Assembly: GCA_021777335.1 (NCBI GenBank)
Contig: JAJYDT010000008.1
Coordinates: forward strand, 1 to 62,154
DNA length: 62,154 nucleotides
DNA from: Pseudomonadota bacterium
Lineage (GTDB): Bacteria > Pseudomonadota > Gammaproteobacteria > Acidiferrobacterales > Acidiferrobacteraceae
Direction of reading: 5' to 3'
Shown here: positions 1 through 62,154 of the stretch, one piece after another
Layout: each line of letters starts with the position of its first letter
Numbering within the stretch: position 1 is the stretch's first letter
Notes under the pieces: model-generated
Database searches by the model: none
What the model was told of the DNA's origin: nothing
What the model saw: only the letters and a program-made list of their open reading frames with translations
Translations under genes and position numbers: made by a program

Positions 1-237
1 TATAAAACCCGCGAGGAGCGCGCCGCGCATCTGCTCTATTTCGTGATCAAGAACCATCCGTTTGCCGACGGCAACAAACGCTCCGGCGCCTTTCTGTTTC
101 TGCTCTATTTGCGCCAGGAGGGCATGCACCTGACCTTTCAGAGCTTCTGGACGCGATTCCAGCCTTTGGCACGTCCATCTAGTTGTGCCAGGTCGCATAT
201 TATGTTCAGCAAGCGGCGCATTAGAAAAATCCCATGA
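1..237 (+). pseudogene. Fic/DOC (RhuM-type) protein, 3' remnant, 5' end outside window
   Basis: The frame is open from base 1 and stops at 235-237. The first ~50 codons carry a textbook Fic core, HPFADGNKRSG, preceded by a helix typical of the C-terminal Fic domain of RhuM-like proteins. Fic enzymes transfer AMP or related groups onto proteins; the His and the Asp-Gly-Asn-Lys-Arg loop are the catalytic and phosphate-binding residues, and all are present. After about HLTF (near base 138) the sequence stops looking like the family: the expected C-terminal helices are missing and the tail is Arg/Ser-rich. The frame runs 17 bp into the 3' end of the convergent PBP1A gene. I read it as a gene whose 3' end was lost by rearrangement. 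An intact upstream part cannot be judged from this window. Confidence 0.6.
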
Positions 238-2737
238 ACGCATGAATGAGATTTATCGCTGGCAATTTTCGCGATGTCTTTGGCGGAAGATAGCCGGCCA
301 GGAAATATCCCATACGCCCTTTATGCCGGGAGTCCGTTAGGGTACCGGTTTTCGGATTATAACGGGCGCGTACGATATTGAGGGGCCGTGGGAAACGTAG
401 GTTGGCCTGACCGCGGAGCGCGATTTTCATATAGTGAATCCAAATAGGAAGAGCCTCGCGGGCTCCTGCCGCCGACTTGCCCATACTTTTGTTATTATCG
501 TAACCGACCCAGACTGTGGTAACGATTTTTGGGTTGTAACCAGTGAACCAGGCGTTATTCTCAGTATTGGTGGTGCCAGTCTTGCCAGCGAGATCGCGGC
601 GATGGAGGATTTGGGCGGCGATGCCGGTGCCGGAGCGGATCACGCGTTCCATCATGCGCGTCAGCAAAAAGGCCACGCCAGGGGGGGTCGCGGCGGCGGT
701 ACCGAGTGGTGGCGGCGCATAACCCAAAGGGCAGCCGTACAAGGACATGCGCCGGCCAGTTGCGGTCCGTATGAGCGAGATCAGGTAAGGCGTTGGGAGG
801 AAGCCACCGCTTGAAAAAGTGGCATAGCCACGGGCGATTTGCATGGGTGTAAAGTCGCCAGAACCCAGTACCATGGAGGGGACTTCAGGGATCTGTTTTT
901 TTGGGAAACCCATGCGATGCACATAGGCGGCAGCGTAGGGGATGCCAATATGCAGAAGCAGACGCACGCTCGGGACGTTGTGTGAGTCGGCAAGATCCTG
1001 CCACACGGGGAATGGGGTCTTGGAAAAAGTGTTGCTGTAATTCGTGGGACGATAGATGTGCCCGTTGGGCAATCGGACGGCCAGCGGCGTATCTTTGATC
1101 AGTGAGACTGGGGTCAGGTAATGAGGGTTGCCGGCGGCTTTCATGGCCGCTCCATCCATGGCCGCGGCATATACAAACGGTTTGAAGCCAGAACCGGGCT
1201 GGCGATAGGCGTATAAGGCTCGATCAAAATGACTGAGTTCGTAGCTAAAGCCGCCGCTCAGGGCCAGAATCGCGCCGCTATGGCTATCGAGTGAGACCAG
1301 AGACCCCTGCACCCGCGGGATCTGAGTCAGTTCCCAACCAGGATTGCGCACATTATGCCAGACACGCGCGCCCCAGATCGGGTTGCCAGTACCCGCACTG
1401 GTAGCAGCTACATAGGGACGTAACCAGATGAGGTCACCGCGCCGAAGAACCTGACTGACAGCGGTCGGTCGGCGGCCGTGTGGTGTCCGACGGGCCCAGG
1501 CTACATCGCGCAAGCCCAGGGTCACAATGCGCTGCCCTTCCAACGACACGCGCGCTTGCCGGAAGCCGCTTGTTAAAACTACACCCCAACGCAGATTGGC
1601 GGGATCATGAGTAGGAAGGCGGGATGGCCGCTGGCCGGCAGCGGCGTGGTACAAGGCCGTACCGCTAAGATGGGCCACCGGACCGTGCCAGATTTTGGGA
1701 TCAAGGCTATCAAGCCCCATGGCGTAGTTCTCGAGCCCTACTGCCATGCTCCGATCCGCCGCGCGCTGGTCGCGGGGATTGATAGTTGTGTAAACGCGCA
1801 GTCCGCGACGATAGGTGAAGTCCGGGCCAAAGCGTTTCGCCAACCACTGCCGAATCCATTCCGTGGCATAAGGGGCAATATTGTTTGCTGGTGCGTGATA
1901 GTCGGTGCGGACCGGCTGCGCCAGTGCGGTTATGAGCGCACGATGGGTGATGTAGCCGCGCACCGCCATGCGATGCAAGACATAATTCCGGCGCAGGCGG
2001 GCGAGTTTCGGATCTTTGATCGGATTGAAGACTGAAGGGGCCGCAGGCAGTCCCGCCAGTACCGCGATATCTGCTAAAGACAGTTGATTTATATTTTTTC
2101 CATAGTACGTATGGGCGGCGGCCTGTACGCCATAGGCACCCTGACCCAGATAAATTTTGTTGAGGTAAAGGTCCAGAATCTGTGATCGTGTGAGGTCGGC
2201 GGCAAGCTTATAGGCGAGCAGAATCTCGGCTACCTTGCGGGTAATGGTCTTTTGAGGGGTCAGATAGAAGTTGCGCGCCACCTGTTCCGTGATGGTACTT
2301 GCCCCCTGCGCTGGCGCCATGTTTATAAGATCTACGAAGGCAGCGCGAACAATACCAGGATAGCTTACCGGATAATAGAGTGGATTATGACTATAAAAAT
2401 GCGCGTTCTCTGCCGCGATGAAGGCATCCTGTACCGTCTGTGGGATCTTGCTGAGCGGCAGGGCATAACGGATCTGCGGGCCTATGACCTGCAGTAATTG
2501 ACCATTGTCAGCATAGATCCTTAGAGGTTCTTCAGGGTGCCAGTTCTGCAATGCACTGACTGCTGGTAACTGTCGCCAGAGCCACCACGTCCATACACCG
2601 GTGCCGACAATGAAATTGACACCAACCAGAATAGAGACCAGCGCTAACCAAAAGCGCCAATGACGGCGTGGTCGTGTGATTGGAGGTGATGTCGGTGTGG
2701 TCACTGGGTCCCTAAACCCCTGAAGCCCGATCGCCAT
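221..2737 (-). CDS. mrcA: Penicillin-binding protein 1A, bifunctional transglycosylase/transpeptidase
   Basis: An 838-residue class A PBP that polymerises and cross-links peptidoglycan. There is one N-terminal membrane anchor (about residues 28-50), then a GT51 domain with GASTITEQ, RKVAE, ILDLYLN and RRNYVL motifs. The transpeptidase domain has SGFK as the active-site SxxK, SHN as the SxN motif and KTGTT. Length and order match MrcA/PonA. Motif 1 of the glycosyltransferase is unusual: the catalytic Glu is kept but the following Asp is Asn (ENAHFYSH), and the usual His-x-Gly is replaced by an insertion, NPLYYPVSY. The gene stands alone, with the Fic remnant at its 3' end and a gene-poor stretch upstream. 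Confidence 0.93.
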   Translation of the reverse strand: MAIGLQGFRDPVTTPTSPPITRPRRHWRFWLALVSILVGVNFIVGTGVWTWWLWRQLPAVSALQNWHPEEPLRIYADNGQLLQVIGPQIRYALPLSKIPQTVQDAFIAAENAHFYSHNPLYYPVSYPGIVRAAFVDLINMAPAQGASTITEQVARNFYLTPQKTITRKVAEILLAYKLAADLTRSQILDLYLNKIYLGQGAYGVQAAAHTYYGKNINQLSLADIAVLAGLPAAPSVFNPIKDPKLARLRRNYVLHRMAVRGYITHRALITALAQPVRTDYHAPANNIAPYATEWIRQWLAKRFGPDFTYRRGLRVYTTINPRDQRAADRSMAVGLENYAMGLDSLDPKIWHGPVAHLSGTALYHAAAGQRPSRLPTHDPANLRWGVVLTSGFRQARVSLEGQRIVTLGLRDVAWARRTPHGRRPTAVSQVLRRGDLIWLRPYVAATSAGTGNPIWGARVWHNVRNPGWELTQIPRVQGSLVSLDSHSGAILALSGGFSYELSHFDRALYAYRQPGSGFKPFVYAAAMDGAAMKAAGNPHYLTPVSLIKDTPLAVRLPNGHIYRPTNYSNTFSKTPFPVWQDLADSHNVPSVRLLLHIGIPYAAAYVHRMGFPKKQIPEVPSMVLGSGDFTPMQIARGYATFSSGGFLPTPYLISLIRTATGRRMSLYGCPLGYAPPPLGTAAATPPGVAFLLTRMMERVIRSGTGIAAQILHRRDLAGKTGTTNTENNAWFTGYNPKIVTTVWVGYDNNKSMGKSAAGAREALPIWIHYMKIALRGQANLRFPRPLNIVRARYNPKTGTLTDSRHKGRMGYFLAGYLPPKTSRKLPAINLIHAFMGFF

Positions 2738-3602
2738 GTGTCTGCCGGGACGCCACGCGGCTGGTGGCCCGTCGATACATTTGCGACGTACATGCCGATG
2801 ATTCCATAGTGTATCAACAGCTGTGTTGGCTTATGAAAGACGGGTCTCACAAAACTGGTTATTGGTGTCATGGACATCAATGAGGTTACGCACTAAGGAG
2901 GCAATAGATCTGCGGCCCACGACGGGGGCGCGACGCCCGGACCCCCCTTTTGGCAGCAGCGGATACAGCGAAATGGCCGGAGAGTGTTTAGCGGGACTGT
3001 CGGCCAGTCGCGAATCTGGCCGGCCTCGAAATCCGTGTGGATGCCAGAAAGAATCCCGGAGAATGCCCCGATCACCTCCTGAAAATGGTTGCCCTTTTCG
3101 CGTAAACATCTCATCGGCATCTATATCTGAGTTGTGCATGGAGCTGGTCGCATTATTAGGGATAAGAGTGGAATGCCAGCCAATACCACGAGTTTAACCG
3201 ATATGCAGGACGGGTGCGCCATCGGACGAGCCGCATTTGCGCTGCCCAAACAGGATACACCCGATGCGCCATATCCTGTCTCGGCGATGCGTATGATTCA
3301 GGATGTACATAAGCCGGTCCGGTGGTAACACAGATCAGCTGGGAGCATGCATGGCCAAGGTACTCCAAGGGTTGTAACCAAGCCCAAGCGGGGAGCGCAC
3401 GACAGGCCCCGTCAGACCCGTCGTGCGCTCCCCGGGCAAGCTGGAGGAGCCTGCCCGTCTCTGGTCGCTTCGCGGGCCGCTCAATCCTGCTGCTAGCTGA
3501 TCTAGTCTAGTGTTCGAGGCCGGGGCGAAGAGGACGCGTCCGAACTTGTGGGCAACGATTATGTGACATCGTTTCAGACCGATTTAGCAGCCATGACAAT
3601 CA
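2738..3602. other. Gene-poor stretch upstream of PBP1A
   Basis: About 860 bp without a convincing gene. Small open frames exist on both strands (up to ~124 codons), but none has a recognisable domain, a good ribosome binding site or a composition like its neighbours. The distinct structure is the 15-bp inverted repeat at 3389-3434, described separately. The PBP1A promoter should lie just above 2737; I see no strong sigma-70 match. Confidence 0.6.
3389..3434. repeat. Perfect 15-bp inverted repeat (hairpin)
   Basis: CGGGGAGCGCACGAC at 3389-3403 is repeated in exact inverse at 3420-3434, with a 16-nt loop. No T-run follows on either strand, so it is not a standard intrinsic terminator. It lies about 170 bp downstream of the DUF3604 stop, in otherwise featureless DNA. 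The right arm extends to a 14-mer that also occurs at 4341-4354 and 49339-49352. It could be a REP-like unit, an RNA-stabilising hairpin or a protein site. Confidence 0.7.
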
Positions 3603-5990
3603 CTACTCGAACTCGATGAATAACGCTGATGTCCATACCTTGGCATCATCCACCTGTCTGCCAAAGATATACACTGGACGGAAGCCATGTGGACCGTTTC
3701 TCGGTTCGATCTCGATATGGCCAAACACATCGCGTGGGGCCGGCAGCTCGCTCATGCGCTCGAACGCGAGGAACATCTCTAGACCAGGGAGCTCTTGATG
3801 CAGCCGGGCGGATTTCAGGAGATCGGCGCCCGTAATTTCCCATGAAAAGGTGGGACAGTGCACGAATGGATTGCCTTTGAGGGGATCACCGACCTTGACG
3901 TATCCATCGATAGTTCCCTGGACACGCAGTGTGGTATGAGCCAGATCCGAGATGTCGATCTCAATTGCGTCCACGTCACCATAGGTATCGCTCTTAAAAC
4001 CGATCTGTGTCTGGCCTTCGCGCCAACAGGTTTCCTCGATGTGTTCAAAACCACGCCCGGTGAAGTGATTGATCACGCCGCCTGTGACGGTGATGACGCC
4101 TTTCCACGCGGCCCAGCGGTAGCGGTCCTTGATGCGGGCGCCGCCCCAGCGGAGGCGGATCTTGCGTTCCGAGTAGCCTAGTTCCCGTTGTAGGTCCCGA
4201 CGCCAGATGGGGCCGGTGTGATCGTAGGCCACGATCTCATCCCAGCCGACATCGCCTAGGAAACGATATTCAATGATCGCCGGACCCTTGTGACGGAACT
4301 CGTCGCCCTGAATATGCTGGCCGCAGCGACTCAGTCCAACCGTGCGCTCCCCGGTGCTCGCAAACGTATGGCGTGCGCGCAGGGCTTTGGCCACCTCCTT
4401 TCGTGTCAGAGCCGTCGCCAGCACGCCAGATATGCCACCTTTGGTACCGAATACGGCGGTGCCCGGTACACCGCCCCCACAGCGTCCGCGGTGCTCGTCG
4501 CCAGCCATGGATGCGCCAAGTTTATAGCCCCGCTCGATCGCTTCCTGATAGAGCCAGCCAAAATGTCCCCAAGACGAACCGATCTCGATCAGGCGTTCCA
4601 ATACTGGATAGTGCCAGTCAAGGATACATCGTCGGCCACCGACATGCGGGATCAGTAGATGTCCCTCGGGATCGGCGGCGTACGCTGCCCATAATTCTTC
4701 CAAAGGCCAGGCGCCCGGCTCGATTGTTGTGGCAGCACCCATGTCCTCGTTCCACTCGAACGACCGTACATGCTCGCCGGTTTTAAGGTAGGGGAATTGC
4801 GGTGTGCCTCCATGCAGAAATACCACATTATGGTCACCGCCTGCGCAGGAACTTCCGCACCACTCAGTGCCCGGGAATGCCACAAAATGATGCTCCGTGT
4901 TGATGTCCCGGATCAGGTCGACCGTCCGGTCCCATTTCTGCTGGGTAATGTTGAAATCATTATGGGAGAACGCGAGGATATCGAGTCCGGAAACATCGCG
5001 CCCATAGGTGAGATTATAAGTAGTGCTGTTTGTACCAATGGTATCTTCTGAATGAACGTGCAGATCAGAATAGTAAATACGCGGAGCGTCGAGTTTCTCC
5101 TCAATCGTCACATAAAAGATTTTTGGCGGGACCAAAGGCCGGTTGACCAGCCATGCACTGACGACAAGTTCTCCGGGCTGGTCGGCAGGCAAGTCCTCAA
5201 GCGTGAGTATCGACCACCCCTTAGCTGCCAAGGTCGCCTGCTTTTCATACACGGATTGACCATTCAGGCTGGCAGTTATGGCAATTCGTTCCGGACGGTT
5301 CCAGCAGGTATTACCCCAGATATCTTCAGCGCGCACACGCAACGGGAATGTCGTACCTACGCGCACCAGACGCGAGGCAGTTATGACAAGTTGGGCCGGA
5401 AGGCCTGGGACAACCTGGATAACGAGGTCGCCTGGTATCGTTGCAGCACGTGACGAACCGAGCGGGTCCACATAACAGCGGATCCTGAAGTTCTCCTCCA
5501 CGAAAGTCTGGACCCGCGTACCGGCGCCGCCGAAGCGGCGGTCTCCGAGACGAATAATGATATGGTCACCGGCCTTGAGGTAGCCGTCGACCGTATCGAT
5601 GATCACCGCTTTCTGAAATGGACGCTCATGACCTTTCTGGTCAAAACGAATCTTAAGCGATTGCACCGTAGCTGGACTTTGGCCGGTGGCTAACGGGCCC
5701 GCATGATATTCTGCCGATATATAATTGGCGCTTTTGGGATCAGTTGTTTGGAATAAGGCCCAGTCGGAATAAAACCGAAATGTGGCTTTGAACCATGAGC
5801 CGTCTGCCATCCCTGAAGCACCAAGCTCATAATCAAGAATGATTTCCTGCCATGAGCCTGCAACAATTTCTGTCACATTGCAGGTGACCTTGCCCAAGAA
5901 TGCCATATCCTTGGTCCGGCCGTACAACCCCACTGGAGCGGTATAGTGGCCAAGCCGTTTTTTAAGCTCATTTTCAGTCATCTTTTTCAT
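3603..5990 (-). CDS. DUF3604-family protein, putative PHP-type metallohydrolase
   Basis: A 795-residue protein of the DUF3604 family; no exact reaction is established from sequence. Residues 1-300 look like beta-sandwich modules. The metal-site region begins with DLHVH (about 309-313), followed by SHND (342-345), GTEW (374-377), GGDHN (384-388) and a later PHVGGRR, a pattern of His/Asp residues like the PHP phosphoesterase fold. No signal peptide is seen, so it is probably cytoplasmic. The start has GGAG 8 nt upstream. It lies 203 bp behind the DASS transporter on the same strand, which suggests that it acts on the imported compound. It could be a phosphoesterase or another hydrolase. Confidence 0.8.
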   Translation of the reverse strand: MKKMTENELKKRLGHYTAPVGLYGRTKDMAFLGKVTCNVTEIVAGSWQEIILDYELGASGMADGSWFKATFRFYSDWALFQTTDPKSANYISAEYHAGPLATGQSPATVQSLKIRFDQKGHERPFQKAVIIDTVDGYLKAGDHIIIRLGDRRFGGAGTRVQTFVEENFRIRCYVDPLGSSRAATIPGDLVIQVVPGLPAQLVITASRLVRVGTTFPLRVRAEDIWGNTCWNRPERIAITASLNGQSVYEKQATLAAKGWSILTLEDLPADQPGELVVSAWLVNRPLVPPKIFYVTIEEKLDAPRIYYSDLHVHSEDTIGTNSTTYNLTYGRDVSGLDILAFSHNDFNITQQKWDRTVDLIRDINTEHHFVAFPGTEWCGSSCAGGDHNVVFLHGGTPQFPYLKTGEHVRSFEWNEDMGAATTIEPGAWPLEELWAAYAADPEGHLLIPHVGGRRCILDWHYPVLERLIEIGSSWGHFGWLYQEAIERGYKLGASMAGDEHRGRCGGGVPGTAVFGTKGGISGVLATALTRKEVAKALRARHTFASTGERTVGLSRCGQHIQGDEFRHKGPAIIEYRFLGDVGWDEIVAYDHTGPIWRRDLQRELGYSERKIRLRWGGARIKDRYRWAAWKGVITVTGGVINHFTGRGFEHIEETCWREGQTQIGFKSDTYGDVDAIEIDISDLAHTTLRVQGTIDGYVKVGDPLKGNPFVHCPTFSWEITGADLLKSARLHQELPGLEMFLAFERMSELPAPRDVFGHIEIEPRNGPHGFRPVYIFGRQVDDAKVWTSALFIEFE

Positions 5991-6193
5991 CTGGGGATCT
6001 CCACTGAATTATTGCCTTTCGGGAAGGTGGCGAACTTAGATCGTGTTGATCGCCACTAATCCGGACCGGCAGCCTCTGCGGTCTTGACAGAACACAACGG
6101 TGCCCAGTACCGCAAGTCCATCGCGCCAACTCCAACATCAGTCATTACATCCATTCGTGACAACCTGGCCACGATGATCGATACGGCTCGCTG

Positions 6194-7648
6194 TTATAAC
6201 GGAAACCCAATCAACTTAAGCCAGACTGGTTGCACCGCGATCACGTAGATATTCGCAATCACTGTAAGTGGAGCACCGAATTTGATCGCGTCCCATCCGG
6301 AAGTGTCGGATGCGCTCCAGGCGATGAGAAAGGCGGTAATCGATATGGGGAGAAAAAACGCGTACTGCATGCAGTTGATGATTACCAGAGAAAACGGCAA
6401 AACGTTGACGTGCAGGGCCTGTGCCAAGCCCACTGTTAGCGGCACGAATGCCGCACCCGCCGCTACCGCGCTGACGATCCCGGCTCTGGGAATATGGAAT
6501 GCGAATACGAGGAGGAACAGCACAGCAAGTATAGGCAACCCCGAGTCTTTGATGGGCCCGATGACCCCGTGCGCGAGCCATGTCACCGTGCCGGACCCGT
6601 AAAGTACGGTCCCAAGGGAAATGGCTCCCCCGAGCAGCATGAGCACATCCCATAGCATGTACTTGTCGACGACATCGAATTTGATGCCGCTCCATGGTAC
6701 GAACATCATTGTCCCGGCAAGCAGGGCTGTCATGCCGGGTTTGATCCATCCGGTGATCCAGAATGTCATGCCGACAGCAAGACACAGGATTGCCCAGATC
6801 TCAGGCCAGGTGATTGGACCCAATTCGTTCTTCATCTGGGACATTCCCGCGCCGATACCTGGTATGTCGAGATTCCTGAGCTTGAAATACCAGATCACGT
6901 AGAGGTAAGCGATCGGTAGAAGTCCCCACAAAGGCAGATTCAACCAGAACCATTCAGTCCAGGATATGGCAATGTGCTGCGTGGTTCTGAGGTAAGCAAC
7001 GAGGATCAGATTGGGAAATGCGCTGGTCAGCATTAGTGGCCCTATGAAGAGCGGAAAGAGACCTGCGATCAGATAGAGTACCGCGGTGTTTATCCGCTTG
7101 ACCTCGGGCAGATGCTCCTTACCTTCCATGAAGGAAGCCACCCCTTTGCAACAAGGCAGGAACATGGCGCTCTCATTGACTACCGGCAAAAATGGTTGGG
7201 TTACCACCTCTGCCAAGCACAGGCCCAGCAATACTTTCGTGACCCGGCTTGATTTCATCGCTGAAGCTACTGTCAGCGTGATTCTTTTTCCGAGTAGTGT
7301 GCCCATCATGACGGAGGCAATGATGAACGCGCCCGCCGCGAGAAAGAAAATGTCGGTATTGAACGCGTGAAAAGCTTCAGGAATCTTGATGCCTGCGAAG
7401 ACCACAAGGAGTAACGGTGACGCCAGACCGACGATGGCCTTGGGCAGCGCGCTGGTTACCATGCACACGATAAACCAGAGAAAGACACCCAGGACGGTTT
7501 GGGCGCTGGCTGTCAGCCCAGGTATCCTGGGTCCGAAATGCAGGGAAAACATCACTCCGAAAGCGAGTATAAGCCCGGCAGTTTGGCGCCACCTGGCTGA
7601 TCGCGATGTTTCGATAGAATCCACGCCTGCCACATCTGGACTGTTCAT
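6194..7648 (-). CDS. DASS (SLC13) family anion/dicarboxylate transporter
   Basis: A 484-residue inner-membrane protein with about 11-12 hydrophobic segments, matching divalent anion:sodium symporters (CitT/SdcS type) in length and layout. Signature-like positions include VNESAMFLP in the first half and the AFPNLILV segment where the family has its SNT-type motif. The substrate could be a dicarboxylate, tricarboxylate, sulfonate or sulfate and cannot be told from sequence. The start is well supported: AAGGAGG lies 5 nt upstream of the ATG at 7648. It heads a likely two-gene unit with the DUF3604 gene and is divergent from a Crp/Fnr regulator gene. Confidence 0.88.
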   Translation of the reverse strand: MNSPDVAGVDSIETSRSARWRQTAGLILAFGVMFSLHFGPRIPGLTASAQTVLGVFLWFIVCMVTSALPKAIVGLASPLLLVVFAGIKIPEAFHAFNTDIFFLAAGAFIIASVMMGTLLGKRITLTVASAMKSSRVTKVLLGLCLAEVVTQPFLPVVNESAMFLPCCKGVASFMEGKEHLPEVKRINTAVLYLIAGLFPLFIGPLMLTSAFPNLILVAYLRTTQHIAISWTEWFWLNLPLWGLLPIAYLYVIWYFKLRNLDIPGIGAGMSQMKNELGPITWPEIWAILCLAVGMTFWITGWIKPGMTALLAGTMMFVPWSGIKFDVVDKYMLWDVLMLLGGAISLGTVLYGSGTVTWLAHGVIGPIKDSGLPILAVLFLLVFAFHIPRAGIVSAVAAGAAFVPLTVGLAQALHVNVLPFSLVIINCMQYAFFLPISITAFLIAWSASDTSGWDAIKFGAPLTVIANIYVIAVQPVWLKLIGFPL

Positions 7649-7710
7649 GCATCCTCCTTATTGTCGCAATGTGTCGGCGCGACGGGTGATACCCGGCTAA
7701 CTGTTTTATT

Positions 7711-7738
7711 TATTTAAATGAGTGTATACAGAGTCTAA
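7711..7738 (-). promoter_or_regulatory. Candidate sigma-70 promoter for the DASS transporter
   Basis: Read on the reverse strand, TTAGAC (7738-7733) is followed after 16 bp by TAAATA (7716-7711) in the most AT-rich part of the intergenic region. This would start transcription about 55 nt before the transporter ATG. Both hexamers are only moderate matches. Confidence 0.4.
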
Positions 7739-7800
7739 ATAGCCCCGATGTCATCTGGCCGACAGCCCACCGTGTCTTTTCTCGCGATCACGGTGAAATC

Positions 7801-7972
7801 CAGTGTAGCCCGGGAAGGCAGGAAGGCGGGAAGGCTGCTGGTAATGTGGGTGCGTGGCGGGCTCGGCTGACTAAGGTGATAAGATGAGGCACCGGCGCAA
7901 CTGCTTGAACAGGCTCTGGAATGCCATAATATCTTATCGGTAGGCGGGTAGTCGGGATTCCGGGCTACACTG
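7801..7972. repeat. Inverted-repeat pair, REP/MITE-like
   Basis: CAGTGTAGCCCGG at 7801-7813 is matched by its exact inverse at 7960-7972, with 146 bp between. The GTAGCCCGG core with flanking GGATTCCGGG resembles palindromic REP elements scattered in proteobacterial intergenic DNA. No transposase is present. It could be a small non-autonomous element or two opposed REP units. Confidence 0.5.
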
Positions 7973-8026
7973 TCGCTTTCAGTGATTCGCTGCAACCAAG
8001 ATTATTGCTGACACTGGAGGTACGCG

Positions 8027-8746
8027 ATGCTTGTCGGGTACGCCGCAACATCTGTGAATAATAATCCGTTGTGCACCGCACCATCGGATATCATTTCCCG
8101 CATGGACCGCAAGGATCTCAGGGATCTGTTGGATATCGGGACAGTGCGTCACTATAAAAAGGGCGAACTGATCTTTCGAGCAGGCGATCTCGGGGATAAT
8201 ATCCATCTTCTACGTCGGGGCCGAGCCAAGATTTACCAGATCTCTACGCTGGGGCGACAGGTCATCCTGTGGTTTTGTTTTCCAGGCGAGATCTTTGGTC
8301 TGGCCGAGATGGCTACCGGCGCGCGCCGGGTCGTCAATGCACAGGCCTGTGAGAATACCGATACGGTTTGTGTTGCAAGACAACACTTCAGATCGTATAT
8401 CGAGTGCCACGCGAAGGCCGCGTCTTTGGTGACGGAGATATTGTCCTGCCGCCTGCGTGTATCGAGTGATACCTTGGTCAACCTGATTGATGACCATGCC
8501 ATGATCCGCATTATTAAACTGATTCTGCGTCTCGGCACCTGCTATGGGGCCAGAGTGGACGACGAGGTTCACCTGAATGTACGTATGACACACCAGGAAA
8601 TTGCGGACATGGTGGGAGCCACCCGACAGACAGTCACCATGATCTTAAATCAGCTGAAGCGAGATGGGTTGCTCGGTATCAACAACCACCAGATCCACAT
8701 TAAAAAGCGCGACCGGTTGTGCAAAATGGCGCAGTCTGTCTGTTGA
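8027..8746 (+). CDS. Crp/Fnr family transcription regulator
   Basis: A 239-residue regulator. Residues ~30-150 form a cyclic-nucleotide-binding-type beta barrel (GELIFRAGD, then FGLAEMATGARR) joined by a long helix to a C-terminal winged helix-turn-helix (MTHQEIADMVGATRQTV). The cAMP-pocket Arg-Ala/Ser signature is not well kept, and there is no N-terminal FNR cysteine cluster, so the signal is unknown. GGAGG lies 6 nt before the ATG. The gene is divergent from the DASS/DUF3604 pair, making that pair a natural target; this is inferred from position only. Confidence 0.88.
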   Translation: MLVGYAATSVNNNPLCTAPSDIISRMDRKDLRDLLDIGTVRHYKKGELIFRAGDLGDNIHLLRRGRAKIYQISTLGRQVILWFCFPGEIFGLAEMATGARRVVNAQACENTDTVCVARQHFRSYIECHAKAASLVTEILSCRLRVSSDTLVNLIDDHAMIRIIKLILRLGTCYGARVDDEVHLNVRMTHQEIADMVGATRQTVTMILNQLKRDGLLGINNHQIHIKKRDRLCKMAQSVC

Positions 8747-8856
8747 CTGGGCCACGAGGTCTTCATGTGCAGCACTTCGGCCAGGGATTTCTTCGGTTCC
8801 CGACGGGTGCGTTGCCAACGACCCATACTTGGTACAGACCGACCCTGTCGATTGGG

Positions 8857-9501
8857 TTAACGCGATAGTCCAGGGAACAGCACCAGCAGGCCTGCGGCCA
8901 TGAACTGGATGGCCATGGCGGCCAGGATCAATCCCATTACTCGGGTGGCAATATTGAGCCCTGCGGTCCCGAGGCGTTTGCCAATTGGCTCCGCGAGCCA
9001 GAGTACACTCCACACGATGATGGCCACAGCCACGATGCCGAGGCTGAAGACGAGTTTCCCGATCAGGCCGTTGGCCTGATGGGCGTTGACGATCACGAGG
9101 CTGATCGCACCGGGTCCTGCGAGCAGGGGAATGGCGAGCGGCACGACGGCGATATCTTCCTTCGATTCGGCCTCGGCATCCTCCTCGTGGGTGTGGCGTG
9201 CTGGGCTGGTCCTGGCATGGAACATGGCAATGGCGATCAGCAGGACCAGGAGGCCGCCAGCGATACGGAATGCCGGCACTCCGATACCGAAGAAACCGAG
9301 CAGGCGATCCCCCACCCAGACCGACAGGATCAGGATCACGGCAACCGCCGTGGCGGTCTTCGCGGCAATGCGGTGCATCTCTTGGGCTGATTTGTCGGCC
9401 GTCAGGCTCAGAAAGAGCGGGATTGCGCCCAGAGGGTTGAGGATGGCGAAAACCCCCACCAAGCCCTTGAGGGTTTCTGTCCAGATGGGTTGCACGGTCA
9501 T
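8857..9501 (-). CDS. MarC family (UPF0056) integral membrane protein
   Basis: A 214-residue inner-membrane protein with about six hydrophobic segments. Conserved MarC features are AILNPLGAIPLF near the N-terminus, a GVPAFRIAGGLLVL segment and PLAIPLLAGPGAIS in the middle. The frame stays open up to 9801, but the extra ~100 residues are Arg/Pro-rich and unlike the family, so I place the start at the ATG at 9501, just before the first membrane segment; the ribosome site is weak. MarC was once linked to multiple antibiotic resistance, but its role is unproven. The gene is convergent with the Crp/Fnr gene. A paralogue lies at 57428-58054. Confidence 0.85.
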   Translation of the reverse strand: MTVQPIWTETLKGLVGVFAILNPLGAIPLFLSLTADKSAQEMHRIAAKTATAVAVILILSVWVGDRLLGFFGIGVPAFRIAGGLLVLLIAIAMFHARTSPARHTHEEDAEAESKEDIAVVPLAIPLLAGPGAISLVIVNAHQANGLIGKLVFSLGIVAVAIIVWSVLWLAEPIGKRLGTAGLNIATRVMGLILAAMAIQFMAAGLLVLFPGLSR

Positions 9502-10578
9502 CGGCGTGTGGGACTGGGCGGTTCGGTCAGAAGTAGTGTGTTGCGTCGCGTATTCTACGCGCTTGTGATTCATTGTCCCAGATTGGTTGAAGGCCCTCGG
9601 TAGGCATCGGGGTCTCGCGATGTCCACGGGTTTGGGTTGTCCGTCCCGTGCGACGAAACTCCCATTATGCTGTAATCGCCACGATTTTAAGGGGATATCC
9701 TCCGTCGTGGCAGATTCGCCAGGTGGGTCGCATAGGCGCGCGGATATTGAGTGACTCATTTTGATGCCGGGGCGGAATGTAGGAGGAGGATCACCACTCA
9801 TGGTGCGCAGCGCTTGGTTTACATCTAATGGAATTATTTTGAGTGCACGAACGATGACAAGGTCGGGGACAGATTGCTACGATTCCAGATGACCAGGGCG
9901 TTCGGGATATGGCAGTTGATTGCCGCTTTTTTCGTAAAAGGTGATAGCCGCTACGATCAGCAATCTTCCACCGGGTGGCTAGGGGCGGCGTTGTCGCGAT
10001 TCCCGAATGGATCCAGCCATCATCATGGATGCGGAGCCGGGAGATCTGTTCACTATCCTTAACATTGTGAATCTTGTGTCCCCTGCGAGAGCGCAGGAGC
10101 CGATCCAGTCATTCTGACAGCCGACCTTCCGATAAGAGGTCTACGCCTGTTTTGGAGCTTCCTGCGAGACGGCACGCAGGGATTCCGGGCTGCCTGATGC
10201 GATGAGCGGGTCGCCGGATCAGGACAAAGACCACAGGTTTGAGCGGACCACAGGGTGATCTTGTATTTTCTGAGTCCGGTAATCGCAAGGGCAGGGCTGG
10301 AGATATCTGCCCGCCCGGTCTGTGCAGTCGGTCTTGAGGTATCTTCCGTATCAAGATCCATGCCCTCGTCGGGCTCGGGTAGCCCCGTCGCTGCCCATCG
10401 GCCTGTGATCGTTTTCGGACGGGTAATCGTTTACGATATTAGGTCCGGAACGTCTCGCGCCAGTCCCTGAATGGCAGGCAACGGGGTACGCACGCGGTCT
10501 TTTTGCCAGGTTTAGGGCTAAGCCGCGTTTGGTGGATGGCCCCCGGTTTGGGCATAATCGTTGCGCACACGAGAGCAG
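9502..10578. other. Long gene-poor stretch
   Basis: About 1.08 kb with no gene I can support. The upper part of the MarC open frame (to 9801) and small frames around 9874-10470 have no recognisable product. A 6-bp-stem hairpin lies at 10082-10097 and a CCACGA/TCGTGG pair near 9679-9710; neither has a T-run. Confidence 0.5.
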
Positions 10579-11553
10579 ATGGCGATGGAGCATACATTCA
10601 AAGCGCTAGCCCTCACCGAATCGGTCCGCATCTGGTTGACGGAGATGTACACAAACGAGGATTTTGATCCGAAAAAAGCGCGGGTGAAGCTGCGAAAGGA
10701 TCTGCCCAAAGGGTTTAATCCCAGATCGATCGATTCCCGGTTATGCAAACAGGACCATCTGACGCTGATAGGCATATGGCATGTTGATCCCGGGAGCCCC
10801 GTGTTCCGGAACGTCACGCGGGTGATTGAGGATATCCGCGCGGCCATCATGCGTGAGCCGGAGATCAAATCGATCAGTGCTATCCAGATTGCCGCAAGGA
10901 CAAAGGTCAAAGACCGAGATGTCGAGCGTGCGCTTTTCCTGATGAGCGAACTCGGGACATTTCGCACTGTCGGCATGGGTGCGAGCGGATGCCGTTATTC
11001 ATCAATCAGCTTCGAGGACCTCGGCGAGGACGTGTACGACGCCTACCTTTATTTTGACAGCCTCGACAATGTCATGGAAGAGTTCTACACGCGTAGGCAG
11101 GGCTCTTCCGAAGCCCTAGTGACGTTAAAACGCCATCTTGTGAAGCCAGATACCGCGTTCATCATTGCATCCGCGCATGCGCCGGGCGCGGATGCGCGCG
11201 AGATCTGCCGTGTTATTAAAGAGGTGTTCGCAGGCAATGACATTGAGGCGTCCAGCACGGATGACCTGGATGGTCATGGGGGCATCACCGAGTGGGTGCT
11301 TAAGCAAATCCGTGAAAGTGAATACTTGGTCGCTGACTTGTCGGGTGGTTACCCGGATGTTTATTACGGGGTAGGCTATGCCCATGCCCTTGGAAGAGAT
11401 CCGATTCTGTATCTGAAGGAATCTATGGGGCTTCTGACCCCGCTGGATCGCCGTGACGTGCGGGAGTTCCGGGATACCGACGATCTCAGAAACAAGCTTG
11501 CTACCCGGCTGCGTTCGATCCGGACCGGAAGAGGCAAGACGGGCGGAGGCTGA
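10579..11553 (+). CDS. Stand-alone protein with nucleoside deoxyribosyltransferase/TIR-like C-terminal domain
   Basis: About 324 residues from the ATG at 10579 (ATG at 10585 and TTG at 10561 are alternatives; the ribosome site is weak). The N-terminal ~170 residues form an uncharacterised helical domain with PKGFNPRSIDSRL and LIGIWHVDP segments. From about 190 on is a small Rossmann-like domain: AFIIASAHAPG, ITEWVLKQI, then ADLSGGYPDVYYG and GYAHALGRDPILY. The last motif matches nucleoside 2-deoxyribosyltransferase-like and TIR-like proteins that act on nucleotides or NAD, several of them in phage defence. In that motif the usual catalytic Glu (YYE) is Gly (codon GGG, 11368-11370). No partner gene is adjacent. 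Function unknown. Confidence 0.75.
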   Translation: MAMEHTFKALALTESVRIWLTEMYTNEDFDPKKARVKLRKDLPKGFNPRSIDSRLCKQDHLTLIGIWHVDPGSPVFRNVTRVIEDIRAAIMREPEIKSISAIQIAARTKVKDRDVERALFLMSELGTFRTVGMGASGCRYSSISFEDLGEDVYDAYLYFDSLDNVMEEFYTRRQGSSEALVTLKRHLVKPDTAFIIASAHAPGADAREICRVIKEVFAGNDIEASSTDDLDGHGGITEWVLKQIRESEYLVADLSGGYPDVYYGVGYAHALGRDPILYLKESMGLLTPLDRRDVREFRDTDDLRNKLATRLRSIRTGRGKTGGG

Positions 11554-11593
11554 TGACGACAGGACGCGTGCAGTATCTTGATGATCGGTGGCG

Positions 11594-12211
11594 TTATCGC
11601 ACGGTCGGTTCCGGTGAAAAAGTTTGTCGGAGGACTGTTGCCCGTTCAATGATTACCGCGCGTGTCGGCAGATTCTGAAACGACCCGAGTGTTTCGGTAG
11701 GAACCGCCTCGATCTTATCGACCACACGCATGCCCCGAATCACATGCCCAAACACACAGTAACCCCATCCTGAAAGAGTCTTCGCCCGGAAATTGAGGGG
11801 CTGGTTATTCGCGGTATTGATGAAGAACTGGGCGGTCGCCGAATCCGGATCGCTCGTACGCGCCATGGCGATCGTCCCAATACGGTTCTTCAAGCCGTTG
11901 TCGGCCTCGTTTCTGATCGGCGGCCCTGTCGGTTTCTCTCGAAGCTCAGGTGTGAACCCCCCGCCTTGGATCATGAATCCTGGGATGACCCGGTGGAATA
12001 TCGTTCCATTATAAAATCCGGTGCGTACATAGTGCAGAAAGTTGCTGACGGTCTTTGGCGCTTTTTCGGGGTAAAGCTCGATCTCGATCACCCCAAGCGT
12101 TGTGCGGAACTCAACCGTCGGATTCGTCCTTACGACACCCGCCGTTGCATAATGCACGTATCCGAGCCACAGAACGAGCAGTGGTACGAGATTGGCAAAC
12201 CGACGTATCAT
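11594..12211 (-). CDS. Periplasmic cyclophilin-type peptidyl-prolyl cis-trans isomerase
   Basis: A 205-residue PPIase catalysing proline isomerisation during protein folding. The signal peptide covers about residues 1-25 (hydrophobic core VPLLVLWLGYV), so the protein should be exported. The cyclophilin core is clear: IELYPEKAPKTVSNF, FHRVIPGFMIQGG, RTSDPDSATAQFFIN and WGYCVFGHVIRGM. The frame is open to 12274, but a GGGAGA site 5 nt upstream fixes the start at 12211. It is most like PpiA. The stop faces that of the deoxyribosyltransferase-like gene only 40 bp away. Confidence 0.92.
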   Translation of the reverse strand: MIRRFANLVPLLVLWLGYVHYATAGVVRTNPTVEFRTTLGVIEIELYPEKAPKTVSNFLHYVRTGFYNGTIFHRVIPGFMIQGGGFTPELREKPTGPPIRNEADNGLKNRIGTIAMARTSDPDSATAQFFINTANNQPLNFRAKTLSGWGYCVFGHVIRGMRVVDKIEAVPTETLGSFQNLPTRAVIIERATVLRQTFSPEPTVR

Positions 12212-12692
12212 GCGATTCTCCCTCGGGTATTTCGCCAAGATACAACGTGTCGTTACCAAGGTCCATTGCTGCATCTAGGAGCCATAGCAGTGCCCACCGT
12301 GCTTAGATGCTCCGGAGCAGAGGTGGTGTTTATGGGTGGCTCATCGGACCTATCCACATTTATACCCACAGCAGTTTTGGCGTCGTTGCGGTAGTAACGC
12401 ATACGCTACGAGTGCCCCCTAGGCCCCTAAAGACCGAAGCAATTCATGGCGAGCACCCCCGATTTTGGCAGCAATTTGGCAGCCGTATTTGAGTACATCG
12501 AAGTAGACTACAATCGAATCTGCCGACACAACGTGAATGGATATCTCAGCCCGGATGAGTTTTGGACATCAAGATGTTGATTAACCTCATGTTTGTTGAC
12601 GGCTCTCAGAGTCAGTATTTTTACTCACCCAATGGCCGACCGCCGAAAACCCAGTCTCGGCATATCCGGATCGAAGCCATTTTTCTTTTCCC
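12212..12692. other. Intergenic region before the exopolysaccharide cluster
   Basis: A 480-bp divergent spacer. It should hold the cyclophilin promoter and that of the forward polysaccharide block. No JUMPStart-like element was seen. A TTGACG at 12597-12602 has an AT-rich tract about 16-17 bp downstream and is a weak promoter candidate. No open frame here looks real. Confidence 0.45.
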
Positions 12693-14153
12693 ATGAAACC
12701 TGACTCCGTTGCCAAAGGAGGATTGTCGGTTGCGACTGCCAGGGCCGTAGGCATGATCTTTTCATTCCTGCTGTTTTTGTCACTGGCACGCCAATCTGAA
12801 AGCGGCGCCGCAATATTCCGCACCCTGGTGGTATTTCTGTACATCGCCGAGTTCCTCGGCCTCTTGGGTACCCAGCGATGGCTTATCATCGAATTGGTAA
12901 AACCCGGGCATCAACGCAAGGCGCTGTTCATCAATGCACTAACCTATGCCCTAATTATCTCCTGCTGTATCGGGTCTATTTACCTCATTATTTCCTATTC
13001 CGGTATGTATGGAGATGCGATCTCCCTGGGATTGCGCTACATCGCATTTGGTGCGATAGGTTCAGCGTTTCTCATGTGCATTCAATCGACGCTTGTAGGT
13101 GTTGGTCTAAGTTCAAAGGTAGGATTACTCAATCTTGTCGAGAATGTAACCCGTGCCCTTATTGGTCTTGCACTGGTATACCTAAAACAGAATGTCCTGA
13201 GCATCATCATAGTATTCGTGCTGATGCGTTGGGCTATCGTTGTGGCGGGTCTTATCGTTGTTCTTCACAAATTGGAGGGTCCTCGCGTTTCCCCCCGGAT
13301 GTCTATGCTGAAATTGTTTTTTAAACAAACACCGCAATTTGCCATGATCATGGTCGCATTCCTGACAATGCGTAATGCCGGCTTTATCCTGTTGCCTGCG
13401 ATTTCTAGCAATCGTGAAACTGCGCGTTTTGCAGTACCGTATCAACTATATGACTTGTTACTGCTGTTACCTACGATGCTTGCGCTCAGTTCAAGTTATA
13501 TCTTTGCCGCAAGTGCCGCTCGTTCTCAGGCTTCATTGAGACTAGCCATCATGCGTCTTCTCTCAATCACGAGTATGTACATCCTGCCGCTGGTGGCAAT
13601 CTCGCTGGCCCTTGGCAAACACATCCTCGTACTACTGGTGGGGATGCGTTATGCCAATGCGGCACCGACGTTTTCCATCCTTATGGTAGCCGCGCCCCTG
13701 ATGACCATAGATCAGGTGTTGTCACAGGCCATGATTTCTAGCAAACAGTATCGAAACGATCGAATCGCTGTCTCTGTTGGCGCAACCTGTGCGGTTATTC
13801 TCACGTTTATGTTGGGCAGGGCGTACGGTGCGACCGGAGCAGCGGCTGCATTTTTGGTGTCTGTCTTTGTCACCGTCTCTGGCCGTTTTCTCCTTAGCAA
13901 GGGATTGCTTAAATTCCGAGAGGTGGTTCTGGTTACCTGGAAACCGGCCATTTCCGGTGTATTCGCCTACGTCACGGCGACCGGCCTAGCGTCGTTTACA
14001 CACATTATGGGGTGGGATATCCTCAATCTTGTGTGGCCAATCATCGCTGCGATTGGGCTCGCGGCATACGCTGTGAGTCTGTTTGCTCTTGGTGGATTGT
14101 CGACGCGGCAGCGCCGACGCATGAAGCGTTTGCTATTTCAGCGTGAACTATGA
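12693..14153 (+). CDS. Polysaccharide flippase, Wzx/MOP superfamily
   Basis: A 486-residue membrane protein with about 12-14 hydrophobic helices, few charged loops and a basic C-terminus (RQRRRMKRLL). This matches O-antigen/exopolysaccharide repeat-unit translocases of the MOP superfamily, which move lipid-linked oligosaccharides to the periplasmic face. It opens the forward polysaccharide block, and its stop overlaps the next start as ATGA, indicating translational coupling. Family assignment rests on membrane layout and context; sequence is poorly conserved in this family. Confidence 0.82.
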   Translation: MKPDSVAKGGLSVATARAVGMIFSFLLFLSLARQSESGAAIFRTLVVFLYIAEFLGLLGTQRWLIIELVKPGHQRKALFINALTYALIISCCIGSIYLIISYSGMYGDAISLGLRYIAFGAIGSAFLMCIQSTLVGVGLSSKVGLLNLVENVTRALIGLALVYLKQNVLSIIIVFVLMRWAIVVAGLIVVLHKLEGPRVSPRMSMLKLFFKQTPQFAMIMVAFLTMRNAGFILLPAISSNRETARFAVPYQLYDLLLLLPTMLALSSSYIFAASAARSQASLRLAIMRLLSITSMYILPLVAISLALGKHILVLLVGMRYANAAPTFSILMVAAPLMTIDQVLSQAMISSKQYRNDRIAVSVGATCAVILTFMLGRAYGATGAAAAFLVSVFVTVSGRFLLSKGLLKFREVVLVTWKPAISGVFAYVTATGLASFTHIMGWDILNLVWPIIAAIGLAAYAVSLFALGGLSTRQRRRMKRLLFQREL

Positions 14154-14797
14154 CGTCGCCATCTGACAGAGATCGCCACTTCAAGCACACGTGGCGCATG
14201 ATCTGTGCCGATCTGTCTCGTCGCCTGATCCTTGAAGATCGACCTACTAATCTATGGTATCAGCTGTGTATCCTGTCTCGTCCAGGCGCTGCGGCTATTC
14301 TTATGTTCCGCCTAAGCCACTATTTTCATGATCATGGCCTGCGTCGACTGTCAAAAGTTATAAATATCATTATGCTTTGTTGGTCTGGGGATGAGATCCA
14401 TCCCGGGGCCCGCATTGGGCCAGGTTTGGTGTTGCCTGATATCGGCGGTGTCGGGATACCTGCTTTTGCCGATATCGGATGCGACTGTACATTTACCGGA
14501 CCAGCGTTACTGACCATCGGTGGAATAGAGGGTATTGATCTCGCAAGGGATCGGATAGTACTTGGTGATCATTGTGTCATAGGCTCGGGCGTGCGCATCG
14601 TAGGTGCTGTTACCCTAGCAAACGGTACCCAAGTGAAACCCAACGCAGTCGTGATTACCTCATTTTTAAATGCGGGGACACTGTTGTCCGGCATACCCAG
14701 CCGGCGCAGAGGGACCATACCGCTCGAGAAGATCATGCGTTGGAACCCAATACTGGGGCAATCGACATCGCAAACGTCAGTCCAGTCGCAAAACTGA
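14150..14797 (+). CDS. Hexapeptide-repeat acyltransferase (serine acetyltransferase-like)
   Basis: A 215-residue protein with an N-terminal helical part and a C-terminal left-handed beta-helix made of hexapeptide repeats (HPGARIGPGLVLPD, then LGDHCVIGSGVRIVGAVTLANG). It resembles CysE-type O-acetyltransferases found in polysaccharide clusters, which probably acetylate a sugar or precursor using acetyl-CoA. The start overlaps the flippase stop by 4 bp. A true cysteine-biosynthesis role is less likely given the context. The acceptor is unknown. Confidence 0.8.
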   Translation: MTSPSDRDRHFKHTWRMICADLSRRLILEDRPTNLWYQLCILSRPGAAAILMFRLSHYFHDHGLRRLSKVINIIMLCWSGDEIHPGARIGPGLVLPDIGGVGIPAFADIGCDCTFTGPALLTIGGIEGIDLARDRIVLGDHCVIGSGVRIVGAVTLANGTQVKPNAVVITSFLNAGTLLSGIPSRRRGTIPLEKIMRWNPILGQSTSQTSVQSQN

Positions 14798-14832
14798 GTC
14801 AATCAGTCCACAGGATTATAATCTGTCTGCCC

Positions 14833-15396
14833 ATGCATCAAGACATTCGCCAAACCATTCGACTTATTAGAGAGGATATTTACTTCCGATGCGAGTATGA
14901 GCACAAGCCTACGGGGGCAATGGCTCTGCTAAAAATGCTTATTCAGCCCGGGGTCTTTTGTGTCGCGCTTTACCGCTGGCAAGTATTCCTGGATACCCAT
15001 CAACTGAGGCCTTTGGCTGGCATCTTAAAGCTCTTCAACCTGTTCGCATTTGGGGTATCTATTGATTCGCGTGCAATAATTTCTGGAGGACTGGTCATCA
15101 TTCATGCGAACTCAATCTATATCAGCGACCGTGTTCAAATCGGCGCCCGTTGTATCCTGTTTCACCAAAACTGGATCGGCTACTCGCCCTTCGCACAGGA
15201 AAACACATCGGATCCAGATGGCTTGAATGGCCCGATCATCGGAGCGAATATCATTTTCGGAGCGGGGGCATGCGCCGTGGGCCCCATTGTACTTGGTGAT
15301 GGCTGCAAGGTCGGAGTTAATGCTTCTGTTGACTCAAGTTTCCCGGCAGGCGCGGTGCTTTTTGGCGTGCCGGCGAGACAAATTTCGAAGTCCTGA
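14833..15396 (+). CDS. Second hexapeptide-repeat acyltransferase
   Basis: About 187 residues from the ATG at 14833; the frame is open further upstream, but that part is antisense-like and overlaps the previous gene. The N-terminus (QTIRLIREDIYFRCEYEH) resembles the helical cap of serine acetyltransferases. The C-terminal half has hexapeptide repeats ending in GAGACAVGPIVLGDGCKVG and the closing GVPARQI typical of these enzymes. Two such enzymes in tandem suggest that the polymer carries O-acetyl groups at two positions. Start moderately certain: no strong ribosome site. Confidence 0.78.
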   Translation: MHQDIRQTIRLIREDIYFRCEYEHKPTGAMALLKMLIQPGVFCVALYRWQVFLDTHQLRPLAGILKLFNLFAFGVSIDSRAIISGGLVIIHANSIYISDRVQIGARCILFHQNWIGYSPFAQENTSDPDGLNGPIIGANIIFGAGACAVGPIVLGDGCKVGVNASVDSSFPAGAVLFGVPARQISKS

Positions 15397-15417
15397 CGAT
15401 AAGAATGTCCGCATAGC

Positions 15418-16371
15418 ATGGAACGAGCGATCTCAATCATCATCGTCAGCTACAATACGGTCGATATTCTAAGGGAATGCCTGACATCGGTCATGACGCA
15501 TTGTGATGCTGTCACAACAGAAGTAATTGTTGTTGACAACGCCTCAAGTGACGGTAGTTGCGTGATGGTAAGACGTGAATTTCCAGGTGTCAGGCTGGTC
15601 AGCTTGACAGATAACAAAGGATTTGGCGGAGGCAATAATGCCGGTGTTGAAGTCGCGACTGCCCCATACATCATGCTGCTGAATAGCGATGCAATCCTCT
15701 CCTGTGATATCGCAACACCATTAACCTGCTATCTGAAAGAGCATCCGGGTGTAGCCTGCGTAGGGCCGCGAATCGTTTTACCGGATGGCCGATCACAGCC
15801 AAAAACGTTTGGTAACCAGCCGTCATTGTGGCGCATTGCCATGCAAAGCACAGGCCTAAGTCGGATATTCCCAAAATGTAGGTTCCTAGCGGGGGTTGAC
15901 GGGGAATATCGTTATTCGGCAGACCTGACAGTCGGGTGGTTATCCGGTGTATGTATGGCGATGCGTCGCGAGCAGTTCATGAATATCGGTGGTTTTGATT
16001 CACGATTTTTCATGTACTGTGAAGATATTGATCTCAGTAGAAGGCTTGCGGTATATGGCCGTATCGTCTCTCTTGATGACTATCCCGTGATGCATTACGG
16101 CGGCGCGAGCTCCAAGACATTGGCAAGTCGCGTCACGAATGCGGTCTGGCAGCAACGTAATCTGCTGAAAATAATATCTGATACATCTGGAGCATTCGCC
16201 ATGTTGTTGGCGCGCTTGATCATCTTGCCAGGATTGCTATTACGGCTATTCATTGGTTTGGCTATCATCCCGAAGTCCGGAACAAGAAATAATTTCACAT
16301 TACGTGCAGCATGGGCACGTCTCCTTGATATTCTGGGCAGATCTCCTATCGCAACGATCATTTCATCATGA
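15418..16371 (+). CDS. GT2-family glycosyltransferase
   Basis: A 317-residue GT-A fold enzyme of the rhamnosyltransferase-like branch of family 2. It shows ISIIIVSYN at the N-terminus, VVDNASSDGS, LNSDAIL as the metal/nucleotide site and MYCEDIDLSRRL as the acceptor-side acidic motif. A C-terminal hydrophobic stretch (~265-285) should tether it to the inner membrane. It adds a sugar to the lipid-linked repeat unit; donor unknown. Its last codons overlap the next gene as ATGA. Confidence 0.9.
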   Translation: MERAISIIIVSYNTVDILRECLTSVMTHCDAVTTEVIVVDNASSDGSCVMVRREFPGVRLVSLTDNKGFGGGNNAGVEVATAPYIMLLNSDAILSCDIATPLTCYLKEHPGVACVGPRIVLPDGRSQPKTFGNQPSLWRIAMQSTGLSRIFPKCRFLAGVDGEYRYSADLTVGWLSGVCMAMRREQFMNIGGFDSRFFMYCEDIDLSRRLAVYGRIVSLDDYPVMHYGGASSKTLASRVTNAVWQQRNLLKIISDTSGAFAMLLARLIILPGLLLRLFIGLAIIPKSGTRNNFTLRAAWARLLDILGRSPIATIISS

Positions 16372-17504
16372 GGATAGGTATTGACGCTCACGTTCTTGGC
16401 AAGGGAATCGGAGGCGTCGAGAGGTTCCTCAAGCAGATGGTGGAGTGGCTACCGAGAAGTTCAGCTGACCATGAGTACGTGGTTTTCGTGAACCGTGACG
16501 CCGCCAATGCGCGGATGATCAAGCCTCAAGCCAACGTGCAGATTGTTCCGCTGGTCACGGCGAACCCCCTCATTGAACGCTCATTGATTATACCTTGGCT
16601 TATTCGGCGTCATCGGCTCGATACCTTGATCGTACAGCGACTTTGTCCATGGTTTTGCGGCCGATGCAAGTTAATCCTGACCATACATGATCTGACGCCA
16701 CTGAAGTTTCCAAAAGCATACCGTGGCCTGACAAACCACCTTATCCGTCTACTGACAGACGGTAGTGTCAGACGTTCTAGCCTGATCCTTACGCCTACGC
16801 AAACAATTGCGGCTGAGGTGAAAGCCTATTTCAAGCTGAAGACAAAGCCCGTTATCGCCTACTACAACGGCGTTGATGTCACTTGCTTTAAACCGAATAT
16901 ATCCAAGGGTACCGCCCAGGGATGTTTGGACAGGCTCGGCATAAGAGGACCTTACATGTTCACTTCTGGTGCTATCGAGGCCCGTAAGAATCTGGAGATC
17001 ATCTATGACGCCGTGGCTGCTATCGCGCATGACGTGCCGATCAGCTTGGTTATCGTAGGCAAGATCCGCGACAAGGGGTACGCGGCATATCTTTCTCGGA
17101 GAGCGCGTTCGCTCGGTATCGAAGACAAGGTGCAGCATCTTGGTTTCGTGGAGGAGGCCACGCTGGTTGCTTTATACCAGAACGCCAGTCTCTTCATAAC
17201 CGCGTCACGCGATGAGGGTTTTAATATGCCGCCCCTTGAGGCGATGTCTTGTGGTGCCCCTATCATCTGCTCAGACATTCCGGTACACAGGGAATTATTT
17301 GATGGCTGCGCATTATTTTTTCCTGCCGATTCGAAGGTGGATCTGGTGACCCAAATATACAAGCTCCTCAATACCCCGGAAGCTCATCATCAGTTGCGCG
17401 ATGCGGCATCCTCCCTTGCCTCAAGATTCACATGGCAGGCGGCGAGCGAAAGAATAGCGACCGGACTTGAGGCCCTTTCCGGGACAAAAGGTACAGCCCG
17501 GTGA
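16368..17504 (+). CDS. GT4-family glycosyltransferase
   Basis: A 378-residue GT-B enzyme. The N-terminus MRIGIDAHVLGKGIGGVERF and the C-terminal EGFNMPPLEAMSCGAP (EX7E motif) are typical of family 4 retaining transferases; FTSGAIEARKN marks the donor domain. It is the last gene of the forward block, coupled to the GT2 gene by a 4-bp overlap. It is convergent with the sulfotransferase gene, with about 60 bp between stops. Confidence 0.9.
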   Translation: MRIGIDAHVLGKGIGGVERFLKQMVEWLPRSSADHEYVVFVNRDAANARMIKPQANVQIVPLVTANPLIERSLIIPWLIRRHRLDTLIVQRLCPWFCGRCKLILTIHDLTPLKFPKAYRGLTNHLIRLLTDGSVRRSSLILTPTQTIAAEVKAYFKLKTKPVIAYYNGVDVTCFKPNISKGTAQGCLDRLGIRGPYMFTSGAIEARKNLEIIYDAVAAIAHDVPISLVIVGKIRDKGYAAYLSRRARSLGIEDKVQHLGFVEEATLVALYQNASLFITASRDEGFNMPPLEAMSCGAPIICSDIPVHRELFDGCALFFPADSKVDLVTQIYKLLNTPEAHHQLRDAASSLASRFTWQAASERIATGLEALSGTKGTAR

Positions 17505-17565
17505 ACCGCGTCTACATAAATGCCTACACGTCCATGAGCTGGGAGCGACCTACCCGAGAGAGTGT

Positions 17566-18447
17566 TTAAACATAGACCAACTCGTATTCCTCTATAACGC
17601 CAGGGAAGAGACGCGCCATAAGATCACCGCAGCACTCCCTTGTGCATTGCAGAAGGTATTTGGATTCAATCTGATTCATGATGGCATGACGTGTTGTTGC
17701 CGAATTTGAATGTACGGACGAGCCTAGCGATCCGCGTGGTACAGCAAGGAATGATTCCAAACGTCTGGCACTGTCGCTGATCTCGTTGGTCCTGACGATA
17801 AGCAGCCGATCAGGAGGCACATGATCAAGTACATGCTGGTTGTGGGCTGTCCAATAGGACAAGTATTTACGGACGGGGTGTAGCCCTGATCTCTTGAGAA
17901 TATTCTCATATGGAGAATACGAGTAGGGCGGCGCACCGAAGAGGAGAGCCATGTGCTGGCGAATATGTTCTTTTCGATGCAGAAATTCGGGTTTATTGAT
18001 CAGGAAACTGGCAAACGATTCTGCCCACGACAGACAATCTCGTACGGTGAGAATAAATTTAGCTTCTGGGAAAAGCTGTACTAGGAATTCCACGATTTCA
18101 GAATTTAGGTAGGATGAATCAAGCTCTAGACACATGCGCCGGTCACGATGCTCTAAATACCGCCGCATTTTGGCCGCACTCATCTTTCCGGTTTTGTATG
18201 CGATAAGTTTCCAAGTCAGGAATCGGCTTTCAGGCTCATGTCCCACGCGGAAATTATTTTTAAATTGATCAGTGATAGAGACGGTACCAGAACGAGGTGT
18301 ACCTACACAGTATGCTTGTATGTGACGGTAATGTTGCGGGAAGATCGCACTTGGCAATTTCTCATAAACGGGTGTGAGCCAATAGGACACCCGGTCAGCA
18401 ATGTTGAGGCGGGCATTGTTCATATTACTGAGATAATTTGATTGCAT
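17566..18447 (-). CDS. Sulfotransferase-family protein
   Basis: About 293 residues (or 285 from the ATG at 18423). The N-terminal part carries a 5'-phosphosulfate-loop-like motif, CVGTPRSGTVSI, then LTVRDCLSWAESF, where P-loop sulfotransferases have the 3'-phosphate-binding Arg/Ser. Such enzymes move sulfate from PAPS to a hydroxyl group. It is the last gene of the reverse polysaccharide block, 40 bp behind the polymerase gene, so the likely acceptor is the polysaccharide or its lipid-linked unit. No signal peptide is seen. Similar folds include non-sulfotransferase proteins, hence moderate certainty. Confidence 0.72.
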   Translation of the reverse strand: MQSNYLSNMNNARLNIADRVSYWLTPVYEKLPSAIFPQHYRHIQAYCVGTPRSGTVSITDQFKNNFRVGHEPESRFLTWKLIAYKTGKMSAAKMRRYLEHRDRRMCLELDSSYLNSEIVEFLVQLFPEAKFILTVRDCLSWAESFASFLINKPEFLHRKEHIRQHMALLFGAPPYSYSPYENILKRSGLHPVRKYLSYWTAHNQHVLDHVPPDRLLIVRTNEISDSARRLESFLAVPRGSLGSSVHSNSATTRHAIMNQIESKYLLQCTRECCGDLMARLFPGVIEEYELVYV

Positions 18448-18486
18448 GTGCCGTTAACCACTAATTAATAATGTTGATCGTTCAGC

Positions 18487-20094
18487 TTATTCAGCGTGTT
18501 GTGTGCTGGCCAGGCGCGCTACTGCAGTAATGAGAACCGGGATAAAAATCAAGACTTCAATGGTTTGACTGTCCGAAAAAAGATCGACGTTCATGTATAC
18601 AAACGCGGCAATACAATATGCAATACCTGCAACACCCACAAAATGATAAAGTTTGTCGCGCGCATGAAAGCAGCGGATGGCGTCACGTAGAAAGTACCCA
18701 TAAAGCGCCACCCAAAGACCCAGGCCAACAAGACCGAGCTGAGACAGCACTAGGAGAAATTTGTTGTGGACGGGCAATGGCAGCCGCAAGGGTGTTTTGC
18801 CCCGCTGCGACAATGTGACGACATCAAGTCTCCCCACAAGCGGCACAATGGGTTTTTGACCCAGCGCGACCCACTGCGGGGTTGTGAACTCGGGGGATTG
18901 TAGTTTCAATCCAGCCTGGGCATATTCGCCAGGACCAACCCCGATAATCGGATATGCCCGAGTTAGATCCAGGGCGACATGGAACATCCGGAAACGCGAT
19001 GCTATTGCCCCGTCACTGCCCTTGCTGCTCAAGCGGTCCATGATCGGCGAAGCTAACATCCCAAGAACGAGCACCGCGACTATGGCAATGCTGGAGCCCG
19101 TTAGCCATGCGCTCTTGGAGATTTCACGACGTTTCAGGAATATGAGAAAAGCTGCCAGAATGGCTAAAGCAAAGGATAGCCACGCCCCCCGAGAGAATGA
19201 CAATAAAATCGCCATGCCAACCGCCAACATGGTGATTAACGCCATGACTTTGAGCAGCCGGTTTTTCAGGCTAAATATGGCCAGCAGGATAAGAGAATAA
19301 AATGTTTCAAAGTGGGCTGTACTATTGGTCTGGCCAAGGGTACCGGTACCGCGCACTAAAGAGGAGCCGACCGGCCCGGTATATTTTTGCAAGCCAAGTA
19401 TTGGTTTGCCACCGGTCAACGAGGTAAAGTTGAAAATGTGGCCTGTCATGTATGAAAGGCCAACAAGTATTGACTCAAAAAATACAATCACCATCACTGC
19501 GATAATCGCAAGAATCACGTCCCCCCGGCTTCTGATTGCTGAGTGGATCAGGACGATAAAAATAAGTATTTTCAGCAATCTCAAAAGCGCCAAGGGGGAG
19601 GAGCTTACTAGTCCGTCCCGAAGATAAAATGCATGGACCAGGTAGGAAACGATGGCCCATGAAAACATGAGCAGCCACACTGTCGCGACTGTTGGCCAAT
19701 AGAAGGCCTTTTCACCGGTGAGCTGTGATTTCGCTAGGAGGAATACAAAAAGCAGGGCAAGCAGCACATCACCTGCATTGATCGTGATCGCTTGTGCAAC
19801 AAACCCTGACCAGACAGGTGGTGCGACGTAGAAAACCTTTTCGATACTCAATGGCATGATGAGTATCCACAGCATCAGACTCAAGATTCGACGGTCCGGG
19901 GAAAGCAAAAGGAACCCCGTACCGAGAATGCCAAGCAGGGCTGCAGCACGATATTTGAGTGACAAGTCACCGAGAAGTATAACTGCCATACCTGCAGCAA
20001 TGGCGAGTGCAACGGTGATCACCGCCTCCAGTATCTGCCGTTCAATAGGCAAGCTATCAAGTGATCGTGATGGTGTGAGAAAGCGCATACGCAT
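18487..20094 (-). CDS. O-antigen polymerase/ligase family membrane protein (Wzy/WaaL-type)
   Basis: A 535-residue protein with about 12 hydrophobic helices and one long periplasmic loop (about residues 360-460) containing YPIIGVGPGEYA and PVHNKFLL, the layout of the Wzy_C superfamily. Such proteins either polymerise repeat units or ligate polymer to an acceptor. Next to a Wza/Wzc pair it is most likely the exopolysaccharide polymerase. Its ATG overlaps the stop of the co-polymerase gene by one base (TGATG). Confidence 0.85.
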   Translation of the reverse strand: MRMRFLTPSRSLDSLPIERQILEAVITVALAIAAGMAVILLGDLSLKYRAAALLGILGTGFLLLSPDRRILSLMLWILIMPLSIEKVFYVAPPVWSGFVAQAITINAGDVLLALLFVFLLAKSQLTGEKAFYWPTVATVWLLMFSWAIVSYLVHAFYLRDGLVSSSPLALLRLLKILIFIVLIHSAIRSRGDVILAIIAVMVIVFFESILVGLSYMTGHIFNFTSLTGGKPILGLQKYTGPVGSSLVRGTGTLGQTNSTAHFETFYSLILLAIFSLKNRLLKVMALITMLAVGMAILLSFSRGAWLSFALAILAAFLIFLKRREISKSAWLTGSSIAIVAVLVLGMLASPIMDRLSSKGSDGAIASRFRMFHVALDLTRAYPIIGVGPGEYAQAGLKLQSPEFTTPQWVALGQKPIVPLVGRLDVVTLSQRGKTPLRLPLPVHNKFLLVLSQLGLVGLGLWVALYGYFLRDAIRCFHARDKLYHFVGVAGIAYCIAAFVYMNVDLFSDSQTIEVLIFIPVLITAVARLASTQHAE

Positions 20095-22067
20095 CAGACG
20101 TTGTCATAAATTATGGCTGGCAGGATCTGTCTTTGACGATTGTGAATGACTCCATCAGGCTCTGCACCGACGTCATACAGTTTTTGTAGCGCTTTACGAA
20201 TCAGTGGTTTACGACTAATACCCGTGGATACTATAAGCAGCGTTTTATCTGATGCCATCCCACATAAAATGGCTTCATTACCACCCAGAACTCCTGTCGT
20301 ATCCACAATGACAAAATTGTAGATTGCACGGAGCGCTTTGAATTGGCTGCTCAGGTACGCACTGTAAATTCCCAGCTCGCCTCTGCGGGCACTATCCCCG
20401 GATGGAATAAAATCAATCGAATACTGGGTCATGGCCACAATCATGGCGGCCATGTCTGATGTTGCCAGAACTGATTCGACAAATCCGGGTTTGGTCTGCG
20501 CCATGAGTGATTTAGTAAGCTGCTGATCTTTAAGATCGGCATCAATAAGTAGTACCTTGAATCTACCACCCTGAGCCAGTGCTCTGGCTAATGCTAACGA
20601 GGCAAAGGATTTTCCTTCCCCCGCTGTGGCGCTAGTCATGGTAATGACTTGTCCAGGAATTGGCCCCGCAGCATTATCCAGGTAGCCAATGATTTGCAGC
20701 AAACCATTGGTAAGCGCGTGTTCGTTAGTCAAGGCGGGTGTTAATGCGGCCGATTGATCGGTTAGTTTTCCGAGCGCCGGCAGACTCCCGACCATTGGTA
20801 GTTTGATGAATCGTTCCGTATCCCACGAGGTATAAATCCTTGGATCTGTAATGCTGAATATGATGGTCAGAGACAAGCCCAAGACGACGCCCAACACCAA
20901 CCCGATTGTGCCGCTGATTACGTAACGGAATACCAGTTTCCCAATCTCCTTTTTAGGGGTGAACGCGGGTTCAACAATACTTATGGGCAGCAATCTATTT
21001 TTGTACATCTTTACCGTGTTGTAGGCCTGGTAACGCCGCACCTTCAGTTGTTCCAGCACCTGTTTTGCTGTCTCGACTTGGGTTTCGCGCTTCAGCAACT
21101 GTTGTAATTGCCTAATCTGGGCAGTCAATCTCGTGACTTGTGGGGCGTTCTGGGTATAGATTTGCTGTGCTTTGGTCAGATGCGTTTGCGTAGCCGCTAA
21201 TTTTTTCGAAAGATTCTCAAGCAGTGGAGTCTGTCGAGAAATATGCGTCATACCGGAAGTGTCCGGCGCTGATGCAATAGCGGATGAAGATGATTGGCCC
21301 GATTCAAGGGCGTGATAGTTTTGCTCTGCGCGCGCGACCATTTTTGATAAGAAATTATAGGAACGCACGGCATCTGCAGCAGAAATTCGATAATACTCAT
21401 CAATAAACGCCTGTGCCAGACCATTCGCCATTTGGGCGACTTTGTTACGGTTAAATGATGGTACAGTCACTGTGATCAGCTCATCCGTTTTCAGGGATGT
21501 AGGAATACTGGATGAAGATTGCAGGACCTGGACTTTGTCTTTGGTCGCGGTACTACCAAGAAACCCCTGTTTTGCGTTTGATAACGAGTTCTTGAACATG
21601 TGTGCCAGGATCAATGTCTTGGGACTGATCCCAGGCAAGCCGGGTGGCAGGCTAGCGGGAAAATATTTCGTAACAAATCCCGAGATATATCCGGTCAACA
21701 CATCGGTGGGTTTTTGGTAAATATCATGCGCCGTAATATGCTGTTGGCGAATCGTAGTAACAAGTGTCGGGATACTCTGTAAGATTTCAGCGCTAGTCCT
21801 ACCTGAGAGAAGCTCCCTGTGAGAAGGAATAAGACCCCGCAGAAATACCGATTCATCTGAGCTGTAGCGAATCAGGATTTGAACTGTGGCTGTCCAGGTC
21901 GGGGGTACTAGAAAAGTCAGAAATATCGCAAGCAAAGGGGGGATGATCACACAGGTCCAGAAAATCTTTGAACGGATGTATACCCGACTCAAAAATTCGC
22001 GCAACGACACATCAGGATTTTTGTCAGCGAACCGCTCTGCATTCTTCGATAAGTCACCTTCGCTCAC
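20094..22067 (-). CDS. Polysaccharide co-polymerase fused to a BY-kinase domain (Wzc-like)
   Basis: A 657-residue chain-length determinant. Membrane helices lie at about 36-56 and 382-405, flanking a periplasmic domain with coiled-coil character (about 285-345). The cytoplasmic domain has Walker A SATAGEGKSF (479-488), Walker A' LLIDAD (506-511) and a Walker B-like FVIVDTTG. The tyrosine-rich tail that BY-kinases phosphorylate is missing; only one Tyr lies in the last few residues, and Walker B lacks the usual DxPP end. It may bind ATP without cycling by tyrosine phosphorylation. GTG start with AGGAAGAG upstream. Confidence 0.88.
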   Translation of the reverse strand: MSEGDLSKNAERFADKNPDVSLREFLSRVYIRSKIFWTCVIIPPLLAIFLTFLVPPTWTATVQILIRYSSDESVFLRGLIPSHRELLSGRTSAEILQSIPTLVTTIRQQHITAHDIYQKPTDVLTGYISGFVTKYFPASLPPGLPGISPKTLILAHMFKNSLSNAKQGFLGSTATKDKVQVLQSSSSIPTSLKTDELITVTVPSFNRNKVAQMANGLAQAFIDEYYRISAADAVRSYNFLSKMVARAEQNYHALESGQSSSSAIASAPDTSGMTHISRQTPLLENLSKKLAATQTHLTKAQQIYTQNAPQVTRLTAQIRQLQQLLKRETQVETAKQVLEQLKVRRYQAYNTVKMYKNRLLPISIVEPAFTPKKEIGKLVFRYVISGTIGLVLGVVLGLSLTIIFSITDPRIYTSWDTERFIKLPMVGSLPALGKLTDQSAALTPALTNEHALTNGLLQIIGYLDNAAGPIPGQVITMTSATAGEGKSFASLALARALAQGGRFKVLLIDADLKDQQLTKSLMAQTKPGFVESVLATSDMAAMIVAMTQYSIDFIPSGDSARRGELGIYSAYLSSQFKALRAIYNFVIVDTTGVLGGNEAILCGMASDKTLLIVSTGISRKPLIRKALQKLYDVGAEPDGVIHNRQRQILPAIIYDNV

Positions 22068-22108
22068 AAAATCTCTTCCTTATAGATCAAGCGGTGTAGG
22101 TTATGCGC

Positions 22109-23821
22109 CTAGGCCGTCAGGCAGTTAGATAATCCGACCACGGTCAGGACGGAAAAGGGTGGCAGTTCGACCATATTGCCGTGCATCATGCGGCGTTCGA
22201 TTCGGATCGAACCGGGCGGCGCCGTCGTATAAGGTTCAAACGCCGGCCTGAACCCCAGTCCCGGTGGAATATCCGGGCCGTTGTTAGCGGTGGGCTCATT
22301 GCCAGTCACGGACATGATTTCCACCCGCTGGGGGGTATAGTTCCGTGGATGGATGCGCACACGGTAGCGGGTCGTCAGACTACGATTGACAAAATTCACA
22401 TAGACACGGCCATCAAACGATCGACGGGTTGCCAGCACCGTGACTTCGGGCACATTCTGTTCTGCAAACATGATCCCAAATTGGGGTGTGTCATAGGTTG
22501 GACTCTCGACGTGGGCGGATATCCGGCGATCGCCCGAATAGCGCGCATAGAGTTCGAAGACCCAATAGGGTACTTTGCGGTGGCCCTGCCAATTAACCCA
22601 TCCCATAAAACTGTCATCGACGAACTTGAAGTAGTTTGATAGCTCAACCCGTGGGTGGGACATGAAGACCTGCAATAGACGTGCGATGTAGACACCTGAA
22701 CCCAGGGTTTTGACATGGTCGAACCAGTAAGGATCAAAGCGCGGCAGAGAATAAAGTGCGCCCCATTCGGTGATCGCGATACCGATCCTGCGCGTCGATT
22801 CATGGCGCGCGATCAGGGCTTCCAGTTCGGTCAAGCTGCGATCCACGGCTTCCGGTGCCGCCCACAAGGCCCGATACACTTCCGGAACCGGGGGGATACC
22901 GACCTTATATAGCATGGGGAAATAGGCATTGTGGACCGCGATCATGTCGATATCAGGGGCCGCCTGCTGCAGCAGTATTCTTGTCCAGTCCGGATAATGC
23001 GTGTTAGGACCGGTGTGCGATTTGGCCACTCCGATCGCAATTGCCTTAATCGTTGGGTCGACACCACGCATGGCCCGGGCAAATTCACGAAATCGTCGTG
23101 CGTAAACTGTGGGAGTGACGCCAATCGGCTGTTCATTGGGATTGCCTGGCAGATAGAGCTCATTGCCGACTTCCCACAATTTGATGCCGATGGGATCTGC
23201 AAAGCCGTCGGCCCTGCGCCTCGCATTATCAGGGGCGTTGGCATAGGCGACCCAGCGGGCCGCCTCTTGTGCAGTGCCGGTACCGGCATTGACTGTCACC
23301 AGTCCCTGGGCGCCTGTTGCCTGCAAGAGTTCGAAGAATTCAGGGCTCCCAAAAAAATTGCGGGATGATCCGGGATCGCTTCCGTGTTTCCGGACAGGAC
23401 GGGATCTGCACGGGCCTGTACCATCGACCCAGTTGTAGTAGTCAGCCAGAATCCCGCCCGGAAATCTGAATACCGTCACGCCCTGCTCCCTGGCAAGTTC
23501 AATCAGTCTGGCCGTGTGTGCAGGGTCTTTGCTAATAAAACCATCGCCATTATTGAACCACTCAAGGTTTGTCCCAAAGATTCTGGGGTCGATCGCGCCC
23601 TGATCCTTTCCGGCATCGACGACACAATCGAGCACCCGACGGGATCGCCTTTGCGGATAGTCCCTTGGTGCATTGACGGTACTCTCGTCGCCAGCGGCGA
23701 CTGTAGGCCCTAGGGCTACCATGCCGGCACCTGCAAGCATGCCGAGCATGATTCGCCTTCTCATGACACCATCGGCGGACAGGGTCGGCTGATTGTCATC
23801 CTTGCTGTTATCATCGGTCAT
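22109..23821 (-). CDS. Secreted GH51-like glycoside hydrolase (alpha-L-arabinofuranosidase-like)
   Basis: A 570-residue protein with a basic N-terminus and hydrophobic segment (MRRRIMLGMLAGAG, about 20-43), a likely export signal, possibly Tat. The (beta/alpha)8 core resembles GH51: FGTNLEWFNN, FRFPGG, WEVGNE (acid/base Glu about 221) and ITEWG (nucleophile Glu about 352), then a C-terminal beta domain. Sitting between the export lipoprotein and co-polymerase genes, it probably trims the polymer in the periplasm or outside, like PslG or AlgL in other systems (analogy, not homology). The start may be the internal ATG at 23764. Confidence 0.82.
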   Translation of the reverse strand: MTDDNSKDDNQPTLSADGVMRRRIMLGMLAGAGMVALGPTVAAGDESTVNAPRDYPQRRSRRVLDCVVDAGKDQGAIDPRIFGTNLEWFNNGDGFISKDPAHTARLIELAREQGVTVFRFPGGILADYYNWVDGTGPCRSRPVRKHGSDPGSSRNFFGSPEFFELLQATGAQGLVTVNAGTGTAQEAARWVAYANAPDNARRRADGFADPIGIKLWEVGNELYLPGNPNEQPIGVTPTVYARRFREFARAMRGVDPTIKAIAIGVAKSHTGPNTHYPDWTRILLQQAAPDIDMIAVHNAYFPMLYKVGIPPVPEVYRALWAAPEAVDRSLTELEALIARHESTRRIGIAITEWGALYSLPRFDPYWFDHVKTLGSGVYIARLLQVFMSHPRVELSNYFKFVDDSFMGWVNWQGHRKVPYWVFELYARYSGDRRISAHVESPTYDTPQFGIMFAEQNVPEVTVLATRRSFDGRVYVNFVNRSLTTRYRVRIHPRNYTPQRVEIMSVTGNEPTANNGPDIPPGLGFRPAFEPYTTAPPGSIRIERRMMHGNMVELPPFSVLTVVGLSNCLTA

Positions 23822-23875
23822 CTATTGTCAACTCGCTCGGTGAAGATCGCACGGAACTCCATGCAGAGAAATTGT

Positions 23876-25207
23876 TTATTTTAACGTCCCCGTATTGACG
23901 GTACTTCCCCGCACGTACGTGTAGTTCACGCTGGTGCCAAACGGTAGCAATCCCCGAATATATTGCGTTACGAATAGATCAGCATGTGCCACGCCGGTCA
24001 TTGGCACGACTACGATATCGCCTGGAGAAAGCTTCAAATCCTGAAACTGACCAGCATCCCCGTTGATGACTGCCTGCACATTGGCATTGTATATCTCGTA
24101 CTGCCCCTTTTGGTCGCGGTGCAGAAGCACAACATCACTCAGATTGCCCCCGGTCACGACCCAACCTGCTGTGGCAATCAACTTCAACAGGGTCATGGAG
24201 TGGGAATATTGATAACGGCCAGGATGCAGAACCTCCCCGCCGATAAAGACGCTCATGTTGTTGGACTTGGCCAGTGAGGCCCAGACGGAAATCGGATTTT
24301 GATAGGCCGGCTGGAGCGCTTTTTTCAGCTCGGTATCCAGCTCGGATAACGTTTTTCCAGCCGCCACAACGGTGCCAGCATCGGGTACAAAGATAGTGCC
24401 ATTCGGCGCCACGTCAACGGTATTTCGAAAATAGTGCAGACCGTTAGGCGCCAAGCGAAGATCCGGCGGCCCACTGGTCACGTCAGCGAGTGACACGCTA
24501 ACCCGAATGGGGTTATGGAAGTATTGATCAGCCTTTGAACTTACTAACGCAGCAGCGGCATCCTGGGTAAGGCCTATCAGCTTGAATCGGCCAAGCAATG
24601 GCATCACGATATCGCCATCTTCCCCCACGCTATAACGCTTGCTCATCCCTTTCAATTGATCCATTGCAGATTTGACAACGGATACCGTAACTCCTGGATT
24701 CCTGAGGATGGATCTATATTCATCGATAAGGGCGGTGCGCAGTTGGGCGAGTGTCATGCCAGTCACACGCAGTTCCTTGCCAAGATAAGGCAGGCTCACC
24801 GTCCCATCGACACGAACCAACAAATCGCCGCCCTTAATGCCCCCTGAATTAAATCCAAATGAGATGACATCACCAGGCGCTATGCGGTAGTTTTTTGTTT
24901 TCGGCGCAAGAACAATATGCACCTCGTTGCCGACGTCTATTTTATAGTTTCTTTTTGTTTCGTTTACCGGATAGACGGAAATTTGCAATTTATCCAGCGG
25001 AGAGATATCAAATTGCTGATCCCCTCGCGGCAAATAGGCGCTCCTGGCAGTAACCTTGACAGGCGGTTTGCCTGGTATTCTCATCAACACGCCTGTATTT
25101 GTTGCGCAACCGGACAACATTAGCAGGCCAAGGATTGGAAACATGATGATCTTTATGCGTTTGCCACTATTATAGTTGGCATTATACGTGCTAATGAGCT
25201 TACTCAT
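23876..25207 (-). CDS. Outer-membrane polysaccharide export lipoprotein (Wza-like)
   Basis: A 443-residue OPX protein. A signal peptide ends in a lipobox LMLSGC near residue 33, so it should be lipid-anchored. Poly_export and SLBB-type beta-grasp repeats follow (YRIAPGDVISFGF, GTVSLPYLGKELRVTGMTL, GGEVLHPGRYQYS). It would form the outer-membrane channel with the Wzc-like protein. The first codon overlaps the stop of the upstream glycosyltransferase by 4 bp. Confidence 0.92.
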   Translation of the reverse strand: MSKLISTYNANYNSGKRIKIIMFPILGLLMLSGCATNTGVLMRIPGKPPVKVTARSAYLPRGDQQFDISPLDKLQISVYPVNETKRNYKIDVGNEVHIVLAPKTKNYRIAPGDVISFGFNSGGIKGGDLLVRVDGTVSLPYLGKELRVTGMTLAQLRTALIDEYRSILRNPGVTVSVVKSAMDQLKGMSKRYSVGEDGDIVMPLLGRFKLIGLTQDAAAALVSSKADQYFHNPIRVSVSLADVTSGPPDLRLAPNGLHYFRNTVDVAPNGTIFVPDAGTVVAAGKTLSELDTELKKALQPAYQNPISVWASLAKSNNMSVFIGGEVLHPGRYQYSHSMTLLKLIATAGWVVTGGNLSDVVLLHRDQKGQYEIYNANVQAVINGDAGQFQDLKLSPGDIVVVPMTGVAHADLFVTQYIRGLLPFGTSVNYTYVRGSTVNTGTLK

Positions 25208-26421
25208 GGTGCAACAGCGTCTCCATCAGATTCCCGACAAGACCCATCCATCGCGGCAGCTTCCATCGCGGCAGCTTCCATCCAGTACAGCAGTGCCTCA
25301 TCGACTGTACTGGCAAATTGGTTCCAGGAATAGCGTTTGACATGGTCGTGGGCCACAATCCCCATTTGCCTGGCCAAGCCCGGAGTCAACGCGAGCCGTG
25401 CAATAGTTTGCGCCCAGCCGTCATCGTCGCCGGGTTCCAATAAATAGCCGGTTTTTTCGTGTACGATGCTTTCTGTTGGGCCCCCACGGGCAATCGCAAC
25501 CACCGGCTTTCCTCTGGCCATGGCTTCGAGTGGCACTATGCCCCAGTCTTCATTAAGGGGGGTAAAGAGGCAAAACGAGGCGGTACGGTAGAGATCAGAA
25601 AGTTGCTGATCGGTGGGTGACAAGCAGAACACCACGCGCTCGTCGTGACCGGCGATTCGCTGCAGGGCCTGTAGATAGGCAGTACTTTTGGCATCAACAA
25701 AACCAGCCACAACCAGGCGCCATGGCTGTGGAAGATTTGCTTTCAGAAATGCGCGGATTCCCTGCTCAATATTTTTTGTCCACATGATGCGACCCGGCAT
25801 CAAAATGTAGGGCTGGTATTCCACGTCCGAAATATCAGCCGACCAGTCGACGCCTGGATGAGCCATGACCATGCGTTTCTCGTCTTCCAATAAACGCCCC
25901 TGAATGATGCGTTTCTTGACCTCGGCACTGGTCGTAATCACACCGGTATAATTTCTCCAGGCACGTCGATCGATTACCCGAAACGCATGCTTGAGAAACC
26001 AATATGGCAGCCTCGCGGCCAAGCTTCGCTGCCTCAGTGCAAGGTGCTCGTAAACAGGATCAAATGCCGCTCTTAACGGGGTACTGCAGATATTGAAGAC
26101 CGGCAAAGAGCGGTTGCGAAATGTAAGCATATCGCCGATACCATCACACCAGACGACGATTGCATCGGTGTCGTCGTCTACCGGTAATTTCTGCATAAAA
26201 GTCTGAATTGTGCTTGCAAGCACCCCGGTGTAGCTTCGTTTGACACTCGTTTTACGCAATTCCCTGACATTCAGAGAACGGAAATCGCTGAAGGTATGTT
26301 CAGCATCATAGAATCCGGTAAAGATGGTCCAGTCATGATGGCTACGTTGCACCAACTCCAATAGGCTGCGTTCGATGCCACCATGCAAGTAAATCCACGG
26401 ATGATAAAGGGCAAATTTCAT
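25204..26421 (-). CDS. GT4-family glycosyltransferase
   Basis: A 405-residue GT-B transferase: KFALYHPWIYLHGGIERS at the N-terminus, YILMPGRIMWTKNIEQG and EDWGIVPLEAMARGKP (EX7E) in the donor half. It is translationally coupled at both ends (4-bp overlaps). The C-terminal tail contains a 15-bp unit repeated in tandem (25248-25277) that encodes MEAAA twice. Confidence 0.9.
   Translation of the reverse strand: MKFALYHPWIYLHGGIERSLLELVQRSHHDWTIFTGFYDAEHTFSDFRSLNVRELRKTSVKRSYTGVLASTIQTFMQKLPVDDDTDAIVVWCDGIGDMLTFRNRSLPVFNICSTPLRAAFDPVYEHLALRQRSLAARLPYWFLKHAFRVIDRRAWRNYTGVITTSAEVKKRIIQGRLLEDEKRMVMAHPGVDWSADISDVEYQPYILMPGRIMWTKNIEQGIRAFLKANLPQPWRLVVAGFVDAKSTAYLQALQRIAGHDERVVFCLSPTDQQLSDLYRTASFCLFTPLNEDWGIVPLEAMARGKPVVAIARGGPTESIVHEKTGYLLEPGDDDGWAQTIARLALTPGLARQMGIVAHDHVKRYSWNQFASTVDEALLYWMEAAAMEAAAMDGSCRESDGDAVAP
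25248..25277. repeat. 15-bp tandem duplication in a glycosyltransferase tail
   Basis: CCATCGCGGCAGCTT is present twice in direct tandem (25248-25262, 25263-25277), followed by a partial third copy. It is in frame and adds MEAAA units near the C-terminus, so copy changes would alter length without breaking the frame. Confidence 0.85.
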
Positions 26422-27536
26422 CTGAGTGCTGTCCTACCGACCACTTCTTGGTAAATGACTTCCTGCATTTTCGCGATTTCACACCAGCGATATTTTTTTG
26501 CTTCTTCTCGCCCGATGTCTCCCAGCACACGACAACGCCCAGGATCACCCCATAGGTCTCCAGCGCCTTCGGCCAGTTCACTGACATTCCCTAAAGTAGC
26601 CAGCACGGCCCATTTTGGAGACAATAGTTCATTGAGATGATCGATATCGAAGGCCAATACGGGTTTTGCGGCAGCCATAGCCTCAAGGGCAGTGATCCCA
26701 AAAGTTTCTTGGCGCGAGGGCATAACCAAAAAACGGCAGTGTTGTAAAAGTTGATGCTTTTCCGGACCCTCGATTCGCCCCATGAGCTGGACGGTATTTA
26801 ACAGGCCTCGCTTGATGATCTGCGATCGCAAATACTCATCTCCTGGCCCGGCTCCCGCGATACGCAGAGGTATGATTTTCTGCGCATTCGCCAGGTATTG
26901 CCAAGCGTCTAGCAGATAATCGAGTCCTTTGTGATGGACGTCCAGTCTGCCAACAAACAACGCGTAATCCCCTGTACAGACGGTATCGGAAAACGCCTCA
27001 TCATCGATGCCGCACGGCACTTTCCAGACGTGTGCAGCGGGGACAAGATCCTTAAAGTAGTCGCCCATCTTATCGGTTTGAACGATGAAGTCGCGGTAGC
27101 GTACGCGTGAGGGGATGGTTCGCATCATTCTTTCAAAAGGAAGTTTGTAGCGTCGTTCCCAATCTTGAAAAAAAAACCATTGCACGATACTGACTACTGG
27201 TTTTTTGGTCCAAAGCGGGAGCATGCAAAACCCAAATGGTGGAGTAAATTCTTCGACAACCAGATCGTGTGGTAGACGGTTTACCATGAAGCCGAGCGTC
27301 GCTAAAAAACTTAAATGATAGGACAAACCAAAAAAGGGTATCCCGAAACCCAGCCGTTGATACTCGAGTTTCCCCCGCAGCACCTTCCTGGAGCAATGTG
27401 GATAAGTGGCTGTCAGAATTTTTATCTGATGACGACTGGAAAGCCTGGAATTGATTTCATAAGTGCGAACAGGTTGTCCACCTCTTAGTGGGTTCTCTGT
27501 GTCATCGGTGTCGGTATGGATAATCAGCATGATCAT
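26418..27536 (-). CDS. GT4-family glycosyltransferase, first gene of reverse polysaccharide block
   Basis: A 372-residue GT-B transferase. The N-terminal region has LRGGQPVRTYEIN, the donor half has ALFVGRLDVHHKGLDYLLDA and ETFGITALEAMAAAKP. It starts at the ATG at 27536 or the next ATG at 27530. It heads the seven-gene reverse unit ending with the sulfotransferase. Together with the neighbouring GT4 and the two forward transferases, it implies a repeat unit of at least four sugars plus the priming sugar. Confidence 0.9.
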   Translation of the reverse strand: MIMLIIHTDTDDTENPLRGGQPVRTYEINSRLSSRHQIKILTATYPHCSRKVLRGKLEYQRLGFGIPFFGLSYHLSFLATLGFMVNRLPHDLVVEEFTPPFGFCMLPLWTKKPVVSIVQWFFFQDWERRYKLPFERMMRTIPSRVRYRDFIVQTDKMGDYFKDLVPAAHVWKVPCGIDDEAFSDTVCTGDYALFVGRLDVHHKGLDYLLDAWQYLANAQKIIPLRIAGAGPGDEYLRSQIIKRGLLNTVQLMGRIEGPEKHQLLQHCRFLVMPSRQETFGITALEAMAAAKPVLAFDIDHLNELLSPKWAVLATLGNVSELAEGAGDLWGDPGRCRVLGDIGREEAKKYRWCEIAKMQEVIYQEVVGRTALR

Positions 27537-28115
27537 TTTCTAAATCGGGTCAGCAATGCCCGGTTTACATTTTTTTGGCGTCAGCAGGTTGTAAAAACCA
27601 GTTGGATGTCCGCGAATGGGGCATGGAATCGCTCCAATCTTGTGGGGTTCGAGAGCAAATCGAAGGTGCCGCCGGGTCGGGTTTGTTGCTGATCGGCGAC
27701 GAGACGCACGACCTACTTAGCACCACCTGTGCCTGAGCCGATGAGATCGCCGCCATGCGCTGGCGCGTCGGGATAATCGATATTGTTTCGTGCATGACCG
27801 CCTGCCCCCGCATGACTACGGACTGTCTAGTGGGTTTCGGCGTTTAGCGTGCGGGCCCCGCAGGGTCAAGCATCATAGTGATCTAACAATGTCTGATTAC
27901 AGCAGAGGCTGATTGTATGGATATCATGACAAGGGTCAAGTAAATTTTTAGGATTCTTGATGAAAATCGCCCGTCCGGGCGGGATAGGAGATGTAATACT
28001 TTAGAGATAATCCGAGGGTAAGCAGATGGGTTATCAAACGTAGGACGCATGGGCATGTTGCGCAAAAAAACCCCGGCTCGAGGCCGGGGTTTTCAAAGAT
28101 TGGCGCAGGGCCAGA
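27537..28115. other. Intergenic region upstream of the reverse polysaccharide block
   Basis: About 580 bp. No credible gene: an 82-codon reverse frame at 27565-27813 has no recognisable domain. It should contain the promoter of the reverse polysaccharide unit, though I cannot point to convincing hexamers. A CGCCCG-TC-CGGGCG hairpin lies at 27968-27981. The terminator of the downstream-facing secreted-protein gene is at 28064-28093. Confidence 0.5.
28064..28093 (-). terminator. Rho-independent terminator of the secreted protein gene
   Basis: AAAACCCCGGC (28067-28077) pairs perfectly with GCCGGGGTTTT (28083-28093) around a 5-nt loop; on the reverse strand the stem is followed by a run of seven T. 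It lies 23 bp after the stop of the gene at 28116-29072. Confidence 0.9.
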
Positions 28116-29072
28116 TCAGCCGCGCGCAGCTGCCTTTAGGGCCTTCTCGATCGAACCTGGGGCACACATGATGCTGAGGAAACTGTTCGAACCCATCATG
28201 CTGAGGTCCGGAAAATTGATGGCAATCCGGAACTTGGCACCCAAGGCGTAGACCTTTTTGCCCGCAACAACCATTTCATAGGGGAGGTGACCTGTCGACT
28301 TTGGGTTCTGGAAGTCGATCCGGCTCATGATATGCCGGTCTCCGCTGCAACTGTTGCCCGCTGGTCCGGATAGGCCGACCCCGAAGAGGGTCTCCTGCTT
28401 GCCGGGCACGGCCACTTCCCAGACCTGGGTTGTTCCGCCTTTGTGTGCGGCAAGGCCTGCCTCGACCGCGCTCACCGCCTGCTGATAGCTGTGGTAGCGA
28501 TGGAGAACGTGGGCATCAGTGAAGTAGGGCATCAGGAACTTGTAGTGATAGTGTCTCAGATCAGAAACAGTCAATCCCCGTTTAGAACCATAAGTCCTCT
28601 CGGCTCCGAGCGCGGTCTTAAGCGCGGAAGCGACACTCGTCAGGTTGCTCTTCAGGCGGTAGGCATTCGCCATGTAAGGCGGGTTGGTGTAGGCGACCTG
28701 GATCTGGGTGGAACCGTTTGTGACCACCTTGGTCACGGTGACGCGCTGCACAATCGCATAACCGCCAAACTTGGTTGCGGCAGCGGCTTGCCCAAGCGCG
28801 TTATTGGTGACACCGATCACATCGGCGGATACGGTTTCACCACCGCTGAACTTCGCGTTGGTGTACGGTCTATAACTACCAACGATCGAGAACCCGTTCG
28901 CTTTGAGCTTCTTTTCCACGTTCGCGGCAGTCTTGGATATGCTCCCGCCGTTCGTGGTGTAGGCGAGCACAAACGGTTTCAGCCGTTGCGCGGCCCAGGC
29001 GTGGCCCGCTCCGGCAAGCAATAACAGGGTGGTGATGGCAATTGATTTCGGTACAACCGATGCAGTCCTCAT
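28116..29072 (-). CDS. Secreted protein of unknown function, weakly DUF302-like
   Basis: A 318-residue protein from the ATG at 29072, chosen because GGAGAG lies 7 nt upstream; a TTG 15 bp earlier is an alternative. An N-terminal signal peptide ends near HAWAAQ, so it should be periplasmic or secreted. The body opens with FVLAYTTNGGSISKTAANVEKKLKANG-type sequence, like the DUF302 pattern, and a similar alpha/beta pattern recurs later. Two cysteines (NSCSG and IMCAPG) could form a disulfide. It stands alone with its own terminator, next to the copper operon, but no metal motif is visible. I do not recognise a function. Confidence 0.7.
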   Translation of the reverse strand: MRTASVVPKSIAITTLLLLAGAGHAWAAQRLKPFVLAYTTNGGSISKTAANVEKKLKANGFSIVGSYRPYTNAKFSGGETVSADVIGVTNNALGQAAAATKFGGYAIVQRVTVTKVVTNGSTQIQVAYTNPPYMANAYRLKSNLTSVASALKTALGAERTYGSKRGLTVSDLRHYHYKFLMPYFTDAHVLHRYHSYQQAVSAVEAGLAAHKGGTTQVWEVAVPGKQETLFGVGLSGPAGNSCSGDRHIMSRIDFQNPKSTGHLPYEMVVAGKKVYALGAKFRIAINFPDLSMMGSNSFLSIMCAPGSIEKALKAAARG

Positions 29073-29467
29073 TGTTGTTCTCTCCAAGTAGCACGCTCAT
29101 AGTGGTGACGACATCAGGCGATGTTGCGTCAGTCTTTGGTTATGTACTGATTTAATGCTGTGGTGAATACGGGGCGGTACAGCCCACCGAAAACGAAAAT
29201 ACCATACAATGCAGGCTGCTCAAAGCCCCCGGGTCTGCTGTGCCGCCCGCATCGGTTTCCCGCGCGGTAATACAGTCCTGGGGTGCGACCCTGAGGCCAC
29301 GCCCTGCGCCCCCCGACATCGTGGCAGTGGACGTCGGGAGGATGTAGACGATGGGTATCTTTGCATCCCACGCCGTGGCGGCGTGGGTGGTCGTTTTGTC
29401 TTCCCACCTTGGCTGCTGGCTTACTGCGGTTTACCTTTGCACAGACTGAAAAACATGGAATCCCGGC
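29073..29467. other. Intergenic region between secreted protein and copZ
   Basis: About 395 bp without a credible gene. A perfect 9-bp-stem hairpin, CCCACGCCG-TGG-CGGCGTGGG, lies at 29367-29387, about 80 nt beyond the copZ stop. It has no T-run on the reverse strand but is the best candidate for the 3' end of the copper transcript. Confidence 0.45.
29367..29387. repeat. GC-rich hairpin downstream of copZ
   Basis: Nine perfectly paired bases around a 3-nt TGG loop. It may end or stabilise the copper operon mRNA; a forward-strand T-rich stretch (GTTTTGTCTT) follows 6 bp later, so it could instead act on the forward strand. Confidence 0.5.
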
Positions 29468-29674
29468 TCAGCGTTTCACCTCTGCGCTGTAACCTTGACC
29501 CCGTACCGCCTGCAGCAGGGTCTGTGCGTCGGCTGCCCCCTGAATGACTGCTTCCTCGAGTTCCAGGCTCACGCTGGCCGAGCGCACGCCCGGTACAGAC
29601 TGCAAGGCTTTGGTCACGGTGTTCACGCAATGTCCGCAGGTCATGCCGCTGATTCTGAGTGTGATCGATTCCAT
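29468..29674 (-). CDS. copZ: Copper chaperone, single HMA domain (CopZ-like)
   Basis: A 68-residue heavy-metal-associated domain with MTCGHC (Cys13, Cys16) near the N-terminus and the usual beta-alpha-beta-beta-alpha-beta pattern. It would bind Cu(I) in the cytosol and hand it to the adjacent CopA. An AAGGA site sits 7 nt before the ATG. It follows copA by 90 bp on the same strand. The His at CGHC is common in such chaperones. Another soft metal cannot be excluded. Confidence 0.9.
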   Translation of the reverse strand: MESITLRISGMTCGHCVNTVTKALQSVPGVRSASVSLELEEAVIQGAADAQTLLQAVRGQGYSAEVKR

Positions 29675-29763
29675 TGTTTTTTCCTTGTTTCGGTTAGATT
29701 GAAGGGCCGACCGGGTATGCGCCGGGCGTGTTCCAATGATGGGTTATCGGGTGGTCTCTCTGG

Positions 29764-32262
29764 TCACGTCACTACCTCGGGTGATGGTGTCTCAAAGTGG
29801 GCCGGTTGGACCCGCCGAAGTCTCAGACTGTTGCTTACCACGAATACGCTCGAGAATCCCATAGCCAATCCAGCCACCATCGGATTGAGATGGATCCGGA
29901 AAACGGGGTAGAAGACGCCGGCTGCGAGCGGTATCAGAGCAATGTTGTAAAAAAAGGCCCAGAATAGATTTCCACGGATGGTAGCAAGCGTACGCCGCGC
30001 GATCGTAAGGGCTGTGACCACAAGGCCGAGATTGCCACGCGTGAGCGTCACATCCGCCGCTTCGATCGCGATATCGGTCCCATTCGCGACCGCGAGACCG
30101 ACGTCCGACTGTGCGAGCGCTGGCCCATCATTGATGCCGTCGCCGATGAACGCGACTCGGTGCCCATTGTCCTGCAGCCGCTTTACCGCCGCCGCCTTAC
30201 CTTCTGGAAGGACACCCGCTTCATAGCGCTCGATCCCCACCTCATGGCTGATCGCAGCTGCGGTTACCTCGGTGTCGCCGGTGATCAGCACTAGGTCGAG
30301 ACCGGCGGTTTTGAGTGCTGCGATGGCAGTTTTTGCCTCCGGTCTTAAGGGATCCGAGATACCGAATAGCGCGATGGCCTCGCCATCCACGGCCAGATAG
30401 ACTACGGTCTGTCCGGTCGAGGCGGCCGCGAGCGCCTTGGGTGCCAGCGCCACCACATCAATTCCCTCGCGTGTCATGAGTCGTTCAGATCCAAGTAGTA
30501 CCATGTGGCCCGCCACCTTTCCCGATACGCCGTACCCAGGCAATGCCTGAACCTCTTCTGCACGGGATAGCGCAAGTCCCTGTTCGCGCGCACCCTCCAT
30601 AATGGCCCGGGCCAATGGGTGCTCGCTGCCGGTCTCAATGCTCGCGGCCCATTCCACGGCATGCGCTGCATTCGGTCTTCCGTCAAGGACGTACCGTGAG
30701 AGCAGGCGCGGCTGGCCGATCGTGAGCGTGCCAGTCTTGTCAAGCATGACCGTGTCCACGTGTGTCAGCAGTTCGATTGCCGAGCCTCTGCGAAACAATA
30801 CCCCGAGTTCCGCTGCGCGGCCGCTGCCAACCATGATCGCGGCCGGCGTTGCGAGCCCCATGGCGCAAGGGCAGGCGACGACCAGCACTGCGACCGCGCT
30901 CATGAGGGCCACCGGCAGGGCCGGCGATGGACCCAGGACCAGCCAACAGGCGAACGTAAGCACGGCAATTGCGAGAACCAGCGGTGTGAACACGCGCACG
31001 ACGCGGTCGGCGACGCCCTGGATCGGCACCTTTGATCCCTGCGCACGCTCGATCAGACGTATTATCTGCGCGAGTGTGCTCTCGGCACCAAGGCGCGTCA
31101 CCTCGACCTCAAGCGTGCCGTACTGGTTGATCGTGCCTCCGGTCACACGGTCTCCGGCCCGCTTCGCGACGGGCGCCGGTTCGCCCGTCAACATAGCCTC
31201 TTCGATATAGCTCTTGCCGTTGCGCACGATGCCGTCCACCGGGACGCGTTCTCCCGGGCGCACGACGACCTGTTCTCCGACGGTGACTTCGCCGATCGAT
31301 ACCTCACGTATTTCACCTAATCGGCGTACATGAGCCGTCTTGGCCTGGAGATCAAGTAGATGTCTGATGGCTGCCCCTGCGCGGCCTTTCGCGATTTCTT
31401 CGAGGTATTTACCATAGAGGATAACTGTGATGATGACAGCGGCAGAGTCGAAATACAGAACGCGTCCCGCTGCCGGGAACGCCTGCGGAAAGAGCAGTAC
31501 AATGAGACTGTAAAGCCATGCTGCTCCGGTTCCGGTCAGTACCAGACTGTTCATATCTGGAGAGGCGTGACGATAGGCGACAAAACCTGGGCGTAGGAAG
31601 CGACGCCCGGGACCAAACAGCACCAGGGTGGCTAGCAATGCCTCACCCCAGCCCCAGAATGATGCTGGCGCAAAATGCCGAAGTGTCGTGGCCAGACTTG
31701 GCAGGAATGCGCCTCCCATAGACACGATAACGACCGGTATCGTCATCAGAGTGGCAGCCCAGACGTCACGCCGCATGCGTCGCAAATTTGCTTTGCGGGC
31801 GGTGTCTTCGGGATGATCCAGGTCGTCTGTATCAAACTCCGGAGAACGTACTTCATAACCTGCCCGGCGGATAGCCTCGGTCACGGATTCCCGTGTCACG
31901 GATGCCGGCACATAGTGGACAAGCGCGCGTTCGCTCGCGAGGTTGACGGACGCGCCGATAACGCCCGGAAGCGTCTTGAGTGCCCGTTCGACCCGTCCAA
32001 CGCAGGATGCGCAGGTCATGCCATCAACGCTGAGATCGAGCTCGCCGATAACCGGGGAATAACCTGTGGCGCGCACGGTAGCCACGATGTCCGGCAGGTC
32101 GAGATCTCCCTCCTGATAGCGTACCGAGGCACGTCCCGTCGCAAGATTGACGCTCGCGTCCTCGACGCCCGTCAGTGTCTTGAGTGCGCGTTCGACGCGG
32201 CCTGCGCAGGACGCACAGGTCATGCCTTCAACGCCGAGTTCGATCTGCACTGGCCCCGTCAT
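29764..32262 (-). CDS. copA: Copper-exporting P1B-type ATPase with two HMA domains
   Basis: An 832-residue heavy-metal pump. Two N-terminal metal-binding domains carry MTCASC (Cys16/19 and Cys84/87). The membrane domain has the CPC motif in [12 protein letters not shown], which marks Cu(I)/Ag(I) pumps; the catalytic core shows [16 protein letters not shown] (phosphorylated Asp), SEHPLA and [14 protein letters not shown]. It exports cytoplasmic copper to the periplasm. Its start overlaps the cueR stop as ATGA, so the two are coupled. Confidence 0.96.
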
Positions 32263-32678
32263 TGTCCGCTACCCTCTAGAACGCCGCCGAGTGCCGCGAG
32301 GATGGAGCAGCCGGTGACAGGACCCCGCCCATTACAGCGATCGGCGAGGTGGGTCAGGCTCTGGCGCATCCGCTCAAGATCTCCAATCCGGGCTTCGAGA
32401 TCACTGATGTGTTGCACGACCAGACGTTTTACCTCGCGGGCTGGTGTATCCACGTTATCGGAGAGTTTCAGAAGCGTTGCGACCTCCTCCAGGGAAAAGC
32501 CGAGTGTCTGCGCCCGGCGGATGAAGCGCAGTCTGCGGACGGCTTCGGCTGGATATACGCGATAGCCGGATGCAGTCCGGCGGGATGGCACGAGCAGACC
32601 GAGGCGCTCGTAATAACGCAATGCCCCTGGCCCCAACCCAACCTGTTTTGCCAACGCACCGATACTCAAGGATTCCAT
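32259..32678 (-). CDS. cueR: MerR-family copper-responsive regulator (CueR-like)
   Basis: About 139 residues from the ATG at 32678, preferred to the one at 32690 because GGAGA lies 6 nt upstream. An N-terminal winged helix ([23 protein letters not shown]) is followed by a dimerisation helix and a metal loop [10 protein letters not shown] (Cys-x8-Cys). The dimer-helix position that holds Cys in divalent-metal sensors such as ZntR appears to be Ala, which fits monovalent Cu(I)/Ag(I) sensing. It is the first gene of the operon that it presumably activates. Confidence 0.9.
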
Positions 32679-32712
32679 GCACGTCTCCATGGCTTATTCA
32701 TATATGCCACAA

Positions 32713-32743
32713 GTTTAAACCCTATAGTACACTGTAGAGTCAA
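32713..32743 (-). promoter_or_regulatory. MerR-type promoter/operator of the copper operon
   Basis: On the reverse strand TTGACT (32743-32738) and TTAAAC (32718-32713) are separated by exactly 19 bp, the overlong spacer diagnostic of MerR-family activation. The spacer holds an imperfect dyad (ACTCTACAGTG/TACTATAGGGT, 8 of 11 pairs) as the likely CueR site. The start would fall about 28 nt before the cueR ATG. Confidence 0.82.
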
Positions 32744-32936
32744 GCGGACGATCTCCCTCTGAAAGAATGAGGAGGGGTGACGGTGTTGCGACGTCAGTAG
32801 GCGGGGTGGAGCCTGCTACGCAACACGAGGATTTCCAGTGGTGCAGGTGGCCCAGGCGGTTTCCTGAGGACACACGCAGGTATTCAGGTGCCGGGGATGG
32901 CTGGAGTCATGAACAGCGCGGGGCTGGCGGCACAGG

Positions 32937-33533
32937 TCAACGGCAGTTTGGTGGTAGGTAGATCGCGGGTACGGTCGTGCCGCTGCTCGTGTAGGTCGTT
33001 CCGTTGATGGTCAGGGAGCCATAGCCGCAGGCCCATGAGATAGCGCCGATCGCGGGCGTGGCGGTGAAGGTGAGCACTGTTCCACTTGCAGTGGGAAAGC
33101 CGCCGAGATCGGCGCGGTATTGAACCGTGATGACCGGCGGTGTTCCTGCCGAGGTGTTCGATCCACCCACGGACTGGCTGAGTACGCTCAGTGCACTGAC
33201 ATAGTGTCCGTTGAAGCTCGATGAAAGCGCCAGACCGTAGGTGGTGTTGCTACCCGCTGGAAAGTACCCGTCGGTCTGGTACGTGTCTGAGACCGCGGTT
33301 TCGGCCGCCGCTGCCAGAGAAAAACCCTCTGTGAGTTTCGCACGCACAACGTAGTCCTCGTAGGAGGGGATGGCGATGGCAGCAAGGATTCCGATGATGG
33401 TCACCACGATCATGAGTTCGATCAGGGTAAATCCTGACGAAACACTGTATCCCAGCCCGGTTTGGCCGAGATCGGACACGGAGGTCGATTGATTCTGCCC
33501 GGAATACAGGGTTTTTGGCGCGTCGTTGCACAT
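32937..33533 (-). CDS. pilA: Type IV pilin (PilA-like major pilin)
   Basis: About 198 residues. The prepilin site G-FTLIELMIVVTIIGILAAIAIP is unmistakable, with Glu5 of the mature chain kept. The mature part is about 160 residues, and two cysteines (WACGYG and PPNCR) frame a C-terminal disulfide loop. The start is uncertain: the ATG at 33533 gives a 35-residue leader, long for this family; a GTG about 57 bp later would give 16 residues. Neither has a strong ribosome site. It lies 60 bp after malQ on the same strand and has no pilus genes nearby. Confidence 0.85.
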   Translation of the reverse strand: MCNDAPKTLYSGQNQSTSVSDLGQTGLGYSVSSGFTLIELMIVVTIIGILAAIAIPSYEDYVVRAKLTEGFSLAAAAETAVSDTYQTDGYFPAGSNTTYGLALSSSFNGHYVSALSVLSQSVGGSNTSAGTPPVITVQYRADLGGFPTASGTVLTFTATPAIGAISWACGYGSLTINGTTYTSSGTTVPAIYLPPNCR

Positions 33534-33592
33534 GGTCAAACCAAGGGCTATGCAATATTGGTGCCAGTAATCGCCTAGGACACAGGGTATCG

Positions 33593-35749
33593 TCAAGCAG
33601 GGTCTTCGGACCGTGTTGGGCCGGCCCGCCCGGCGTCGGCCATGATGCGCACGAGATCCCCGAGGAGCGCACGGTCGATCTCTTCGACCGGGCAGACAAG
33701 CTTGTGCCGCCAATTGGGGCGTTCGGAGGTCGTTCCAGGCAGGTTTACCGCTTCCGGCATCATGAGCAGATCTTCCATCTGTACCAGCAGGATGCGGGCA
33801 GGGGTCTTCGCGAGATAGGCGTAGACGGCCAGCATGAGCGGCGCTGAAGGTGCTTCAGGTACAGGGGTATCCTGTGGCAACAGGCCTTCGCGCACGAGCG
33901 CATCGATCAGCTGTCGCTTGTCATGGGCGCGCTCTCGTAGCTGCTGGTTCGCCACTGCTTGTGACGGAAAGAGACTGAGCCTCTGGCGCTCGTTAAGGTC
34001 GGTGGTCAACCAGAAACCGGTGAAGGTCGGCAGATCGTGTGTCGTGACCATCACTAGGGCGTCAGAGCAGTAGTCTGCGGGACGCGTGAAGATGCCCCCG
34101 GCGCCGCGCTCAAAGTACAGGATGCGGTAGGACAGGAACCCAAAATCGGCGAGTGCGCTGTGAATCTCCGGGGGCACTGTGCCCAGATCTTCGCCGATCA
34201 CGAGACAACGGTGCCGTTGGCTTTGATAAGCGAGTAGTTGGCACAGTGGTTCCAGAGGGTAGCGCACATAGGCACCTTCGCGGGCGGTTGCATGCTTGGG
34301 CACCCAGAAGAGCCGGGCAAGGCCCATGACATGATCGATGCGCAGCGCACCCGCCCCGGCCATATTTGCATCCCAGATCGCGAGATAGGGCTCATATCCA
34401 CGATCAGCCAGTGTCCATGGGTTCGCGGGTGGCAAGCCCCAGTCCTGCCCGTTCTGATTGACGATGTCCGGAGGGCAGCCGACGGTTGCGTCAAAGATGA
34501 AAAGATCCTGGTCGGACCACGCCTCGGCGCCTCCTTGATCGACGCCGATGGCAAGGTCCCGGTAAAGTCCGATCCCAAGCAGGTGCCGTGCCTGCTCGCT
34601 TACCGAGTCGAGCTGTTCTTTGGTTTGCCACTGAAGATAGGCGAAAAATTCCACACGCGTCGCGTGTGCCGACGCAAATTTTGCCACGGCAGGTGCCTCG
34701 GGATGGTGATACTCAGGTGGCCACGCCGGCCATCCCCACACGGAGGGGTCATGGTCAAAGAACTGCTCTTGCAGGGCCTCGTACACGGCATATCTCGAAA
34801 GTGCATCACCCCCTTGACTCTTGAAGTCGGCAAACGCCTTGCGCCTTTGCGTATCCGCCGTATTCCAGAACTCCGCATGGAGCATCTCTAGTAGTTCTTT
34901 CTTGAGGGCCCAGGCCGCGCGGTAATCGACCCAGGGCGCGGCACGCAGTCCCGCGATCCGCGACTGGAAGTCGGGATCCCCGACCCGTGCGCACGCGGCT
35001 GCCGAGCGCCGGAATTCCGGGATGGCCTCGACATCTATATAGAGTGGGTTGAGGAATAGCCGGCTCGATGGGCTATAGGGGCTCGCCCGGTCAGGATCAT
35101 GCAGGAACAGCGCATGTAGCGGATTGATACCAATGATCGATGCGCCAAGGCGGGATGCCCATCCAACCACGTGTGCGAGGTCCGTGAAATCTCCGATCCC
35201 CCAGTTTCTGCCCGAACGCAGCGCATAGAGCTGGATCGCGAGGCCCCAGACACGCCCGTGACCATGCAGTGTTGGAGGCCAATAGCTGTGATCGGGTGTT
35301 ACGATAAGCCAGGTCGAGGCAAGTAGGCCCTGATCGGTGGCAAGCGTGAGGCGGTGGCGGCCCATTTCTGGTCTGAAGGGCATAGGCCAGGACCAGTAGT
35401 GCTTGGAGTGCTCATCGTTCGGCAGGGACACGATACCGTGCTCCGCCGTGCCGTCGCTGCGCAGATACTCGAAACGGAGCATAGCGCCAGCGTACTGGCC
35501 TACCTTAAGCGAGATCGTGGGTTCGGAGTCTGAGACGCGTAGCACATACAGGGCTTTGAGTACGCCCTCGTGCGATGTGGCCAAGTGCTCAAGGGCCATT
35601 GCCTGAGCTTCAATTGGTGCCCCGAGTGCGGCGAGTAGCGCCTCCAGCGTTGTGCCCGGGACCTCATGACGCTGCCCCCATGCGTCCTCATAATCACGGT
35701 CGACACCGTAAAGACGGCAGAGCTGTGCCAACCGGTCAGGATCATGCAT
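33593..35749 (-). CDS. malQ: 4-alpha-glucanotransferase (amylomaltase, GH77)
   Basis: A 718-residue cytoplasmic enzyme that moves alpha-1,4-glucan segments between maltodextrins and releases glucose. GH77 signatures are SPYSPSSRLFLNPLYID, the nucleophile in LRIDHVMGL, the acid/base Glu in IGEDLGTVP and the Asp in TTHDLPTF. The N-terminal ~150 residues are the extension seen in E. coli-type MalQ. GGGGA lies 8 nt before the ATG. It ends the alpha-glucan gene run, 463 bp behind glgX, and may have its own promoter. Confidence 0.95.
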   Translation of the reverse strand: MHDPDRLAQLCRLYGVDRDYEDAWGQRHEVPGTTLEALLAALGAPIEAQAMALEHLATSHEGVLKALYVLRVSDSEPTISLKVGQYAGAMLRFEYLRSDGTAEHGIVSLPNDEHSKHYWSWPMPFRPEMGRHRLTLATDQGLLASTWLIVTPDHSYWPPTLHGHGRVWGLAIQLYALRSGRNWGIGDFTDLAHVVGWASRLGASIIGINPLHALFLHDPDRASPYSPSSRLFLNPLYIDVEAIPEFRRSAAACARVGDPDFQSRIAGLRAAPWVDYRAAWALKKELLEMLHAEFWNTADTQRRKAFADFKSQGGDALSRYAVYEALQEQFFDHDPSVWGWPAWPPEYHHPEAPAVAKFASAHATRVEFFAYLQWQTKEQLDSVSEQARHLLGIGLYRDLAIGVDQGGAEAWSDQDLFIFDATVGCPPDIVNQNGQDWGLPPANPWTLADRGYEPYLAIWDANMAGAGALRIDHVMGLARLFWVPKHATAREGAYVRYPLEPLCQLLAYQSQRHRCLVIGEDLGTVPPEIHSALADFGFLSYRILYFERGAGGIFTRPADYCSDALVMVTTHDLPTFTGFWLTTDLNERQRLSLFPSQAVANQQLRERAHDKRQLIDALVREGLLPQDTPVPEAPSAPLMLAVYAYLAKTPARILLVQMEDLLMMPEAVNLPGTTSERPNWRHKLVCPVEEIDRALLGDLVRIMADAGRAGPTRSEDPA

Positions 35750-36212
35750 GGTGTTGTCCCCAATGTGATTCGAGCGTCCAGATGATGCGCCATGGACGCA
35801 ATGCGTACAGCCATTTTCGATCTCCGGCTAGATGGATCCCGTGGCCCGTAAACGGGGCCATCAGGATGGTTGTTTCTCTTGAGAGCTTTTCATGAAACCA
35901 GGGAGGTGTGCTGCCGCAGAGAAAGTGCATCGAAAAGCCGGGACCACCATAAGAGGCTATAGGTTCGATGTACCCACCGGCGCATGGGTTGACCGCTTTA
36001 TTCATGCGGCCGCGTCGGACTGAAATCGCAAGGCCGGGCGCGCGCATGCGCCCTTGATATCACCTGTCGTCGGTCGGAGCATCACCGCGCGATGTTTCGA
36101 ACCTACGCTGGTGGCGGACATAAGGTGACCTCCAAGGTGCCTGGATCTCACTGGCGGAACCGGGGATCTCTATCTTCGGATCCGGTGCCGAATGGCAGGC
36201 GATGTCGCCATC
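35750..36212. other. Spacer between glgX and malQ
   Basis: A 463-bp gap that breaks an otherwise overlapping gene run. A reverse 101-codon frame at 35742-36047 overlaps the malQ start but resembles nothing known. A GGGCGC/GCGCCC palindrome lies at 36036-36053. The gap probably holds a separate malQ promoter. Confidence 0.4.
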
Positions 36213-38264
36213 TCATAGCCGCCGCAGCACCTTCATGCACTGTCCTTCGAGCCGAAGCCCGGACAACGACGCCTCGCATCCATCGGCAGGGAGGGCGGGC
36301 GTCCAGCCGGTGCTGAACTCCGGGGGGAGCTGAAATTCGACCGGTTGTGGGTCGCTGTTCATCAGCAGCAGGAAATCATCATCCAAGCCCGCCCCTGGAA
36401 GCAGGACGGCAAGCGCGTACCGGTTGGGGTTAATCCATCCTGTCTCGTCAAGCTCCTGGCCTTCGGCCCCGAACCACAATACGTCCTCATGGCCGTTATG
36501 CCGGCCGTTAAAGAAGGTCCCGCGGCGGAACACGGGATGGGCCCGTCGCAGACGGATCAGCTGCGCGACAAACTCCCCTATGTGGGTAGATCGAGGATCC
36601 CCGCCCCAGTTGATCCAGCTAAGCGGATTATCCTGGCAGTAGGCGTTGTTATTGCCGCTCTGTGTGCGCCCCATCTCGTCGCCTGCGAGCAACATAGGTA
36701 CCCCTTGAGAGAGCAGTAGCGTCGTCAGCAGGTTGCGTTTCTGCCGATCGCGCAGGGCGTTGATCGTCGCGTCATCAGTTGGCCCCTCGACACCGCAGTT
36801 CCAGCTGAAATTCTCGGTGGCTCCATCCGCGTTGTCCTCGAGGTTCTGCTCGTTGTGCTTTTCGTTATAACTCACGAGATCGGTGAGGGTGAACCCATCG
36901 TGCGAGGTAATGAAATTGATGGATGCCGACGGTCTGCGGTCACGCGTCTGATAGAGGTCGCTCGATCCGCTCAATCGCGAGGCAAGCTCTCCCGCAAACC
37001 CAGCATCTCCGCGCCAGTACCTCCGTATGCTGTCGCGATACCGGCCGTTCCATTCGCTCCATCCCCCCGGAAAATTTCCTGCCTGATACCCATGAATTCC
37101 GACGTCCCAGGGTTCCGCGATCAGCTTGACGCCGGAAAGGACCGGGTCCTGCTGGATCATGCTGAAGAATGTGTTGCTCCAGTCGGAGCCGTTCGTGTCC
37201 CGGCCAAGTGTCGCGGCAAGGTCAAAGCGGAAACCATCGACATGCATCTCATCAACCCAGTAGCGCAGACTGTCCATGATGAGCTTCTGTACCTGAGGAT
37301 GCGTGACATTGAGTGTGTTCCCGCATCCTGTGACGTTTATATAGTGTCGAGGTGAGTTCGGATTGAGCCAATAATAGGACGCATTGTCGATTCCCCGGAA
37401 TGATAGGGTAGGACCGAGCTGGTCGCCTTCACCCGTATGGTTGTATACGACATCAAGAATCACCTCGATCCCTGCTTGGTGCATGCGTTTTACGAGCATT
37501 TTGAATTCGCTGATATGTCCGCTTGCACAGTAAGGGGTATGCGGCGCGAAGTAACCTATGGAGTTGTAGCCCCAGTAGTTGCGCAGGTTGTGGTTCACAA
37601 GCCAGCGATCATCGACAAAGGCATGAATGGGCATCAGTTCGATGGCGCTGATGCCTAGCCGGGTGAAATGATCTATGACCGGTTCTGCGGCGAGTCCGGC
37701 GAAGGTTCCTCGAAACGGCGCGGCCACGTCCGGGTGCTGGATCGTAAAGCCACGGACGTGCAGTTCGTAGATGACTGTGTTCTCCCATGAAATGCGCGGG
37801 GGCGCATCGTTGTCCCAGTTGAACGCAGTGTCGGCAACCTGGCACTTCGGCATTCCGGGCGCGCTGTCTTTGTGGTCAAAAGAAAGATCTCGGTTGTGGC
37901 TGTCCACGCAATAGCCGAACTGAGCATCGCTCCAGCGCATATTTCCGACGATCGCGCGCGCGTAGGGGTCAAGCAGCAGTTTGTTCGGATTGAAGCGGTG
38001 GCCCCGCTCCGGTTCGTAGGGGCCGCTTATGCGATAGCCGTAAAGCTGTCCGGGCCGCACGTCGGGAAGATAGCCGTGCCACACATTGTGGATGTGCTCT
38101 GGTAGATCGAGGGTCGCGATTTCGCTCTGGCCAGTGTCGTCGAACAGGCACAGCTGGACCCGTTCAGCGTGCTCTGAGAAGAGCGCGAAATTCACGCCGC
38201 TGCCGTCCCAGGTGGCGCCAAGAGGCTCCGGTTTTCCCGGGAGGACGCGAGGATTTCCGTTCAC
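36213..38264 (-). CDS. glgX: Glycogen debranching enzyme (isoamylase-type GH13)
   Basis: A 683-residue debranching enzyme that cleaves alpha-1,6 branches of glycogen. An N-terminal CBM48-type domain ([19 protein letters not shown]) precedes the GH13 barrel with DVVYNHT, the nucleophile in [12 protein letters not shown], the acid/base in [10 protein letters not shown] and the Asp in [10 protein letters not shown]. Length fits GlgX/TreX. It starts inside the last codons of the treS-maltokinase gene (4-bp overlap), indicating one operon. Confidence 0.95.
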
Positions 38265-41200
38265 GTGCCTTCAGCCATCTCCGGTATGCGGGTGTTCTCA
38301 AGCAGTGCAATCAGGCCGCGAAGAGGCAGTATAATCCATGCTGGCCGGTTCGCGAGTTCGTAGCGGATCTCGTAGCACACCTTATCCCACAGGAGTAGCT
38401 CGAGTAGCGGATCGGCAAGGGCGCCCGACGGATCCTGAAGCGCAAGACCCGTGGTGTCGGCATAGCCCTCAAGGAACAACCGTCGCGCTCCTCGCTCCCA
38501 TTCAGCCGCGGACTGCTCGAGCACCGACATGTCCAGGGCGCGGTCGGGGGTCACGAGCCTCAGCGCCGCAAATGCCGCGTAGCTGAATGAACGCAGCATC
38601 CCCGCCACGTCCCGCAGGGGAGATTGCTTGTGCCTGCGGGTATCAATTGATCGCATGGGTTCACCCTCGAAATCCACGATCACAAGATCGTTATCGACCA
38701 CCAGCACCTGCCCAAGATGGTAATCACCATGGCAGCGCGTCTTGATCGCAGCCTCTGGGGCGCGTGTGCGCAGGACACCGATGTGTGCAAGGATCTCCTC
38801 GCGCCGCGCGCAGACCTGGTCAATAAGGGCTCCAGCTGCGGGCTCCAGTTCCGCGCGCGCACTTTCGAGTTGTGCCAGCGCTGATTCTGCCGCTTTAGCG
38901 GCTTCGTCAAACCAACCGAGACATTCGTCGCGGGACGCGACTTCCGGCTCAAACGCGGGAATGCTTGTCGGAACCGCAAGTGCACGGTGCAGCTCCCCGG
39001 TGCGCACGCCGAGCTGGCGCAGCAGGATCGCATACACCGCCCGGTTCGCATCGTCCTGAAGTTTTCCTGGCGTGGCGCGCGCGGCGCGTTCGTGGTCGAG
39101 ATGCCGCTGGAGATAGCTTACAATCTGAGACCAGCCGTCGCCTTGATTGGGTACAAATGCCTGCAGGAGTCCAAGCACTGTGGTTTCCCCTTCAGGGGAG
39201 ACGTGTTCGAAGTATCCAGCGAGCGGTGCGATGTGCGCGAATGGTGAGGTCTCGGTAAGAAACGCAGTCATCTCGAGCTCCGGACTGATCCCTGTCTCGA
39301 GCCGACGGTACCCCTTCAGTATGAGGCGTTCACCGACGACCACAGAGGTATGCGTTTGTTCGACGCCGAGCACGTGTGAGCCCAATGTTGTCGCATCCGT
39401 TCCGGCGAGTGCCCCGAAGCGGGCAGTAGCGTGGAAGCGGATCTCGCTGCCGCCGCAAGGCATCCGGTGTCCATCACGCATCGCCTGTATGACCGCAGTG
39501 CAGAATCCAGGATCGGAGTAGGCGTCGAGCAGCAAGCCGGGCTTGGCGCCCCGCCGCACGCGAACGAGCGGACGGTGGCCGAGCAGGCGGATATGATCCT
39601 CGTTCCATTCCTCCCAGACGATCGAGAGTGGTGCGAAGTAGCGCGTCCCGCCACTCTCAATGATGGCAAGCAAAGCATTCATTGTCCCGCATTCCCATTC
39701 TTGATGCTCTAGTATGTGCACCGGCCCGTGGTGCCGCATGATCCAGCGTTGTTGCGCGAGGTAATGTGGCCACAGTTCCCCGAGCATGCGGTCGCGCGCC
39801 TGCTCTGCCAGGTGCTGCTGTACCAGGTCTGCATTAGTCAGGGTTTCTGGGAACAGTGTCCGCCATCCAGCGAAGAGCACAAGCACCGGCAGATCAAGGA
39901 CCGAAGGATATTCCTCGTGCCACGGTGGCACGAGTGCCTCGCGGCTCAGTTCGAACCAATAGAATCCGTGTCCGGGCAGTGTCAGCAGGTAGGGCATCTC
40001 TCCGATCGGTGGAAATGGGGTGCGCCCGAGCAGTTCGACCGGTACCAACCCCTTGTGGTCCGTCAGATCGAGCTCCACGGGCTGAGCAGCGCGCGACAGA
40101 TTCGTCACACATAGAATCGTTTCTTCGCCGTACTGGCGGATGAAGGCAAGGACCTTGCGGTTCCCAGGCGTCAGGAGTGCAAGTTTCCCGCGGCCGAAGG
40201 CGCGGTGCGCCTTGCGCACCGCGAGCAGCCGCTTCATCCAGTTGAGCAGTGAGAACGGATCCCCCGACTGTGCCTCGACATTGACGGCCTGATAGCCGTA
40301 TACCGCGTCCATCACGGGCGGCAGGTAAAGGCGTGCGGGGTCGGCTTGCGAAAATCCGGCGTTCCGGTCGGGACTCCACTGCATGGGTGTGCGCACGCCA
40401 TTGCGGTCGCCGACATAGATATTGTCGCCCATGCCGATATCATCGCCGTAATAGATGATAGGGCTTCCAGGTAGCGACAGCAGGAGATTGTTCAGAAGCC
40501 GGATACGGTCGATGTCGTTGTCCACGAGTGAGGCGAGCCGGCGGCGGATCCCGAGATTGAGGCGCATGCGCGGGTCGCGCGCATACACTTGATAGAGATA
40601 GTCCCGCTCGCGGTCCGTCACCATCTCTAGGGTAAGCTCGTCGTGGTTGCGCAGAAATACTGCCCACTGGCAGTTGTCCGGAATGTCGGGCGTCTGGGCC
40701 ATGATCTCGGAGATCGGATGCCGGTCTTCCTGGGCGACCGCCATGAAGATCCGGGGCATCAGCGGAAAATGGAATGCCATGTGGCACTCGTCGCCATCTC
40801 CAAAATACGGACGGACATCCTCGGGCCACTGGTTCGCCTCCGCAAGTAGCATCCGGTTCCCGTAGCGGCGATCCAGTTCACGGCGTATTTTCCGCAGTAC
40901 CTCGTGGCTTTCAGGAAGATTCTCGTTGCTTGTCCCTTCGCGTTCGCACAGATACGGGATGGCGTCAAGTCTCAAGCCGTCGATACCCATGTCGAGCCAG
41001 AACCGCATGACGCGTAACACCGCATCAAGGACCCTGGGGTTGTCGTAATTAAGGTCTGGTTGGTGCGAGAAGAATCGGTGCCAGTAGTACTGCTGTGCCA
41101 CATTGTCCCACATCCAGTTCGACGTTTCCGTGTCGCGAAAGATGATCCGGGTGCCCTCGTACTTTTTGCAGGTGTCACTCCATACATAGAACGCGCGCTT

Positions 41201-41614
41201 GGCAGAGCCCTTCGGTGCGTTACGCGCCGCTTGGAACCACGGATGCTGGTCCGAGGTGTGATTGATCACGAGTTCGGTGATGATCCGCAGGCCGCGCGCG
41301 TGCGCCTCGCGAATGAACCGTCGCACATCGCGCACCGTTCCATAGTCCGGGTGCACGCAGAAATAGTCGGAGATGTCATAGCCATCGTCCCTTAGCGGCG
41401 AGGGGTAAAACGGCAGCAGCCACAGGGTATTTACGCCGAGATCCTGGATGTACCCGAGCTTTTCTATGAGCCCTTGGAAATCACCGACGCCATCGTTGTT
41501 GCCATCGTAGAATGAGCGCACGTGGAGCTGGTAGATCACGGCGTCTTTGTACCAGAGGGGATCGTTTTCGACGACTACCCTATACTCGCGCGGCATACCT
41601 TCATTGGACGTCAT
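38261..41614 (-). CDS. treS: Trehalose synthase fused to maltokinase (TreS-Pep2)
   Basis: A 1117-residue two-domain protein. Residues ~1-560 are GH13 trehalose synthase, interconverting trehalose and maltose: [11 protein letters not shown] (nucleophile), [12 protein letters not shown] (acid/base), [12 protein letters not shown]. From about 590 to the end is a maltokinase that phosphorylates maltose to maltose-1-phosphate, with a kinase-type catalytic segment [11 protein letters not shown] and the metal site VDFEGEP. The fusion channels maltose to GlgE, whose gene precedes it with a 4-bp overlap. The same fusion is known in other bacteria using the GlgE route. Confidence 0.95.
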
Positions 41615-43596
41615 GGCAGAGGATCGCGTTGCAGCTCGAAGACATGGGCTGGCGCGCGTGCGGGATCGAGCTCAACATAGTTACGCCCGGGATGCCACAC
41701 GTAACGTGTACCGGAGAGCACGTCGAGCATCCCGTAGTTCTCGCGGCCGGAGAGATTGATCTCGTCAGGTACGAGGTCGACCCACCCGGACTGGACATGG
41801 TGCGGATCTAGGTTTACCACCACCACGACGACATTCATCTCGTGGCGTTTGCTGTAGCAAATCAGTGCCTCGTTGTCGACCGTATGAAAACGCAGGGTAA
41901 GATCGTTTTGCAGCGCTGGATTCCCGTGCCGTGCCGAGTTGAGCGCCGCGAGTAATCCTCGCAGGCTTTCCGGCGCATCCAGGTTCCAGGAGCGCAGCTG
42001 ATACTTTTCCGAGTTCAGGTACTCTTCAGAACCCGGGGCCATTGGCTTGTTTTCACAAAGCTCGAAAGCGGGTCCGTAAATGCCATAGTTGGCCGATAGT
42101 GTGGCTGCCAGCACGGCCCGGAGCGCAAATGCGGGCGCTGCAGCATGCTGCAGCGCGCTAGGGAGAATGTCCGGCGTGTTAGGCCACACATTTGGCCAGA
42201 AATATTCACGCAATGGTGTTGCCGCAAGCTCCGTAAAGTATTCCGTAAGCTCCTTCTTCGAGTTGCGCCAAGTGAAGTAGGTATAGGACTGCGTGAAACC
42301 CACCTTTGCAAGGTGTTCCATCACGCGGGGGCGCGTGAATGCCTCGGAGAGGAAGATGACGTCGGGGTGTGCTGTTTTTATGTGACCGATAACCCATTCC
42401 CAGAATGCAAATGGTTTGGTATGGGGGTTATCGACACGGAAGATGCGGACGCCTTCATCCGTCCAATGCAGGAAAACAGCGAGCAACTCCTGCCACAGGG
42501 TAGGGGCGTCTGTCGATTCGAAATCAAACGGGTAGATATCCTCGTATCGCTTCGGCGGATTTTCTGCGTACTGGATCGCTCTGTCCGCGCGGCGCCTGAA
42601 CCATGCGGGATGCTCATGGACATAGGGGTGCTCTGGTGAACATTGAAACGCGATATCGAGTGCAATTTCGAGTCCTAGACCCTGAGCGGCGTCGCGAAAT
42701 GTGCGAAAATCCTCAAGAGTACCGAGCGCAGGATGTACTGCCTTGTGCCCGCCCATGTCGGACCCAATGGCCCATGGACTGCCTACGTCATCCGGGGATG
42801 CATGCGGAGTATTGTTCGGACCCTTGCGATGCGCTTTCCCGATCGGATGGATCGGTGGCAGGTACACGACATCAAAGCCGAGGTCCGCGACGTAACGCAG
42901 CCGGTCCAGGCAGTTGAGGAGACGGGCGTGTCGTCCATTGCCCGCGCATGAGCGGGGGAAGAATTCATACCACGATCCGAAGCGGGCGCGCAGGCGTTCG
43001 ACCTGCAGCGGAAGTGCAGGCTCAAGACGTTTCCACAGGTGCCGGTCTCCGTAGCGCTCCATCAGGTGCAGGCATTCCTCGCCGAGCGCGATCTCCACGG
43101 CGTCGGCATACGGTGGACGTGTGCATTCGAGCATTTGTCCGATCTGATTCAGACGCTGCGCATCTCCGGAGTCGGCACGCCCAGCGGACGCACGTACCAT
43201 CGCCGCCCCTTCCTTCAGCGCGTTCTCGAGATCCTCATTGGCATCACGCCGTTTCTGAAGGTCGCGCCGCCATGTCCCGAAATGGTCGATCCCTGCCACG
43301 ATCGTGTAATAGTGCCGTCCCAGGCGCATTACCGAGAAGACAGCACGCCAGCGATCGTTTCCGAGCAGTGTCATGCGCTCTTCCTGCCAATGCAGCTCGG
43401 TTTCATGCCGATGCAGTAGTCGGCACGAAACCTCATCATGGCCATCTGCGAATACGTCCGCTTCAACCACAATGATCTCACCTTCGGCGCGTCGGACCGC
43501 GAAGCGGCCCCCGTCGACGGCGGGCTGCACGTTCCCGATTACCGTTCGGCGCCGGTCCCCCTGTTCGAGGGTGCGCGGATCATCAGCTGCCTGCAT
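41611..43596 (-). CDS. glgE: Alpha-1,4-glucan:maltose-1-phosphate maltosyltransferase
   Basis: About 661 residues from the ATG at 43596; the frame is open to 43737, but that stretch is antisense to the glgB end. GlgE extends alpha-glucan with maltose from maltose-1-phosphate. Motifs are [10 protein letters not shown], the nucleophile in [10 protein letters not shown], the acid/base in [11 protein letters not shown] and [12 protein letters not shown]. The N-terminal beta domain ends in [18 protein letters not shown]. The gene overlaps glgB by 14 bp upstream and treS by 4 bp downstream. Confidence 0.95.
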
Positions 43597-45502
43597 GCCA
43601 GATGGCCTCCGGCTGCAGTAAGACGATGGCAAGAGGTGGCAGGGAAAGCGCGAGCGAGTTGGCGTGCCCATGCATCGGCAGCGACTCGCTCGCGAGCGCG
43701 CCTGCATTGCCGACACCGCTTCCCCCGAACTGCACATGGTCGCTGTTCATATGTTCCCGCCAGACGCCGCCTGTCGGGACACCAATGCGATAGCTGTGCC
43801 GCGGCACTGGTGTGAAATTCGCCACAGCCAGCACCATGCCACCGGAACGGTCTTTGCGCAGGAAGACCAGTACGCTCTGGTCGTGGTCGCTCTGGTCAAT
43901 CCACGCGAAGCCCTCCGGGCTGAAGTCATCTTCGTACAGCGCAGGAGTTTTCCGGTAGAAGTGGCAGAGTGCGCGAACCCAGCGTCGCATGTTCTCGTGC
44001 GCGGGCTGTGCGAGCAGGTGCCAGTCGAGACTCTGATCGTGATTCCATTCCTGCCATTGCGCGAATTCTCCACCCATAAACATGAGTTTTTTTCCAGGGT
44101 GCGCGTACATATAGCCGAAGAGCAGTCGCAGGTTTGCCATGCGCTGCCACTCGTCGCCCGGCATGCGTCCGATGAGTGAGCCTTTGCCGTACACGACTTC
44201 GTCGTGTGATAGGGGAAGCATGTAGTTCTCGTGGTACGCGTAGACCATGCTGAACGTGAGGTCGTTCTGGTGGTACCTGCGATACAGCGGATCTCGGGCG
44301 AAGTAGGTCAGTGTGTCGTGCATCCAGCCCATGTTCCATTTCATCCCGAATCCAAGACCGCCAACGTCAGTCGGCCGGGACACCATGGGCCACGCCGTTG
44401 ATTCCTCGGCAATCGTCTGCACATCTGGATGTTCGCGGTAGACCTGTTCATTCAGGACCCTCAGGAAATGCACCGCGTCCAGATTCTCCCTACCCCCATA
44501 CTGGTTGGGCACCCACTCGCCGGGCGCCCGTGCGTAGTCTAGGTACAGCATTGACGCTACCCCATCGACCCTGAGCGCATCGATGTGATATCGCGTGAGC
44601 CAAAAAAGTGCGCTGCTAGTCAGGAACTCGCGCACCTCGGTGCGGCCGTAGTTGAACACGCCGCTCTGCCATTCCGGATGAAATCCCTGGCGTGGGTCCG
44701 CATGTTCGTAAATACAGGTGCCGTCGAAGACGGCGAGGCCGTGCGCATCGTTTGGAAAATGCGCTGGCACCCAGTCCAGGATGACACCGATGCCTGCCTG
44801 ATGCAGGCTGTCTATCAGGTACATGAGGTCCTCAGGGCTTCCAAAGCGAGCACTTGGTGCAAAGTAGCCGGTTGTCTGATACCCCCAGGATCCATAAAAC
44901 GGATGTTCGGTGAGCGGCATGAACTCGACGTGCGTAAATCCCATATCGCGCACGTAATCAGTAAGCGGTGCCGCGAGTTCCCGATATCCAAGGAGGCGGT
45001 TGCCGTCTCCACGGCGCCAGGATCCAAGATGCACCTCGTAGACGGACCACGGTGACGCGAGCCCGTTTGCGGCCCCACGCGCGTGCATCCATTCGGCGTC
45101 GTTCCAGATATGAAGGAATGTGTGGGTGACCGACGCCGTGCGTGGAGGGGCCTCATGCAGGAAGCCGCAGGGGTCGGCCTTTTCGACCGACCCACCTTGG
45201 CGCGTACGCATGTGGTACTTGTACAGTGCGCCAGCGGCAATCCCGGGAATGAACCCGGTCCATATCCCAGTGCTGCGAACTGGCTGAAGGATATGGGCGC
45301 CTGGCCGCCAACCGTTGAAATCCCCGATGACGGATACCGTCTCTGCATTGGGGGCCCAGACGGCGAAACAGGTACCGTCAGAGGTTATATGCGCACCGAG
45401 TTTATCGTAGAGATGGAAATGGCGGCCTTCTTGGAAGAGATGCTGATCATAGTCACCGAATCGGCTGTCCGGGGCCATGTCGCTGGACGATGCTGGTTGC
45501 AT
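43583..45502 (-). CDS. glgB: 1,4-alpha-glucan branching enzyme
   Basis: About 639 residues from the ATG at 45502; a GTG at 45565 and an ATG at 45478 are alternatives and none has a clear ribosome site. GlgB makes alpha-1,6 branches. The N-terminal CBM48 ([20 protein letters not shown]) leads to the GH13 barrel: [15 protein letters not shown] (nucleophile), [10 protein letters not shown] (acid/base), [14 protein letters not shown]. It lacks the extra N1 module of E. coli GlgB, as is common. It is the first gene of the alpha-glucan operon. Confidence 0.94.
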
Positions 45503-45735
45503 GGTTTCGCTTCGGCATTCCCGGGAAGATGTGATCGTATGGCCTGAGACGGCGCTGCGGTTCACTCGCGGTTTACTCTATGTGTGAGGCGCATTCCCTT
45601 GTATCCGACCATTGGCGGTTTCGTCAGAAGTGCCGCCGCCGTTGCTACATGACGGCGACATGGGAACAACGGCAGCCGCAGGGACAAGGACATCCCTGCA
45701 GCGATGACAGAAGCATCCATCCTCCTCTGTAGACG
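45503..45735. other. Spacer between glgB and the outer-membrane protein gene
   Basis: A 233-bp gap expected to hold the promoter of the alpha-glucan operon. A GCAGGGA/TCCCTGC hairpin (45678-45699) lies just after the barrel-protein stop and may end its mRNA, though no T-run follows. Confidence 0.4.
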
Positions 45736-46299
45736 TCAGAAATGGAGGTTCGCGCCCACGGTGAAATTGTTGTTCTTGAGTGTCCCGCCGTCAAGGTTAG
45801 CGCGGTCATAGGTCCACTGACCGTCGACCCCGATGTTATCGTAGACCATATACTCGACGCCCAGGCCGCCATGGAACCCAGATCCCTTGCCAGTGAGTGC
45901 TCCTGTGCCATGGACCTGAGCGTAACCCACTTTCGCATAGGGCATGAGTGGCCCGTTGTCGAGGCCAAGTGTGAGATCAATGCCGTAGACGCGGGAACCA
46001 AAATTGACATCAGGCGCGTGGGTTTTGTCCGGATTGAAGTCCACGAACCCGTCGATGCCCACGACCGGGCCATTCAAGTTGGCAAGATAACCGGCATCAA
46101 GACCGCTTGTATAGGTGGAATTCCCCGAGACACCGCTGAAGGTCGCATCGTTGACCCCTACATTGGCGCCAATGTAGGGACCAGACCAGCGTGACTCGCC
46201 AGCTCCGGAGTTGTTCCAGTCTTGAGCAAAGACAGGGGAGGCCAACATGAGCATGCCTCCGGTGATGATTATCGAAAAGGCAGTTTTCTTGTTTACCAT
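45736..46299 (-). CDS. Outer-membrane beta-barrel protein
   Basis: A 187-residue protein from the ATG at 46299, fixed by AAGGAG about 9 nt upstream. The signal peptide ends near SPVFAQD. The mature part shows alternating polar/hydrophobic strands with many Gly and aromatic residues (WSGPYIGANVGVN, LMPYAKVGYAQVHG, FHGGLGVEYMVYDNIG) and ends in Phe, the outer-membrane insertion signal. It is like the small 8-strand porin-like/opacity proteins (OMP_b-brl). Function not known. Confidence 0.85.
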   Translation of the reverse strand: MVNKKTAFSIIITGGMLMLASPVFAQDWNNSGAGESRWSGPYIGANVGVNDATFSGVSGNSTYTSGLDAGYLANLNGPVVGIDGFVDFNPDKTHAPDVNFGSRVYGIDLTLGLDNGPLMPYAKVGYAQVHGTGALTGKGSGFHGGLGVEYMVYDNIGVDGQWTYDRANLDGGTLKNNNFTVGANLHF

Positions 46300-46458
46300 A
46301 GTAGGCAAGCTCCTTCTCTATAACGAGGTTGTGGATCCCTTGATTGTGGAATAAATGCGTCTCGTCCGGAACATACGAAATTGCCGGCTTCTGGCGCTTC
46401 TATTTGGAAGCAGTTATGTTGTTGCAAGTTCCCATAGTGGATAATAAAGAAACGTGAG

Positions 46459-47859
46459 ATGCCATTGAGTCCGCTTGGCGAGCCACCGGATGGATTAACC
46501 GCTGGCCGGGTGTCTGGGCTCGAAATCCTTGGTCACGCGGTTGCCAATATCACACCGTCGGCAATGGCTGCTGTTACCATCTCGCTGGTAGCAGCCAATG
46601 CCGGCTCATTTACCTGGCTGGTCTATCTCGTGGTCGGTGCCGTCATGTGGCTCGTCGCGACGCAAGTGGCGCTGCTTGCCGCAGACACACCCGCCGCTGG
46701 CTCGCTGTTCGTATATTTTGCGCGCGCGATCCACCCGCTTGCAGGCGTCATCGCGGGGTGGTCCATGGTCGGTGGCTACCTGGGCGCACTTCTCGCCGCG
46801 CCCGTACTCGCCGGCCTGTTCACAGCCAAGGCAGCTGCGCTCATGCACATCGTGGTTCCAGCGGGGCCGCTTTCTGTGGCGTTCGCGATAATGTCATGGT
46901 GGCTTGCTGTGCGCAATGTCGAAATCGCCGCGCGTTCGAGCCTGATTATTGAACTCGTGTCGCTTGCCGCGATGACAGCTATCGGCGTGGTCACGCTGTT
47001 CCACCATGGATTCGTCGATCCGGTGCAATTTGATCCCCGGAATTTTCACTGGCGCGGCGTGCTGCGCGCCGGGACTCTCACAGTGCTCGCCTTCGGCGGT
47101 TTTGAGACCGCCGGAAATCTGGCGCGTGAGGGTCGCGGTCCAGCCGGCTCGGCGCCTAAAGCCATGACCGCAAGCGTGCTGCTCGTCGGCGGGTTCTTTG
47201 TGTTCATGGCCTATGCGGTGGTCGCCGGGTTCAGTAACCACACACGACGTCTTGGCGGTACGATCGCCCCGCTCAACTGGCTCGCCGTGCATGAGAATAC
47301 CCCGGTACTCGGGCTGTTTGCCGATATCGGCATGGCGACCGCTGCGTTCAGCGCCGCGATCGCGACCTTTAACAGTATCGCGCGCATTATGTACTCGATG
47401 GCGCGGCACCGGATTCTGCCCGTGCAGCTCGCCGCGCTGCATCCTGAGCATCATACGCCTGTTGTCGCGCTGGGGGTCCTCGGGGTACTGGCGACAGGAT
47501 TTGCAGCGGTGATGGCAGTAGTGCACCTACCAGTGCTCGAGGTTATCAATCTGTTTGGCATCTTCACGTCGCTCGGGTTTCTGGTCATCTATCTGCTCGC
47601 GTTGATTGCGGCGCCTGTCCACGTGCGCAGATGGGGAAGGCGTATACCAGCGCTCTCGTGGGCTGCACTCGCAATTGGGGTTCCGGTGTTGCTGCGTGTC
47701 CTCGCGACCAACCTCTATCCGCCCCCACCCTTTCCGCGGGACTGGGTTACCTTGGCCTTTTTCGGGTATCTGTTCCTCGGCGCGGCAGTGTTCCTATGGA
47801 GATCGCGAAGCGATCCTGGGTGTGTTTCGGCGCTCGCGGAAGGCATAAGTGGCGATTAG
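46459..47859 (+). CDS. APC-superfamily amino acid permease
   Basis: A 466-residue inner-membrane protein with about 12 helices. It shows the APC features GLEILGHAVANITPSAMA in helix 1, FGGFETAGNLAREG in helix 6 and IARIMYSMARHRILP after helix 8. Substrate specificity cannot be told; amino acids or amines are likely. It is divergent from the barrel protein and followed by the lexA promoter region. Confidence 0.88.
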   Translation: MPLSPLGEPPDGLTAGRVSGLEILGHAVANITPSAMAAVTISLVAANAGSFTWLVYLVVGAVMWLVATQVALLAADTPAAGSLFVYFARAIHPLAGVIAGWSMVGGYLGALLAAPVLAGLFTAKAAALMHIVVPAGPLSVAFAIMSWWLAVRNVEIAARSSLIIELVSLAAMTAIGVVTLFHHGFVDPVQFDPRNFHWRGVLRAGTLTVLAFGGFETAGNLAREGRGPAGSAPKAMTASVLLVGGFFVFMAYAVVAGFSNHTRRLGGTIAPLNWLAVHENTPVLGLFADIGMATAAFSAAIATFNSIARIMYSMARHRILPVQLAALHPEHHTPVVALGVLGVLATGFAAVMAVVHLPVLEVINLFGIFTSLGFLVIYLLALIAAPVHVRRWGRRIPALSWAALAIGVPVLLRVLATNLYPPPPFPRDWVTLAFFGYLFLGAAVFLWRSRSDPGCVSALAEGISGD

Positions 47860-48017
47860 GATGATCAATCAGCGGCGCTGGGGGCCACACCGTGTTCGTT
47901 TGTTGCTTGTGTGCGGTAGCCGGTTTCGGGTTTCCCCGGTTGTCTGACAGGTGGAGGATGGCGGTTCACGGCAAGCCGATTCCTGGTTACACCGGTTCCG
48001 CCATCCCCTGATACGCA

Positions 48018-48045
48018 TTGCAAAGATCAGATTACTGGATATAAT
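48018..48045 (+). promoter_or_regulatory. lexA cassette promoter
   Basis: TTGCAA (48018-48023) is followed after 16 bp by a perfect TATAAT (48040-48045), which lies inside the first SOS box. Transcription should start near 48052, at the junction of the two boxes, about 24 nt before the lexA ATG. Confidence 0.75.
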
Positions 48046-48050
48046 TACAG
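48035..48050 (+). promoter_or_regulatory. SOS box 1 (LexA operator)
   Basis: CTGGATATAATTACAG matches the gammaproteobacterial consensus CTGT-N8-ACAG with one change, has an AT-only core and is flanked by TA on the left. It covers the -10 hexamer. Confidence 0.8.
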
Positions 48051-48066
48051 CTGTATAAAAAATCAG
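48051..48066 (+). promoter_or_regulatory. SOS box 2 (LexA operator), abutting box 1
   Basis: CTGTATAAAAAATCAG matches CTGT-N8-ACAG with one change. It starts the base after box 1 ends and covers the likely transcription start. Confidence 0.7.
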
Positions 48067-48075
48067 TATTCCAGT

Positions 48076-48669
48076 ATGAGTATCACGCAACGGCAGGCAC
48101 AGGTGTTGGCGTTCATTCGTGAGTCTCTAGAGGCCCAGGGTTATCCACCGACTCGGGCTGAAATCGCTCGTCATCTGGGTTTTCGATCGCCGAACGCTGC
48201 TGAAAGCCATCTCCGGGCTTTGGTGAAAAAGCGGGTCATTGAGCTCTTGCCGGGTGCGGCGCGGGGGATTCGTGTCCGCGGCTCAGGATTACCGGTCATA
48301 GGCCGGGTCGCTGCCGGCCGTCCCATTCTTGCCGAATCCCATATCGAACGTAGGCTGCAGGTCGAGGAAGGTCTTTTCCGGCCAAAGGCGGACTATCTGC
48401 TGCGTGTACAGGGGTCAAGCATGCGGGACGCAGGCATCCTCGACCGTGATCTGCTGGCTGTGCATCACGTACCACTTGCCCGTCACGGGCAGATCGTGGT
48501 GGCGCGTCTGGACGATGAGGTGACGGTGAAGCGTTTGTACCGGCGCCAGGATCGTGTCGAGTTGCGACCCGAGAATCCTGAATTCGACCCGATCAAGGTG
48601 GATCCGCGTCGCCAGACGCTGGTTATCGAAGGGATCGTTGTCGGCATCATCCGTTCGCTATCCCTATGA
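48076..48669 (+). CDS. lexA: LexA-family SOS repressor
   Basis: A 197-residue repressor-protease. The winged HTH lies at 1-65 ([21 protein letters not shown]), the self-cleavage site is Ala80-Gly81 (RVAAGRP), and the catalytic pair is Ser115 (GSSM) and Lys152 (VTVKRL). RecA-stimulated cleavage relieves repression. It leads a four-gene damage-induced mutagenesis cassette, the setting of LexA2-type repressors in other proteobacteria. No good ribosome site precedes the ATG. Its stop overlaps imuA by 4 bp. Confidence 0.95.
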
Positions 48670-49259
48670 GCATTCCTGTGCATCCCGCCTTATGGCGAGG
48701 CGGCTGTCCGGCAATGCCGGAACGCAGTCTGCCTACAGGGTTTGCGGCGCTGGACGCCTGTCTTGGCGGTGGTTGGCCCTTGGGTTCACTCACTGAAATC
48801 CTGTATCGCCATGAAGGAATCGGCGAGATCAGTCTATTGCTGCCCAGCCTTGCCGCGATCAGCCGAGAGAATCGCTGGATCATATGGATCGCACCTCCTT
48901 ATCTCCCTTATCCTCCGGCGCTCGCGCGCAGCCGAATGCAGCTATCACGTCTCCTTTGGATCGAAGGGGGGCGGGACGACGAGACCTGGTGGGCTCTGGA
49001 GCAGTCGTTGCAGTCACGTGATTGCGGGGCGGTACTCTTCTGGCAGGGGGTTCGAACCCATGGCCAATGGCGGCGCCTGCAGCATGCCGTGGTCCGTGGC
49101 GGCAGTTTTGCCGTATGGTTGCATCCGGCAGATCTGCCCGGGGCTTTCGTGCCGGCACTACGGCTGGGTCTCGAGCCTGCCGCGCAGGAATCGCTGTTGG
49201 TGCACGTGTTGAAGCGGCGCGGAGGCTGGGCTTCCGGCCCCGTTGTCATCACCCCTTGA
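48666..49259 (+). CDS. imuA: ImuA, RecA/SulA-like mutasome protein
   Basis: A 197-residue ImuA protein: [22 protein letters not shown] and [14 protein letters not shown] at the N-terminus resemble the degenerate RecA-like nucleotide-binding region of the family. With ImuB and DnaE2 it forms the translesion mutasome induced by DNA damage. It starts in the lexA stop (ATGA). Confidence 0.92.
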
Positions 49260-49287
49260 GTGTGGTGCATGCACCCCCTGATTGCCC

Positions 49288-50694
49288 ATGTACTGGTTGT
49301 GCCTTTATTTTCATGCAGTGCCGTTGGAGACCTGTTTTCCGGGGAGCGCACGTGTTCCTTGTGCGGTGGCGGAGGGAGGATATGTAGCGGCCGTCAATGA
49401 CATTGCCGCAAAGGCAGGAATCCGTGCTGGTGGTACGCTCGAATCCGCCTTGGCCGTTTCCCCTGCCTTGCAGATACGTCCACGTGATCGGTCGCGGGAG
49501 GTGGCCTGGCTACACGAGCGCGCAGCCCGCGCGTTTTCATTTACTTCGATGGTCAGTATATCGGGTACGTCCCTGCTGCTCGAGATCGGCGGCAGCGAGC
49601 GTCTTTTTGGCGGCCGTCGGTGTCTGGTGGAGCAGATATCCCAAGCACTTGCATCGGACACCGCCTGCCGGCATGCCGGTGCCCCGACGGCGCTCGGCGC
49701 ATTGTGTCTTGCACGTGGAGGATTTACGGGCTGCACAACATCCGATTTCCGGCAGCGCTTCGCTGCGCTTGCGATTACCGCCCTGCCGCTACCCCGGGCA
49801 ACCTTGCAGCGGCTCGGGGATCTCGGGATGAGGCAGGTGGGTGATTGCCTGCGGTTGCCGCGCGAAGGGTTGCGCCGAAGGTTTCCGGAACTGCCCGATC
49901 TGTTTGACCGGGCGCATGGGACGAGACTGGATCCACTGCCCTTATACGCACCGGTGCCAAGGTTCGAGGAGCGGATCGACCTGCCGTCCGCAGTCTGGAC
50001 ATGGACCGGATTGCAGCCGGCTGTGGACCATCTGCTGTGTCGGCTTGAGACGGCGCTGCGGCGCTGTGCCCATGCGGTGGATTGCCTGGAACTTGAATTG
50101 TCGCACCGGCATGCAGCCCCGACCTCCTTGAAGCTGCAGTTCGCACGGCCACATACGGGTGCGCGGATGTTGTCCCTGTTGTGTCAGGAACGGCTTCAGG
50201 CCGAACAGTTGCCGGAGGCGGTGGAGTCGGTCGTGCTTCGGACCACGGTGTTGCGTCCCATGGAAGGATCGAACGGTCAGCTGTTCCCCGGGGGGCCCGG
50301 CCAGGAAGGTGTCGAGGGGGATCTGCTCGATCATCTGCAAGCTCGCCTCAGGGACCGCATTCACGGGCTTGCCAGAACAGATGATCATCGTCCGGAACGT
50401 GCTTTCAGGAATCTCACGCCCGGGATGAAGTCCCTCTCAGAAATGCCCATTAGCGTAAGACCGCTTTGGTTCCTGCATCCGGCTCAGCGCCTATCTTTGC
50501 GTCATAAACAGCCTAGCTATCAGGGGAGACCACTGTATCTTGGGGCAGGGCCTGAGCGTATTGAATCCGGGTGGTGGGATGGAGGCGATATTGCTCGGGA
50601 CTACTTCATTGCGCACGACCGGTCCGGTGCAAGGTTTTGGATCTTTAACGATCTTCGTAATGGACAATGGTTTCTGCAGGGGATATTCGCATGA
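49288..50694 (+). CDS. imuB: ImuB, catalytically inactive Y-family polymerase-like protein
   Basis: A 468-residue protein from the ATG at 49288 (a TTG two codons earlier is in frame). It keeps the Y-family fold, but the catalytic acidic motifs are gone: the N-terminal DxDxF region reads LYFHAVPLE and the SxDE region reads SISGTSLLLE. This is the hallmark of ImuB, which scaffolds DnaE2 on the sliding clamp. A QLFPGG segment near residue 330 may be the clamp-binding site. Its stop overlaps dnaE2 by 4 bp. Confidence 0.93.
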   Translation: MYWLCLYFHAVPLETCFPGSARVPCAVAEGGYVAAVNDIAAKAGIRAGGTLESALAVSPALQIRPRDRSREVAWLHERAARAFSFTSMVSISGTSLLLEIGGSERLFGGRRCLVEQISQALASDTACRHAGAPTALGALCLARGGFTGCTTSDFRQRFAALAITALPLPRATLQRLGDLGMRQVGDCLRLPREGLRRRFPELPDLFDRAHGTRLDPLPLYAPVPRFEERIDLPSAVWTWTGLQPAVDHLLCRLETALRRCAHAVDCLELELSHRHAAPTSLKLQFARPHTGARMLSLLCQERLQAEQLPEAVESVVLRTTVLRPMEGSNGQLFPGGPGQEGVEGDLLDHLQARLRDRIHGLARTDDHRPERAFRNLTPGMKSLSEMPISVRPLWFLHPAQRLSLRHKQPSYQGRPLYLGAGPERIESGWWDGGDIARDYFIAHDRSGARFWIFNDLRNGQWFLQGIFA

Positions 50695-53600
50695 CGGGTC
50701 GGGGATATGCGGAGCTGCATTGCATCAGCAGTTTCACCTTTCTGCGGGGTGCCTCCCATCCCGAGGAACTGGTCGCGGAAGCTTCACGCCTCGGTTATGC
50801 GGCGCTTGCCATTACCGATGAATGTTCACTTTGCGGGATTGTTCGTGCCCATCAAGCTGCCAGGACCCATGCCCTCAAACTGATCATAGGCAGCGAGTTC
50901 CGTCTCGAGGGCGGACTGCGGTTTGTGCTGCTGGCACAAAATCGTGAAGGCTACGGCCAGCTGTGCGCACTTATCACCCAGGGACGACGGGCAGCCGCTA
51001 AAGGTGATTACCGGCTCTGCCGGGAGGATCTTAAGAATCTCTCAGGGTGCCTCGCCCTCTGGCTCCCGGCCGATGTCCCGGATGTGGAAGAGCTGCGGTT
51101 TATGAAACGGCAGTTCGGCGACGCCCTCTGGGTCTTGGTGGAGCGGCTGCTTAATGGGGGTGACGAACGCCGTCTTTCCCTGCTGCAAAATCTCGGGCAT
51201 GAATATGATATTCCGCTCGTTGCATCTTCCGATGTCCACATGCACGTGCCTGATCGACGCACGCTGCAGGACACGCTCACGGCGATCCGTCTTGGTATCC
51301 CCGTGGGATCCGCTGGGGCATCGCTCCATTCTAATGGCGAACGGCATCTGCGGCCGCTGCTCCGGTTGCAGGCGCTCTATGAAGATGCGTTGCTGGCGCA
51401 GACAGTTGTCATCGCCAACCGCTGTCGTTTCTCGCTTGACGAACTGCGTTATGAGTATCCCGGAGAATGGTTGCCGGAGGGCCTTACGGCGCGGGAATAT
51501 CTATGCTTTCTGACGGAGGAGGGAGCCCGCCGACGCTGGTCGGAAGGTGTTCCGGTGCGCGTCAGCACGCTCATTGCGCACGAGCTCGAGGTTATCGCGG
51601 AACTCGGCTACGAGGCCTATTTCCTTACGGTCCATGATATCGTCGCGTTTGCGCGTGCGCGCGGTATTCTGTGTCAGGGGCGTGGTTCCGCCGCCAATTC
51701 CGCGGTGTGTTATTGCCTTGGAATCACCGAGGTGGATCCTTCGCGCATCGATGTTCTGTTTGAGCGATTCATATCCAGGGAACGTAACGAACCACCGGAC
51801 ATTGACGTTGATTTTGAGCACGAACGGCGCGAGGAGGTGATCCAGTATCTTTTCGAGAAATACGGACGCGACCGCGCCGCGATGACCGCAAGCGTCATTA
51901 CCTACAGGACACGCAGCGCGGTGCGGGATGTTGCCAAGGCACTCGGGATCGAAATGGAGCTGATTGTGAGGATGGCGAGATCAGTTTCCTGGTGGGATGA
52001 GCCCACGGATCTTTTCCGGCGGTTTAAGCAGGCGGGTATCTCCGTATCTCATCCCGTGGTCGATCGGCTGATCCGGCTTGTGCAGATCCTTGTGGGGTTC
52101 CCGCGCCATCTGTCGCAGCACGCGGGAGGGGTGGTGCTGTCGGCGACACCGCTGACACGCATGGTGCCGATCGAGAACGCCGCAATGGCCGGTCGCACCG
52201 TGATCCAGTGGGATAAAAACGATCTTGATGCTGTCGGGCTGCTCAAGATTGATTGTCTTGCGCTCGGGATACTGACTGTCATCCGCAAGACTTTTGCCCT
52301 TGCCGGCACCATGGAAGGCAGGACCCTGAGTTTCTCGAACGTACTGCCTGAGGAGGCAGACGTCTATGCGATGATCCAGAAGGCGGATACGGTGGGTGTG
52401 TTCCAGATCGAGTCACGTGCGCAGATGGCGATGCTTCCGCGCCTCAAGCCCGCCATTTTCTATGACCTCGTGATCCAGATCGCGATTGTCCGCCCAGGTC
52501 CCATACAGGGCGAAATGGTGCATCCCTATCTACGACGTCGCGCAGGCCTTGAGCCGGTCCACTACCCGAGCCCAGAGGTGCGGCAGGTGCTTGAGCGTAC
52601 CCTCGGGGTGCCAATCTTCCAGGAGCAGGTTATCAAACTTGCCGTGGTGGCTGCCGGCTTCTCATCCGGTGAGGCGGATCGGCTGCGCCGCTCCATGGCC
52701 GCATGGCACCGCAACGGCATGATGGGACATTTTGAACGGCGTCTGATAGACGGCATGCGCAGGCGTGGTTATCCCGCTGCCTATGCACAGCAGATCTTCC
52801 GGCAGATCCGGGGGTTTGGGGAATATGGATTCCCTGAGTCCCATGCCGCAAGTTTTGCCCTGCTTGCCTATGTCTCGGCATGGCTCAAACACCACTATCC
52901 GCAGGCATATGTCTGCGCTCTGCTGAACAGCCAGCCCATGGGATTTTATGCCCCGGCGCAACTGATCCAGGATGCGCGCCAGCACGGCGTTCGTTTTCTG
53001 CCGGTCGATGTGGTGCGCAGCGAGTGGGATTCAGTCCTGGAGCAGGATGGGCGGGGATGTTTCTGCGTGCGGCTGGGTCTTAGGGAGGTGAAGGGATTGG
53101 GCCGGGAAGGGTTTGAGCGCATCCGGCAGCACCGTCTGGGTGGTGCTGGGGTTTCATGGGAGAATCTGCCCGTATCCATGCACGATAGGCGTTGTCTGGC
53201 CGAAGCCGGGGCCTTCGAGGGGCTGCTGGGGCATCGCCGCCAGGCGCACTGGTGTCTTCAGAGGCCACTCCCACCTCCGTTATGGCGGATCACCGCGCCG
53301 CTCTACGAAGGTATCCCGCTTCTGAAGAGACCACGATTGCCGGAGGAGGTGATCGCGGATTACCGGCAGCTCGGATTTTCCCTGCGTGGCCATCCGATCG
53401 GCCCCTGGAGACCACGATTGAGGTGCGCCGGGGTGGTGTCTGCGGCCGGATTGCGCGCATGTGCCAGCGGTGAACACGTGGTGGTGGCGGGTCTTGTGGT
53501 TATCCGGCAACGGCCGGCAACGGCATCCGGGGTCGTGTTTGTGACGCTTGAGGATGAGACGGGTCCAGTCAATGTGGTGGTCTGGGGGGGCATTGCCGAA

Positions 53601-53765
53601 CGTGACCGCACGGCGCTGTTGCAGAACCGCCTGATCGTATCTGGAAGGCTGCAGCGCGAAGCGCGGATCGTTCACGTCATTGCGAAGAGGCTCGCGTCAT
53701 GGGATGCATTGTTCAGGTATTCTGAGGCGCAGGCCTCCTGTCGCCTTCGAGCCGAGTCTCCCTGA
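50691..53765 (+). CDS. dnaE2: Error-prone DNA polymerase DnaE2
   Basis: A 1024-residue C-family polymerase from the ATG at 50691, which overlaps the imuB stop. The N-terminal PHP domain (AELHCISSFTFLRGASHPEEL) precedes the polymerase core with GRGSAANS, PPDIDVDFEHERREEV (catalytic Asp) and an FPESHAASFALLAYVS helix-hairpin region, then an OB-fold domain (VVVAGLVVIRQRP). It performs mutagenic translesion synthesis with ImuA/B. The last 53 bp overlap the 3' end of the convergent ClC gene. Confidence 0.95.
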   Translation: MTGRGYAELHCISSFTFLRGASHPEELVAEASRLGYAALAITDECSLCGIVRAHQAARTHALKLIIGSEFRLEGGLRFVLLAQNREGYGQLCALITQGRRAAAKGDYRLCREDLKNLSGCLALWLPADVPDVEELRFMKRQFGDALWVLVERLLNGGDERRLSLLQNLGHEYDIPLVASSDVHMHVPDRRTLQDTLTAIRLGIPVGSAGASLHSNGERHLRPLLRLQALYEDALLAQTVVIANRCRFSLDELRYEYPGEWLPEGLTAREYLCFLTEEGARRRWSEGVPVRVSTLIAHELEVIAELGYEAYFLTVHDIVAFARARGILCQGRGSAANSAVCYCLGITEVDPSRIDVLFERFISRERNEPPDIDVDFEHERREEVIQYLFEKYGRDRAAMTASVITYRTRSAVRDVAKALGIEMELIVRMARSVSWWDEPTDLFRRFKQAGISVSHPVVDRLIRLVQILVGFPRHLSQHAGGVVLSATPLTRMVPIENAAMAGRTVIQWDKNDLDAVGLLKIDCLALGILTVIRKTFALAGTMEGRTLSFSNVLPEEADVYAMIQKADTVGVFQIESRAQMAMLPRLKPAIFYDLVIQIAIVRPGPIQGEMVHPYLRRRAGLEPVHYPSPEVRQVLERTLGVPIFQEQVIKLAVVAAGFSSGEADRLRRSMAAWHRNGMMGHFERRLIDGMRRRGYPAAYAQQIFRQIRGFGEYGFPESHAASFALLAYVSAWLKHHYPQAYVCALLNSQPMGFYAPAQLIQDARQHGVRFLPVDVVRSEWDSVLEQDGRGCFCVRLGLREVKGLGREGFERIRQHRLGGAGVSWENLPVSMHDRRCLAEAGAFEGLLGHRRQAHWCLQRPLPPPLWRITAPLYEGIPLLKRPRLPEEVIADYRQLGFSLRGHPIGPWRPRLRCAGVVSAAGLRACASGEHVVVAGLVVIRQRPATASGVVFVTLEDETGPVNVVVWGGIAERDRTALLQNRLIVSGRLQREARIVHVIAKRLASWDALFRYSEAQASCRLRAESP

Positions 53766-55554
53766 ACAGGCGATCATACGCACCGATAATATCGCTTCTC
53801 GTGATGATGCCCCGCACCTCTCCCGTGGACGAAAGCACCGGTAACCTGCCGATGTGTTCTCGCGCGAGTATCTCCATGGCCACACGCAAGGTGTCTTCCT
53901 CATACACCACCTGTGGCTCGCGCCGTATCACCGTGCCAAGCGGTGCCTTGGGATCCGCGATCGCCAAGTCCTTGCGCGTGATTATCCCGCGCAGGCGGCC
54001 ATTCCCATCGAGCACTGGGAAACCTTGGTGCACCCGGGCCGTTTCCTCGGCCGTCAGCCAGTGTTGTGCCTCGGCCACGCTCATCCCTGATGGAAGCGTT
54101 ACCACCGGATAGCTGGCCCATTCCTTGACGCTGCTTTGAGACAGGAAATCCGCCTGATAGTCTGTCGGCACCCGTACACCGCGTCGTGTGATCTTCTTTG
54201 TCATGATCGTGTCCGGCATCAGCAGTCCCGACACCAGCCATGCCGCCGTGCAACCCGCGAGCAGCGGCAGGAGGCCTGAGATCTGCCATGTGGTCTCAAT
54301 CATGAACACGATCGACATAAACAGTGCCCGCGATGCACCGGCAAAGAGCGCCCCGGTTGCGACCAGAGCCGCCATCTGGGGATCGATCCCGAGCTTCGGC
54401 CACACGTGCGATGCAAGCGTACCAAGCACACTGCCTGTGCCTGCGCCGATCATGAGCAGCGGCGCAAGTGTTCCTCCCGACGTTCCGCTGCCGAGCGCGA
54501 TGGTCCATGACAGCGCTTTGAGGAGTGCAAGCACAAGCGTCGCCGAGAGCACGAAACGTGCGGACAGGATGTCGCTGATATTGCCGTAGCCGACGCCGAG
54601 CGTGCGCGGCGAAAAGTATCCAATTACGCCGACCGCGATTCCTCCGAGTGCTGGCCACCACATCCAGTCAAGCGGCAGTCGCGCAAACAGGTCTTCAGTG
54701 ACGTAGATCCCGGCCGTGAGCACAACTGCCCCGAGTCCCGTGAGTGCGCCGACCAGAACGTAAGCCATCACTGCATCCGGGGTTGGCCACGGCAGTGGCG
54801 GCATGGCGAACATGGGCCTATGACCCACAAGCGCAAGACGGAATACAGCGGCGGTCCCGGAAGCGATTGTCACTGGTAGCAGTGAACGGATACTGAACTC
54901 GAAGAGCAGGAGTTCGATCGCGAGCAGGACCGCTGCAAGCGGGCTGCCGAAGACCGCCGCCATCCCTGCAGCCGCACCTGCAGTGAGCAATGTTTTGCGT
55001 TCCTGGGCAGTGACATGTACCCATTGACCCACGAGCGATCCAAGCGCGCCACCGGTCGCAATAATTGGTCCTTCCGCGCCGAAAGGGCCACCGGTACCAA
55101 TCGAGATCGCGGCCGAGAGTGGCTTCAGTAAGGTGATCCGTGCCGGGATGCGGCTCTCGTTCGTGAGAATCTGCTCCATCGCTTCGGGAATCCCGTGACC
55201 TCTTATCCCCGGTGATCCATAACGGGCGATGACGCCGACGATCAGTGCCCCGATTACGGGGATCGCGATAGTGGCGGGTCCAAGCAAGACCGTTGAGGGG
55301 GCCGACAGTGCGAGTGAGAAACGTCCATAAAAGCAGAGATTAGTGATTCCACCGATGAGCGCAAGTAATGCCTGCGCCACAAGAGTCACGATGATCCCAA
55401 GACCCAGTGCCAGTGCGCTAATCCAGAGCAGGCGGCGGTCGACCGGGGGCAACTGCTGGCGCATGTGCAGGCCCGCAAGCGCAGGTTCAAGCGAGGGCGC
55501 CACTGGCATGCCTTGTATGCCCGCGATGTGCTCTGGTCCATCACTGTGTGACAT
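53713..55554 (-). CDS. ClC-family chloride channel/antiporter with C-terminal CBS pair
   Basis: A 613-residue membrane protein. The ClC pore motifs are GPFGAEGPII (gating Glu) and GSGTSGGTLAPLL; about 10-12 helices fill residues 40-450. Two CBS domains follow (HWLTAEETARVHQGFPVLDG and REPQVVYEEDTLRV), likely sensing nucleotides. It moves chloride, perhaps in exchange for protons, which can serve acid resistance. The stop codon and last ~16 codons lie inside dnaE2 on the other strand. Confidence 0.92.
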   Translation of the reverse strand: MSHSDGPEHIAGIQGMPVAPSLEPALAGLHMRQQLPPVDRRLLWISALALGLGIIVTLVAQALLALIGGITNLCFYGRFSLALSAPSTVLLGPATIAIPVIGALIVGVIARYGSPGIRGHGIPEAMEQILTNESRIPARITLLKPLSAAISIGTGGPFGAEGPIIATGGALGSLVGQWVHVTAQERKTLLTAGAAAGMAAVFGSPLAAVLLAIELLLFEFSIRSLLPVTIASGTAAVFRLALVGHRPMFAMPPLPWPTPDAVMAYVLVGALTGLGAVVLTAGIYVTEDLFARLPLDWMWWPALGGIAVGVIGYFSPRTLGVGYGNISDILSARFVLSATLVLALLKALSWTIALGSGTSGGTLAPLLMIGAGTGSVLGTLASHVWPKLGIDPQMAALVATGALFAGASRALFMSIVFMIETTWQISGLLPLLAGCTAAWLVSGLLMPDTIMTKKITRRGVRVPTDYQADFLSQSSVKEWASYPVVTLPSGMSVAEAQHWLTAEETARVHQGFPVLDGNGRLRGIITRKDLAIADPKAPLGTVIRREPQVVYEEDTLRVAMEILAREHIGRLPVLSSTGEVRGIITRSDIIGAYDRLFRETRLEGDRRPAPQNT

Positions 55555-55802
55555 GAGAAGTGCCCAGGGTGTTGCGTGGCGATGCGCGAGTATACTATGT
55601 GAATGGACAGCGCTGTCACGCTTGCAGCAGCCAAAGCGTGGGCAGTATCATGCCCGTCCGATGCCCAATTTCCTCGATGCGATACCCCGCAAAAAGAGTG
55701 TCTGTGGCTGCAGAGGGTTGCGAATGACCGTGCTCCTGCGCCGATGGCGCGTTATTTGTTGATCTGAGTTCCCCTAACCCTTTTTCAATACAGATGTAAC
55801 CG

Positions 55803-55829
55803 ACCATGGCATCCATGGGATGCCATGGT
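55803..55829. repeat. Perfect 11-bp hairpin over the upstream start of the EamA gene
   Basis: ACCATGGCATC (55803-55813) and GATGCCATGGT (55819-55829) are exact inverses around a 5-nt CATGG loop. The element contains several ATG triplets, including the in-frame one at 55820, and ends 11 bp before the preferred start at 55841. Confidence 0.8.
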
Positions 55830-55840
55830 GGATCTCTTCC

Positions 55841-56812
55841 ATGAAAAATACGCGCCTCGTGTCCGGCACGCTGCTTGCCATGTGCGGTACTCTTCTGTTC
55901 TCAACGAAGGCAGTGTTCGTCAAGTTTGCCTACCGCGATGGGGCAGATCCGGTCACGCTTATTGCGCTGCGCATGGTTTTTTCTGCTCCGTTCTACGCGG
56001 TTGTTGCCTGGCGGCTTGGCCGGCGTCATCCTGCGCTCGCACTGACAGATCGTGCATGGCTTACGGTGCTCGGCGTGTTCGGGTTCTACCTCGCGGGGTT
56101 GCTTGATTTCAAGGCGCTGACAGACATACCAGTCGACCTCGAACGCCTCCTGCTCTACGTGTACCCGACGTTGGTCGTCATCGGCTCGGCACTTATACTG
56201 CGACGGCGCGTCAGAGTGCGCGACCAGGTGGCACTGCTCATTACCTACGTAGGCCTCGCTCTGACCCTTATGGCGGGTCGGCACACGGACAGACCCTCTG
56301 GGCATTTCTGGACTGGAGTCAGTCTGGTACTTGGCTCTGCAGTAGTCTACGCGGCCAATCTCATTGGCAGCGAGCGATTGATCGGCCGGGTGGGGGCATC
56401 ACGCGCCACGGCGAACGCGATGCTGGCCGCGTCGCTGGCTGCGGGCACCCTGTTTCTGCTCAACGGGCGAGTGCATGAATTGCCGAAGATTTCCCTGTTC
56501 GTCTATGTGGACGCGTTCTCGTTGGCGGTGTTTGCGACCGTGTTGCCGAGTTTTCTGCTTGCTGCCGGAATCGCGCGGATCGGTGCTGCGCGTGCGGCGC
56601 TCATCGGGACGTTCGGGCCGGTCGTCACCATTGGTCTCGCATGGTTCCTGCTGGGTGAGCCGATAGGGTGGATCCAGGGAGTCGGGGGCGTTTTTATCGT
56701 TGCAGGCGTCGTGCTGACGAGTGTTCCGGGTATCGGTTCTGCCAATACTCCTGAGGCCTGCAAGCCAGTGGATATTGCCGGACCTCTGGAGCGGCCATTA
56801 CGCACGCGCTAG
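55841..56812 (+). CDS. EamA/DMT-family transporter
   Basis: A 323-residue inner-membrane protein with ten predicted helices in two EamA halves (GTLLAMCGTLLFSTKAVFVKFAY at the start, IGTFGPVVTIGLAWFLLGEPIGW near the end). It is probably a metabolite or amino-acid exporter; substrate unknown. I choose the ATG at 55841 (MKNTRLVSG), as the seven extra codons from 55820 lie in a hairpin. It is divergent from the ClC gene. Confidence 0.88.
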   Translation: MKNTRLVSGTLLAMCGTLLFSTKAVFVKFAYRDGADPVTLIALRMVFSAPFYAVVAWRLGRRHPALALTDRAWLTVLGVFGFYLAGLLDFKALTDIPVDLERLLLYVYPTLVVIGSALILRRRVRVRDQVALLITYVGLALTLMAGRHTDRPSGHFWTGVSLVLGSAVVYAANLIGSERLIGRVGASRATANAMLAASLAAGTLFLLNGRVHELPKISLFVYVDAFSLAVFATVLPSFLLAAGIARIGAARAALIGTFGPVVTIGLAWFLLGEPIGWIQGVGGVFIVAGVVLTSVPGIGSANTPEACKPVDIAGPLERPLRTR

Positions 56813-56856
56813 GCTTATCACATGCCCCTAGGTTGTTGGACCAGTCAGAACTAACG

Positions 56857-57369
56857 ATGGTCACGGAACATCGTATCTTCTTTGCGCTCCGTCCGGAAAT
56901 CCCATCGGCGCTTTCTTCTGTCTGGGAGGCGGCACATGCTCTCGGATGGCGGACCGTGCCGATCGGGAACGCGCACGTGACTCTGGTTTTTGTGGGCAAG
57001 GTCGACGATCATGGACTCAGGTGCGCAGCGGAGCGCGCCGCCCTGGTTGCGGGGGAGCGGTTTACGCTTTGCCTCGACCGTCCCGGATGCTGGTACAGGG
57101 CCCGGGTTTTGTGGCTCGCGCCATCGCAACCGCCTGCCGCTTTGGGCGCGCTTGAGGAAGGATTGCGCGATTCGCTCAGCCGCACTGTGTGCGCGTTTCC
57201 GGAATCGATTTACTGTCCGCATCTAACGGTATCGCGCCATGCGACCTCACCCCGGGGATTCCGCCCGCAGGCCGTCGTGTGGCAAGTGCGGCGGTTCTTT
57301 CTGATGGAGTCGTATCCGGGTCCGGAAGGCGTACGTTACAGGGTGTTGCAGGAGTTCGCGCTAAGTTAG
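56857..57369 (+). CDS. thpR: RNA 2',3'-cyclic phosphodiesterase (ThpR/LigT-like)
   Basis: A 170-residue 2H phosphoesterase with both catalytic motifs, HVTLVF near residue 40 and HLTVSR near 125. It opens 2',3'-cyclic phosphates on RNA ends; the physiological role is not settled. Start at the ATG at 56857 (MVTEHRIFFALRP, the family's usual N-terminus); the frame is open to a TTG at 56833. It follows the EamA gene by 44 bp and may be co-transcribed. Confidence 0.9.
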   Translation: MVTEHRIFFALRPEIPSALSSVWEAAHALGWRTVPIGNAHVTLVFVGKVDDHGLRCAAERAALVAGERFTLCLDRPGCWYRARVLWLAPSQPPAALGALEEGLRDSLSRTVCAFPESIYCPHLTVSRHATSPRGFRPQAVVWQVRRFFLMESYPGPEGVRYRVLQEFALS

Positions 57370-57427
57370 GCACGGCGTGACGGGATTGATATACACAGGA
57401 AAGGTTTTTTGGGGAGCATCCATCCGA

Positions 57428-58054
57428 ATGTTGCGGCTTGTCAATGAGTTCATCGCGCTGTTCGTTGTGATCGATCCTATCGGGCTGACGCCGATGTTCG
57501 CAGCGCTCACGGCGGGGGGTACCGAGGAATACAAACGCACGATGGCGATCAAGGGTGTCCTGATCGCGGCAGTTATATTGCTGCTATTTGCGCTGCTGGG
57601 CGATGCCGTGCTGCATCTCCTCGGCATCGGCCTGTCGGCTTTCCGTGTGGCTGGCGGCATCCTGCTCCTGCTGCTCGCGATCGACATGCTATTTGCGCGT
57701 CACTCGGGACTTCGGTCCACCACGTTCCGTGAGACCCGGGAGGCGGAGCAGCGCGATGACATCTCGGTATTTCCTATCGCCATCCCGCTCATCGCCGGTC
57801 CCGGTGCGTTCACTACGGTGCTGCTCGCACTGCGCAGCGTCCACGAGCGCCCACTGGAGTCATTTGCGGCGATGGGGGTGCTCCTCCTGGTGCTTGGGAT
57901 TACGCTCGGCGCTCTGCTTATGTCTGCACACATCATGCGTCTTATCGGCGAAACGGGGGCAAATGTCGTAAGCCGCGTACTTGGTGTGCTGCTGTCCGCG
58001 CTTGCGGTGCAATTTATCATGGACGGGCTGCGCCACGGCCTCCTGTCCCGATGA
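57428..58054 (+). CDS. MarC family (UPF0056) integral membrane protein, second copy
   Basis: A 208-residue protein with six hydrophobic segments, from the ATG at 57428 with GGGGAG about 10 nt upstream; a GTG at 57377 is an alternative. MarC features are VVIDPIGLTPMF, GLSAFRVAGGILLLL and PIAIPLIAGPGAFT. It has the same layout as the protein at 8857-9501, but the two are clearly diverged. Function unproven. Confidence 0.87.
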   Translation: MLRLVNEFIALFVVIDPIGLTPMFAALTAGGTEEYKRTMAIKGVLIAAVILLLFALLGDAVLHLLGIGLSAFRVAGGILLLLLAIDMLFARHSGLRSTTFRETREAEQRDDISVFPIAIPLIAGPGAFTTVLLALRSVHERPLESFAAMGVLLLVLGITLGALLMSAHIMRLIGETGANVVSRVLGVLLSALAVQFIMDGLRHGLLSR

Positions 58055-58140
58055 TGCGGATCTCAACGACCATGCCCGTTGTGCTACTGCCGTTCCGGAT
58101 GCGCGTCGCGCGATAGGCTCTCCCGCAGAGAGGATGCCTT

Positions 58141-58494
58141 ATGGAGATCTATGATGTCTCAGATCCTGGCCGCGAGAAGCGCGTCGCCACCATTGCTTAT
58201 GCGTTGTTCGCAGTCGCAGTGTTCGGGTTGTGGGTGCCAAGTATTGCTGGTGTTGTGCTCAATTACCTCAGGATCGACGGCGCTTCGCCGCTGTACGCAA
58301 GCCATCATCGCTGGATGATCCGGACTTTCTGGTGGGGCCTGCTCTGGCTCATGATCGGTCTGCTGCTATGGGTTGTCCTGGTCGGCTACGTGATCCTCGC
58401 GGTTTTGCTCGTGTGGTGGATTTATCGCGTGGTCAAGGGCTCGCTCGCCCTCCATGAGAACCGGCCGGTCGCGGCCACGCGTATCTTTCCCTGA
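58141..58494 (+). CDS. Small inner-membrane protein (DUF4870-like)
   Basis: A 117-residue protein with three hydrophobic helices, a short polar N-terminus and a final amphipathic stretch (IYRVVKGSLALHENRP), the pattern of DUF4870-type membrane proteins. A GAGAGGA site lies 6 nt before the ATG. No function is known. Confidence 0.78.
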   Translation: MEIYDVSDPGREKRVATIAYALFAVAVFGLWVPSIAGVVLNYLRIDGASPLYASHHRWMIRTFWWGLLWLMIGLLLWVVLVGYVILAVLLVWWIYRVVKGSLALHENRPVAATRIFP

Positions 58495-58578
58495 GTATGA
58501 GATTCACGAGCCCTCCTTCATGACAGATCCTGAGGAAATCGCTACACTGGGCTATCTGCCAAAGGTCGGTCGAGAATA

Positions 58579-59199
58579 ATGTCCCCTGTCGAGTTTGGTG
58601 CTGGTCGTTCTCTTCTTTACATCGTGCTGGCAATGGTCACCGCTTTGCATCCCGCGTGGGCGGCTGGCGGTCAGGCGGGCGACCATACAGAAAAACACGC
58701 GAGCGAGAGCCGCGGGCCCTTATATCGTGTATTCAGACAGTTGCGGCGTGCCCATTGGGTGATCGAAGGTCACAGTCGGCGCATTATGTACGTCTTCTTT
58801 GACCCCAATTGCCCCTACTGTCATATCCTGTATGACGTCTCCCAGCGTTTCGTGCGGTCGGGTCTCGTCGAGATGCGCTGGATCCCTGTCGGGATGCTCG
58901 CGCCAAGCAGCGGCGGCAAGGCCGCTGCGATTCTGGGTGCGCGTGATCCCCGCGCTGCGTTAGAGCAGAACGAAGACCATTACCGTCATCCCGGCGGCGG
59001 CGGCATCGTCCCGATCCGGGGGTCACGCACCGTCCGGGCGGAACTGGAGACCAACCTCGAATTGTTTCAGCAGACGGGCGCGGGCGGCGTGCCCCTGATC
59101 CTATGGGAAGACCAGGCAGGTCATATCCGCATGCAGGACGGCGCGGTCGACGCGGAAACGCTGGTTTCCCTTATCCACCAGATTCGTCCACGCCGTTGA
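58579..59199 (+). CDS. Periplasmic thiol:disulfide oxidoreductase, DsbG/DsbC-like
   Basis: A 206-residue protein with a signal peptide (about 1-29) and a thioredoxin-fold domain: YVFFDPNCPYCH with active-site Cys78-Pro-Tyr-Cys81, LEMR/GMLAPSS-type DsbG segments and a cis-Pro at GGVPLILW (Pro172). It is shorter than DsbG (about 248), lacking most of the N-terminal dimerisation domain. It may reduce oxidised or sulfenylated cysteines in the periplasm. Its stop lies 27 bp from that of soxB, so a role in Sox thiol maintenance is possible (inference). Confidence 0.85.
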   Translation: MSPVEFGAGRSLLYIVLAMVTALHPAWAAGGQAGDHTEKHASESRGPLYRVFRQLRRAHWVIEGHSRRIMYVFFDPNCPYCHILYDVSQRFVRSGLVEMRWIPVGMLAPSSGGKAAAILGARDPRAALEQNEDHYRHPGGGGIVPIRGSRTVRAELETNLELFQQTGAGGVPLILWEDQAGHIRMQDGAVDAETLVSLIHQIRPRR

Positions 59200-59225
59200 C
59201 CTGCACTACCAGCACGCGCTAAAGC

Positions 59226-60959
59226 TCAGATCGGCTCGTAGCCGTCGTTACCCGAAATGCCTTTTAGCGCCGGAATATACGCCGCCTTGATGTCTACGGT
59301 CCGGTGATGGCGCAGGTAGTCGGCGACTACCTCCCAGATGGGTCGCCCGGGCGGCGTCTTATGTACACTGGCCCATCCCGCCACCTTGTATTTCGCGTTC
59401 GGACGCACGGGTTTTCCGTTTGCGAGCCGCAGATCAGAGATTCGGTGGCCTATGTCGCGGCCCGGGTCCATGGTGTAGGTCAGGCCCCCGGTGCGGACCA
59501 TATCCCCGCCCTGCTGGTAATAGGGATTCTTATTGAACAAATTGTCCGCGATGTCTTCCATGACATTTTTCATCTGGTGCCCGGTATAGGTGGTGATGGT
59601 CGCAGTCGGGTAGGTGATCGCGGTCTGGTTCATGAGGTCTTCCATCCGGATCGATGATCCCGGGAGGAGGCTTGTGCCCCAGCGGAATCCTGGTGAGAAT
59701 GCAATCGGCGCATCCTGAACCGCCATCATTGCGTCGACGATTACCTGATCGAAGGTGCCATTGAAGTTTCCGCGCCGGTACAGGAGATCGCCGGTCGTGG
59801 CGAGGTGTTCGTCGAGCCGTTCGCGATAAGGTGCGCGTACCCGCTTGATATGTTCACTCATCCTCTGATCTGCCGGGATTACTTCGGAAAACACGGGAAG
59901 CAGGGAGAACCTGTGGCCCGTGACTCTGCGTCGACTCATCTTGATGTCGAGTACGCCAAGAAACTTGCCATGCGATCCGGAATTGATCACGAAGGTGCGC
60001 CCGGCAGGGTTGCGCACGAGGCTCGGAGCGGGAACTGCATCATGAGTATGGCCGCCCAGGATAAAATCGATACCCGTGACGCGCGACGCCATCTTGAGAT
60101 CGACGTCCATCCCGTTATGCGACAAGACGACAACTACCTGTGCGCCTGACGCGCGCGCCTTGTCAACCATCTTCTGCATGTGTCTCTCGTTGATGCCGAA
60201 TTGCCAGTCGGGAGTAAAATACCGCGGGTTAGCGATCGGGGTGTATGGGAAGGCCTGACCGATGATCGCGACCGGAATATGATTGAGTTCACGTATCACA
60301 TACGGTGTGAATACGAGATTACCCCAGGTATTGTCCGTGATGTTCTGGGCGATGAACTCGATATGGTGTTCCTTAAAGTCATTATTGATGATCTGCTCGA
60401 TGCGCTCCGCACCGTAGGTGAAGTCCCAGTGCCCTGTCATGAGATCGATGCCGAGCAGTTTTTGCGCATCGACCATATCCTGGCCCCGGGTCCACAGGGC
60501 GGTGGGCGAGCCCTGCCAGGTATCGCCTCCGTCCAGAAACAGCGTGCCCCGGGGACGCTGGCTGCGGAGGTAGTTGGCGAGCGTCGCGATATGGGCGAAG
60601 CCTCCGAGCCTGCCATAGGTGCGCGCCGCCTTGACGAATTCGAGATAGGTGAAAGCATAGGCGTCGCGGGTGTGCGCGGGTATATCGAAGTGCCGGAGAA
60701 AGGGTTCGCCCACCAGATGGGGCACCCGGTTTTTCATCGGGCCGACACCGATATTGATATTGGGTTCGCGGAAGTAAACGGGATTCAGTTGGGCATGACA
60801 GTCAGTGAGATGGAGCAGCGTGAGATCCCCGTACGCGGGCTGTTCGTAGAGGCGCTCAAAATCGGGTGATCCCGATCGCATTAGCGTGCAGGCTGGAAGC
60901 GCGGTAGCAGCCGCGGCCGTTCCTATCAGTTGCAGGAATTGGCGGCGGGAAAGACTCAT
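59226..60959 (-). CDS. soxB: SoxB, thiosulfohydrolase of the Sox thiosulfate-oxidation system
   Basis: A 577-residue periplasmic dimanganese enzyme of the 5'-nucleotidase superfamily that releases sulfate from the SoxY-bound thiosulfonate. The N-terminus SRRQFLQLIGTAAAATAL is a twin-arginine-type signal. Metal and catalytic motifs are HLTDCHAQ, DGGDTWQG, TGHWDFTYG, LSHNGMD and GGHTHDA. GGAG lies 8 nt before the ATG. It follows soxA on the same strand after a 223-bp gap with a strong hairpin. Confidence 0.96.
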   Translation of the reverse strand: MSLSRRQFLQLIGTAAAATALPACTLMRSGSPDFERLYEQPAYGDLTLLHLTDCHAQLNPVYFREPNINIGVGPMKNRVPHLVGEPFLRHFDIPAHTRDAYAFTYLEFVKAARTYGRLGGFAHIATLANYLRSQRPRGTLFLDGGDTWQGSPTALWTRGQDMVDAQKLLGIDLMTGHWDFTYGAERIEQIINNDFKEHHIEFIAQNITDNTWGNLVFTPYVIRELNHIPVAIIGQAFPYTPIANPRYFTPDWQFGINERHMQKMVDKARASGAQVVVVLSHNGMDVDLKMASRVTGIDFILGGHTHDAVPAPSLVRNPAGRTFVINSGSHGKFLGVLDIKMSRRRVTGHRFSLLPVFSEVIPADQRMSEHIKRVRAPYRERLDEHLATTGDLLYRRGNFNGTFDQVIVDAMMAVQDAPIAFSPGFRWGTSLLPGSSIRMEDLMNQTAITYPTATITTYTGHQMKNVMEDIADNLFNKNPYYQQGGDMVRTGGLTYTMDPGRDIGHRISDLRLANGKPVRPNAKYKVAGWASVHKTPPGRPIWEVVADYLRHHRTVDIKAAYIPALKGISGNDGYEPI

Positions 60960-61139
60960 GGGAAAGACTCCGTAATCAAGTGATATCGATGGGTCCGCAG
61001 ACGCCGAGAAAAATCGTGACTCGATACATTAAGACGCGCTATCGACCGGTTTTATTCCTTGCACGTTCGGACAAGGTGGCGAAGTGCGCCCGGATACCGG
61101 ATCGGTGGTCCCTGTGGAGCGCTACCGGGCGTGTGCCAG

Positions 61140-61173
61140 GCGCCGGATCCTCTTCTGTCGGGGGGATCCGGCG
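61140..61173 (-). repeat. 11-bp inverted repeat between soxA and soxB
   Basis: GCGCCGGATCC (61140-61150) and GGATCCGGCGC (61163-61173) pair perfectly around a 12-nt loop, 10 bp after the soxA stop. No T-run follows on the reverse strand, so it may attenuate transcription or protect the soxZA mRNA 3' end rather than fully terminate. Confidence 0.7.
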
Positions 61174-61182
61174 CATTCGATC

Positions 61183-62022
61183 TCAGGGACGCTGGCTAGG
61201 TGCCGATAAGGGGAGCCCGGTATCCATATAGGTCTCGTAAAACTCAAGATCGCGGTACTGAACGCTCTCAGGTTTCAGGGGTTGTGCCCGGACCTTCTTG
61301 TTGCACCCGATGTAACGTTTGTCGATCGTGCCTAATGTGCCCCATGCCGAGCGGTAGGCAGGGAAACCGACTCCATGACCGAGCGCCGGCCCTATGATGT
61401 TGCCGCGTAGATACTTCCCGGCGTTGTCGACGTGGCAGGTCGCGCATGAGAAATTGAGCTGCCCACGGCGGGCCCAGAAGAAATGGCGCCCCGCCTCATA
61501 AGCCTTGACTGCGCCCGGACTCGACATGTCGATACTGATCTTCTTGCCGCGCGCCATATATTTCATGTAAGCGTCAAGATCCGCCATATCGCCCGTCAGC
61601 AGGTTCTTGTAAGGTTTTGCGCCGTTCATTACGCGGCAGGTATTGATGTCGAGCACGAGTGTGCGCACCTCCTTCGTGCGCGGATCCCAGTAAGGATAGT
61701 GTTGGGCAATATCGTGGCCGCCGTTCTTGAAGCAGCTGGCGTAAGTCTTGCCGTTCTTAAAGGGGGTATTCCACAGACGCTTGCCCTTATCGAGCTCGAA
61801 ATCGTAAGGTGGAAACTGCATGATCTGCTTCCATTGCGCACGCATATTCTTCGCGATCGGGAGTGCGTAGACGCCGTTGGCGTACTCGTTGAAGGGGACG
61901 GTTGGGAAACGTTTTTTGAAATACCCCTGAAATGCCTTGAGATCTGACTGAGGGCTCGCGTTGGCGATAGGCGCCATGATGGCAAGTCCGAGCGCAATGC
62001 AAGCGACGACTGTTCTGTTCAT
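61183..62022 (-). CDS. soxA: SoxA, c-type cytochrome subunit of SoxAX
   Basis: A 279-residue periplasmic protein with a signal peptide (about 1-22). One haem site, CATCH (193-197), is present in the C-terminal domain; at the N-terminal domain the first haem motif is replaced by SCFKNGG (Cys97), and with Cys129 it could form the disulfide of mono-haem SoxA types. Cys240 in RYIGCN is the conserved persulfide haem ligand. SoxAX joins thiosulfate to the SoxY cysteine. GGGAGAGG lies 7 nt before the ATG. Confidence 0.95.
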   Translation of the reverse strand: MNRTVVACIALGLAIMAPIANASPQSDLKAFQGYFKKRFPTVPFNEYANGVYALPIAKNMRAQWKQIMQFPPYDFELDKGKRLWNTPFKNGKTYASCFKNGGHDIAQHYPYWDPRTKEVRTLVLDINTCRVMNGAKPYKNLLTGDMADLDAYMKYMARGKKISIDMSSPGAVKAYEAGRHFFWARRGQLNFSCATCHVDNAGKYLRGNIIGPALGHGVGFPAYRSAWGTLGTIDKRYIGCNKKVRAQPLKPESVQYRDLEFYETYMDTGLPLSAPSQRP

Positions 62023-62060
62023 TTTAGTGCCTCTCCCGTGATGATATCTGCGGTGGTGGT

Positions 62061-62154
62061 TTACACCCCCACCTTCGCCTCAGCCCCGCCGTGCTCGCCC
62101 TTGTTGTCGTCCCAGAAGACGGAGACCGTGTCTCCGGGCTTGGCCTGGGTCAGC
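62061..62154 (-). CDS. soxZ: SoxZ, C-terminal end (5' part outside window)
   Basis: The last 31 codons on the reverse strand read LTQAKPGDTVSVFWDDNKG with stop at 62061-62063, matching the C-terminus of SoxZ, the partner of the sulfur carrier SoxY. It ends 39 bp before the soxA start, giving the order soxZ-soxA-soxB; soxX and soxY should lie beyond the window edge. Confidence 0.85.
   Translation of the reverse strand, partial: LTQAKPGDTVSVFWDDNKGEHGGAEAKVGV

What the first reader, a model, noticed from the sequence alone, without database searches (positions are those of the whole stretch)
10579..11553. Lone deoxyribosyltransferase/TIR-like protein whose family Glu is Gly
The C-terminal domain has the family motif ADLSGGYPDVYYGVGYAHALG, but the residue after YY is Gly where related proteins have Glu as the proposed catalytic base. 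The codon is GGG (11368-11370), one transition from GAG. The N-terminal ~170 residues form a distinct conserved-looking domain with no known function. Such two-domain proteins look like sensor-effector pairs, possibly of a defence system; here the effector may be inactivated or converted to a binding role. It sits alone next to a 1-kb gene-poor stretch.
Basis: partly seen in the sequence, partly recalled or inferred. Interest (0 to 1): 0.55.

Follow-up and report, generated by a model that had tools for sequence, protein, structure and literature searches.

The report
Nucleotide-cleaving domain stripped of catalytic residues
A lone bacterial gene carries a well-preserved nucleotide-enzyme fold whose key catalytic glutamate and several neighbouring pocket residues are gone, so it has probably become a binding protein or is a fading relic of a phage-associated enzyme.

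Summary
The 324-residue ORF at 10579-11553 ends in a domain (residues about 188-318) with the nucleoside deoxyribosyltransferase / DNPH1 / TIR-like fold (best structural match human DNPH1, Z 15.9, 2.1 Å over 125 residues). Gly264 (GGG, 11368-11370) stands where 24 of 24 first-found relatives have Glu. In a wider set 54 of 56 have Glu; the other two have Asn and Met. That Glu aligns with the nucleophile of DNPH1.

The change is not isolated. Arg226 is Ser, Asn260 is Asp, Asn258 is Tyr and Phe289 is Leu, while scaffold residues and Asp228 are kept. The sister sequence, 39% identical and on two viral contigs, has Arg, Asn260, Glu and Phe289 intact, so these four losses happened in this lineage, on a branch about three times longer.

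The N-terminal 185 residues have no relative that I could find and no reliable fold. 'Conserved-looking' and 'sensor-effector' are therefore unsupported. No defence gene was recognised among 10 downstream ORFs scanned.

Best reading: a catalytically dead member of a known enzyme class, probably retooled for binding, less likely decaying. Inactive versions of this class were already known.

The parts
10579..11553 (+). Whole gene: 324-residue protein (an in-frame TTG start at 10561 is also possible)
10579..11139 (+). N-terminal region, residues 1-187: mostly helical, no family, no relative found; residues about 74-146 look winged-helix-like only by predicted secondary structure
11140..11532 (+). 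C-terminal domain, residues 188-318: Rossmannoid deoxyribosyltransferase/DNPH1/TIR-like fold
11254..11256 (+). Codon of Ser226, where 24 of 24 first-found relatives have Arg
11260..11262 (+). Codon of Asp228, invariant in the first-found relatives and kept here
11350..11352 (+). Codon of Tyr258, usually Asn (95 of 108)
11356..11358 (+). Codon of Asp260, usually Asn (22 of 24; 101 of 108)
11368..11370 (+). Codon GGG of Gly264, where the family has its catalytic Glu
11443..11445 (+). Codon of Leu289, usually Phe (22 of 23)
11553..11678 (+). Possible 41-residue ORF whose ATG overlaps the stop of the main gene (TGATG) behind GGAGG; overlaps the 3' end of the cyclophilin gene on the other strand; may be chance
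   Evidence: sequence, translation

Best explanation
The C-terminal domain is a derived, catalytically dead member of the deoxyribosyltransferase/DrHyd (DNPH1-like) class of Rossmannoid domains. Shown: the fold, the loss of the family Glu (Gly264) together with Arg226, Asn258, Asn260 and Phe289, and a sister that keeps Arg, Asn260, Glu and Phe289. Inferred: without the nucleophile the domain cannot form the glycosyl-enzyme intermediate and does not cleave N-glycosidic bonds. The scaffold is kept and now most likely serves as a binding module (for a nucleotide-like ligand or a protein partner) that controls the attached N-terminal region, which may be a DNA- or protein-binding domain of its own. 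By my mapping Asp260 sits where DNPH1 has Gly100, whose backbone NH contacts the substrate phosphate; a negative charge there makes retained binding of a 5'-phosphorylated nucleotide in the old pose unlikely, so a changed ligand or a protein partner is more probable.
For: Glu at this column in 24 of 24 relatives and 54 of 56 with a letter; Arg226 in 24 of 24 and Phe289 in 22 of 23 with a letter, all lost here. The profile aligns the Glu column with Glu of GYELG in Rcl/DNPH1; DNPH1 Glu104 makes the covalent intermediate and E104Q inactivates (PMC10603095, passages). The C-terminal domain is mostly modelled at pLDDT 80-97 per 10-residue block, one inner block at 74, Z 15.9 to DNPH1. The sister on viral contigs L157/L158 keeps RADD, RPNVYYEVG and FD; window plus L157 have support 100/88 and the window's end branch is 1.44 against 0.46. 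The other two Glu-less members also lost Phe289. Inactive versions of this class are described as nucleotide-binding sensors (PMC9503650, passages).
Against: No direct evidence of any ligand or partner. No close homologue exists in the data, so selection on the gene cannot be measured; a long branch fits decay as well as retooling. Other members of the family also deviate at many conserved columns while keeping Glu (window ranks 6th of 109 by share of conserved columns lost). Asp228 and Asp253 remain and could support some altered chemistry.
Confidence: 0.6

Rival explanations
1. The gene is a relic: an acquired enzyme gene that lost function and is decaying without a new role.
For: Singleton, no relative in the 17 other genomes of its family by this protein except one distant domain hit in G011; long branch with several motif residues lost; no operon partner in view.
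Against: 324 codons without a stop and a normal codon-position G+C pattern; the lost residues are motif residues, while scaffold residues (Asp228, Val261, Tyr263, Gly266, Asp290) are kept.
Confidence: 0.22
2. The domain is still an enzyme that uses other residues, for example Asp228, Asp253 or the new Asp260, for an altered N-glycosidase or other reaction.
For: Asp228 is the one residue identical in all 25 rows and is kept; Asp260 is new and lies four residues before Gly264; the family already differs from DNPH1 at the Tyr24 and Asp80 positions, so its chemistry is not known in detail (my reading).
Against: Three of the most constant polar motif positions (Arg226, Asn260, Glu264) are changed. 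By my mapping Asp260 lies at the phosphate-binding turn of DNPH1, not at the sugar. I had no coordinates to test geometry.
Confidence: 0.12
3. The Gly is a sequencing or assembly error in a draft genome (164 contigs).
For: GGG is one transition from GAG; the reads are not available.
Against: Ser226, Tyr258, Asp260 and Leu289 are changed too, so one base error does not explain the pocket.
Confidence: 0.03
4. The protein is a two-domain immune sensor-effector of a defence system.
For: Weak match to a PADLOC 'TIR effector' model (E 0.0062); the fold is shared with SPARTA TIR-APAZ and TIR-STING domains (Z about 13-14).
Against: No PADLOC hit that is not a carbohydrate enzyme (GlgB) among 10 downstream ORFs scanned of 41 ORFs of 200 aa or more in the window; neighbours are a transporter, Crp-type regulator, MarC, cyclophilin and polysaccharide-type genes; the effector residue is missing.
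Confidence: 0.08

Closest known systems
Human/rat DNPH1 (Rcl), 2'-deoxynucleoside 5'-phosphate N-hydrolase
   Same: Fold (Z 15.9, 2.1 Å, 125 residues aligned, 14% identity) and the position of the catalytic Glu in the profile alignment
   Different: All three of its triad positions (Tyr24, Asp80, Glu104) read Phe194, Val240, Gly264 here by my mapping; extra N-terminal region
Nucleoside 2'-deoxyribosyltransferases (Pfam PF05014)
   Same: Same fold; weak profile match (E 0.11, 13 bits)
   Different: Below the curated cut-off of 28.8 bits; catalytic Glu missing
Protein on viral contigs L157/L158 (phrog_3634 relatives, function unknown)
   Same: Sister domain, 39% identical over residues 189-318
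   Different: Keeps Arg, Asn260, Glu and Phe289; no detectable relation in the N-terminal part
Inactive TIR-DrHyd-SLOG domains acting as nucleotide sensors
   Same: Same class of fold with the catalytic residue lost (class described in PMC9503650, passages)
   Different: No ligand, partner or immune locus shown here
CAP12/TIR-STING and SPARTA TIR-APAZ
   Same: Structural similarity of the C-terminal domain (Z 13-14)
   Different: No STING, APAZ or Argonaute part recognised; no TIR family match over a cut-off

Membership tests
Nucleoside 2-deoxyribosyltransferase (PF05014) | Pfam gathering score of 28.8 bits | tested here: not met
   13 bits, E 0.11; intact relatives L157 and L036 also score below it, 22.4 and 19 bits
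Nucleoside 2-deoxyribosyltransferase / DNPH1 class (DrHyd) | Rossmannoid fold of the class | tested here: met
   AF2 C-terminal domain mostly pLDDT 80-97; DNPH1 Z 15.9, deoxyribosyltransferases Z 13-14
Nucleoside 2-deoxyribosyltransferase / DNPH1 class (DrHyd) | Catalytic Glu (nucleophile) | tested here: not met
   Gly264; Glu in 24 of 24 and 54 of 56 relatives; role of Glu104
DNPH1 | Tyr24-Asp80-Glu104 triad | tested here: not met
   Phe194, Val240, Gly264 by mapping through; the family itself mostly lacks the first two
This domain family (relatives) | RxD, NPN and xFD motifs with Glu | tested here: not met
   SxD, YPD, PLD and Gly; membership by descent is still supported by the tree
Inactive TIR-DrHyd-SLOG nucleotide sensor | Loss of catalytic residues with the fold kept | tested here: met
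Inactive TIR-DrHyd-SLOG nucleotide sensor | Binding of a nucleotide ligand | not testable with these tools
   needs binding assays
TIR (CAP12/SPARTA-like) | TIR family profile | tested here: inconclusive
   no PF10137 match; PADLOC TIR effector E 0.0062; structural Z 13-14
Anti-phage defence system | Recognisable defence partners nearby | tested here: not met
   10 of 41 window ORFs of 200 aa or more scanned with PADLOC, only GlgB-type hits; nearest neighbours are not defence genes by Pfam

The most novel reading that the evidence does not exclude
A phage-associated N-glycosidase domain was captured by a bacterial chromosome, stripped of its nucleophile and phosphate-site motif, and fused to an orphan N-terminal domain to make a new regulator whose switch is the old active site. 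Parallel Glu losses in two other lineages (L121 Asn, L124 Met), each with loss of Phe289, would make such conversion a recurrent route from effector to sensor.
Probability: 0.25. Interest if true: 0.5.

Novelty: new variant of a known kind. Interest (0 to 1): 0.3.

Why it matters
Catalytically dead members of this enzyme class help to show how nucleotide-cleaving effectors turn into binding modules. Here the intact sister, the residues lost and two further Glu-less members are identified, so the idea can be tested on a small set of sequences. The single case is of modest importance, because inactive members of the class were known.

Tried and rejected
Search for relatives of the whole protein: GTDB contigs by octapeptide patterns (26 stretches, none a relative), plasmids and phages by tblastn (no match), viral contigs (none), 194, 371, 398 and 48 genomes (these sets overlap). 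The N-terminal matches (E 0.003 to 0.1) I judged to be chance: I read the longest frames of nine of those loci by eye, and they are unrelated genes or frames with stops.

A DNA pattern for WHxDP...YSSI, motifs that I half recalled as conserved in a family of N-terminal domains, was tried on viral and genome contigs; none of the stretches coded a relative. The recalled motif is therefore not confirmed. A first version of the pattern lacked one base and did not match the window itself. A pattern for YYG[FLIMV]GYAHA gave nothing in viral contigs.

The gap left in relatives was sought: the eight stretches fetched around marC share only marC with this part of the window, so no empty site can be shown.

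The N-terminal region folded alone gave pLDDT 36.9 and was not used for a fold search. The 60 distinct viral rows kept were found through a pattern that demands Glu, so they say nothing about how often Glu is lost; I left them out of the Glu counts. In some searches, rows under 95 residues and identical rows were dropped.

The papers search for 'deoxyribosyltransferase' with 'pseudoenzyme' gave 0 papers; one further search listed nothing that I judged on point from the listing.

Full report
Observation. The frame 10561-11553 (+) is open. From ATG 10579 it codes 324 residues. G+C by codon position (0.59/0.43/0.64) resembles the neighbours. The motif and the GGG codon at 11368-11370 are as described. 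The gene stands between marC (-) and a cyclophilin gene (-), with 0.8 to 1.0 kb of gene-poor DNA upstream.

What the C-terminal domain is. Pfam gives PF05014 at E 0.11, below its cut-off. PHROGs gives phrog_3634 (unknown function) at 5e-7. A profile built from 11 rows finds Rcl/DNPH1 in the PDB at 1e-6 and a deoxyribosyltransferase at 0.001. AlphaFold2 with 25 rows gives a Rossmannoid domain from residue 188, mostly at pLDDT 80 to 97. VIA-align puts human DNPH1 first (Z 15.9, rmsd 2.1 Å, 125 aligned, 14% identity); MilB, deoxyribosyltransferases, SPARTA TIR and TIR-STING follow at Z 13 to 15. Foldseek agrees.

The Glu position. All 24 relatives found have Glu where the window has Gly264. A profile search of 398 genomes listed 63 matches; 50 were fetched and the 13 weakest were not. 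Together with earlier loci this gave 57 distinct relatives: 54 Glu, 1 Asn (L121), 1 Met (L124), 1 gap. In one search this Glu aligns with the Glu of GYELG in Rcl/DNPH1. Papers identify DNPH1 Glu104 as the residue that forms the covalent intermediate, and E104Q as inactivating (PMC10603095, passages; PMC10483697, passages).

It is not one change. Arg226 (24 of 24) is Ser, Asn260 (22 of 24) is Asp, Phe289 (22 of 23) is Leu, and Met-Pro-Phe 197-199 (18, 17 and 18 of 24) is Ala-Ser-Ala. Asp228 (24 of 24) is kept. Asn258 (95 of 108) is Tyr. By my mapping through the alignments, Tyr258 and Asp260 correspond to DNPH1 Ser98 and Gly100, both of which contact the 5'-phosphate, and the DNPH1 triad Tyr24-Asp80-Glu104 reads Phe194-Val240-Gly264. 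The family itself mostly lacks the first two of the triad, so of the triad only the Glu loss is specific to the window. By share of conserved columns lost, the window ranks 6th of 109; relatives that keep Glu can rank higher, so divergence alone does not prove inactivity.

History. The nearest relative found is a 283-residue protein on viral contigs L157/L158, 39% identical over residues 189-318, with Arg, Asn260, Glu and Phe289 intact. The tree joins it to the window at 100/88; L036 and L037, both with Glu, come next at 97/61. The window's end branch is 1.44 and that of L157 is 0.46 (few columns, bootstrap not settled). On L157 the gene runs against its neighbours, which match tail-type phage families weakly (tape measure E 0.0003; the other neighbour best matches a phage glycoside hydrolase family at 3e-6 and a minor tail family at 0.0003), so it looks like cargo in a phage tail region. 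Its N-terminal part is not detectably related to that of the window.

The N-terminal region. No Pfam, NCBIfam, PADLOC or PHROGs match covers it. No relative was found. Its model is unreliable. A winged-helix-like order of elements at about 74-146 is a hint only.

Context. Ten ORFs between 28 and 56 kb, of 41 ORFs of 200 aa or more in the window, were scanned with PADLOC; the only hits were to a GlgB-type model, on three ORFs, of which the two given to Pfam are alpha-amylase-type enzymes. Nearby genes are a transporter, a Crp-type regulator, marC, a cyclophilin and, downstream, a flippase-like gene and glycosyltransferase-like ORFs (the last two named by my reading of the sequence; the flippase-like one had no Pfam match). 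There is no tRNA in the window and no repeat that suggests an element. Other genomes of the family have marC without the neighbours seen here, in the eight stretches fetched.

Verdict. The domain is a derived member of the deoxyribosyltransferase/DrHyd class that has lost its nucleophile and neighbouring motif residues. It is most likely catalytically dead and kept for binding (0.6); decay is the main rival (0.22). Inactive members of this class acting as sensors are described in print (PMC9503650, passages), so this is a new variant of a known kind.

Noticed in passing
L121 (G471:C292:5300-7200) and L124 (G394:C23:9700-11700): Two other family members without the catalytic Glu (Asn and Met); both also lost Phe289 and Asp290, suggesting repeated inactivation.
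   Followed up: partly
L157 1072-1923 and L158 (viral contigs): The closest relative of the window's domain is a reversed gene among tail-type genes of a virus contig, like a phage cargo gene.
   Followed up: partly
window 11553-11678 (+): A 41-codon ORF overlaps the stop codon of the gene (TGATG) behind a GGAGG; it could be translationally coupled or chance.
   Followed up: no
window 11594-12274 (-): A cyclophilin with an N-terminal extension, a second copy besides the one at G000:C28; the 17 other genomes of the family each show one match only, 57-64% identical.
   Followed up: partly
window 36213-45565 (-): A run of GlgE/GlgB/alpha-amylase-type genes, a maltosyltransferase glucan pathway.
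   Followed up: no
L126 (G675:C10): One protein gave two separate matches to the domain profile, the second a partial one, possibly a tandem pair.
   Followed up: no
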